A stretch of 36,562 nucleotides of DNA, taken from an uncultured Akkermansia sp. Lineage in GTDB: Bacteria > Verrucomicrobiota > Verrucomicrobiia > Verrucomicrobiales > Akkermansiaceae. Of the stretch, positions 1 to 36,562 are shown piece after piece (the first letter of the stretch is position 1; the number at the start of each line of letters is the position of its first letter). The position numbers and the translations under genes are program-made. Location of the stretch: NCBI GenBank assembly GCA_947588735.1, contig CANQAD010000016.1, forward strand, positions 1-36,562, written 5' to 3'. The notes below the pieces were generated by a model. The model did no database searches, was not told where the DNA came from, and was given only the letters and a program-made list of their open reading frames with translations.

Positions 1-80
1 ACGCGCACATGATCAATAAATCGTAATTCGTAACTCGTCAATCGTCAATAGCAACCGCATTTCCTAATGCGGTTGCCTTG
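1..80 (+). repeat. Right end of a 240-bp MITE-like element (copy A, cut by window edge)
   Basis: The first 80 bases match the right third of the 240-bp element at 23113-23352: a TCGTAAT-type heptad stretch followed by the hairpin CAACCGCATT/AATGCGGTTG and the terminal TTGCCTTG (TTGCCCTG in the best copy). The left end lies outside the window, so its target duplication cannot be tested. Confidence 0.75.
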
Positions 81-244
81 GACTAAGGTAGAAATTCCGC
101 GCGTTACCTCATCATTCAGGACGCCGAAAAGAAAGAATGGTACAATGAGTTAGGCTCGGTTACCTCAAAAATACAGGACGGTGAAAAAAACAAAAAGAAA
201 CACGTTGGCAGTCTCGGTCGGAGAGACTCGTTGCACGGATTCCT
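81..244. other. Intergenic stretch with an imperfect tandem repeat and weak hairpin
   Basis: No gene seen. Positions 103-137 and 159-193 are imperfect direct copies (both begin GTTACCTCA and contain CAGGACG followed by GAAAA), 56 bp apart. A 6-bp stem hairpin at 210-228 (AGTCTC/GAGACT), read leftward, is followed after about ten bases by a T-rich run. It could be a weak terminator for the leftward transporter gene. Confidence 0.35.
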
Positions 245-1669
245 TTACCCCGCTGCTGCAGCGGACTCAATTTGCTCGGGCGCGTGGAGGATGCGCGCCT
301 GGGTCACGCGACGACCGTCCGTAGCTGTTACCGTAACAAGGTAGTCGCGAATGCGGATCTGCTCATTCACCTCCGGAAGGTGATCGAGACGGTCCGTGAT
401 GTAGCCGCCGAGCGTAGAAATGCCGGCGTCGTTTTCCAATTCGCCAAGGCCGGGCAGTTCCTCTTCCAGATCAAAAAGAGAAAGAGAACCGCTGGCCATG
501 TACTGCCCGTCTCCCAATTCATAAAAGTCGCGGCTCTCATCCGCCTCAAACTCATCCTGAATGTCGTCGCCCACAATCTCTTCCAGCACATCGTCCAAAT
601 ACACCAAACCAAGCGCCACTCCGTGCTCATCCACCACCAGTGCGCTGTGCGTTCGTTCCTTGGAGAAGAAATTGAGCAGTGTATCCAGCTTCATCGTTTC
701 CGGCACCACTTTCAGCGGTCGGCGCACGCTCATGATATCCGTGCTGCCAGAACGCACCAGCTTAAGCATATCTTTCACATGCACCCAGCCCTTCACGTCG
801 TCCAGATGCCCGTCCACCAAAGCGAAGCGGCTGTGGGGGCTGGCGCTCACAAGTTCCAAATTTTTCTCGAAAGGCTCGCTGATGTCCAACACTTCCACAT
901 CGTTGCGCGGCACCAAAATTTCCCGCACGGATCGGTCATTGAGCTCAAGCGCATTCATGGAGATTTCAGCCTCCGTTTCCGTCACCTCTTTGCTGCGACC
1001 GCTCTCCTCCACAATGTGGACGATTTCCTCAGCGCTATGGGAGTAATTGGGAGCGTAGTGGGGATCCACCCCGAAAAGGAGGTGGGCAATGCCATTGGCC
1101 GTATTGTTGAAGAGCCTGACAATCCAAGACGTGGAGCGGGCGAAGCGCACCATGCCATTGGCCGTGCCAAGCGCCACTTGAAGGGGATGCCGAATGGCCA
1201 GGCTCTTGGGTACAAGCTCCCCGAGCACCACATGAGCAAACGTAAACAGGCTGTACGAAACGACGTAGGAGATAATGCTCACTGCCACCGGCTGAAGGTG
1301 CATGTAATAGCTGAGGGGCGGAGCGATGAGCTGCTCAATGAAAGGCTCGCCCAAATTGCCTAAGGCAAGGGAGGCAATGGTGATACCCACCTGGTTGGCC
1401 GAAAGATAGGAATCTAAGTGATGTACGATGTGCAGGGCGTTTTTGCGGCTCCTGGCTTCACTTGGTTTATCCCCGGCACCTGCCACCAATTGACTTTCGC
1501 GCACTCGAGCACTTGCAAATTCATTGGCCACGAAGAACGCATTCAAAAACAAAAAGAAGGCCACGCCAATGAGAAACAGTACAATCGTACCGGCATCCGG
1601 GTATTCCCATTCCACCCGCGCAACTTGCTCAGGTGTCATAAACAACCAGTTGTTGATTTGTTCAATCAT
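245..1669 (-). CDS. CNNM/CorC-HlyC family membrane protein
   Basis: This is a 474-residue inner-membrane protein of the DUF21-CBS-CorC family, usually called hemolysin-like or CorC and linked by family studies to divalent cation (Mg/Co) export. The order of domains is clear. Residues about 25-200 form a DUF21 region with several hydrophobic segments. Residues about 250-370 form a CBS pair, including a VPRNDVEVLD first repeat and a HSALVVDEHG second repeat. Residues about 385-460 form the acidic CorC/HlyC C-terminal domain with YxASGSLSLFDLEEEL. The length is normal for the family. The gene begins 3 bp after the stop of the FmdB-type gene, so the two are very likely cotranscribed, perhaps with rpsN. 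No Shine-Dalgarno is seen before the ATG. The transported ion cannot be deduced from sequence. Confidence 0.9.
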   Translation of the reverse strand: MIEQINNWLFMTPEQVARVEWEYPDAGTIVLFLIGVAFFLFLNAFFVANEFASARVRESQLVAGAGDKPSEARSRKNALHIVHHLDSYLSANQVGITIASLALGNLGEPFIEQLIAPPLSYYMHLQPVAVSIISYVVSYSLFTFAHVVLGELVPKSLAIRHPLQVALGTANGMVRFARSTSWIVRLFNNTANGIAHLLFGVDPHYAPNYSHSAEEIVHIVEESGRSKEVTETEAEISMNALELNDRSVREILVPRNDVEVLDISEPFEKNLELVSASPHSRFALVDGHLDDVKGWVHVKDMLKLVRSGSTDIMSVRRPLKVVPETMKLDTLLNFFSKERTHSALVVDEHGVALGLVYLDDVLEEIVGDDIQDEFEADESRDFYELGDGQYMASGSLSLFDLEEELPGLGELENDAGISTLGGYITDRLDHLPEVNEQIRIRDYLVTVTATDGRRVTQARILHAPEQIESAAAAG

Positions 1670-1672
1670 GGG

Positions 1673-1933
1673 TTAAATTTTTTCGTATTCGCCACCGTCT
1701 CTCTTCTCCAGGACGGTGAATCCAGCCTTTTTGGCATCTGCCATGGAAAGCGGGGCAGTAAGGCGCGGCACACTCACCGGACCAATTTTTTTGCGAACCG
1801 GATTCTTGCAGTACAGACAGCGTGTGACCGGCTCCCGATCCAGCGCACGCCGCAACTCATACCCCCGTCTGCACATCGGGCATGATTTATCCGGATCTTC
1901 CGGATGCTCTGCTATGTACTCGTATATCGGCAT
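1673..1933 (-). CDS. FmdB-family zinc-ribbon protein
   Basis: This is an 86-residue protein beginning MPIYEY, the hallmark start of the FmdB regulatory-protein family. Two CxxC pairs (Cys18/Cys21 and Cys39/Cys42) form a zinc ribbon. The family is named after a formamidase-locus regulator, but its members are mostly uncharacterised small zinc proteins, so no DNA target should be assumed. It lies between rpsN (71 bp upstream) and the CNNM-type transporter (3 bp downstream) on the same strand, which suggests one transcription unit. The N-terminal loop carries extra residues (HPEDPD) between MPIYEY and the first Cys pair. Confidence 0.8.
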   Translation of the reverse strand: MPIYEYIAEHPEDPDKSCPMCRRGYELRRALDREPVTRCLYCKNPVRKKIGPVSVPRLTAPLSMADAKKAGFTVLEKRDGGEYEKI

Positions 1934-2004
1934 AAGTAGGCGCGAGCCACTCCCCCCAGAATAGCCCGCGCTCGCTTTGTATTCTCACCCTTCCAGATCA
2001 AGCT

Positions 2005-2274
2005 TTACCAGCTCGACTTCGTCACCCCGGGGATCATCCCCTGATTCGCTAACTCGCGAAACGCGATACGCGACAGATTGAAGCGGCGCAGATAGCCACG
2101 CCGACGCCCTGTGAGACCGCAACGGTTCACCACACGCGTGGGCGAAGCATTGCGGGGAAGCATTGTCAGCCCTACATAATCCCCCTCGGCCTTCAGCTTG
2201 GCACGCAACTCTGCATAGCGAGCCGCAGTGGCTTGCTTCTTCTTATTTCTTTCGATCCAACTTTTCTTAGCCAT
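2005..2274 (-). CDS. rpsN: 30S ribosomal protein S14
   Basis: This is an 89-residue S14 of the zinc-independent long type: there is no CxxC pair, and the C-terminal core reads RPV-like [20 protein letters not shown] and ends GVTKSSW. It binds 16S rRNA in the small-subunit head. I chose the ATG giving MAKKSW, as in orthologues; the reading frame runs eight codons further upstream only from a TTG. Unlike in the S10/spc operons of many bacteria, no other ribosomal gene is adjacent, and it is instead followed by an FmdB-type gene. A TTGACA-17-TACAAC promoter lies immediately upstream, with only 15 bp between the -10 box and the ATG. Confidence 0.95.
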
Positions 2275-2289
2275 AGTCGTGTGCCGCGT

Positions 2290-2318
2290 GTTGTACAATA
2301 ATCAGAGCGGCTTGTCAA
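2290..2318 (-). promoter_or_regulatory. rpsN promoter
   Basis: On the minus strand a perfect -35 TTGACA (2313-2318) is followed by a 17-bp spacer and TACAAC (2290-2295). The ATG is 15 bp below the -10 box, so the transcript leader would be about 8 nt or less and has no Shine-Dalgarno. Confidence 0.6.
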
Positions 2319-2411
2319 GCTTGATTTCAGTTTTTTATGCGCTCATGGCAAAAAACACGTCATTTTGACCTTTTCTCCTGCAATTTTGTTTTCTGTTGAC
2401 AAAGAAGATGA

Positions 2412-2439
2412 TTGCTTTAACGCGCGTTTTCAGTAGAAT
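2412..2439 (+). promoter_or_regulatory. Promoter of the SurA-like gene, almost leaderless
   Basis: TTGCTT (2412-2417), 16-bp spacer, TAGAAT (2434-2439), then nine bases to the ATG at 2449. Transcription would start next to the start codon. A separate TTGACA at 2396-2401 lies just upstream and could be an alternative -35, but it has no good -10 at 17 bp. Confidence 0.6.
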
Positions 2440-2448
2440 GAGTCACAT

Positions 2449-3477
2449 ATGAAGTTGTTCGGAGGTTTCTCAGCGACGGCCATGCTGGCAGCAACCCTTT
2501 GCGGAACAGGCACCGCCTATTGCGCCCAACCGGCACACCGAGCAGTGCCGGTCGGCAAAAGTATTGTCAACCGCATCGCAGCCACAGTAAACGGGCGTCC
2601 CGTTACCTCGGCGGAGGTGCGTGCTCGCCTGGATCCGTACTTGCGCGAGCTGATCATGCTCTACCCGGATCGAGGACCTCGTTTTATCTCAGAGCTGGTC
2701 AAGGCGAAGGGAGCAGTGCTCAGGGAGTTGATTGATCGCGAGTTGGTGCTCAGCGAATTCGAAGCTCGAGGAGCCATGATACCCGATACCGTCGTTGACG
2801 AGGAGCTCAACCGCCGCATTCTCTACCAATTTAACGGGAAGCGCGACTTGCTGCTGCAGGCGCTTCGCCAAAGCGGAATGTCGTTGAGTGATTTCCGCGA
2901 ATCACTGCGGAAGGAAACCACGGTGGCTGCCATGCGCAGCTCACGCTACGACCGAGGGATACCGCCGACTCCTGATGAAATACGCGCAGAATACAACGCT
3001 ACCAAATCTGACTACCGCGACATTACCAAAGATACCATCACATACGACAAAATCTTTATTCCGGCCGTCGGTTCAACCCAGGAGGATACCCCTGAGCATC
3101 AGCTCTCCCTTGCTCAGGAAATATGCCGTCGAATTAAGTCCGGTGAGCTGTCGTTTGAAGATGCCGCCCGCACTTATTCTGCCGATATCCACGCGCAGGA
3201 CGGCGGAGCTTGGCCGCCTATTGCCCGTTCAGACCTCGCCGTTGAATTTGCAAACATTGTATTCAGCCTTCCCGTCGGGGAACTCACCGGACCGTTGCTC
3301 GACCCTGCGGGTTTCACCATCGTGCGCGTAAAAGGCAAGAAGCTTGCTCCGGCTCCTCCTCTCTCCAAGGTCAAGGATGCCGTCGATGATGCGGTTCGCC
3401 GCAAGCAAAGTGAAAAACGCTACCGCGAATGGATTGAACGGCTCCGCGATAAGGCCGTTATACGGACCTTCATCTAA
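2449..3477 (+). CDS. SurA-like periplasmic peptidyl-prolyl isomerase/chaperone
   Basis: This is a 342-residue exported protein. The N-terminus is a signal peptide (hydrophobic stretch about residues 5-25 ending AYCAQPA). Residues about 35-175 form a SurA N-terminal chaperone domain (VNGRPVTSAEV, then the helical LRELIDRELVLSEFEARG). Residues about 195-305 form one parvulin domain with the typical blocks FEDAARTYSAD, GGAWPPI, VFSLPVGELTGPL and GFTIVRVKGK. The E. coli protein has two parvulin domains and 428 residues; this one has a single domain, as in many SurA/PrsA relatives. Its expected role is folding of outer-membrane proteins. It is divergent from rpsN and has its own promoter directly at the ATG. 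A 240-bp mobile element begins 50 bp after the stop. Confidence 0.85.
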   Translation: MKLFGGFSATAMLAATLCGTGTAYCAQPAHRAVPVGKSIVNRIAATVNGRPVTSAEVRARLDPYLRELIMLYPDRGPRFISELVKAKGAVLRELIDRELVLSEFEARGAMIPDTVVDEELNRRILYQFNGKRDLLLQALRQSGMSLSDFRESLRKETTVAAMRSSRYDRGIPPTPDEIRAEYNATKSDYRDITKDTITYDKIFIPAVGSTQEDTPEHQLSLAQEICRRIKSGELSFEDAARTYSADIHAQDGGAWPPIARSDLAVEFANIVFSLPVGELTGPLLDPAGFTIVRVKGKKLAPAPPLSKVKDAVDDAVRRKQSEKRYREWIERLRDKAVIRTFI

Positions 3478-3526
3478 CTCCTGCTCACGTGAGTCCTCGG
3501 GCAGGCGTTCTCAGAGACCGATGAAT

Positions 3527-3766
3527 CAGGGCAAACGCCCTTGAAAGAAGCTCATCAACGGAGAAGATGCTCTTGTTGGCTGATATTATCGTTGGTACGC
3601 ACCAAAAATGATGACAACAAGCAGTCATCATGATGATAGCTCCCAAGACCTCTCCTGCATACGCTCATGATTCAAAAAACAGCTCAACGCTCACATTATC
3701 AATAAATCGCAATTAGTCAATCGTTAATTGCAAATGAAAATCGTATCACCTCATGCGGTTTCCCTG
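3527..3766 (+). mobile_element. 240-bp MITE-like element, copy B
   Basis: The ends are CAGGGCAAACG and CGGTTTCCCTG (inverted repeat with one mismatch over eleven bases). It is flanked by ACCGATGAAT (3517-3526) and ACCGATAAAT (3767-3776), a 10-bp target duplication with one change. It has the same length and order as copy C (23113-23352) but is more diverged, especially in the right-end hairpin. There is no open reading frame, so it would depend on a transposase encoded elsewhere. Confidence 0.8.
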
Positions 3767-3776
3767 ACCGATAAAT

Positions 3777-4131
3777 AAGCGTCCGGTTCGGTCGTCTGTT
3801 TTTTACTGTGAGCTTGCTTTTTCGGCTTTTCCGGCAGAAAAAAATGGGAGACTCAGTTCAGGGCAAAATGTTTTTCAAACTGTAAGCTGCCATTTCCGAG
3901 CAAACTGAAAAAGGATCACTCAATGGTCCTCTTTTCATCCCTTGGAGTCATCGCCTGTTGAAAAATATGCGCAAGATCAGCATTACCAGCAAATAACAAA
4001 CCGTAAAAAACCAACATATTATCTCATATGTTCGCTCCGCCGTTATATCCCGCTTTGGGCTCGTCAACGCCTTTTTCCGTGCTTTCCCTCATTTGACATC
4101 ATGTAGAACAGAAAGAATGCGAGGATTTGTC
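3777..4131. other. Intergenic region without recognised gene
   Basis: About 355 bp between the mobile element and the carA promoter. It is AT-rich with poly-T and poly-A runs. I see a short imperfect hairpin near 3912-3930 (GGATCA/TGGTCC) and nothing else convincing. There is no coding frame with a recognisable product. Confidence 0.4.
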
Positions 4132-4160
4132 TTGCTTTTCGATGAGCAATTTGCTAAAGT
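4132..4160 (+). promoter_or_regulatory. carA-purA promoter
   Basis: TTGCTT (4132-4137), 17-bp spacer, TAAAGT (4155-4160), 21 bp before the carA ATG. The leader would be about 14 nt and has a weak AAAGGG directly against the ATG. No pyrimidine attenuator or PyrR-type leader is visible. Confidence 0.5.
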
Positions 4161-4181
4161 CCCTCGGCTACACGTAAAGGG

Positions 4182-5339
4182 ATGAATGCTATACTCGCGC
4201 TAGAAGATGGAACGATATTCGAAGGAAAATCCTTCGGAGCTGCCGGTACTGTGACCGGCGAGGCATGCTTCAACACCTCAATGACCGGCTACCAGGAGGT
4301 TCTTACAGACCCCTCTTACCGCGGACAAATCGTCACGATGACCTACCCTCTTATCGGCAACTACGGCGTGTGCGAAGAGGACAATGAATCGGCTCAGCCC
4401 CAAGTGCGTGGCTTTGCTGTGGCGGAAGTAGCTCGGTTGCATTCCAACTGGCGCTGCCGTGAATCTCTGCCGGAATGGATGGCACGCCACGGTATCCCCG
4501 GCATTGAGGGAATTGATACGCGTAAGCTCACCAAACTGCTGCGCACAAAAGGCGCTCAGCGGGCGTGTCTCACCACCGAACTCACCGCTGAGCAGGCTGT
4601 GGCCGCCGCTCAATCCTCCCCGCCCATGGCGGGAAGCGACTTCGTTACGGAGGTCTCCACTCCGAAGCCGTACCATTGGGAGGAGGAGTCCCGCGACTGG
4701 AAACTGCCGAACAAAACCACCGGAGACCTCTCCAACTACGCAGAATTGCCACCCATCCGCTACCGCATTGTAGCATTCGACTTCGGCATCAAGCGCAACA
4801 TTCTGCGTTGCTTGCGGCGGGATGGTTTTGATGTGACCGTCGTGCCTGCCCACACCAAAGCTGAAGAGGTGTTGGCCCTGCAACCGGACGGCGTGTTTCT
4901 CTCCAATGGGCCGGGGGATCCCTCTGCTCTGCCGGATATTTACGCAGAGATACAAAAGCTCATCGGCAAGCTGCCCATTTTCGGCATCTGTCTGGGTCAC
5001 CAATTGCTCGGCTTAGCCTTCGGAGGACGCACTTTCAAGCTCAAGTTTGGTCACCGCGGCGGCAACCAACCTGTCAAGGATTTGCGCACGGGCAAAGTTG
5101 CCATCACGTCCCAAAATCATGGCTTCTCTGTGGATCCGGAGTCTCTGCCACCAGAGGCCGAAGTCACTCACATTAATCTCAATGACGGCACCGTGGAAGG
5201 ATTGCGTCATAAAACACTGCCGATTTTTTGCGTGCAGTATCACCCGGAGTCAGCTCCAGGTCCGAAAGACGCCACCTATTTCTTCGGTGAATTCATCGGG
5301 CTGATTGAGGACTTCAAGGCTGGCAAATATCAAGCTTAA
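4182..5339 (+). CDS. carA: Carbamoyl-phosphate synthase small subunit
   Basis: This is a 385-residue glutamine amidotransferase subunit. It hydrolyses glutamine and passes ammonia to CarB for carbamoyl phosphate, feeding arginine and pyrimidine synthesis. The N-terminal domain starts with [15 protein letters not shown] and contains [21 protein letters not shown]. The class-I glutaminase domain has [11 protein letters not shown], the nucleophile motif [14 protein letters not shown], and the His/Glu pair in [11 protein letters not shown]. The length is normal. The large subunit carB is not adjacent; instead purA follows after 7 bp, so carbamoyl-phosphate and AMP synthesis would be coexpressed. 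Confidence 0.95.
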
Positions 5340-5346
5340 AAATACT

Positions 5347-6621
5347 ATGAACACACTCGTGATAGGCTCCCAGTGGGGAGATGAAGGTAAAGGTAAGGTG
5401 ATTGATTTCCTCACCGAAGATGCGGATATTGTCGTGCGCAGTCAAGGCGGCAGCAACGCGGGACACACTGTCATTGCTCATGGCAAGAAATATGTGCTGC
5501 ACCTCGTACCTTCCGGCATTCTCTGGCCCGGAAAACTGAATGTCATTGGCAACGGCGTCGTCATTAATCCCACTTCTCTCGTCGAAGAAATCTCCTATCT
5601 GCGTGGACTTGGCGTAGAAATCAGTCCGAAAAACTTGCTGCTTTCCGACCGAGCCCACGTCGTACTGCCCATCCACAAGGAAATTGACGCTGCGCAGGAG
5701 GAAGCGCTCGGTGACCACAAAATCGGTACGACCAAACAGGGGATCGGCCCCACTTACGCCGACAAAGTGCGCCGCATTGGCATCCGCATGGCCGACCTCG
5801 TTGATCCGGAGCACCTGAGGACCGTCCTTACAGCGCGCATCGCCACAGCCAATGATGAGCTGGTACGCCTCGGACATCCTGCCGCCGACCCGCAAGAAAA
5901 TCTGCGTGCCATCATGCAGGCAGCGGATGAACTGCGGGCGCACATCACCGACACCATACCCGTGTTGAATCGTGCGGTAAAAACCGGCAAAAGCATCCTT
6001 TTTGAGGGCGCGCAAGGAGCTATGTTGGATATAGACTTTGGCACCTATCCCTTCGTCACCTCCTCCAACACGAGTGCGGGCGGCTGCTGCACCGGCTCCG
6101 GTGTACCTCCCACCGGCATCCACAAAATTATCGGCGTCTGCAAAGCCTACACCACACGTGTAGGCGCCGGGCCTTTCGTTTCCGAGGATGCGCAACTGGC
6201 CGACTACTTGCATGGGCTGGGACGCGAGTTCGGCGCCACCACGGGGCGCCCGCGCCGCTGCGGCTGGGCGGATGGAGTGGTGCTGCGCTTCTCTGCCATG
6301 TTCAACGGCTTCAACGAGATGGCCATGACCAACCTCGATGGACTGGACGCCTGCCGGGAAATTAAAATTTGCACCGGCTACAAACTCGGCGACCGAACGC
6401 TGGAGTGCCCCCCTGCCCTCATCGGCGACTGGGAACAATGCACACCTCTTTACGAGATCCTGCCAGGCTGGATGCAGGACACGACGAAATGCACCGCGTG
6501 GGAACAGCTGCCGCCCAACTGCCAAGCCTACGTAAAACGCTTTGGAGAGATCATCGGCTGCCCCGTGGGTTCCGTCGGCGTTGGTCCCGACCGCTCCCAA
6601 ACCCTCACCGTTCCCCATTGA
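5347..6621 (+). CDS. purA: Adenylosuccinate synthetase
   Basis: This is a 424-residue enzyme that joins IMP and aspartate using GTP, the first committed step from IMP to AMP. The N-terminal phosphate-binding loop GSQWGDEGKGK begins at residue 7, followed by RSQGGSNAGHT, GTTKQGIGPTYADK (IMP/active-site loop), FEGAQGAMLDIDFGTYPFVTSSN and TTGRPRRCGW. The start is the ATG giving MNTLVIG; upstream in-frame codons lie within carA. It is 7 bp downstream of carA with no Shine-Dalgarno, so translation may depend on the same mRNA. The stop is followed by repeat-rich intergenic DNA and no clear terminator. Confidence 0.95.
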   Translation: MNTLVIGSQWGDEGKGKVIDFLTEDADIVVRSQGGSNAGHTVIAHGKKYVLHLVPSGILWPGKLNVIGNGVVINPTSLVEEISYLRGLGVEISPKNLLLSDRAHVVLPIHKEIDAAQEEALGDHKIGTTKQGIGPTYADKVRRIGIRMADLVDPEHLRTVLTARIATANDELVRLGHPAADPQENLRAIMQAADELRAHITDTIPVLNRAVKTGKSILFEGAQGAMLDIDFGTYPFVTSSNTSAGGCCTGSGVPPTGIHKIIGVCKAYTTRVGAGPFVSEDAQLADYLHGLGREFGATTGRPRRCGWADGVVLRFSAMFNGFNEMAMTNLDGLDACREIKICTGYKLGDRTLECPPALIGDWEQCTPLYEILPGWMQDTTKCTAWEQLPPNCQAYVKRFGEIIGCPVGSVGVGPDRSQTLTVPH

Positions 6622-6902
6622 GTCAAACGGCGCATAAGACGATGGACTGGTGAAAGAACGTTCAGATCTATTGCGGGATTGCGTTTATAACACGCACATT
6701 ATCAATAAAAAAGCGATTTATCCATCGTCAATCGTAAATTGACGCTTCTCCTGTCTGACAACCCATCACGTTTGTTCCCAATAATTCCGCTCTGCCCCTG
6801 CTTTGCTCCCCCGCGCGACAGCGCGCATTCTTCCCAAATCGCCAATCGTAAATAAAAACCGTATTTCCTGATGCGGTTGTCCCGAAAGTTGTATCTAACC
6901 GC
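6622..6902. repeat. Intergenic repeat debris (MITE fragments and heptads)
   Basis: No gene. The segment 6690-6740 resembles the interior of the 240-bp element (CACATTATCAATAAA and ATCGTCAATCG). Positions 6811-6841 are a 31-bp segment found unchanged at 10593-10623. Positions 6842-6885 match the right end of the 240-bp element with changes (ACCGTATTTCCTGATGCGGTTGTCC). It looks like decayed or composite insertions. Confidence 0.55.
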
Positions 6903-6931
6903 TTGCCATGGTCAACGTTTGCAGGTAGAAT
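6903..6931 (+). promoter_or_regulatory. Promoter of the ATP-grasp gene, leaderless type
   Basis: TTGCCA (6903-6908), 17-bp spacer, TAGAAT (6926-6931), then only six bases to the ATG at 6938. The predicted transcript starts at or one base from the start codon. Confidence 0.65.
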
Positions 6932-6937
6932 GAAATC

Positions 6938-7996
6938 ATGATACCGAAAACATTTCCACGAGTGCCGGAGAAATTGGTGAATGACTGCGGGGAGTCGCTG
7001 CGGGTGCTGTATCTGGCTCCGTATGCGCCCGATGGGCCTGATTTCAGCGTCAAGCCGTACAAAGGGAACGGAGGATATCCGCAGTATCACCACAGCATTT
7101 TTCGGTTGCTGCAGGGTATCGGCTGCGAAGTTTTTTCCAGTTCGAAACCGTACGCCATCCTCCAAGCGAGAGGAAACGTGGATTACGTCTTTTCGCTACT
7201 CAATCGCATTCCGATGGAAAACCCGGAAATCTTCATCTCATCTTACTGCGAATTTGCTCGCATCCCCTACTTGGGGGCGCCGCCAAACATCCGTGCTACG
7301 GCAGAGGACAAGTGGCTCATGAAGCTGGCTTTCACGGGGCTGGGGCTTCCCGTGGCTCCGGGGACAGTTGTCAGCAAGCTTTCTGAACCTCCTGCCTCGC
7401 CGCCGCAACAACTCGTCAACGCTAAACGCTTCTTTGTGAAAAAACGCTTTGGCGCCGCGTCCGACTGCATCACCGAAGACAATATAGCCGATGATTGGTC
7501 AGCGGCATCCCATTGCGCGCGTACTCTCCATGCGCAGGGACATGATGCTCTCATCGAAGAATTCTGCCCCGGCACTGACTATACGGTGCCGGTTGTTGGA
7601 GGCCTAGACGGCCCTACCATTTTAGGCTTTGTAAAACCGGGGTCGGACAAAAAAGAGGGCATTCTCACAGGCGACTTGAAGTTGCATGACCACTTGGGCT
7701 ATGAATGGGCTGAATTGCCCGAACAAGTGCAAGGGCGGATACGCGAAGACGTGATGACCGTGTGGCGCGGATTGGGCCCTATTGACTATTTCCGACTGGA
7801 TTACCGCATCGACCCGGCCACCGGCACGCGGCGACTCATCGAAATGAACATCTGTTGCTACATTGGCAAATCCGGGCCTTTCGCCATGGGGGCGGAAAAG
7901 TTCGGACTTTCACACGGCGAGCTGATGAAAGCCATTCTGCAGTACAGCCTGGATCGGCAGCGCAATTTCCGCACACACAGCCTCTGCATGATCTGA
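6938..7996 (+). CDS. ATP-grasp ligase of the D-Ala-D-Ala ligase type, substrate unknown
   Basis: This is a 352-residue protein with an ATP-grasp fold. Visible blocks are the N-terminal Rossmann-like part (LRVLYLAPYAPDGPDFS), an ATP-binding lysine region (RFFVKKRFGAAS), a lid/central strand (ALIEEFCPGTDYTVPVVGG), and the metal/phosphate block GPIDYFRLDYRID...RLIEMNICCYIGKSG, which parallels the R-x-D-F and E-x-N of Ddl. The usual E-x-N-T-x-P-G of Ddl is replaced by EMNICCYIGKSG, so it is probably not the peptidoglycan Ddl itself. It stands alone, with its own promoter, and converges on uvrB with a 6-bp gap. Possible roles are a dipeptide or amino-acid conjugate ligase. No substrate can be inferred from its neighbours. 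Confidence 0.7.
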   Translation: MIPKTFPRVPEKLVNDCGESLRVLYLAPYAPDGPDFSVKPYKGNGGYPQYHHSIFRLLQGIGCEVFSSSKPYAILQARGNVDYVFSLLNRIPMENPEIFISSYCEFARIPYLGAPPNIRATAEDKWLMKLAFTGLGLPVAPGTVVSKLSEPPASPPQQLVNAKRFFVKKRFGAASDCITEDNIADDWSAASHCARTLHAQGHDALIEEFCPGTDYTVPVVGGLDGPTILGFVKPGSDKKEGILTGDLKLHDHLGYEWAELPEQVQGRIREDVMTVWRGLGPIDYFRLDYRIDPATGTRRLIEMNICCYIGKSGPFAMGAEKFGLSHGELMKAILQYSLDRQRNFRTHSLCMI

Positions 7997-8002
7997 CATC
8001 GC

Positions 8003-10165
8003 TCATGCACCACGCAATTCCTTGATGCGGTCACGCAGCACAGCCGCCACCTCAAAGTCCAGGCGTGATGCAGCTTCGCGCATCTCTTTCTCCAAACGCG
8101 CAATAGCAGCCTGGGGGCTTTCATCTTCTTCGGCTGCGGTAAGGATCTCCTCATCTTCATCCGGCGTGTAAAGACGCAAGGTGCTCTGATCAGCTCGTGC
8201 AACGCTGTGCGGCACAATGCCATGCTCTTTATTGTAAGCGAGCTGGATTTTGCGACGGCGGTCGCTTTCCTCTATGAGCGCACGGATGGAATCTGTGACC
8301 ACATCACAGAAGAGGACGCACTCGCCATGCACGTGGCGGGCGGCGCGACCGGCGGTCTGTACCAGACTGGTCTCGTTGCGCAAGAAACCCTCCTTATCGG
8401 CGTCCAAAATACAGACGAGGGAGACTTCCGGCAAATCCAGCCCCTCACGCAGCAGGTTAATGCCCACGAGAATGTCCACCTTGCCACTGCGCAACTTGCG
8501 CAAAATTTCAACGCGTTCGATTGCATCCACGTCCGCATGAATGTACTCCACACGTAAATCCACTTTTCGCAAGTAATCTGTGAGATCTTCCGCCGTACGT
8601 TTGGTAAGGGTCGTGATCAGTACGCGCTCGTGAGCCTGCACGCGCTCATGACATAGCTCAATCGTCTTGTCGATTTGCCCTTCCAACGGAAAGAGGGTAA
8701 TTTGGGGTTCCGGCAGACCGGTGGGACGAATCAGCTGCTCGACGATAAGTGGTTGTCCGAGACGCGTCGGGTCAAAGTTTTCTACCGGAGCATCAGAAGG
8801 ATGCGGCAGCACGCGCAATTCCGACAAATTGTGGAAGAAAACACCGCGAAAACCCTCCGGTGCATGGGTAATGGCCTGGCTGGCCTTCTCGCTGCGGGCA
8901 TGCGTGTTGCCTCGCTTTGCTTTCAAGATCGGGATAAAACTCTTGTTGCCCGGCACGCAGTTCACATACTCAAAGGGGCCAGGCGTGGCGCTCATGTAAA
9001 TAAGTTGCGCCTGACGATCCATGAACTCATCAAAGCGCAGCGGGCGATTGTCCAGCGCAGATGGCAAACGAAAACCATAATCGATGAGCACCTGCTTGCG
9101 GGAACGATCACCCTCGTACATGCCGCCGATCTGCGGTATCGTCGCGTGCGACTCATCGATGATGGTCAGGTGATCTGCCGGAAAATAGTCCTGAAGGGTG
9201 GAAGGCGCACTGCCGGGAGCACGCCCGGCAAGGTGGCGCGAGTAATTTTCAATCCCCTTGCAGTAGCCGATTTCATTGATAAGCTCGAGATCGTAATCCG
9301 TACGCATTTTAAGGCGCTGCGCCTCGATAAGCTTGTTTTGAGATTCCAGCCAGGCTACACGTTCTGCAAGTTCTGCACGTATGCTCTGCATCGCCGCCTC
9401 CCGTTTTTCCGGGGCGGACACATATTGCTTCACCGGAAAAAAAAGATAGCTCGCCAGTCTCTCGCGTACGCGCCCTGTTCCGGCATCAATGAGCGAAATG
9501 CGCTCAATCTCATCCCCGAACAATTCCACGCGGATGGCTTCCCCATCACTCTGTCCGGGGTAGATGTCCACCACATCTCCGCGCACACGGAAAGTCCCTC
9601 TCCGAAAATCGTAATCGCTGCGCTCGTAAAGCAGTTCTGTGAGACTCACCAGCATCGCATCGCGATTCATCTCCTGCCCTGATGCAAGGGAGAGCGTAAG
9701 GTTACGGTAGTCCTCCGGTGAACCGAGGCCGTAGATACACGACACGCTCGCCACCACAATGACATCCTTTCTCAGCAGCAGCGAGCGCATCGCATTCAGG
9801 CAAAGGCGGTCAATTTCCTCGTTGATGGCGCTGTCCTTTTCAATGTACGTATCGGTGCTGGCAATGTAGGCCTCCGGTTGGTAATAATCGAAATAGGAAA
9901 CGAAGTACTCCACCGCATTGTGCGGGAAAAAGGACTTCAATTCGGAGTAGAGCTGCGCAGCGAGCGTCTTGTTGTGCGAAAGCACCAAGACGGGCCTGTC
10001 CTGGTGTGCAATGATATTGGCCATCGTGAAGGTCTTGCCGCTGCCCGTCACCCCCAGCAAGCATTGGTGACGGTTCCCGGCACGAAGAGATTTAAGGAGC
10101 TTACCAATGGCCTGTTCCTGGTCACCGGAAGGTTTGAATTTCGTTTCTAATTGGAAGATTGACAT
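8003..10165 (-). CDS. uvrB: Excinuclease ABC subunit B
   Basis: This is a 720-residue UvrB, the damage-verification helicase-like subunit of nucleotide excision repair. Visible are the Walker A GVTGSGKT (residues about 38-45), the beta-hairpin region YFDYYQPEAYIASTDTYIEKD, DESH (about 338-341), GINLLREGLDLPE, the motif VI region TAGRAARHVHG, and a C-terminal UVR motif (RLEKEM...LDFEVAAVLRDRIKEL). It is longer than the usual ~670 residues. Most of the excess lies between SATPGPFEYVN and VEQLIRPTG (residues about 403-472), where other UvrBs have only about ten residues. The start is the ATG giving MSIFQLETKF. A TGGAAT -10-like box lies six bases above the ATG, with a poor -35. It is divergent from the small membrane protein gene. 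Confidence 0.95.
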   Translation of the reverse strand: MSIFQLETKFKPSGDQEQAIGKLLKSLRAGNRHQCLLGVTGSGKTFTMANIIAHQDRPVLVLSHNKTLAAQLYSELKSFFPHNAVEYFVSYFDYYQPEAYIASTDTYIEKDSAINEEIDRLCLNAMRSLLLRKDVIVVASVSCIYGLGSPEDYRNLTLSLASGQEMNRDAMLVSLTELLYERSDYDFRRGTFRVRGDVVDIYPGQSDGEAIRVELFGDEIERISLIDAGTGRVRERLASYLFFPVKQYVSAPEKREAAMQSIRAELAERVAWLESQNKLIEAQRLKMRTDYDLELINEIGYCKGIENYSRHLAGRAPGSAPSTLQDYFPADHLTIIDESHATIPQIGGMYEGDRSRKQVLIDYGFRLPSALDNRPLRFDEFMDRQAQLIYMSATPGPFEYVNCVPGNKSFIPILKAKRGNTHARSEKASQAITHAPEGFRGVFFHNLSELRVLPHPSDAPVENFDPTRLGQPLIVEQLIRPTGLPEPQITLFPLEGQIDKTIELCHERVQAHERVLITTLTKRTAEDLTDYLRKVDLRVEYIHADVDAIERVEILRKLRSGKVDILVGINLLREGLDLPEVSLVCILDADKEGFLRNETSLVQTAGRAARHVHGECVLFCDVVTDSIRALIEESDRRRKIQLAYNKEHGIVPHSVARADQSTLRLYTPDEDEEILTAAEEDESPQAAIARLEKEMREAASRLDFEVAAVLRDRIKELRGA

Positions 10166-10180
10166 CAGCTCATTCCATCA

Positions 10181-10209
10181 TTGACAGCGCCAGGAGTTTG
10201 GGGCATAGT
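10181..10209 (+). promoter_or_regulatory. Promoter of the small membrane protein gene
   Basis: TTGACA (10181-10186), exact 17-bp spacer, CATAGT (10204-10209), twelve bases before the ATG at 10222. It overlaps the upstream region of divergent uvrB, so the two genes share a very compact control region. Confidence 0.6.
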
Positions 10210-10221
10210 ACGAACACGGCC

Positions 10222-10584
10222 ATGTACATCCCCACTCAAGAAGTAAGATACAGCAAAGTCGCACGGATTACGCTCTTTCTTTGTGTCATGGCGCCATCGG
10301 CTGTCGTGGCTTGGTTGGGCGGCATCCATGGCCTGCTGGACTGTGCCATTGCTTTTCTCTGGCCGTTAGCGCTGCCCCTCATCTACTTTAATTTTACTCC
10401 CTTGGCGTCTCTCTGCTGCTCGGCGCTGCTGCAAGCGTCAATCTTTTATTGTGTGGTGCGTTCACAACGCCTCACCGCCCGCGGCAAGGCCACCTTCGCT
10501 ATCACTTGGGGAATGCTCTTTGCTCTCATCCTGCGGCTTGCCCTTGCCTACCAAACTTGGCAAAGCCTGATGCCTGTCCCATAA
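10222..10584 (+). CDS. Small hydrophobic membrane protein, unknown
   Basis: This is a 120-residue protein with about four hydrophobic segments (near residues 14-33, 36-58, 60-78 and 91-110) separated by short polar loops. I do not recognise the family. The ATG at 10222 is preferred over earlier in-frame codons because a TTGACA-17-CATAGT promoter lies just upstream of it. There is no operon partner on this strand: the stop is followed by repeat DNA and the convergent winged-helix gene. It is probably an inner-membrane protein with no assignable function. Confidence 0.6.
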   Translation: MYIPTQEVRYSKVARITLFLCVMAPSAVVAWLGGIHGLLDCAIAFLWPLALPLIYFNFTPLASLCCSALLQASIFYCVVRSQRLTARGKATFAITWGMLFALILRLALAYQTWQSLMPVP

Positions 10585-10592
10585 ATAGGACG

Positions 10593-10654
10593 CCGCGCGA
10601 CAGCGCGCATTCTTCCCAAATCGTAATTCGTAATTCGTAATTCGTAAATAGGCT
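10593..10654. repeat. Heptad repeat array with shared 31-bp leader segment
   Basis: Positions 10593-10623 repeat 6811-6841 exactly. They run into a clean TCGTAAT heptad array (10622-10650, four near-perfect units). The same order (GCGCGC, then AATT/ATTC-CCCA, then ATCG heptads) recurs at 23450-23500 and 32690-32730, so this is a dispersed repeat module rather than a gene. Confidence 0.7.
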
Positions 10655-10682
10655 CTTGAAGGGGGCTTCGCCTCCCTTCAAG
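10655..10682. terminator. Hairpin at the 3' end of the first winged-helix gene
   Basis: CTTGAAGGG and CCCTTCAAG form a 9-bp perfect stem around a GC-rich loop containing TTCG. It overlaps the stop codon of the winged-helix gene. No T-run follows on either strand, so it may stabilise or attenuate rather than act as a classical intrinsic terminator. An identical copy sits at 32735-32762. Confidence 0.45.
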
Positions 10683-11016
10683 TGCCCACTCCTGTGTTGA
10701 TTTTCTCAAGGATTTTTTGAGCATTTTGAACAAGCAGGAAGCCCTTTAATGTAGGAAACACCCGGACGCGACGAAAATCGGTTAAATCTTCTGTTGTGTA
10801 CGTCTCAATGAGAGAGAGACGTCGTAGAATGGTGAGGTGGTTATGAACCGGCGTGCGGGATATGTCCATGGCATCGGCTATGTCAGAAATAGTGCATCCG
10901 CGGTTCTTCTCGATATAATCGAGAATGACAAAGAGGGAGAAGGAGACGTGATGGGGGCGCAGTAACTTGTACAGGGCAATCATGGAATTGTCTGAAAGAT
11001 TTTGTTTTGTTTTCAT
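10678..11016 (-). CDS. Winged-helix transcriptional regulator, copy 1
   Basis: This is a 112-residue DNA-binding protein. The helix-turn-helix is clear: CTISDIADAMDISRTPVHNHLTILRRLSLIETY (about residues 44-76), followed by a wing (TTEDLTDFRRVRVFPTLKGF) and a C-terminal helix. It resembles MarR/ArsR-like one-domain regulators; no metal-binding cysteines are seen apart from one Cys at the HTH start. A second gene at 32758-33096 encodes a protein differing by only one residue (Asp to Asn in the HTH). A strong AGGAGG site lies eight bases before the ATG, unlike most genes here. It lies downstream of the glycan operon but is separated from it by a hairpin terminator, so it is transcribed independently. 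Regulation of the adjacent glycosyltransferase genes is a reasonable inference but unproven. Confidence 0.8.
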   Translation of the reverse strand: MKTKQNLSDNSMIALYKLLRPHHVSFSLFVILDYIEKNRGCTISDIADAMDISRTPVHNHLTILRRLSLIETYTTEDLTDFRRVRVFPTLKGFLLVQNAQKILEKINTGVGT

Positions 11017-11207
11017 GGCTTTGTCCTCCTATAGTGCGAGTTTTTAAGAAATCTTTATGCGTTCATACTTCATGCGTATGAATTCCTAAGGCGATGACTG
11101 AAAACCTCCCTACGTCGCAGTCGATAAATGACATCGGTCGTTCCTTATTGATCTGGATCAGCGAAACTATCGTCGATTTAACGCTCTTTATTTTTGGTAT
11201 TATGCAA
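11017..11207 (-). promoter_or_regulatory. Conserved upstream region of winged-helix gene copy 1
   Basis: This 190-bp region is related to that of copy 2 (33097-33235), with similarity fading with distance from the gene. It contains an inverted repeat TTCATAC-7-GTATGAA (minus strand, about 11068-11090), a candidate operator. Copy 2 keeps only the GTATGAA half. A Shine-Dalgarno AGGAGG lies next to the gene. The core promoter is not obvious. Confidence 0.4.
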
Positions 11208-11210
11208 TCC

Positions 11211-11243
11211 AAAAAAGAAAGCATGAAAACTGTTTTTTTCATG
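11211..11243 (-). terminator. Intrinsic terminator of the glycan operon
   Basis: Read leftward, CATGAAAA and TTTTCATG form an 8-bp stem followed by CTTTCTTTTTT. It lies about 70 bp after the stop of the DUF1796 gene and would end the glycan operon before the winged-helix gene. Confidence 0.6.
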
Positions 11244-11312
11244 GAAGTATGAAGCCCGTTCTTCGCGATTTTTGCCTCGCGTCATTCGAATGACTCTTCT
11301 GACGCAGAGCCG

Positions 11313-12098
11313 TTAAATCATCTTATGTTTATCCGTCAACTCAATCTTACTGAGGATGTAACAGACGGAAATCGGCATCATAAGTCCATTTGCGCAATGT
11401 CCTAAAACCTGATCTGTTGCAGGAAAAACGTCATGATGATTGGAGAGATATCTGATAATACCCACATCATGGACAATTCTTTGGAAATGTTCCCCATTGA
11501 AGGCAGAACTATGATCAAACATATACAAGTCAAGTGTTATAGATGGATATTTTGCTCTCAATTCATGCATTACGCGGAGCACTTGCGATGTTTCCAGAGG
11601 CATGTTTCGCCGTTGATCAGCCATATTATTCATATAGACCAGTAATACGCTGTTGCTTGCTTTGATGAAATTAAGAGTACGCATGAATCGGCGAGCGTAC
11701 TTTTCTTTAATTTGCGGGAACTGTTCATCTAAAGAAGATTTCGCACTAAAATCGTGAAGGTAGTAAGTTCTAGTCCGCTCGTTGTAGTAGACTCCCTCAA
11801 CATTGGTGTCTGGATCTCCTGCCTTTTTGCCATTTGTTTTAATAGCCTCATTACACCAATCCATATAAAGATCTTGTTTGTACGAGCTAAAAGGGACAAA
11901 ATCCCTCTTGTTGAAGTAGTTCCCAAAACCCTTATATAAACACTCAATTCTTCCGTAAACGGTTTCCCGGTGTGCTGTTCCACTCCAATCCCATGGTCCA
12001 TCAATAATTTTCAACCCATTATTTGCCAATAAGGCAGTCGTGTGGCAGAAACGACCCAAGGAAATAATAAAATCGTACTTTTTTTTAAAGTCTGGCAT
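11313..12098 (-). CDS. DUF1796-type putative papain-like cysteine peptidase
   Basis: This is a 261-residue cytosolic-looking protein. The N-terminal pattern YDFIISLGRFCHTTALL...GPWDWSGT fits the DUF1796 family (putative papain-like cysteine peptidases), with Cys near residue 17 as the candidate nucleophile. His residues in YYLHDFSA and FDHSSAF are possible partners. Members are common in polysaccharide and glycosyltransferase clusters, but their activity is not established. I use the ATG at 12098 because AAAGGAG lies eight bases upstream; the start overlaps the stop of the preceding GT8 gene as TGATG, so translation is coupled. It is the last gene of the glycan operon. The DUF assignment is from memory of the N-terminal motif. 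Confidence 0.65.
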   Translation of the reverse strand: MPDFKKKYDFIISLGRFCHTTALLANNGLKIIDGPWDWSGTAHRETVYGRIECLYKGFGNYFNKRDFVPFSSYKQDLYMDWCNEAIKTNGKKAGDPDTNVEGVYYNERTRTYYLHDFSAKSSLDEQFPQIKEKYARRFMRTLNFIKASNSVLLVYMNNMADQRRNMPLETSQVLRVMHELRAKYPSITLDLYMFDHSSAFNGEHFQRIVHDVGIIRYLSNHHDVFPATDQVLGHCANGLMMPISVCYILSKIELTDKHKMI

Positions 12099-13234
12099 CA
12101 ATCCATCTCCTTTCTTTTGATTGTCATGAGTGTTAACTTGTTAAATAATCTGTATTTTCTCTTCAGCCGACGATCGCATTCTATTCTGAACAACGGAAGA
12201 AAGCCCAACAACCGGTAGGATATCTTGCAGGCCCTGGCACCTCGCGCTGTAGTAGTGCATGATCCAAGGGAGTCATCCATGGCACTTTGTGCTCCGATGA
12301 CACATGTTCGTGAGCTTTCGTACTTCCTGAAATCTGCCATCTGCTTTTCCAGAAAGTCATTTTCCAGTGATTGGCAAAAAGGTGTTAGGGAAGCAAAAAA
12401 CCACCAATCATTAAACTGATCAGAACAACCCTTATTCTCAAGGTCACTGTACAAATAAACCTGATTCCAAGGTTTATTACCAGCAAAACGACGCACCACA
12501 AGACCATTTTTCAGCCGTAGCAGTTCGTCTGTTTTTCCTCTTCTCAAGCAATCAAGGAAGGCTCGATCCGTGGCGTTGTATACGGCATCCAGTTCTTTGT
12601 AGTTGTTTGCAAACAACTTGTTTAACGGATCCTGAGCCGGGTATTGTGTAATCCCTATGTACGCATCACATAACAACAGGAGCCTTTCGGCGATTCTCTG
12701 CTGTCGCCATTGCCTACAATCCATGACTAGCACCGCAGAGGAGAAGTAGCGATGCTCGGAAGGCAAACGCAGATAAGCAATATGGCTTCGTATCTTTTCT
12801 CCCCATTCCCTATCTTCTAACCAGTACTCATGTACCGCTGCCGTGGAATACCCCTCCATATCAGTTTGGTATAGTTTTATGATGTCATCTAAGGCAATCA
12901 CATCAGTATCCAAGTAGATGATTCGATCGAGCTCTGGCAATAGTTCAGAAGCCAAAGATCTTCCAAATACATGGAAGGGAAGGCTTTGTATCTGCTGCTT
13001 GGTACGAGTGGGAGTTAAAGAAGCTGTCACATCCACAAAAGTGACAGTGTAAGTTGGAAAACTCCGCTGAATCCAAGCAACAACAACCTTCTGTAAACCG
13101 CGAGAAATTGTTGTATGCAGCAAATAAAAATCAACAGGAACAGAGGATGTATATGCAACACTCGCTATTGTTACGCAGGCGTAGCGCAGATTGTTCTCAT
13201 CACAGCACAAACAAACAGGAATTTTATGTATCAT
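12098..13234 (-). CDS. Family 8 glycosyltransferase with altered metal-site motif
   Basis: This is a 378-residue GT-A fold retaining glycosyltransferase of family GT8, which adds sugars such as galactose or glucose to lipopolysaccharide-type or capsular acceptors. It has the N-terminal VCLCCDENNLRYACVTIASV, the metal-binding DTD (residues 109-111 in IIYLDTDVIAL), and FSSAVLVMD. The normal C-terminal HxxGxxKPW, whose His helps bind the metal, appears here as RFAGNKPW: Arg replaces His and one residue is missing. Activity may therefore be changed. An extra ~70 residues after the catalytic core are basic (RLKRKYRLFNK) and could bind membrane. It starts one base after the stop of the upstream GT8 gene, and no Shine-Dalgarno is seen. 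Confidence 0.85.
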   Translation of the reverse strand: MIHKIPVCLCCDENNLRYACVTIASVAYTSSVPVDFYLLHTTISRGLQKVVVAWIQRSFPTYTVTFVDVTASLTPTRTKQQIQSLPFHVFGRSLASELLPELDRIIYLDTDVIALDDIIKLYQTDMEGYSTAAVHEYWLEDREWGEKIRSHIAYLRLPSEHRYFSSAVLVMDCRQWRQQRIAERLLLLCDAYIGITQYPAQDPLNKLFANNYKELDAVYNATDRAFLDCLRRGKTDELLRLKNGLVVRRFAGNKPWNQVYLYSDLENKGCSDQFNDWWFFASLTPFCQSLENDFLEKQMADFRKYESSRTCVIGAQSAMDDSLGSCTTTARGARACKISYRLLGFLPLFRIECDRRLKRKYRLFNKLTLMTIKRKEMD

Positions 13235-13235
13235 A

Positions 13236-14144
13236 TTACCAGAATTTTTTACTTTGAAATTTCATTTTTAGTCCTTCGTGAAAAGGCGTCATAGCGGCAT
13301 AATACCAAAACTGGTCGAAACTTAATGTCTTACAGCGATAATCATTATATATTCTCTCATTGTACAACCACGGTTTCATGGGCCCCTCAAAGTGCCGAAC
13401 GATACAATCCCACTTTTTGTACGGCAACCCTTTAAACTCTTCCGGACATTCTATGAGAGTGGCAATGTTAGAATTGAGCAAATTGTACTCAGTGCCAATG
13501 ACTTTGTAGTTATTATCAAAGTATTTATTAAGAAGATCCTGCTCTACATACTTCAGCTTCTTCTTATACCTTCGATGAATCTCAAATAATTTTTCTGTAA
13601 TATTTTGCTCGCGCCACTTTTCGCAGTCTAATAACAAAACCCCTGCGTTGAAATACTTTTGGAGCATCTCCGTGGAAAGATCCATATAGTTTTGACCTTT
13701 GGCCAAGCAATCATTGATCATGTAGTTGTCTGGTACACCTGCCAGAGCATACCCTTCCATATCTATATCTATCATGTTTTGCAAATCGCCCAAGATAATA
13801 ACATCGGCGTCCAGATTCACAGCTTTCGTAATATGTGGTTGAAGCTGCGGAATAAGAATTCGTGCATAAGTAGTATTGCTCCAGTAGGGAGCCGCCTTGA
13901 AAGAGGAAGCCGTACGAAATGAGGCGAACGCGACCTGCATATCCACGTCCATGAATTCTACATCAAAATTTTCAAATTTCTTTTTCATGGATTCAATTTG
14001 CCGTCTCGTGAAGGAATTCACAGGATCTCCGATGATATAAAAGCGCAAAAATGAGTTCGTATTACTGCACGCACTCGCTATAAGAACTGCGATATATGGC
14101 GCGTAGCTCTCATCCCCTGATACAAATATAGGTATTTCTTTCAT
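13236..14144 (-). CDS. Family 8 glycosyltransferase
   Basis: This is a 302-residue GT8 enzyme. Seen are IPIFVSGDESYAPYIAVLIASA at the N-terminus, the metal-binding DAD (residues 112-114 in AVNLDADVIILGD), FNAGVLLLDCEKWRE, and a complete HFEGPMKPW near the C-terminus. It is the intact partner of the next gene, which has lost the His of that motif. GGAGA lies ten bases before the ATG. It follows the epimerase by 7 bp and precedes the second GT8 by 1 bp, so these genes are translated from one mRNA. It likely transfers a hexose or hexuronic acid to a surface glycan; donor and acceptor are unknown. Confidence 0.9.
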   Translation of the reverse strand: MKEIPIFVSGDESYAPYIAVLIASACSNTNSFLRFYIIGDPVNSFTRRQIESMKKKFENFDVEFMDVDMQVAFASFRTASSFKAAPYWSNTTYARILIPQLQPHITKAVNLDADVIILGDLQNMIDIDMEGYALAGVPDNYMINDCLAKGQNYMDLSTEMLQKYFNAGVLLLDCEKWREQNITEKLFEIHRRYKKKLKYVEQDLLNKYFDNNYKVIGTEYNLLNSNIATLIECPEEFKGLPYKKWDCIVRHFEGPMKPWLYNERIYNDYRCKTLSFDQFWYYAAMTPFHEGLKMKFQSKKFW

Positions 14145-14151
14145 AGTAAGC

Positions 14152-15147
14152 TTATCTCCAAAAGGAATATAACTGGCGAGTCATTTCATAATCTATGCTT
14201 TTAACGGGGCGATCTGGCTGAGTAAGGGCCCATTCAAACATCCTGTTGACTGTATGTTCGAGGTTAGTGGCATCTTTGAAATTAAGTAGTTTCTTAGCCT
14301 TATCATGGTTGCAGAATGCAAATTTTGCTTCATGCCGCGGTTCTAAGAATTGAAGATCTGGATTAAATCCGAAATTATGGGCGCAATCTCGTACCAAGTG
14401 TGCGGTCTCCAAGATTGTTCGTTCTTTGTCGGCACCAAGATTAAAAATCTCGCCGCTGTAATCGTACATTACCTTCTCAAAAGGCTCGTAGTAGAAATCA
14501 ACATCTGAGAATGCACGGGTCTGCTGCCCATCACCGAATATTGTCAGGGGTTCATTATGGATTGCCTTACGTATCCAAATACCTATGACATTCCTGTATC
14601 GATCCCACAAGTTTTGATAGATACCTACAATGTTATGCGGGCGGATAATAGTATATGAAAGACCGAACTGCTCGTGCGCAAGTTTCAAATCCATCTCTAC
14701 AGCATACTTGGCAACGCCATATGGATCTAAAGGTTTCGGCTGCATATCCTCCGTAAATGGTGGTATGTTTTCTCGACCATAGGTTGCCATGGATGACGTG
14801 AAGATAAATTTTTTCACATCGTAGTTGAGAGAGGAGGTGATCAAATTAGCCGAACAAATTAAGTTATTTGTATAGTTGTACTTGCGAATAAACGGGCTCA
14901 ATCCTTCTGCAGCGTACGCGGCAAAGTGGTAAACGTAGTCGGGTCTCTGCTCTCGAAAAAATTGATCTACAGCCTCAAGGTCTGCCAAGTTGATGTTGAG
15001 ACATTGGACTCCTTCCGCCAAATTTTCCCTGTACCCTCCGGAAAAATCATCTATACCAATGACTTCATATCCACGTTTCAACAGATGCCTTGAGAAATTG
15101 CTGCCAAGCAGCCCAGCTATACCAGTGATTAATACTTTGGATTTCAT
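14152..15147 (-). CDS. NAD-dependent nucleotide-sugar epimerase/dehydratase
   Basis: This is a 331-residue extended short-chain dehydrogenase. The N-terminal VLITGIAGLLGSN binds NAD, the catalytic pair is in DPYGVAKYAVE (YxxxK) with SSMATYG supplying Ser/Thr, and IRPHNIVG and TRAFSDVDF are typical of UDP-glucose/UDP-glucuronate 4-epimerases. Next to UDP-glucose dehydrogenase it probably acts on UDP-glucuronic acid or UDP-glucose, but the exact product cannot be told. I choose ATG 15147 (MKSKVLITG); the frame opens three codons earlier only with TTG. It lies 21 bp after the dehydrogenase stop. Confidence 0.85.
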   Translation of the reverse strand: MKSKVLITGIAGLLGSNFSRHLLKRGYEVIGIDDFSGGYRENLAEGVQCLNINLADLEAVDQFFREQRPDYVYHFAAYAAEGLSPFIRKYNYTNNLICSANLITSSLNYDVKKFIFTSSMATYGRENIPPFTEDMQPKPLDPYGVAKYAVEMDLKLAHEQFGLSYTIIRPHNIVGIYQNLWDRYRNVIGIWIRKAIHNEPLTIFGDGQQTRAFSDVDFYYEPFEKVMYDYSGEIFNLGADKERTILETAHLVRDCAHNFGFNPDLQFLEPRHEAKFAFCNHDKAKKLLNFKDATNLEHTVNRMFEWALTQPDRPVKSIDYEMTRQLYSFWR

Positions 15148-15168
15148 AGATGTCAAGTAATAAGGTAG

Positions 15169-16443
15169 TCAAAATGAGGATCCTGTGAGGGACATGGTAA
15201 ATCGCAAGTCCATGATGCGAGACGTATTCATAATCATTTTAAGCTTTTTTAAATCGGGAGATATGAAGTCATCCCATCCGGTCAAGATAACCAACATATC
15301 TGCTCCCTGCGCGGCGGCTTCCTTGTTTGATGCGTATTTGATCGAATCTCCCAGCAACTTGTGAGCGTTCTGCATCGCCTTTGGATCATAGGCAACTACA
15401 GTAGCGTCTGAATGAGTGATGATGTATTGTATGATTCCGATAGCTGGGCTTTCACGACAATCGTCCGTTCCCTCCTTGAAAGCCAATCCCCAAATCGCTA
15501 TACGAGGTCTTTGAATATCCTCAACAGACTTTAATATTTTAATTGCCATCAACTTACGACGTTCTTCATTACCCAAAATTGTAGAGCGAACAAGGGAGAG
15601 GTTTATGCCATGTTTACGCGCCATATGTAGCAAAGCTTTTGTGTCCTTTGGAAAGCAGGAGCCTCCGTAACCCGGACCCGGTTGAAGGAATGCTGAACCA
15701 ATGCGCGTATCTGCGCCCATGCCTCGTGACACTTCATGTATGTTAGCGCCTGCAGCTTCGCATAAATCGGCCATCTCATTGATATAGTGAATTTTCATCG
15801 CCAAGAATGCATTGGAGGCGTATTTAATGAGCTCGGATGAGCGGCGCGATACGAAGAGCATTTTCGGAGCAGGGCTCAGGGGTGCATACATTTCACGGAT
15901 GAGAGAACGCGCCTTTTCGCTCTGTGTACCGACAACAATACGTTTCGGGTGGAAGAAGTCGTGCACAGCGTAACCCTCGCGCAGGAACTCCGGCAAACTG
16001 ATAACCTCCGCTTGCACTCTTGGGTTCGTTTTGCGAATGAATCTTTCGACTTCATCGCCTGTCCCAACTGGTACGGTGGACTTGATCGCTATAACAGTTG
16101 GAGCCTCGAGCTTTTTTGTCACCTGTTCCACTGCAGCAAACAGATAAGATAGATCGGCTTCGCCAGTGCGAAGATTTTCCGGCGTTCCCACTGCGATGAT
16201 GATAACCTGTGCTCCCCGGACAACCTCCTTCTCTATCGAGCAAGTGAAGTGCAAATGCCCAGATGTCATCCCAGACGTCAGCAACTCCTCGAGACCTTTC
16301 TCGTAAAGCGTTACCTTCCCCGCTTTTAGTGTTTCTATTGTATCCTTGATGCAATCAATGCACGTCACATCATGTCCAAGACTCGCCAACCCTGCACCTG
16401 TGGGGAGCCCCACGTATCCCGTTCCTATAATAGCTATTTTCAT
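15169..16443 (-). CDS. ugd: UDP-glucose 6-dehydrogenase
   Basis: This is a 424-residue enzyme that oxidises UDP-glucose to UDP-glucuronate with two NAD+. The N-terminal Rossmann loop is IIGTGYVGLPT (residues 5-15). The central part has the substrate-binding LPEFLREGYAV, where many homologues have NPEFLREG. The catalytic Cys is at about residue 263 in GPGYGGSCFPKD, and GLAFKEGTDDCRESPA marks the C-terminal UDP-binding domain. The length is normal for the 400-450-residue bacterial type. It supplies uronic-acid precursor for the glycan made by the neighbouring transferases and the epimerase. A 159-bp gap separates it from the GT2 gene upstream, so an extra internal promoter is possible. Confidence 0.95.
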   Translation of the reverse strand: MKIAIIGTGYVGLPTGAGLASLGHDVTCIDCIKDTIETLKAGKVTLYEKGLEELLTSGMTSGHLHFTCSIEKEVVRGAQVIIIAVGTPENLRTGEADLSYLFAAVEQVTKKLEAPTVIAIKSTVPVGTGDEVERFIRKTNPRVQAEVISLPEFLREGYAVHDFFHPKRIVVGTQSEKARSLIREMYAPLSPAPKMLFVSRRSSELIKYASNAFLAMKIHYINEMADLCEAAGANIHEVSRGMGADTRIGSAFLQPGPGYGGSCFPKDTKALLHMARKHGINLSLVRSTILGNEERRKLMAIKILKSVEDIQRPRIAIWGLAFKEGTDDCRESPAIGIIQYIITHSDATVVAYDPKAMQNAHKLLGDSIKYASNKEAAAQGADMLVILTGWDDFISPDLKKLKMIMNTSRIMDLRFTMSLTGSSF

Positions 16444-16602
16444 CTTGTATCAAATATGTTATAGATCATAATATTGAGAAATAATGCCAGTGAAAACTGG
16501 ATAGCGTCTGCCGAGGACAACGAGAATAGTGTTGGCCGCGTTGACGTAAAGGGGGAGCATCTTCACCGGCTCGCGCCCATAGGCTCTGAGGTGAACTCGC
16601 TC
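16444..16602. other. Gap inside the glycan operon
   Basis: This is 159 bp between the GT2 stop and ugd. The half nearest ugd is AT-rich. The other half is GC-richer than the flanking genes and carries no frame I recognise, possibly a remnant of a lost gene. A weak promoter for ugd is possible near 16450-16480. Confidence 0.3.
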
Positions 16603-17610
16603 TCATAACAGCCCCCGGGTTATAAAACAAAACAGTTTCCATTTTAGTGGAAAGTTAAAAAAAGAACCAAGTCTGGAACACAACAAAGCATATTGCCCAC
16701 GCACGGTGCGAATTTTGTAGAAGTGTTTTTTTATCTTACTTCTAAAGGCATTCTTTAAATCTTTCTCAGTATACCCTTGATGACTAATGTTTTTCAGCAA
16801 GCTTTTTATGTCCTCTAATAACGCATCCAGCTCTTTGGGAGATAGAGCCTGTACACTGAAAAATCTTTGCCAAATTTTTTTATTTTCGAGTTTTACACAG
16901 CAGTATTTCTCAATGGCGTTAACTTGTGCTAATCCACTTTTTTCAATCTGCAATTCTCTGCGAGAATACGATATGCTTGCAGAATGGTTCCTGTACAAAG
17001 TCAACACCTCCGGCAAGACTGCAAACTGAGTGTATCCCATAAGTTCTAACCAGAGTGCATAATCTTCTGCCGGTACGTATGCGGGATCATAACGGAGGTT
17101 ATTTCTATCAAGTATTGATTTACGCAACATGACGCTAGATTGACAAAGCACACACCCTGTAAAAAGTAGTTTGAATGGTATGTCTGAGACTGGATTGTAA
17201 GTGATAGCCCCTCGCCGTTTTCCAATTTCCCTGACTGCTGTTCCTATGCACCCGATATTGGGGTTATTAATCAAAAAACTCAGTTGTCTTGCAAGACGAT
17301 CCGGCAGTGAGATATCATCGGAATCCAAGAAAGCTATTATCTCTCCCGCTGCTCTGTCTATGGCATAGTTACGCGCAATAGCCGCACCAGACTTTTCATC
17401 AAGTCTGAAATATTTGAGCCTTTCATCCATGTAACAATCAACTGTCTCTCTGACGGAAGGAATGGAGCAGTCATCAATAACGAGAAGTTCGAAATTTTTA
17501 TACGTCTGCGAGAGGATACTTTCGATGGCTTCACAAAAGTATTTTCTCTTCGTATTGTGAACAGGCATGACAACAGATATCATTACCTCTTGTTCCTTCT
17601 CAATATCCAT
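16603..17610 (-). CDS. Family 2 glycosyltransferase
   Basis: This is a protein of up to 335 residues with a GT2 (GT-A, inverting) domain: ISVVMPVHNTKRKYFCEAIESILSQTYKNFELLVIDDCS, then GAAIARNYAIDRAAGEIIAFLDSDDISLPDRL with the DSDD metal motif, then PAEDYALWLELM with the catalytic-base region ED. The start is uncertain: the ATG at 17610 adds nine residues (MDIEKEQEV), whereas the ATG at 17583 gives the family-typical start MISVVMPVHN and has AAGGA and AGAGG upstream. It is the first gene of the leftward glycan operon, 71 bp from the inverted-repeat pair that frames its likely promoter. It probably transfers a sugar to a growing surface polysaccharide. The C-terminal ~100 residues are basic and helical. 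Confidence 0.88.
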   Translation of the reverse strand: MDIEKEQEVMISVVMPVHNTKRKYFCEAIESILSQTYKNFELLVIDDCSIPSVRETVDCYMDERLKYFRLDEKSGAAIARNYAIDRAAGEIIAFLDSDDISLPDRLARQLSFLINNPNIGCIGTAVREIGKRRGAITYNPVSDIPFKLLFTGCVLCQSSVMLRKSILDRNNLRYDPAYVPAEDYALWLELMGYTQFAVLPEVLTLYRNHSASISYSRRELQIEKSGLAQVNAIEKYCCVKLENKKIWQRFFSVQALSPKELDALLEDIKSLLKNISHQGYTEKDLKNAFRSKIKKHFYKIRTVRGQYALLCSRLGSFFNFPLKWKLFCFITRGLL

Positions 17611-17684
17611 GTCCGTGCTGCTCTCTTCTCTTTATCTTGGAACTAATATCAGAATAATTTCTCTCCCTAACGGGGTGTTGGTAT

Positions 17685-17703
17685 ATCTCTTTTCGAAAGA
17701 GAT
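17685..17703 (+). repeat. Left inverted repeat of the putative invertible promoter segment
   Basis: The sequence ATCTCTTTTCGAAAGAGAT is the exact reverse complement of 17853-17871. It is itself a near-palindrome, with the stem extended to 12 bp at 17681-17707 around a TCG centre. Confidence 0.85.
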
Positions 17704-17763
17704 ATACAGGCAACATGCACATAATTAATTCATAATTAGTATGATGCAGCAATTGAAGTACAG

Positions 17764-17792
17764 ATTATCGATCGGTTGCTCTATCCAAACAA
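17764..17792 (-). promoter_or_regulatory. Promoter inside the inverted-repeat segment, pointing at the glycan operon
   Basis: On the minus strand TTGTTT (17787-17792), 17-bp spacer, GATAAT (17764-17769). It reads toward the GT2 gene. I found no comparably good promoter on the plus strand of the 149-bp segment. If the segment inverts, this promoter would point away from the operon. Confidence 0.5.
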
Positions 17793-17852
17793 GCAATGGT
17801 CACTTTCACATAAAATTCTTTATTTTCTTAATTTTTACATTTTGGTATTGAC

Positions 17853-17871
17853 ATCTCTTTCGAAAAGAGAT
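17853..17871 (-). repeat. Right inverted repeat of the putative invertible promoter segment
   Basis: The sequence ATCTCTTTCGAAAAGAGAT pairs exactly with 17685-17703. Compared as direct repeats the two match at only 16 of 19 positions; the 3-bp core (TCG versus CGA) defines the inverted orientation. Centre-to-centre distance is 168 bp. Confidence 0.85.
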
Positions 17872-17872
17872 G

Positions 17873-18000
17873 ATCAGGTCATTTTTATACTTACTTACTT
17901 TATTTCCAATAGATTATATTTTTGAAAACAAGAAAAATAAGGGAATGCAATTGGCAATCTCATGTTCTCATGCGCATGCCTCACTCCGCGGGAAGCGTAC
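17873..18000. other. AT-rich intergenic DNA right of the inverted repeats
   Basis: No gene recognised. It ends just before the promoter of the small membrane protein/pdxA unit. The composition moves from AT-rich to GC-rich near 17950. Confidence 0.35.
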
Positions 18001-18028
18001 TTGCCAATTTTTTCGGGGGGTGTATAAT
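18001..18028 (+). promoter_or_regulatory. Promoter of the pdxA unit, leaderless type
   Basis: TTGCCA (18001-18006), 16-bp spacer with a G6 run, consensus TATAAT (18023-18028), eight bases before the ATG at 18037. Confidence 0.7.
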
Positions 18029-18036
18029 GGCGGCGG

Positions 18037-18273
18037 ATGAAATCGTTTTTGGGAGCATTGATACTGACGATTACGGTGAGCGCTGCTGTCATCACAATGG
18101 TATATCATACCTCGGTAAATGCCGAATTACGCTTTGAGCCGCGTGATTCACATGAGGAATACATCAACACACGCCGCTCGTACAGACCGCGTCACATCCA
18201 GAATGTACCGACACCACCTGTGAGAGATCTTGAGCTCCATGATGACGATACGGCGGAGGAGGTAAATCCATGA
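18037..18273 (+). CDS. Small single-pass membrane protein upstream of pdxA, unknown
   Basis: This is a 78-residue protein: one N-terminal hydrophobic segment (about residues 4-24, LGALILTITVSAAVITMVYH) followed by a polar, charged tail with Arg/Asp/Glu and Pro (RSYRPRHIQNVPTPPVRD). The topology suggests a membrane-anchored domain in the periplasm, or a signal peptide. I do not recognise the family. Its stop overlaps the pdxA start as ATGA, so the two are translationally coupled. A consensus TATAAT promoter lies eight bases upstream of its ATG, which supports it as a real gene. Confidence 0.6.
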   Translation: MKSFLGALILTITVSAAVITMVYHTSVNAELRFEPRDSHEEYINTRRSYRPRHIQNVPTPPVRDLELHDDDTAEEVNP

Positions 18274-19160
18274 GTGCGTCTCCACTCCCCGTTATCGGCT
18301 ACACCTTGGGAGACCAGGCAGGCATCGGTCCGGAAATGATGCAGCTCGCCCTGCGCGAGATGGAAGGAGAGCCCGCGCGTTTTCTTTGCATGGGCAGACG
18401 CATCACTTGCTCCCCCGGCATTCCCACGCCAGAAACCGCACAAGCAGCCTGGGATCAACTTGAATGCGCAGCCCAAGCCTTGCGCGATGGAGCAATCGAT
18501 GCAGTGGTTACGGCTCCCGTCTGCAAGCAAAGTCTGCACGATATTGGTTTTTCTTATCCCGGGCAAACGGAATTTTTTGCAGAATATCTTGGCGCTAAGC
18601 GATATGCAATGTGCTTATCTGGGGAACATCTGACCGTTGCGCTCTGCACGACCCACGTGGCTCTGCGTGATGTTCCGGGAATGCTCACTGCGCGACAAAT
18701 CGTGAATGTGGGCGAACTGCTGGCTGAATACCTGCTCCGTCTCGGTCTCGCTCACCCACGCATCGCTGTGGCAGGGCTGAACCCGCACAACGGCGAAGCC
18801 GGCTCGTTTGGAGATGAAGAGATGCATATCATCGCTCCGGCGGTGGAAGAACTACGCCGCCGACTGCCGCACGTCCGCATCTACGGTCCCTGCGTGCCAG
18901 ACAGCGTGTATCGCGACGCCTCTCGCGGAGAGTACGATGGCGTTGTGGCGCCATACCACGACCAAGCGCTCATACCACTTAAGCTGCTGGACTTTGATCG
19001 GGGGGTGAATATCACCTTGGGACTCCCCGGGCTTCGCGTCAGTCCGGATCACGGCACAGCCTTCTCCTTGGCGGGGAAGGGACAGGCCAATCCCGGCAGT
19101 ACCATTCAAGCTTTTCGTCTTGCCCTGAGATTCGTCCGCTCAGCAGTTGCCAAAGCATGA
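18270..19160 (+). CDS. pdxA: 4-hydroxythreonine-4-phosphate dehydrogenase
   Basis: This is a 296-residue enzyme of the DXP-dependent pyridoxal phosphate pathway; it oxidises 4-phosphohydroxy-L-threonine with NAD(P)+. Visible are GDQAGIGPEM at the N-terminus, TAPVCKQSL, SYPGQTEFFAEYLG (GHTE in most homologues), VAGLNPHNGEAGSFGDEE, APYHDQALIPLKLLDF and SPDHGTAF. The metal-binding histidines are in TTHVALRDV, YHDQ and DHGTAF. It is shorter than the usual ~330 residues, mostly at the N-terminal third. An excellent GGAGGAGGT lies six bases before the ATG, in contrast to the leaderless first gene of the unit. The 3' end overlaps the convergent eno gene by 21 bp. Confidence 0.93.
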   Translation: MSASPLPVIGYTLGDQAGIGPEMMQLALREMEGEPARFLCMGRRITCSPGIPTPETAQAAWDQLECAAQALRDGAIDAVVTAPVCKQSLHDIGFSYPGQTEFFAEYLGAKRYAMCLSGEHLTVALCTTHVALRDVPGMLTARQIVNVGELLAEYLLRLGLAHPRIAVAGLNPHNGEAGSFGDEEMHIIAPAVEELRRRLPHVRIYGPCVPDSVYRDASRGEYDGVVAPYHDQALIPLKLLDFDRGVNITLGLPGLRVSPDHGTAFSLAGKGQANPGSTIQAFRLALRFVRSAVAKA

Positions 19161-20420
19161 TTCGCCTCCCATCATTTCTTCAATGCGCAAAAGCTCGTTG
19201 TACTTGGAAAGCCGATCGGAACGAGAGAGCGAGCCTGCCTTGATATATCCGGCGCCCGCCCCCACAGCCAGATCGGCAACAAACGGATCCTCCGTCTCCC
19301 CGCTGCGGTGGGAAACGATGGTCGCATAAGCATGTGAATTAGCAAGCCGCAGAGTCTGGAGCGTTTCCGAAAGAGTGCCGATTTGATTCGGCTTAATCAG
19401 CACAGCGTTGGCAACTCCCTGCAAAAACCCCTGTCGCAGAATGCGCGGGTTCGTTACAAAAAGATCATCCCCCACCAGCATGCAACGCTTACTCAAGGCG
19501 CGGGTAAGCTCTTGCCAACCTGCCCAATCGGATTCCGCACATCCGTCCTCAATGGAAATAATGGGATACCCGGCAATGAGCTGCGTATATTGGGCAATGA
19601 GATCTCGTGCAGACATGGCGCCGCCTCCACTCTTGCGCAGGGTGTACAGGCGCGTGTCCGGATTGTAAAATTCACTGGCGGCTACATCCAAAGCGAGAAA
19701 CACATCTTCCCCCGGACGATAGCCGGCGCGAGAGATGGCGGTGAGAATAACGTCCAATGTAGCTTGGACACCGGCCAATGCAGGCGCATATCCTCCTTCA
19801 TCACCCACAGATGTACTCATCCCTTTGGAGCGTAACACGTCCCCCAGCGCATGAAACACCTCGCTACCGCATCGTAACGCCTCGTGAAAGTTTGGCAACC
19901 CCTTCGGTACAATCATGAATTCCTGAAAATCGATCGGTGCATCAGAATGAGCGCCGGCATTGATGACGTTCATCATGGGCACAGGGATACGACCGGCTCC
20001 AACCCCGCCCAGATAACGAAACAGAGGCAAGTGTACAGCTTTCGCCGCGGCACGTGCTATCGCAAGCGACACCGCAAGCACAGCGTTTGCTCCCAGATCG
20101 CTCTTTTGAGCCGTGCCGTCCAACTGGATCATCCGCCGGTCGATTTTTTCCTGCTGCAACGCATCTTCACCCAGTAAAACCGTCGCAATGGCGTCTTTCA
20201 CATGCTCCACGGCCATGAGCACTCCCCTGCCCGAGAAACGTTCGCGCTCACCATCGCGCAATTCGTGCGCTTCCTGGCTGCCGGTGGATGCGCCACTGGG
20301 CACCGATGCGCGTGCAAAGATGCCGCTTGCCAAATGCACCTCTGCCTCCACTGTGGGATTGCCACGCGAGTCGAGAATCTCGCGAGCCGTCAAATGAGTA
20401 ATCTGTGTTCTGCTGCCCAT
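19140..20420 (-). CDS. eno: Enolase
   Basis: This is a 426-residue glycolytic enzyme that converts 2-phosphoglycerate to phosphoenolpyruvate. Motifs in order are the N-terminal ITHLTAREILDSRGNPTVEAEV, the ASVPSGASTG loop, NVINAGAHSDAPIDFQEFMIVP, SVGDEGGYAP, IISIEDGCAESDW, VGDDLFVTNP, LIKPNQIGTLSET, VSHRSGETEDPFVADLAVG and GSLSRSDRLSKYNELLRIEE. The catalytic lysine of KPNQ and the metal Asp/Glu residues are present. I start at ATG 20420 (MGSRTQ) because TTGCAT-17-TAGGCT ends eight bases upstream; the frame is open further up. The 3' end overlaps convergent pdxA by 21 bp. Confidence 0.95.
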   Translation of the reverse strand: MGSRTQITHLTAREILDSRGNPTVEAEVHLASGIFARASVPSGASTGSQEAHELRDGERERFSGRGVLMAVEHVKDAIATVLLGEDALQQEKIDRRMIQLDGTAQKSDLGANAVLAVSLAIARAAAKAVHLPLFRYLGGVGAGRIPVPMMNVINAGAHSDAPIDFQEFMIVPKGLPNFHEALRCGSEVFHALGDVLRSKGMSTSVGDEGGYAPALAGVQATLDVILTAISRAGYRPGEDVFLALDVAASEFYNPDTRLYTLRKSGGGAMSARDLIAQYTQLIAGYPIISIEDGCAESDWAGWQELTRALSKRCMLVGDDLFVTNPRILRQGFLQGVANAVLIKPNQIGTLSETLQTLRLANSHAYATIVSHRSGETEDPFVADLAVGAGAGYIKAGSLSRSDRLSKYNELLRIEEMMGGESCFGNC

Positions 20421-20428
20421 GGACGCCC

Positions 20429-20457
20429 AGCCTAGCACAGCACAGAAAAATATGCAA
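20429..20457 (-). promoter_or_regulatory. eno promoter, leaderless type
   Basis: On the minus strand TTGCAT (20452-20457), 17-bp spacer, TAGGCT (20429-20434), eight bases to the ATG at 20420. Confidence 0.6.
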
Positions 20458-20494
20458 GAGAATGACAACTAATAGTTAGCAATATAAAGAGATC

Positions 20495-20944
20495 TCACTG
20501 ATTCGCCGAAACCGGGAACACATTTCGGCTCCATCGCAACAATGGCTTTTCGCCAGCGGCAAGAAAGACTTCCACCACGTCAAAACGCGCGGGCACACGA
20601 CGCCCCAACAAGTAAAACCAGTTGGCGGCTCCAAGACGCAGCAACCGCCGTTTGCCAAAATTGACAGCTCGGGCGGGATCGCCGGCAGCGGGAGCTATCG
20701 TGCTTTTCACCTCACAAAAAACGAGTTCATCGTTGTGGCGCGCCACGATGTCAAGTTCACCCCGACGCCCCCAACGAAAATTGCGCCGTAAAATGCGCAG
20801 ACCTTTCGAACGTAAAAACGACGCTGCTACCAACTCCCCGTAGGCGCCACGGTAACGGGCGTCCGGAACATCCTCAAAACTCCAGGGGCAACGTAGCCTG
20901 TGCAACAGGTGCAAACGAGCGGCGATGGTGTGACGTAATTCCAT
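20495..20944 (-). CDS. YraN/UPF0102-type putative endonuclease
   Basis: This is a 149-residue protein with the restriction-endonuclease-like YraN core: GAYGELVAASFLRSKGLRILRRNFRW, GELDIVARHNDELVFCEVKS (the E-x-D...E-x-K nuclease-like motif), and RLGAANWF. The family is nearly universal but its function is not settled; it commonly sits beside rnhB, as here. The N-terminus extends ~30 residues beyond the usual start and overlaps the 3' end of rnhB by 71 bp. No ATG or GTG start is available after the rnhB stop, so the overlap appears genuine unless a rarer codon is used. It ends 38 bp before the eno promoter. Confidence 0.85.
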   Translation of the reverse strand: MELRHTIAARLHLLHRLRCPWSFEDVPDARYRGAYGELVAASFLRSKGLRILRRNFRWGRRGELDIVARHNDELVFCEVKSTIAPAAGDPARAVNFGKRRLLRLGAANWFYLLGRRVPARFDVVEVFLAAGEKPLLRWSRNVFPVSANQ

Positions 20945-21503
20945 ATTCGTTGATAGCTTTCAAATGCTGTGCAGTACCGTAACCGGCGTTGTGATCCCAG
21001 CCATACTGCGGAAACTGGGCGTGCAGTTCGCGCATAATATGATCGCGTGTGACTTTCGCGATCACGCTTGCTGCGGCGATGCTCAAGCAATGCGCATCGC
21101 CCTTCACAATAGAGCGCGCAGCAATGGGAAACCCTGGCACAGGCAAACCATCGATGAGGCAGATACCCGGCGGGGGATCGAGGCTCTGAGCCGCACGCGC
21201 CATGGCTAAATGCGTCGCTCGCAGGATGTTCAGACAATCAATTTCCTCCACCGTAGCCTGAGCAACCCCCTTCTGCACATCCGGACTCTGCATGAGCTGC
21301 TCAAAAAGGGCCTCACGTCTGCGGGCGGATAGCTGCTTGGAATCTGTGAGTCCCGGCAAGGTAAAGCCGGGCGGCAGTATGACTGCAGCAGCCACCACCG
21401 GCCCGGCAAGCGGTCCGCGCCCCGCCTCATCAATGCCGCACACTCGGCAAAAGCCTTCTGCCAAGGCCTTCTTTTCATATTGCATACCCGGGTGCGTGAT
21501 CAT
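20874..21503 (-). CDS. rnhB: Ribonuclease HII
   Basis: This is a 209-residue RNase HII, which cuts RNA in RNA/DNA hybrids and removes misincorporated ribonucleotides. Motifs are GIDEAGRGPLAGPVVAAAVI (catalytic Asp-Glu), LTDSKQLSARRRE, ICLIDGLPVPGFPI (third Asp) and KGDAHCLSIAAASVIAKVTRDHIM. Pro-Gly-Tyr near the end is represented by WDHNAGYGTAQH. It starts 15 bp after the stop of the upstream secreted-protein gene; a second in-frame ATG six codons later is possible. It overlaps the YraN-type gene by 71 bp at the 3' end. Confidence 0.95.
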   Translation of the reverse strand: MITHPGMQYEKKALAEGFCRVCGIDEAGRGPLAGPVVAAAVILPPGFTLPGLTDSKQLSARRREALFEQLMQSPDVQKGVAQATVEEIDCLNILRATHLAMARAAQSLDPPPGICLIDGLPVPGFPIAARSIVKGDAHCLSIAAASVIAKVTRDHIMRELHAQFPQYGWDHNAGYGTAQHLKAINEYGITSHHRRSFAPVAQATLPLEF

Positions 21504-21518
21504 AGGGGGAGAAGGGTG

Positions 21519-23063
21519 TCAGGGGGCCTCCTGACTCAGCTGTTTGACGCCAGATTGCAGATGCTTTGGCAGCTCCTGCCCCGACTCTAAACAATGCAGG
21601 GCCTCAATATCGTCTAAATAGCGGCTAATGGGAGTGGATGGTCCATCATTCTGCTTGCGTAACATACGCATCGTATCAGAGTATTGATCAAAATTAGTGG
21701 ACTGAGCACGCCCAAGATGGGTGATCTCATACCAATCCAAGTAATCACGGCCACGGATGGAAGCATCTGTATACGCGTGGCGCAAGTCTTGAAGCGGGGC
21801 TAAAATCTTGTTAACTTCCTTTGCCTGGACTCCCTTCATCAACTCAGTGATGGCGCGCTGGTATTCGGAAATGATTACGCGATAGCCGGGAAAGGCCTTC
21901 AACGCCAGCTTGGTGAGGCGCGACATGCAAGGGCGTAGTTGCCGCTGCCAGTTCGGAAGTTTCATCACCTCTTCCAGTTCCCCCAGGCTTACGGCAATCG
22001 GCATGCGCGTTTTTTCCTCCATTCCGGTAAAAATCAACGCTTCAGCAAGACGTTTTTCCGTCTCAAGAGGAGTGAGCATTTCCATAGCGCTGGGAACGGC
22101 GAGTGCGGCTAATTCCAGAGCCCACCACTTGCTGAAATTCGCGTTGTTCAAATTCAGCTCATGAAAATAGGTGGCAATAATCTCTTTCGATCCCCCTTCT
22201 TGCGTGAGCGCGTCCGCCAGCAATGCACGCAAACGTTCCGAGCCGTCCTCCTGATGCAGCAGCCCCATAATCAACACACCGCATGACACCTCGTACACCT
22301 GTCTTGATCCCGTGTCCAGTGTTTCCGGAGCTTGCGTGTTTACTATGTCCTCCGGAGTCATCATCTCCGCCCGGTTGAATAATCTTTGATACACCCGCCG
22401 GTCAATGCGATCATCGCGCCACATGAGCGCCTGCTGCACACCGGTGAGTAGCCACGGAGGAAGCGCTATGTTGTCCGGCAGAGCGTTCACCTGCATACCG
22501 CGCAGGGCATATTCGTAAAGCAACATGCTGACTATGGCGGCATCCAAACGCTCGACTTCAACTCCACCGCCGGCATAAATGCGAATTTGCAAGTTCGGTT
22601 CGTTGCCAATGATACGGACCCGAGTGCGCACGGGATTCGGGCGAGCCGGATCTCCCGTATTCCCCCACAGCCGGATCGATATGCCGTATTTCCATCCATC
22701 GTCCATGCCGAGCAGGCGGTTGAAATGCTTGCGTACATCATCTGCATGCGTTGCGATTGCCCCCATGCGCAAAATGTCTCCCCCACTCACCGAAAACATA
22801 CGCGACTGAGACACCACGTGCTCATCTTCCACCACATACTCAACCGGACGTGCGGGAGCCTGCGTCGCAGCATTCTCCTGCTCCGATGCAGACGGTATGT
22901 CAATCAGCCAATCCGGGAGGGGGTCAACCTCCGGCTGGTTCTCCAGCTGCTCCGGCGTTAAATTCGGATCCCCCGTCTCCACGACCGTGGAATCCTGCTC
23001 GCGAGCGCCCGCCGCGATCGCCAGCAGCAAACCTGCGATTCCTGGATAAACACCCTTCGTCAC
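21519..23063 (-). CDS. Secreted protein resembling a degenerate gluzincin peptidase, unknown function
   Basis: This is a 514-residue protein with an N-terminal signal sequence (GVYPGIAGLLLAIAAGA) and a low-complexity acidic/Pro linker (about 20-75). The middle part resembles lineage-specific peptidase-MA-like proteins: IVSMLLYEYALRGMQVNALPDNIALPPWLLTGVQQAL. There the expected HExxH is replaced by LLYEYAL, while the following P-P-W-L-x-x-G is kept. This suggests a non-catalytic relative. The C-terminal half is helical with no recognised domain. The GTG start at 23063 is supported by a TTGCTA-17-TAGGAT promoter six bases upstream. It probably heads a unit with rnhB and the YraN-type gene. The family placement is inference. 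Confidence 0.6.
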   Translation of the reverse strand: MTKGVYPGIAGLLLAIAAGAREQDSTVVETGDPNLTPEQLENQPEVDPLPDWLIDIPSASEQENAATQAPARPVEYVVEDEHVVSQSRMFSVSGGDILRMGAIATHADDVRKHFNRLLGMDDGWKYGISIRLWGNTGDPARPNPVRTRVRIIGNEPNLQIRIYAGGGVEVERLDAAIVSMLLYEYALRGMQVNALPDNIALPPWLLTGVQQALMWRDDRIDRRVYQRLFNRAEMMTPEDIVNTQAPETLDTGSRQVYEVSCGVLIMGLLHQEDGSERLRALLADALTQEGGSKEIIATYFHELNLNNANFSKWWALELAALAVPSAMEMLTPLETEKRLAEALIFTGMEEKTRMPIAVSLGELEEVMKLPNWQRQLRPCMSRLTKLALKAFPGYRVIISEYQRAITELMKGVQAKEVNKILAPLQDLRHAYTDASIRGRDYLDWYEITHLGRAQSTNFDQYSDTMRMLRKQNDGPSTPISRYLDDIEALHCLESGQELPKHLQSGVKQLSQEAP

Positions 23064-23069
23064 GAGCGT

Positions 23070-23098
23070 ATCCTACCAAACTTTGACCACGTTAGCAA
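23070..23098 (-). promoter_or_regulatory. Promoter of the secreted-protein/rnhB unit, leaderless type
   Basis: On the minus strand TTGCTA (23093-23098), 17-bp spacer, TAGGAT (23070-23075), six bases to the GTG at 23063. A 240-bp mobile element and its target duplication begin 5 bp above the -35 box. Confidence 0.65.
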
Positions 23099-23112
23099 TA
23101 TAGATTTCCCCC

Positions 23113-23352
23113 CAGGGCAAACGCATTTGAAAGAAGTTCATCAACGGAAAAAATGGCCTTGTTGGCTGATATTATCGTTGATACGCATCATAAAATGACA
23201 ACAAGCAGTCATCGTGATGATGGCTCTCAAGAACTCTCCTGCCTACGTTCATGATTCGAAAAAAACTGCGCAACGCGCACATGATCAATAAATCGTAATT
23301 CGTAACTCGTCAATCGTAAATAGCAACCGCATTTCCTAATGCGGTTGCCCTG
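23113..23352 (+). mobile_element. 240-bp MITE-like element, copy C (best preserved)
   Basis: The ends are CAGGGCAAACGCATT and AATGCGGTTGCCCTG (inverted with one mismatch in 15). It is flanked by GATTTCCCCC at 23103-23112 and 23353-23362, an exact 10-bp duplication. The right third has a heptad array and a hairpin built from CAACCGCATT/AATGCGGTTG. It has no coding capacity. It is the same length as copy B, and the right flank is also used by the second element family. Confidence 0.85.
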
Positions 23353-23361
23353 GATTTCCCC

Positions 23362-23729
23362 CACACGTGTCCCAATACACACGTGTCCCATAAAAAATAT
23401 TCTCCGGGCTCATTGAACCCATTTCCCATGCGTTTTCTTCGGACGAAAATGGCGGCGCGCAAATTTCCCAAATCGAAAATCAAAAATCGTAACTCGAAAA
23501 TCCCCTTGTGTTTCAGCTTCGCTCCCCCACTCAGCTTTCTCATTAGTCTTGCGCGCGGTTCCGTCCTCCCTCGTCGCTACCGCTCCGCATTTCCCGAGCC
23601 TCCGGCTCGCTAGCTTTTGCAAATCGTGAATCGTCATTCGTCAATCGTCATTCGTAAATAACCAATGTCTTATGTTATATGATGCGCCGTTAACTAGCAT
23701 TGGGGGTACTTTTTCTAAGGACACGTGTG
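23362..23729 (+). mobile_element. MITE-like element of the second family, copy D1 (368 bp)
   Basis: It starts CACACGTGTCCCAA and ends TAAGGACACGTGTG (inverted repeat, two or three mismatches in 14). It is flanked by GATTTCCCC at 23353-23361 and 23730-23738 (exact 9-bp duplication). The interior is almost identical to copy D2 and carries a CGAGCC/GGCTCG hairpin and a heptad array. The left end has an extra partial copy of the terminal sequence. No open reading frame of note. Confidence 0.85.
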
Positions 23730-23738
23730 GATTTCCCC

Positions 23739-23781
23739 CAGGGCAAACGCATTTGAAAGAAGTTCATCAACGGAGAAAATG
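23739..23781 (+). repeat. Left-end fragment of the 240-bp element
   Basis: The first ~43 bp of the 240-bp family (CAGGGCAAACGCATTTGA onward) recur here directly after the target duplication of copy D1, then similarity stops. It marks a nested or broken insertion. Confidence 0.7.
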
Positions 23782-23875
23782 TTCGAAGAGGTCGTCCCTG
23801 TGGATCAAAAAGAGCATGACAAGGAGCGCTCCCATGCTGAGAACGGAGCTGTCTCATGTCCCATCTCCACACGCT

Positions 23876-24799
23876 TCAGAAACGGAAATCAACCTCGCCC
23901 GCCAGATAGAAACCAGGATGATAGTGGCGGGTTTCCTCAACATCTCGTCCCAGACTGCGACGGCAAAACTCGGCAGTAGTTGCCACGGTTGCGCCAACAG
24001 CCAGATTCAACATGCGTTTGCTCTTTCCCGGGACGGAAAAATCATACTCTGCAAGTCCGGCCAATGCAAGAGAACGTACCCGAAAAATACGCTGTCCCCG
24101 CGGAGTTGACACCATCCATGCTCCCCCCTCATTGCTGATGGCAGGGCCTACTCTCAAGCGTTCATTTACCTTGTAGAGAGCCGCTAATTGATATCCACGC
24201 ATGCGCACCATCCAGTCCGGCACAGGCTGCCAGCGGAAAGCAATGTAAGGCACCACCACATAATCCGCAAAACGAGGAGAAGCTGCTAGGCCGACAGAAT
24301 AGGAGAGTGTCTCGCTTGCCTTCACCGAGTATTCTGCCACAAGCACCATGTCCCACGCATGTGCAGAACTCACCGTATCCCCGACATAACGCGGCATAGC
24401 CGTGAACATCAAGCGCTTCCCATTCTCGAGGGGGCGTATCACGGAGATGGGCAGCGCTACGCTCAACAGTTCATCACGCCTCAAATCCAGTTCCCCTCCC
24501 ACGTCCATAATCGTTGCGCTGATGTTCGCTTGCACATTGTAGAACCACTTGCCCACGTGGCTGCGCCTCCCATCCGCGAAAGGCACATTCACCGTATAAT
24601 CCTGCAGTCCCAGATGGGATCCACCGTGCCGCTCGCTCATCCGACCAATGTAGGATGCTTTCGCATAGCTGGGCAATATCGACGTCTCCGGCATCCGCAG
24701 CGTCCACAAATCCTCACGCCCACTGCCAAGCCCGGCAAGCATCAGAAGAAGAAATAACACCCTTTTCGCCGTAACCGCGATGATAGAACTCCACCTCAT
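23876..24799 (-). CDS. Outer-membrane beta-barrel protein (possibly DUF6268-like)
   Basis: This is a 307-residue exported protein. The signal peptide is MRWSSIIAVTAKRVLFLLLMLAGLGSG. The mature part alternates short amphipathic strands (VNVPFADGRRSHVGKWFYNVQANIS, DMVLVAEYSVKASETLSYSVGLAASPRF, LAGLAEYDFSVPG) and ends in VDFRF, a terminal aromatic typical of BamA-inserted barrels. Its look matches Verrucomicrobia/Planctomycetes outer-membrane proteins of the DUF6268 type, but I cannot confirm that. I use ATG 24799 rather than upstream in-frame codons because a TTGCTC-17-TAGCAT promoter ends seven bases before it and the signal peptide starts there. It is bracketed by the two same-orientation elements D1 and D2. 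Confidence 0.65.
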   Translation of the reverse strand: MRWSSIIAVTAKRVLFLLLMLAGLGSGREDLWTLRMPETSILPSYAKASYIGRMSERHGGSHLGLQDYTVNVPFADGRRSHVGKWFYNVQANISATIMDVGGELDLRRDELLSVALPISVIRPLENGKRLMFTAMPRYVGDTVSSAHAWDMVLVAEYSVKASETLSYSVGLAASPRFADYVVVPYIAFRWQPVPDWMVRMRGYQLAALYKVNERLRVGPAISNEGGAWMVSTPRGQRIFRVRSLALAGLAEYDFSVPGKSKRMLNLAVGATVATTAEFCRRSLGRDVEETRHYHPGFYLAGEVDFRF

Positions 24800-24806
24800 G
24801 GGCGAG

Positions 24807-24835
24807 ATGCTAACATACCTCCCTGCCATGAGCAA
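24807..24835 (-). promoter_or_regulatory. Promoter of the outer-membrane protein gene, leaderless type
   Basis: On the minus strand TTGCTC (24830-24835), 17-bp spacer, TAGCAT (24807-24812), seven bases to the ATG at 24799. It decides the start codon. Confidence 0.6.
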
Positions 24836-24875
24836 GTGTATAGTACGCCACCAAGGGAAAAGCCCACATTTGTCC

Positions 24876-25218
24876 CACACGTGTCCCAATAAAATATTCT
24901 CCGGGCTCATTGAACCCATTTCCCATGCGTTTTCTTCGGACGAAAATGGCGGCGCGCAAATTTCCCAAATCGAAAATCAAAAATCGTAACTCGAAAATCC
25001 CCTTGTGTTTCAGCTTCGCTCCCCCACTCAGCTTTCTCATCAGTCTTGCTCGCGGTTCCGTCCTCCCTCGTCGCTACCGCTCCGCATTTCCCGAGCCTCC
25101 GGCTCGCTAGTTTTTCAAATCGTCAATCGTAATTCGTAAATCGTAAATAACCAAAGTCTTATGCTGCATGATGTACCGTTAACTAGCATTGGGGGTGCTT
25201 TTTCTTGGGACACGTGTG
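24876..25218 (+). mobile_element. MITE-like element of the second family, copy D2 (343 bp)
   Basis: Perfect 14-bp inverted ends CACACGTGTCCCAA (24876-24889) and TTGGGACACGTGTG (25205-25218). It is flanked by CATTTGTCC at 24867-24875 and 25219-25227 (exact 9-bp duplication). The ends contain the palindrome ACACGTGT. It is almost identical inside to D1, so both are young copies. It has no transposase gene. Confidence 0.9.
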
Positions 25219-25319
25219 CATTTGTCCCCCAAAAAAGCAACCTCGACATGCGGTTATCGCCGCACCATGAAGGAGAACACCTTTGTCATTTTCGATTGAC
25301 GATTGACGATTTGGGAAAA

Positions 25320-25907
25320 TTACCGACGCAGGGCGTCGCGAATGAGCTGGTCAGCGCCGGCATCAGGATTTTCTTCAAGAACGGCAGCGATGGACTTGCG
25401 CGCCTCAGCCTGTTTGAATCCCAGGGCGACAAGCGCAAGCTCCGCATCAGCGGCAGCTTGCGTGGTGACCCCTTGCTGCTGGGCTTCCCAAGTGGAGGCA
25501 AGCCCCACTTTGTCCTTGAGTTCCAAAATAATCCGTTCAGCTGTTTTTTTGCCGACTCCTTTAGCATGAGCAATGGCCTGCACATCCTGCTTCACTACGG
25601 CGTTTTTAAACTCGTTCACACGCATACCGCTGAGCACCGCGATGGCCGTAGCAGGTCCGATACCGCTGACGCGCTCAACGAGGAGCCGGAAAATATCGCG
25701 CTCCTCGTCGGAAGCGAAACCATAAAGAGTCTGCGCATTCTCTCGGATGTGCAGATGGGTCTTGAGACGTACCTGCTGACCAAGTTGCGGGTTGATCGCA
25801 TCGTAGGTGGAGAGCGGCACAATCACCTCGTAGCCCACTCCACCAACGTCTAACACAATGCTTTGAGGAAGAGCTTCGGCTACGGTGCCTCGTAGAAAGG
25901 ATATCAT
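25320..25907 (-). CDS. ruvA: Holliday junction DNA helicase subunit RuvA
   Basis: This is a 195-residue junction-binding subunit of the RuvAB branch-migration motor. The N-terminal OB domain begins MISFLRGTVAEA with VLDVGGVGYEV and LHIRENAQTLYGF. Two helix-hairpin-helix motifs follow (VSGIGPATAIAVLS and AKGVGKKTAERIILELKDK), and the C-terminal RuvB-binding domain ends the protein (ALVALGFKQAEARKSI). The start overlaps the upstream GH75-like gene stop as ATGA, giving translational coupling. ruvB and ruvC are not nearby. Heptad repeat DNA lies just beyond the stop. Confidence 0.95.
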   Translation of the reverse strand: MISFLRGTVAEALPQSIVLDVGGVGYEVIVPLSTYDAINPQLGQQVRLKTHLHIRENAQTLYGFASDEERDIFRLLVERVSGIGPATAIAVLSGMRVNEFKNAVVKQDVQAIAHAKGVGKKTAERIILELKDKVGLASTWEAQQQGVTTQAAADAELALVALGFKQAEARKSIAAVLEENPDAGADQLIRDALRR

Positions 25908-27469
25908 GGTTGCTTGGGGTTGTTTGTTGAAGATGGTTGCGATTCTTGGGTTGATGTCGAAGCGTTCGGTGATGGCGGGGAGTCTGCGGAGGTCGGCGAT
26001 TCCTCCCCGGAACCTGTTTGCTGTTTCCCTGCCGCCGCCGGAGAATCAGCACCCGTCTTTTTCTGCTCTGCCGCAGGTTGTTTAGCCTCGACATCCGGTT
26101 TCTGATCGGTCGGCGTTTGCTTCGGAGCAAGCAAATCCTCTACCTCGACGAACTTTCCCCCCTGCCCGAGACCACCCAGCTCGTCAAGCAACTCGCGACA
26201 GCGTGAGTTAAGACGTTTGTAATCCGGAGGTCCGTTTTCAGGTTCTTTGGAATGCGGAAAAATCAAGTAGGATACGCCGAGCGATGACACCGCTCGGGCA
26301 TATACATCTGCCTTCGGGTTGATAAGTTTGCCCAAGCGCAGTGAAGCCTCGCCGGCCTTGTAACGCGGACCGTAATCGCCCACAATTGCCGGGTAAACCC
26401 GATTGCCGACAATAACTACCGCATAATCCCCGGGCTGAGGACGAAAGCTGTCATCACGCCCTTCCTTCATGACAAGCGGCACCACAATAAAAGGATCGTA
26501 TTGTGCCAGTAAGAAGCTGTACCGCTTAATGTCCCATATCACGCGTCGCGCATTGTCGATGGCAGAGGCTCGGCGCGGCTTCTCTTTGAGTAGTTTTGCC
26601 AGGCGAGCCTCCCAGCTGGGAAGCAGGGGATTGGGTGTAGCTGTTTTTTTTCGCCAACGGTACGAGGTCATGGGCTGGTAGTAGTCGCTCTTGCGGATGG
26701 ATTCGGGCATGGTGGGAAGGCGGTCGCCATCCGACCCGTCGCTCACTACATCCATATCCGCCTGCATCCAAAGCACGCGCCGTCGGGTGCCTGGAGCAGT
26801 GATTTCCAAGATCGTGTCGGTGTCATAAAAATTGTGTCGGTCCAGCGGCTGAGAGAGCGAGGCCAAAGCGCGGCGAACCTGATTCTGCTTGTGCAAATAA
26901 AGCGCGTAAAACCAACGTGAAACGCGCGCATCTTTCATAAGTTGGCGGTAATTGTTCAGAACGGAGGGAAGCTCCGGGTTGGCAAAGAGCAACTCGCGTG
27001 CCTCCGCCGCGTGTGGAAGCAGCATATCCATGGCAAACCGTAACTGGTAGGCCTGCTTTTTCCCGCGGTCTCTGCTGGCAGTGCTTCCCGGAGCAAAGTT
27101 CACGGAGCTTCGCAGGTGCAGTTGCTTGCTCAGGGCGGTAGCCTGTTCAAAAGTACCCGTGCTCAGCTTTTCCGGCAGCACCGGCGGGAATGGCGGAAGC
27201 GAAAGATGAACCGGCGCGACCAGATCTTTCGGTTCCCAGGCCACGGGAGCAGTTTGCGCTGCCGCATCCCCCTCCGACACCGGCACTTCTACCCGTACCT
27301 CAACCGGCACTTCTACCCGTTTCTCGATGATGCGTACCTCGGGCGTCGGCTTTTCACGAAACGCGCGCACCAGTTCTGCAGGATAGGGGGTACATAGCGA
27401 AGCCGCCACCAACCCCAACACCACCAGTACGGCCCACAACCGTCTCTCGCTGAGCCATTTTGCTCTCAC
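25904..27469 (-). CDS. Membrane-anchored GH75-like (chitosanase-fold) protein
   Basis: This is a 521-residue protein. An N-terminal hydrophobic anchor (LWAVLVVLGLVAASL) is followed by a Pro/Val-rich linker, a helical region, then a domain resembling the fungal chitosanase family GH75. The matching blocks are MQADMDVVSDGSDGDR, PFIVVPLV, GDYAVVIVGNRVYPAIVGDYGPRYKAGE and VSYLIFPHS. Asp365 and Glu374 in GDYGPRYKAGE are the candidate catalytic pair. The last ~75 residues are disordered Pro/Ser/Gln/Thr. I use the GTG start at 27469: it has GGGAGGT five bases upstream and overlaps the SDR stop as GTGA. The domain is expected outside the cytoplasm, perhaps acting on cell-wall or host amino sugars; the real substrate is unknown. 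Confidence 0.65.
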   Translation of the reverse strand: MRAKWLSERRLWAVLVVLGLVAASLCTPYPAELVRAFREKPTPEVRIIEKRVEVPVEVRVEVPVSEGDAAAQTAPVAWEPKDLVAPVHLSLPPFPPVLPEKLSTGTFEQATALSKQLHLRSSVNFAPGSTASRDRGKKQAYQLRFAMDMLLPHAAEARELLFANPELPSVLNNYRQLMKDARVSRWFYALYLHKQNQVRRALASLSQPLDRHNFYDTDTILEITAPGTRRRVLWMQADMDVVSDGSDGDRLPTMPESIRKSDYYQPMTSYRWRKKTATPNPLLPSWEARLAKLLKEKPRRASAIDNARRVIWDIKRYSFLLAQYDPFIVVPLVMKEGRDDSFRPQPGDYAVVIVGNRVYPAIVGDYGPRYKAGEASLRLGKLINPKADVYARAVSSLGVSYLIFPHSKEPENGPPDYKRLNSRCRELLDELGGLGQGGKFVEVEDLLAPKQTPTDQKPDVEAKQPAAEQKKTGADSPAAAGKQQTGSGEESPTSADSPPSPNASTSTQESQPSSTNNPKQP

Positions 27470-28284
27470 GGCACACCTCCCGATTCTGCAGCCACACGCC
27501 GCGGACGCATGGCCAATATCCTGCGCAGAAGCCACAGCGGTGTAAGCCGGAGCAAACAGCCACTCGCCCATACCTTGGCGGATGGATACACACGTGCGCA
27601 GCCTTTTGCAAGCCCGCGCAGAGCACTGCTGACAACCTCATCCACCGTCGTGTAAAACCACGATTTAAGCGGCATATCCCCGCGGTCGAAACCCACCCGT
27701 TGAGCCACAGAACCAAACTCCGTGTGCACAGGTCCGGGGCACAGCGCGAGTACGCGCACTCCCCTGCCCGCCAGTTCAAGCCGCAATCCCTCCGAAAAAG
27801 ATGCCACAAATGCCTTGCTGGCCGCGTAGAGCGCAAAATCCGGCAGAAAAACGTCCGCCGCGAGTGATGCAGTATTGATGATATCTCCTCCATCCCGCAA
27901 CAGACGCGGCAACAACCCATGCACCAACTCTACGACCGCCAACATATTCACCTGCATAAGCTGCCGAATCTTGCCCGGATCCGCCGTGGCTAACTCGCCG
28001 TAGTCCCCTGACCCGGCATTGTTCAGCAGAAGAGTGCGCCCGGGGGTGATGCCGCGGAGCTGTTCAAGCAGAGAGCTGCGTTCTGCTTCCTGTGCCAAAT
28101 CACAAGGAATACACAGAATTTGCACCCCGGGATGAGATGCCCGCACACGCTGTGCTATGGACTCGATACGATTCTGTCTGCGCGCCACAAGCGCCATACA
28201 GCGCGTCCGCCCGGCCAAAGCCTCGGCGAAGCCCTCCCCCAAGCCGGAAGATGCCCCGGTAACAATGACGAGCCCGTACTCCAT
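27466..28284 (-). CDS. Short-chain dehydrogenase/reductase (DltE-like)
   Basis: This is a 272-residue classical SDR: the NAD(P)-binding VTGASSGLGEGFAEAL (near residue 10), LLLNNAGSGDYG, a catalytic Ser in IINTASLAADVF, and Tyr/Lys in YAASKAFVASF. It is closest in feel to the DltE/YqjQ type of oxidoreductases; the substrate is unknown. The start is ATG 28284, supported by a TTGCTG-17-GATAAT promoter eight bases upstream; the frame opens three codons earlier only from TTG. It heads a tight operon with the GH75-like gene (GTGA overlap) and ruvA (ATGA overlap). Confidence 0.88.
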   Translation of the reverse strand: MEYGLVIVTGASSGLGEGFAEALAGRTRCMALVARRQNRIESIAQRVRASHPGVQILCIPCDLAQEAERSSLLEQLRGITPGRTLLLNNAGSGDYGELATADPGKIRQLMQVNMLAVVELVHGLLPRLLRDGGDIINTASLAADVFLPDFALYAASKAFVASFSEGLRLELAGRGVRVLALCPGPVHTEFGSVAQRVGFDRGDMPLKSWFYTTVDEVVSSALRGLAKGCARVYPSAKVWASGCLLRLTPLWLLRRILAMRPRRVAAESGGVP

Positions 28285-28292
28285 CTGCTCCA

Positions 28293-28321
28293 ATTATCTC
28301 ATTTTTTCTCCCGCTCAGCAA
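28293..28321 (-). promoter_or_regulatory. Promoter of the SDR-GH75-ruvA operon, leaderless type
   Basis: On the minus strand TTGCTG (28316-28321), 17-bp spacer, GATAAT (28293-28298), eight bases to the ATG at 28284. Confidence 0.65.
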
Positions 28322-28686
28322 GAAAAAAGGCGTTTCAATCACGGCAACCGCATTTGGATGAAATGAAAACGTGGAGAAAAGCCTGCGACTGCCGGATCAC
28401 GCCTGTTTCGAAAAAAAATGCGCAATACACACGTTATCAACAAACAATAAATTTAAAATCTAAAATTCTTAATGGCAACCGCATGTTCTCCTGCTACAAC
28501 TTGGACAATCCAATCAAATTACCACCTTGGAAAAGCGCGAATTCTTCCAGTCCGAAACGCCACCTTTTGCGAAAAACTTGCTCCGTTCTCCGCATGGAAA
28601 TTAGAATGTCATAGCAAATAAAATCATTTCCTTTTTTGAATGGTAAGGGATTGAGAGAAAACTGTTAATCTTATCGAAAAAAGGAG
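28322..28686. repeat. Intergenic DNA with decayed 240-bp element
   Basis: GGCAACCGCATTTG near 28343 and GGCAACCGCATG near 28474 look like ends of the 240-bp family. Between them lie blocks like CGAAAAAAAATGCGCAA and ACACGTTATCAA from its interior, heavily diverged. The remainder (28510-28686) is AT-rich with no recognised gene. Confidence 0.45.
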
Positions 28687-28715
28687 TTGACAAACCTCCG
28701 GAGATTGAATAAGGT
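28687..28715 (+). promoter_or_regulatory. Promoter of the AP2-like small protein gene
   Basis: TTGACA (28687-28692), 17-bp spacer, TAAGGT (28710-28715). The leader to the ATG at 28752 is about 30 nt, longer than for most units in this window. Confidence 0.5.
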
Positions 28716-28751
28716 GGAGTAGCTTACTGTATTCATAGCCGCACAAAAATT

Positions 28752-29066
28752 ATGACTCGGAAAACACATCGACAATACCTGGACAAGAACCTTACCCGCT
28801 ACACGAGAGAAAAGACGTCGTTCCAAGGATGGAGGGTGTGCATCAGCCGCCAAGGCACCATGTTCACCCGGTACATACCGGACCGCGCATACGGGGGAGA
28901 AGAAGGGGCGAAAGCCGCTGCCCTGGCTCTCCGGGATGAGGTGTTGGCAGCGATAGCTGTTCGACCCGCTAAGGAAGTATTGGAGGAGTATCGCCTGAAG
29001 TTTCAGCGTCCTGCGGCGAAGCAGGCCGAACAGGCAGAGCAAGCCGCGCCCGATACAGCCTCGTGA
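28752..29066 (+). CDS. Small AP2/ERF- or integrase-arm-like protein, unknown
   Basis: This is a 104-residue basic protein. The core FQGWRVCISRQGTMFTRYIPDRAYGGEEGAKAAALALRDEVLAAI (about residues 23-68) has the pattern of three short strands followed by a helix seen in AP2-type and phage-integrase arm-type DNA-binding domains (W-x-V-x-I, aromatic strand, then A-x-x-A-rich helix). The tail is Ala/Gln/Glu-rich. It stands alone with its own promoter and a good intrinsic terminator 15 bp after the stop, so it is a genuine single-gene unit. DNA binding is inferred from pattern only; no integrase or phage gene is nearby. Confidence 0.55.
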   Translation: MTRKTHRQYLDKNLTRYTREKTSFQGWRVCISRQGTMFTRYIPDRAYGGEEGAKAAALALRDEVLAAIAVRPAKEVLEEYRLKFQRPAAKQAEQAEQAAPDTAS

Positions 29067-29081
29067 GCCCTTCTCACGCAA

Positions 29082-29112
29082 CGCAGGGTCGATCTCTCGA
29101 CTCTGCGTTTTT
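29082..29112 (+). terminator. Intrinsic terminator of the small AP2-like gene
   Basis: An 11-bp stem with one G-T pair (CGCAGGGTCGA with TCGACTCTGCG around TCTC), followed directly by TTTTT. A mobile element's flanking duplication begins at the next base. Confidence 0.8.
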
Positions 29113-29122
29113 GGGGCCTGTG

Positions 29123-29364
29123 CAGAGCAACCGCGTCAGAAAGTGCGGTTGCCATGGATGATTCTCAATTTTTGATTGACGATTTGTTGATAACGCGCGC
29201 ATTGCGCAGTTTTTCCCCGAATCATGACCGTATGCAGGAGGGGTCATTAGAGACATCATCGTGATGATTGCCTGTCGTCATGATCTTTGATGCGTGTCAA
29301 CAATGATATCAGTCACAAGAGCATTTTCTCCGTTGATGAACTCATCTCAAATGCATTTGCCCCG
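29123..29364 (-). mobile_element. 240-bp-family MITE-like element, copy E, reversed
   Basis: Reverse-oriented 242-bp copy: it starts CAGAGCAACCGC (right end of the family) and ends AATGCATTTGCCCCG (left end). The flanks GGGGCCTGTG (29113-29122) and CGGGTTTGTG (29365-29374) agree at seven of ten bases, a worn target duplication. Its right 23 bp lie inside the M16 peptidase reading frame. Confidence 0.75.
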
Positions 29365-31885
29365 CGGGTTTGTGGGACGAGGAAACCTCAACCGAACAAT
29401 GTGGCTGCCGCCGCGAAAATATGTGCCGGACAAAACGTTGCATCTCTGCAAGCGTCACCCCCGCGAGGGCCTCGCTCAGGCGTTTCGCATAATCCACCCC
29501 CAGCCCCAGCAGCAGATCCAGGGCCATGCCTGATGCACGTCGCGCGGGCGACTGCATGCCGAGCAGACAACTGGAAATGGCAGTAGCGCGGGCGCGCTCT
29601 AACTCCGGTTCTGAGATATTGCACTGCGCCATGGCAGCCATGACGCGCAACAAGGCGGCGCGGGCCTTGCAAAGCTGATCCTGCGAGGTCTCAAGCTGCA
29701 CAAAAAGGGCTCCACAGTCCACGCCCTGCAGTATCTCCGTACCCACGTGATAAACCAGACCGAGTTCCTCGCGCAATTTTTTGTAGAGAGGGCCAGACAT
29801 ATCCGAGCACCATTCATCCAGCAGCGTCAGCATAGGCTGCCAGCGGTGACGCAGGGGCAAACCAGGCATCGCCAATACATAGGCCGCCTGATGGGCTGGC
29901 TCCGACGGGCTGCATTTTTTCCGCCTCTCCCGCATGACCGAAACTTTTTTGGAAACTGGCGCCTTGCCACACGGCATATCCGCAAACAATCGCCGCACCT
30001 CTCGCAGCAGTTTCCGGGTCTCTACCGCGCCCACCAATGACAGCACTGCGTTACTCCCGCAGAACAACTGACGGTGCAAGCGACGCAATTTTTCAGAGGT
30101 CAGCGAACTGACGCTGCTCAAGGTGCCCGAGGGAGATAAACCGTACGATCCTGCCCCAAAGCAAAGAGAGCGTAATTCGCGTCGGGCCAGGCAAGAGGGA
30201 GAGAGCAGTTCCTCGCGCACGCAGGCAAGCTGGTCCTCGCGCGCAATGCGTACGTCTCCTTCATCCAAAGCCGGGTGCAGCGCCACATCCGCCAGTAATT
30301 CGAGCATGGCGGGTGCATCCTGGGGCAGGCAACGCAGTGTGAAGATCAGACTATTGTTGCCTGAACTTGTGCGCAGGGAGGCTCCTGCAGCATCTGTCCG
30401 CGCCGCTACCTCCTCGCCGCTCATCGTCTGTGTACCCATCGGCATCACTTCTGCCAGCAGCGTCGATATGCCAGCCTGTGCGGCCGTTTCTACCCGGCTT
30501 CCCCCACCCACCGCAAGAGAAACGTAGACCAGCGGGCAGGATGGCAAACGTTGCGTGATGCATCGCAGACCGTTGGGCAATTTGGTGACGCGTGCGGGCT
30601 GCGGCTTGACGTTTTTTTTCGACGATTTGCTCGTCGAATTGGTACCGGTGGGATCCACACTCACTTCCGTGATACGCGAAGAGAGCATGTACTGGCGTGC
30701 AACACGTTGTAAATCCTGTGGAGTAACGCGCTGCAGAGCCTCGTTCCATTCGTCGTAAGCGCTCGTATTGCGTGCCGTACACCATGTCCCGGTCAGCACG
30801 TCGGCTGCGGATGTGATCGTCGCCATTTCCTTAAATCTCTGCACGCTAAGACGCTTCTTCATGCACGCCAGCGCTTCCGTAAAATCCGATTGATACAGCT
30901 GGAGAACATATTTCAGCAGGGCATCGCGCAGAATTTCGCGCTTATTGCGATCCACCTCTGCTTGGAGCACAATAGCGCCCTCCCCCGGCTCGTGGGGCAT
31001 CAAGAAAGCCGCCGTATCGTGTGCCATGCCCCGTTCATCGTGAAAAATGCGCTGCAACCATGCACTGCGCCCGCTGCCGAGAATGCCGGCCAACATGCTC
31101 AACGGCGCCATGTCGGGATGCTGCCTGTTCGGTATGCGCCATGCCAGACAAAGCGAACTGAGACTCTGCGGGAACTCCCGCCGACAGACACGGCTTCCCC
31201 ACTGACGGGACTCCGGCGCGTGAGCCAGCTGCGGCCTGGTGCGAGCCGGTATATCACACACCTCCTTGCACACAACGTCATACACCGTCCCTACATCCAC
31301 ATCCCCCACTACAATCATAAACATGTTGCCCGGCACGTAGCATTCAGCATGGTAATTCAGCAAATCCTCATACTGCAGCCCATCAAAAATGCCACGCACA
31401 CCGATGACAGGAAACCGCGCAGGATGCTCGCTGTACAGAGTTTCTGCAAGAGCCCGCTGCAACGCCTCCTCCGGTTCATCGGCACACATGTCCATCTCCC
31501 TGCGAATGACGTCGCGCTCCCTCTCCCACTCCCCCTGCGGGAAAGCAGGATGCAATGTGAGCTGGACAAGCTGATGCACAAAGCGCTGCCAGTGCTGCGC
31601 CGGCCCGTCAATGTGATAGACGGTGTGACGGGAACCAGTGTAGGCATTCCAGATGCCTCCGAGCGACGAGACATATTCATTGATTTGCACGGCGTCCATC
31701 TCCCGGGTTCCCTTGAAGACCATATGCTCGGTGAGATGGGAGATGCCACTGCCGCCGTATGAACCCTCCAGCATGGATCCCGTGTTCACCCCCATGCGCA
31801 CGGCGACCACGGGGGCATCATGGCGTTCCCAAACAAGCAATGGCAGCCCGTTTGCACAGTGCAGAGTTTGTACCTCACGCATCAT
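29342..31885 (-). CDS. M16 (insulinase/pitrilysin) family zinc peptidase, fused two-half form
   Basis: This is an 847-residue peptidase. The N-terminal half has the inverted zinc motif HLTEH (residues 50-54) with the distal glutamate in VIRREMDM (Glu130), so it is the catalytic M16 domain. The second half (from about residue 430, LPNGLRCITQRLPSCPLVYVSLAVGGGSRVE) repeats the fold but has GISTLLAEV in place of HxxEH, so it is the non-catalytic partner, as in clam-shell M16 enzymes. No signal peptide is seen. It begins 3 bp after the DJ-1 gene stop. The last four residues, the stop and most of one more codon come from an inserted 240-bp element, so the native C-terminus has been replaced. Confidence 0.88.
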   Translation of the reverse strand: MMREVQTLHCANGLPLLVWERHDAPVVAVRMGVNTGSMLEGSYGGSGISHLTEHMVFKGTREMDAVQINEYVSSLGGIWNAYTGSRHTVYHIDGPAQHWQRFVHQLVQLTLHPAFPQGEWERERDVIRREMDMCADEPEEALQRALAETLYSEHPARFPVIGVRGIFDGLQYEDLLNYHAECYVPGNMFMIVVGDVDVGTVYDVVCKEVCDIPARTRPQLAHAPESRQWGSRVCRREFPQSLSSLCLAWRIPNRQHPDMAPLSMLAGILGSGRSAWLQRIFHDERGMAHDTAAFLMPHEPGEGAIVLQAEVDRNKREILRDALLKYVLQLYQSDFTEALACMKKRLSVQRFKEMATITSAADVLTGTWCTARNTSAYDEWNEALQRVTPQDLQRVARQYMLSSRITEVSVDPTGTNSTSKSSKKNVKPQPARVTKLPNGLRCITQRLPSCPLVYVSLAVGGGSRVETAAQAGISTLLAEVMPMGTQTMSGEEVAARTDAAGASLRTSSGNNSLIFTLRCLPQDAPAMLELLADVALHPALDEGDVRIAREDQLACVREELLSPSCLARRELRSLCFGAGSYGLSPSGTLSSVSSLTSEKLRRLHRQLFCGSNAVLSLVGAVETRKLLREVRRLFADMPCGKAPVSKKVSVMRERRKKCSPSEPAHQAAYVLAMPGLPLRHRWQPMLTLLDEWCSDMSGPLYKKLREELGLVYHVGTEILQGVDCGALFVQLETSQDQLCKARAALLRVMAAMAQCNISEPELERARATAISSCLLGMQSPARRASGMALDLLLGLGVDYAKRLSEALAGVTLAEMQRFVRHIFSRRQPHCSVEVSSSHKPAGQMHLR

Positions 31886-31888
31886 AAG

Positions 31889-32476
31889 TCAACATGCGCC
31901 AAGTTGCGGCAAATTGGGGGCACACATATCGCGACGCAGTTGCATCACCTTTTGCTCACCTGCAAGCTCGACACCCACAGCATAGCTGAAATCAAGCGCG
32001 CAAGCCGGTCCCATACCAGTCACCAAATATGCCTCGCGTACCACTGCATCTTGTTGCAACGTTGCAACAGCATCCACCGCTTTCATGACGTCCGGGGCGG
32101 GATAGCAGGTCACTTTTTGGCCCGATTCAAGCACTCCGGCTGCGGCCAGGACCATGGGCGCCGCACAAATGGCGGCAATAAGTTTACGAGGGTGAGCAGA
32201 ACGCATATCGCGCAGAAGCTGCAGCACGTGCGGATTTTTAGATAGCTCCCAGGCGGCCGGACCGCCCGGCACAATCACCGCGTCATACTCATCGGGGTTG
32301 ACAGCTTCCAGCGGCATATCCGCACGCAGATAAAGCCCATGTGCCCCACGCACCGGATCTCCTCCCACGCCCGCCAGAGTTAGGTTCACCCCCAATCGCC
32401 GCAATACGTCCGCCGGAGTAATCAGCTCTATTTCCTCAAACCCCTCTGACATGACAATGAAAACTTTCTTGCTCAT
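31889..32476 (-). CDS. DJ-1/PfpI (YajL-like) family protein
   Basis: This is a 195-residue protein of the DJ-1 superfamily. The N-terminus VFIVMSEGFEEIELITPADVLRR has the conserved Glu, and the nucleophile elbow is LIAAICAAPMVLAAAG with the reactive Cys. GLYLRADMPLEAV and VIVPGGPAAWEL complete the family pattern. Proteins of this type act as chaperones, glyoxalases or repair factors for damaged thiols; activity here is not determinable. I use ATG 32476 (MSKKVF) because AAAGGAG lies six bases upstream, a real Shine-Dalgarno. It forms a two-gene unit with the M16 peptidase (3-bp gap). Confidence 0.9.
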   Translation of the reverse strand: MSKKVFIVMSEGFEEIELITPADVLRRLGVNLTLAGVGGDPVRGAHGLYLRADMPLEAVNPDEYDAVIVPGGPAAWELSKNPHVLQLLRDMRSAHPRKLIAAICAAPMVLAAAGVLESGQKVTCYPAPDVMKAVDAVATLQQDAVVREAYLVTGMGPACALDFSYAVGVELAGEQKVMQLRRDMCAPNLPQLGAC

Positions 32477-32590
32477 ATTCGTCTCCTTTACTGAAAAGGA
32501 CTTGCTTGCATGAGTCAACACCGCTCAAAACAACCAGAGTCCTCGCCCAATATACCCGATCCAACGCCGCAAGTCAACTATATCGTCTCC

Positions 32591-32734
32591 CTCGGCAACC
32601 GCATTAGGAAATGCGGTTGTTATTGACGATTGACGTAGAGATTAACGAATTGCAATTTGAATGCCAGCGCCCCTGCTCCGCTAGATTGCGCTTCCGGCGC
32701 GCGAATTCCCCACATCGTAATTCGTAAATAGGCT
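32591..32734. repeat. Partial 240-bp element end and heptad/GCGCGC module
   Basis: 32591-32622 is a reversed right-end hairpin of the 240-bp family. 32690-32730 repeats the GCGCGC-AATTCCCC-heptad module seen at 10593-10654. The latter directly abuts the duplicated winged-helix block. Confidence 0.6.
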
Positions 32735-32762
32735 CTTGAAGGGGGCTTCGCCTCCCTTCAAG
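32735..32762. terminator. Hairpin at the 3' end of the second winged-helix gene
   Basis: Identical to 10655-10682: a 9-bp stem CTTGAAGGG/CCCTTCAAG overlapping the stop codon, with no T-run. Confidence 0.45.
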
Positions 32763-33096
32763 TGCCCACTCCTGTGTTGATTTTCTCAAGGATTTTTTGA
32801 GCATTTTGAACAAGCAGGAAGCCCTTTAATGTAGGAAACACCCGGACGCGACGAAAATCGGTTAAATCTTCTGTTGTGTACGTCTCAATGAGAGAGAGAC
32901 GTCGTAGAATGGTGAGGTGATTATGAACCGGCGTGCGGGATATATCCATGGCATTGGCTATGTCAGAGATGGTACATCCGCGATTCTTCTCGATATAATC
33001 GAGGATGACAAAGAGGGAGAAGGAGACGTGATGGGGACGCAGTAATTTGTAGAGGGCAATCATGGAATTGTCTGAAAGATTTTGCTTTGTTTTCAT
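32758..33096 (-). CDS. Winged-helix transcriptional regulator, copy 2
   Basis: This is a 112-residue protein identical to the one at 10678-11016 except for Asn in place of Asp in the helix-turn-helix (DIANAMDIS). The nucleotide sequences differ at only a handful of sites, mostly silent, and the 3' hairpin is identical, so this is a recent duplication or gene conversion across about 22 kb. It has an AAGGA-containing ribosome site before the ATG. As with copy 1, it lies downstream of a GT8 glycosyltransferase gene on the same strand. A role in controlling the neighbouring surface-glycan locus is inferred from context alone. Confidence 0.8.
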   Translation of the reverse strand: MKTKQNLSDNSMIALYKLLRPHHVSFSLFVILDYIEKNRGCTISDIANAMDISRTPVHNHLTILRRLSLIETYTTEDLTDFRRVRVFPTLKGFLLVQNAQKILEKINTGVGT

Positions 33097-33235
33097 GGCT
33101 TTGTCCTTCTCCAGTGTGAATTTTTGAGAAATCTTTTATGAGTTCATACTTCGCGCGAGCGAGTCACTAAGACAATGACGGAAGCCCCTTCTTCCGCTTC
33201 AGTCGATAACCTTACCAGGTCTGTCTTATTGATTA

Positions 33236-34285
33236 TCAGTTTGTTCGTGTATGTATTTTTTCGACATTGTGGTTAGACAGAGCCCATTTCTTATTTATTT
33301 CTCCGCGCAGGATGGCGCAGATGTTGGTATAGAGGATATACTCGTAGTAGGGCGTGCGCCGTGCCACGTCCCACCACTCGACCGCGCCCTCATGATCCGG
33401 CTTTTGCCATGGTTTTGCCCCTCCTGCCCAGTGGATGATCTTGCGGTTCTTCTTGTCCGAAAGGGCTTTCTTGCGGTACTTGAGCGGTAAGTGCTCCGGA
33501 TTGTACGACACCAATCCGTTCCACTCGGAGTCAATGTAAAGGATATGCTCCTGGCATACCATGTTGATAGCGCATTGGTCATGAAAATACATGGCTGGGT
33601 TCTGTGCCGCCTGCAGCAGTTTTTCCTGCACTCCATGTTTACGCATCGCCCGCAGGTTGAGCAGCATCACCCCCGAATTGACGTAGTTTTCCTTCGGACG
33701 TTTGATCCCCAGCACTTTGGTAAAATAGGGACCCAGCTTGGGCTTTTTTTGCTGCCTCTCACGCTCCAAAATACCGATGATGCCGTAATCCCAGCGGCAT
33801 GCCGCAATCCAGTTATCTCCCATGTCGGTAGCATATAGCTCCGCCACATCCGCCCGCACCAATACATCGGCATCCAGCCAGAGGATCTTATCGTATTCAG
33901 GGAAAAGGCTCGGAGCAAAGAGTCGGTACCAGCATTCAACAGAGAGCGATTTGTAACCCGGAGCAAAATTATAATCAGTCATATCTATGGGCATCTCCAT
34001 GAAGCGAAGCTGGAATCTCCCCGCAGACTTACGCCCGAATTGATCAATGATATGCTCCAGCAATTCCCGATTCCGTTCGCTCAAATCGTGGTGCAACACG
34101 ATCAATTCGTACTCGCGCTTCCCTGCATACTCCACCAAACTCGCCAGCGCTACTCCCAAGTACAGAGCATATCCGTTGTTCACAACAAACAGCACCGACA
34201 CCTTTTCATCCCGATGGTCTACTTTTAGGGGAGTTTTTCGTGTGGCTCGCGCAGTTGATGTTCCTTTTTTCTTTGTCTGTGTCAT
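33236..34285 (-). CDS. Family 8 glycosyltransferase
   Basis: This is a 349-residue GT8 enzyme with a basic 25-residue N-terminal extension (TQTKKKGTSTARATRKT). The core shows VSVLFVVNNGYALYLGVALASL, the metal-binding DAD (residues 138-140, ILWLDADVLV), YVNSGVMLLNLRAM, and a complete HWAGGAKPW. It most resembles bacterial lipopolysaccharide galactosyl/glucosyltransferases; the donor is unknown. It precedes the second winged-helix gene by 139 bp. There is no Shine-Dalgarno, and the upstream DNA is AT-rich. The composition of the gene is closer to the housekeeping part than that of the 11-17 kb GT8 genes. Confidence 0.9.
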   Translation of the reverse strand: MTQTKKKGTSTARATRKTPLKVDHRDEKVSVLFVVNNGYALYLGVALASLVEYAGKREYELIVLHHDLSERNRELLEHIIDQFGRKSAGRFQLRFMEMPIDMTDYNFAPGYKSLSVECWYRLFAPSLFPEYDKILWLDADVLVRADVAELYATDMGDNWIAACRWDYGIIGILERERQQKKPKLGPYFTKVLGIKRPKENYVNSGVMLLNLRAMRKHGVQEKLLQAAQNPAMYFHDQCAINMVCQEHILYIDSEWNGLVSYNPEHLPLKYRKKALSDKKNRKIIHWAGGAKPWQKPDHEGAVEWWDVARRTPYYEYILYTNICAILRGEINKKWALSNHNVEKIHTRTN

Positions 34286-34664
34286 GTCTGTTTGAGGAAA
34301 TATGTGAAATTTCTTGAATACTTATTCTTGTGAAAGAGAATGCTATTCAACAGAGTTGTCAAACATACTGCTGAAGGCATAACATTCCACAGCACGACAA
34401 ATCCCAACACCAGAGGTAGGAGGAGGGAGCCAAAAGTTGTCAGAAAAGTAAACTTTCGCGGAATTTGACTGCAATTTACATTGATTATCAATTAAATATG
34501 AAATGATTTGAAAGCAATAGAGCAAAATATCCATCGCCGAGGCAACCGATATTGACGAGCGTAAATATAGACTTATATTCCCCTGTAAGAACATACAGTG
34601 CTTATGGTAGATGAACAGACAGTGGATCGGATAATATCTCAAACATTAACGATCTTGCATCGCT
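34286..34664. other. AT-rich intergenic region
   Basis: This is 379 bp between the TIR gene and the GT8 gene. A 99-codon leftward open frame exists (34343-34642) but has no recognisable motif, and I do not call it a gene. There is no inverted-repeat pair like that at 17.7 kb. Confidence 0.35.
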
Positions 34665-35351
34665 TTAAAGAGACAGACATTGTACAAGAGAAGTTATGAA
34701 TTCATCAAGTGTGGTACGAGTCAGATGGTTTAAGGGTGCATCGTAGGTAAATTGAATTTCGGGGCGTTTAAATTCACCTCTTTTTATCATATTTTCCGTG
34801 AGAACTTCTCTCGAAGGGAAAAGCGAGGAAGAAAACAATTCTTGGCAAACCCAAGGGGAATATGTGTTGAAAATATTGAGATATTTCCCGTCACCCTCAG
34901 CTGGAGGGACAAAAACGAAAAGGAAGCATTCACTAATCACTCGTTGAAGAGCCAATGAAAGAATCATGTACATATTTTTTGAGATGTCGTCGTGATCTTT
35001 AAAATTAAGACTTCCATTTTTTTGTCTTATCTCACCTGCAAGAGACAAAATCACATCGTATACGTTACCCCATACATCTGAATCAATAAAACATTGAAAT
35101 CTGCCATTAACTGAAGTTTGAATCTTGTTCCTTACTTGCCGTACATAATCTACATCTTTATGAAGATGGGAAATAAAGATGACGTTCTTGGGAACAGGAA
35201 ATAAGGCCTTTTCAAGTTCTTTAGCGTTAATATGATTGTGAAGAATAATTTCTTTGACTTTATTTGGCGAATATTGACCTAGGCTTGGGAGTACACCTGT
35301 GGACTGCATTTTACTTTTCCCATTAAAGCGATAATAGATGGTATGATTCAT
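34665..35351 (-). CDS. Single TIR-domain protein
   Basis: This is a 228-residue protein. After a ~50-residue N-terminal part, a TIR-like domain is visible: strand A and BB-type loop NVIFISHLHKDVDYVRQVRNKI (from residue 56), FQCFIDSDVWGNVYDVI (86-101), ISKNMYMILSLALQRVISECFLFVFV, and SPWVCQELFSS, with Glu171 in the W-x-x-x-E-L context of the catalytic glutamate of NAD-cleaving TIR domains. This resembles the small bacterial TIR proteins annotated as toll/interleukin-1 receptor-like. Bacterial TIRs are often antiphage NADases or make cyclic ADP-ribose signals, but no Thoeris (ThsA-like) or other partner is adjacent. The region is markedly AT-richer than the flanks, suggesting transfer. The TIR call is from motif recognition. 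Confidence 0.65.
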   Translation of the reverse strand: MNHTIYYRFNGKSKMQSTGVLPSLGQYSPNKVKEIILHNHINAKELEKALFPVPKNVIFISHLHKDVDYVRQVRNKIQTSVNGRFQCFIDSDVWGNVYDVILSLAGEIRQKNGSLNFKDHDDISKNMYMILSLALQRVISECFLFVFVPPAEGDGKYLNIFNTYSPWVCQELFSSSLFPSREVLTENMIKRGEFKRPEIQFTYDAPLNHLTRTTLDEFITSLVQCLSL

Positions 35352-35507
35352 ATCTTTAGTTTGTTAATAAAAATGAGATGTTACTCTTCTGAAGCACGAG
35401 CCCATCTCGGAAAAGCCCGTGCACCATTGTTGTGGCGAAGTGTTTCATGAGCTGCGTTACGTTGCCAGCTCGAAAAAATTGTGATATTGCGATAACATCC
35501 TTCATAT
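35352..35507. other. Intergenic region with small hairpins
   Basis: This is 156 bp. An imperfect hairpin near 35393-35423 (GCACGAGC with GCCCGTGC) and a 6-bp stem GAGCTG/CAGCTC near 35447-35470 are seen. They may end transcription of the HAD gene, though no T-run follows. Confidence 0.3.
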
Positions 35508-36134
35508 TTACTCTAGGTTTCTAAGAATTTCTTCCGGCGAGCTGGCATAACCCGGAATGTTACGGAAACCAAAGCCGTAGTTGACACCGAGGAATTGGAC
35601 ACCAGCGGCTTTGGCTGTCTGTTTGTCGCCCTCGGTGTCGCCAATCATCACCACGGAGGAGGGATCAATAATTTCCAGCTCTTTCAAACACTTCTTGATG
35701 AGGTCAGCCTTTGTCAACTTGTTTTCATTGTCCGCACCGATGATAGGAGAGCAGTAAGTATCTAATCCGAAGTGTTCGCAAATTTCTGTCGCATAATCTT
35801 GGCGTTTATTCGTGGCTATCGCCTGCTGAATGCCTGCCTTATCCAAGCTTGAGAGAACATCCTCCACGCCGGGGTACAGAAACGCTTTAAAGAGATCGTG
35901 TGACTTATAACGTTCGCGGAAAATATCTGCGGCATGTTGTGCGTCTTCCTCATTCAGACCGAAATGAGTCATGAAAATGGTCTGCGGTGTGGGTCCGATG
36001 TACGACCTTAGCTCCTCATCCGTCTTGGAGGGTAAGTGACACTGTTCGACGGCATAGCGATATGCTGCCGTTAAACCCTTCTGCGTGTCTAACAGCGTAC
36101 CGTCAACATCCCAAATCACTGCTTTAACTCTCAT
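35508..36134 (-). CDS. HAD-superfamily phosphatase (phosphoglycolate phosphatase-like)
   Basis: This is a 208-residue HAD hydrolase. Motif I is VIWDVDGTLLDT (nucleophile Asp and acid Asp), motif II TNKR, motif III Lys in ENKLTKADLIKK, and motif IV VVMIGDTEGDKQTAKAAG. The helical cap lies between residues about 15 and 80, as in Gph/PGMB-type enzymes. The start codon overlaps the 3' end of the aldolase-like gene by 11 bp, so the two are coupled. Beside such aldolases it probably dephosphorylates a small sugar or keto-acid intermediate of a surface-glycan building block rather than phosphoglycolate; that is inference. Confidence 0.88.
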   Translation of the reverse strand: MRVKAVIWDVDGTLLDTQKGLTAAYRYAVEQCHLPSKTDEELRSYIGPTPQTIFMTHFGLNEEDAQHAADIFRERYKSHDLFKAFLYPGVEDVLSSLDKAGIQQAIATNKRQDYATEICEHFGLDTYCSPIIGADNENKLTKADLIKKCLKELEIIDPSSVVMIGDTEGDKQTAKAAGVQFLGVNYGFGFRNIPGYASSPEEILRNLE

Positions 36135-36562
36135 AGCGCGATGCGGTTACAAATCGAATGCGGATGGGGAACTTATGGAGCATCTCTGTCATGATGTCAT
36201 TACGGCGATCCGTCGCCTCTCCCAGTCGCGCATTATTAATCATCTCCGGAGCATAATAATTGTCATTACCCGATGCGAAACCATCCAGACCCGCAAAACT
36301 CACCGAATTAACGCCGATCTTCATCAACACTTTCAGGAGCATCAACGCCGCATTGTCCGCCATATCCGAGTTGTTCAGGTAGGAACCATAATTCAACTTG
36401 GGCACGGCATTCGTCCGGATATTGGAAGTCACAATGACATTGCTCAAGTCGGTTTGCTCGGAAAAGCGACGAGCGTTACTGATAAATACCTTATCCACCC
36501 GGATATTTGCCGGGCGGAAGTTGATGCTGATGATATACGGCTGTTCTTTGGCAATATAGTCT
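36124..36562 (-). CDS. C-terminal part of an aldolase-like protein (partial, runs off window)
   Basis: This leftward frame is open to the window edge; about 145 codons are visible. The block YIISINFRPANIRVDKVFISNARRF...NVIVTSNIR is like the C-terminal accessory domain that follows the HMGL-type aldolase domain (4-hydroxy-2-oxovalerate aldolase-like) in proteins of polysaccharide clusters. The later part (ADNAALMLLKVLMKIGVNSVSFAGLDGF) fits that domain. The catalytic aldolase domain would lie beyond the window, so the assignment is moderate. It is coupled to the HAD phosphatase gene (11-bp overlap). The GTG at 36498 is internal and not the start. Confidence 0.55.
   Translation of the reverse strand, partial: DYIAKEQPYIISINFRPANIRVDKVFISNARRFSEQTDLSNVIVTSNIRTNAVPKLNYGSYLNNSDMADNAALMLLKVLMKIGVNSVSFAGLDGFASGNDNYYAPEMINNARLGEATDRRNDIMTEMLHKFPIRIRFVTASRYES

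Follow-up and report, generated by a model that had tools for sequence, protein, structure and literature searches.

A pair of inverted repeats lies just ahead of a surface-glycan operon in an uncultured Akkermansia sp., and the locus raises the question of whether these repeats bound a DNA segment that is inverted to switch the operon and, if so, where the switched promoter lies. The stretch of DNA analysed, hereafter the window, comprises 36,562 nucleotides (GCA_947588735.1, contig CANQAD010000016.1, positions 1 to 36,562) and belongs to an assembly that is 89% complete (G000). The original prediction was an invertible promoter in its ON orientation, with two operators for a single regulator as the alternative. 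The best explanation overall, to which we assign a probability of roughly 0.8, is that 17685-17871 is an inverton module with a split promoter, in which recombinase-driven inversion would turn the operon ON or OFF.

The repeats and the neighboring genes

The sequence confirmed the predicted geometry of the repeats, which are exact 19-bp inverted copies separated by 149 bp, as well as the two 3-bp cores between 8-bp arms. The left recombination site (17685-17703, plus strand) reads ATCTCTTT-TCG-AAAGAGAT and the right site (17853-17871, minus strand) reads ATCTCTTT-CGA-AAAGAGAT, the same core inverted; from start to start they are 168 bp apart. Four matches to the site with at most three mismatches were found in the window, compared with a mean of 0.03 in 100 window shuffles. 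The putative invertible segment (17704-17852, 149 bp) is delimited by these repeats, and sister modules in which the interior is reversed while the flanks are conserved support the assignment. Neither Rfam nor tRNA scans gave any match in the window.

All genes of the operon, as called by mechanical ORF prediction, are on the minus strand. The first encodes a family 2 glycosyltransferase (16603-17610; PF00535, E=9e-31), and its ATG at 17610 is 74 bp beyond the left repeat, a slight correction of the 71 bp given originally. It is followed by genes for a UDP-glucose/GDP-mannose dehydrogenase family protein (15169-16443; PF03721, PF00984, PF03720), an NAD-dependent epimerase/dehydratase (14152-15156; PF01370, E=1e-47), two family 8 glycosyltransferases (13236-14144, PF01501, E=1e-48; 12098-13234, PF01501, E=7e-30), and a DUF1796 protein that is probably the last of the operon (11313-12101; PF08795, E=6e-10). 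On the other side of the module, pdxA (18270-19160) is preceded by the promoter-like sequence TTGCCA-16-TATAAT (18001-18028, plus strand; 11/12 match), and with this sequence of its own it would not need the switch. The pdxA-enolase block (18020-20479 in the window, 7731-10190 in L089) is reversed relative to its right neighbor in G016, where an inverton also adjoins it. A dispersed repeat of about 240 bp occurs at 3532-3766, 23112-23353, 29123-29354, and 35375-35648 of the window and is shared with another G000 contig (L069).

A genome-wide family of sites

Further copies of the site were sought in the genome, as had been proposed, and each strand of G000 was found to hold 35 exact matches to ATCTCTTT-nnn-AAAGAGAT, the left site of the window among them; the reversed control gave 0. 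About two dozen modules of two or three sites are present in this rabbit-gut Akkermansia. Two-site modules have spacings of 155-171 or 333-335 bp, three-site modules have spacings of about 157 and 127-143 bp, and a spacing of 279 bp also occurs among sister modules. The cores were identical and inverted in all 52 distinct two-site modules (partner shuffling: mean 19.8, maximum 31 in 10,000 trials), although module counts are not fully independent because some modules are homologous.

Sister modules precede giant proteins that start with MKLHLP, a restriction-modification methylase, and other genes. One complete MKLHLP protein has 3,150 aa and an autotransporter domain; autotransporters near invertons are known in A. 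muciniphila (PMC11892184). Three-site arrays, in which two sites are in direct orientation and the third is inverted relative to them, were seen in C2, C3, C4, C5, C8, C24, C28, C35, and others of G000. They stand before the giant MKLHLP proteins, and more than two states are possible for them.

Close pairs of the site were detected in 56 stretches of the GTDB genome collection (84,980 species), all but one of them from rabbit-gut ('Lapin') MAGs with the label Akkermansia; the exception is in a bin named Acetatifactor. This exception (L140) carries a three-site module, originates from a rabbit sample, and is probably a misbinned Akkermansia contig. Among 76 Akkermansia species searched, the exact site is present in 14 and absent from 62. 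In genomes of the rabbit clade, exact sites of the new motif number 2-37, and those of the CGGATT motif found in other Akkermansia number only 0-9. A further inverted pair, TACGTATT-nnn-AATACGTA, whose members are 155 bp apart, is located at G000:C9:26385-26558 (L068 12386 and 12541). It has TTGAC one base from one site and may represent a third specificity built on the same plan. No third inverton family was found in the inverton-poor relatives G001 and G072, of each of which about 400 kb was searched.

A proposed promoter split across the recombination site

The junctions of the segment point to a promoter that would be assembled by inversion. TTGAC at 17848-17852 lies directly against the right site, and these last five bases of the segment, together with the first base of the site, form the putative -35 element TTGACA (17848-17853, plus strand), which now faces away from the glycan operon. 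On the operon side, the last base of the left site and five flanking bases form the putative fixed -10 element TATACC (17680-17685, minus strand), which lacks the last T of a -10. The hexamer TGTATA (17703-17708, minus strand; 3/6 match) occupies the present -35 position of the operon. At present, the junctions give TGTATA-17-TATACC (7/12) in the direction of the operon and TTGACA-17-TGATCA in that of pdxA. Inversion would create TTGACA-17-TATACC toward the operon (10/12), the best minus-strand promoter match in the inverted orientation. Because of this difference in match, the assembled orientation is predicted to be OFF and the inverted one ON, which reverses the state originally assigned.

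In the proposed mechanism, 17704-17852 would be inverted by a tyrosine recombinase whose gene is at another place in the genome, with crossover at the two 19-bp sites. The -35 element would be carried at one end of the segment, the -10 element would stay outside it, and the recombination site itself would serve as the 17 bp between them. Inversion would swap the hexamer that faces the fixed -10, from TGTATA now to TTGACA afterwards, and RNA polymerase would presumably use the TTGACA and TATACC boxes.

The same arrangement recurs among sister modules, most of which have TTGAC or TGGAC against the site at one interior end. Of 55 nonredundant modules, 33 have a TTGAC-like pentamer (at least 4/5) flush with the site at one interior end, compared with 0-8 at other offsets; about one third of modules are without it at the exact position. 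Outside the site, TAnnnT, in the register of the last site base plus five flanking bases, was found on the gene side of 32/45 modules and on the other side of 5/45 (p=7e-9), and only at this exact register. After similar flanks were removed, the counts were 26/38 and 5/38 (p=1.5e-6). The spacing between the -35 and -10 positions is exactly 17 bp. Where the gene side is clear, the model predicts the ON state for 18 modules and the OFF state for 24. De novo motif discovery in the interiors recovered TTGAC/GGAC at one end and, less strongly, a CTTATTATAAA element close to the opposite end. Elements resembling CTTATTATAAA are weakly conserved in many modules, approximately 26-36 bp from the site at the end opposite TTGAC.

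The split-promoter hypothesis was developed on the same modules as the first counts, and CGGATT-type invertons of other Akkermansia are a more independent test. Exact TTGAC lies against the site in 12 of 18 of these and at no other offset. In a second CGGATT set, it is found at exactly one end in 33/45 and at both ends in 0/45. CGGATT invertons show less of a -10 bias, with a TA start in 15/21 versus 5/21 (p=0.005) and no significant result for TAnnnT. A promoter split across the site thus appears well supported statistically.

The conserved bases might instead be read by the recombinase. In that case inversion would be real, TTGAC and TAnnnT would be recognition bases, and the promoter would lie elsewhere. 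Recognition does extend past the 19 bp, since position +4 counted from the site is a conserved C (0.88-0.92) on every side. A recognition element should, however, be symmetrical, and TTGAC marks one interior end only. Moreover, TAnnnT tracks the gene side and not the site, and the same TTGAC stands beside a differently sequenced site in CGGATT invertons. This explanation is considered unlikely.

Many known invertons carry their entire promoter within the segment. The originally proposed promoter, TTGTTT-17-GATAAT, would be of this type, facing the operon with the present state ON. Both hexamers are indeed present in the segment at the right spacing, but their match is only 8/12, which is the chance level for interiors of this family. 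Across 52 modules, matches of the interiors to sigma-70 hexamers had a mean of 8.37, compared with 8.36 for shuffled DNA, and sigma-70 promoters inside the segments were rejected as a candidate. A promoter scan of the window region at a threshold of at least 9/12 found none facing the operon. An internal promoter also leaves the fixed positions of TTGAC and TAnnnT unexplained, and we regard it as improbable. The segment may still contain an internal promoter of an unrecognised kind.

Evidence for inversion

The split-promoter switch presupposes that the segment inverts, and sister modules provide direct comparisons. Between G000 C2 and G016, the flanks are 99% and 93% identical over 600 bp, and the interior is 90% identical but reversed. 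Several module pairs within genomes also combine conserved flanks with opposite interiors, and both orientations of sister modules exist between species as well as within genomes. For the window module itself, one orientation is seen, and no homologue with its own interior was found in related genomes. Another rabbit Akkermansia (L118) carries genes that are 91.5% identical to 15171-17580, and the inverton ahead of them differs in interior and core. A site is located within 6 nt of a contig end 4 times, compared with 0.036 expected. Such breaks are expected if both orientations coexisted at assembly, and contigs may also break for other reasons.

Matched cores, inverted alleles at homologous loci, and contig breaks at sites uphold the predicted phase switch before a surface-glycan operon, and experimentally proven A. 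muciniphila invertons of the same design support it further. From the sequence comparisons, the identification of the window module as an invertible phase switch that controls this operon is strongly supported, and we infer that the window copy itself flips.

The many copies of the module could also suggest a MITE, a small transposon-like element with the sites as terminal repeats. Three pairs from different species (L080/L149, L094/L137, and L078/L146) that share flanks and have an entirely different interior and core fit this idea as well; in these pairs whole switch cassettes seem to have been replaced between species. However, most interiors show no relation to each other, a given interior can lie either way round between unchanged flanks, and modules are positioned where surface genes begin and carry a flank signature on the gene side, all of which makes a MITE very improbable. 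Two operators for one regulator with DNA looping, which the palindromic sites and a spacing equal to 16 helical turns would suit, can be rejected as scarcely credible, because the cores and their orientation are not free to vary (52/52), interiors are inverted between conserved flanks, and the 168-bp spacing is not constant among sister modules (155-171, 127-143, 279, and 333-335 bp).

Candidate recombinase

As stated originally, the window holds no recombinase, with no PF00589 match on its contig. The suggested search of the genome identified 12 tyrosine recombinase genes or fragments in G000 and no match to the serine recombinase domain PF00239 in this 89% complete assembly. When the C8 recombinase was used as query, the 12 site-bearing genomes were exactly the best 12 of 59. 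A 24-member tyrosine-recombinase clade (SH-aLRT 99), which has at least two subgroups, contains proteins of site-bearing genomes only. Among 17 further genomes, which were outside the clade definition, two site carriers have close relatives (51-72%); in the other 15, the best reached 53% over part of the protein with a far weaker score. This clade, present in all site-bearing genomes searched and seen in none of the others, is a candidate for the enzyme. Because its correlation with the site also follows phylogeny, the correlation nominates the enzyme and does not prove it. A sequence-based search for a solved structure of the recombinase gave no match.

The candidate recombinase genes themselves have a CGGATT-type inverted pair at or immediately before their start (L170 1340-1534 and homologues in L171-L174, L178, L179, L188, L210, L211, L298, and L299). 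In the majority of copies inspected, TTGAC is oriented toward the recombinase, whereas a TATAAT-like flank is oriented away from it. Control of the recombinase gene by its own CGGATT inverton via a split promoter is therefore not put forward.

Novelty and implications

Novel here are a second site motif confined to the rabbit clade, a recombinase clade that matches it, three-site arrays, and the split-promoter reading. No paper describing a promoter split across an inversion site was found in the literature searched; the 'Akkermansia promoter motif' of Jiang 2019 may already include the TTGAC element. It is likely that Akkermansia uses a split promoter in which the site is the spacer and the -35 is swapped before a fixed -10, and that the rabbit lineage re-specified the site at dozens of loci with this geometry kept, alongside a new tyrosine-recombinase clade.

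If the split promoter is true, the switch state of every such locus could be predicted from sequence in any assembly, and capsule and autotransporter states could be read in metagenomes. The A. muciniphila capsule switch would gain a precise mechanism to test. The constant 19-bp length of the site despite changing arms would also be explained, as 17 bp plus a shared A and T. The joint change in site motif and recombinase clade provides a natural experiment in recombinase specificity.

Comparison with known systems

Akkermansia invertons with the inverted-repeat motif CGGATT..AATCCG are known (Jiang 2019, as cited in PMC13343947) and constitute group 138 (PMC11892184). Inversion before the A. 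muciniphila capsule locus tracks capsule state (PMC13343947). The window family resembles these invertons in its 8+3+8 palindromic site, matched inverted cores (45/45 in CGGATT modules), spacing of about 167 bp between sites, position before surface-glycan and autotransporter genes, and TTGAC against one interior end; the window itself has both the 8+3+8 site and the TTGAC. The family differs in its arms, which in the window are ATCTCTTT/AAAGAGAT and not CGGATT/AATCCG (ATCTCTTT instead of AGCGGATT), and in its three-site arrays before giant autotransporters. In MucT (G073), the cps1 capsule switch has sites at 2526108 and 2526275, 167 bp apart, and wza starts at 2,526,716. Since TTGAC is at the far end of this capsule inverton in the reference, the model predicts OFF for the reference orientation.

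Mpi-type capsule switches of Bacteroides use a serine recombinase and carry the promoter inside the segment. The window shares with them a putative promoter segment that is bounded by inverted repeats and would control surface glycans; it differs in the lack of a PF00239 match in G000 and in a promoter that appears not to lie inside the segment. The fimS/FimB-FimE and Hin systems also have two inverted sites and are turned ON or OFF by inversion, with the promoter entirely inside the segment. Each is a single locus, whereas the window family is genome-wide. Promoters at insertion-sequence circle junctions likewise join a -35 and a -10 across a recombination site, but these junctions form by excision and circularisation, whereas the window switch would operate by reversible inversion.
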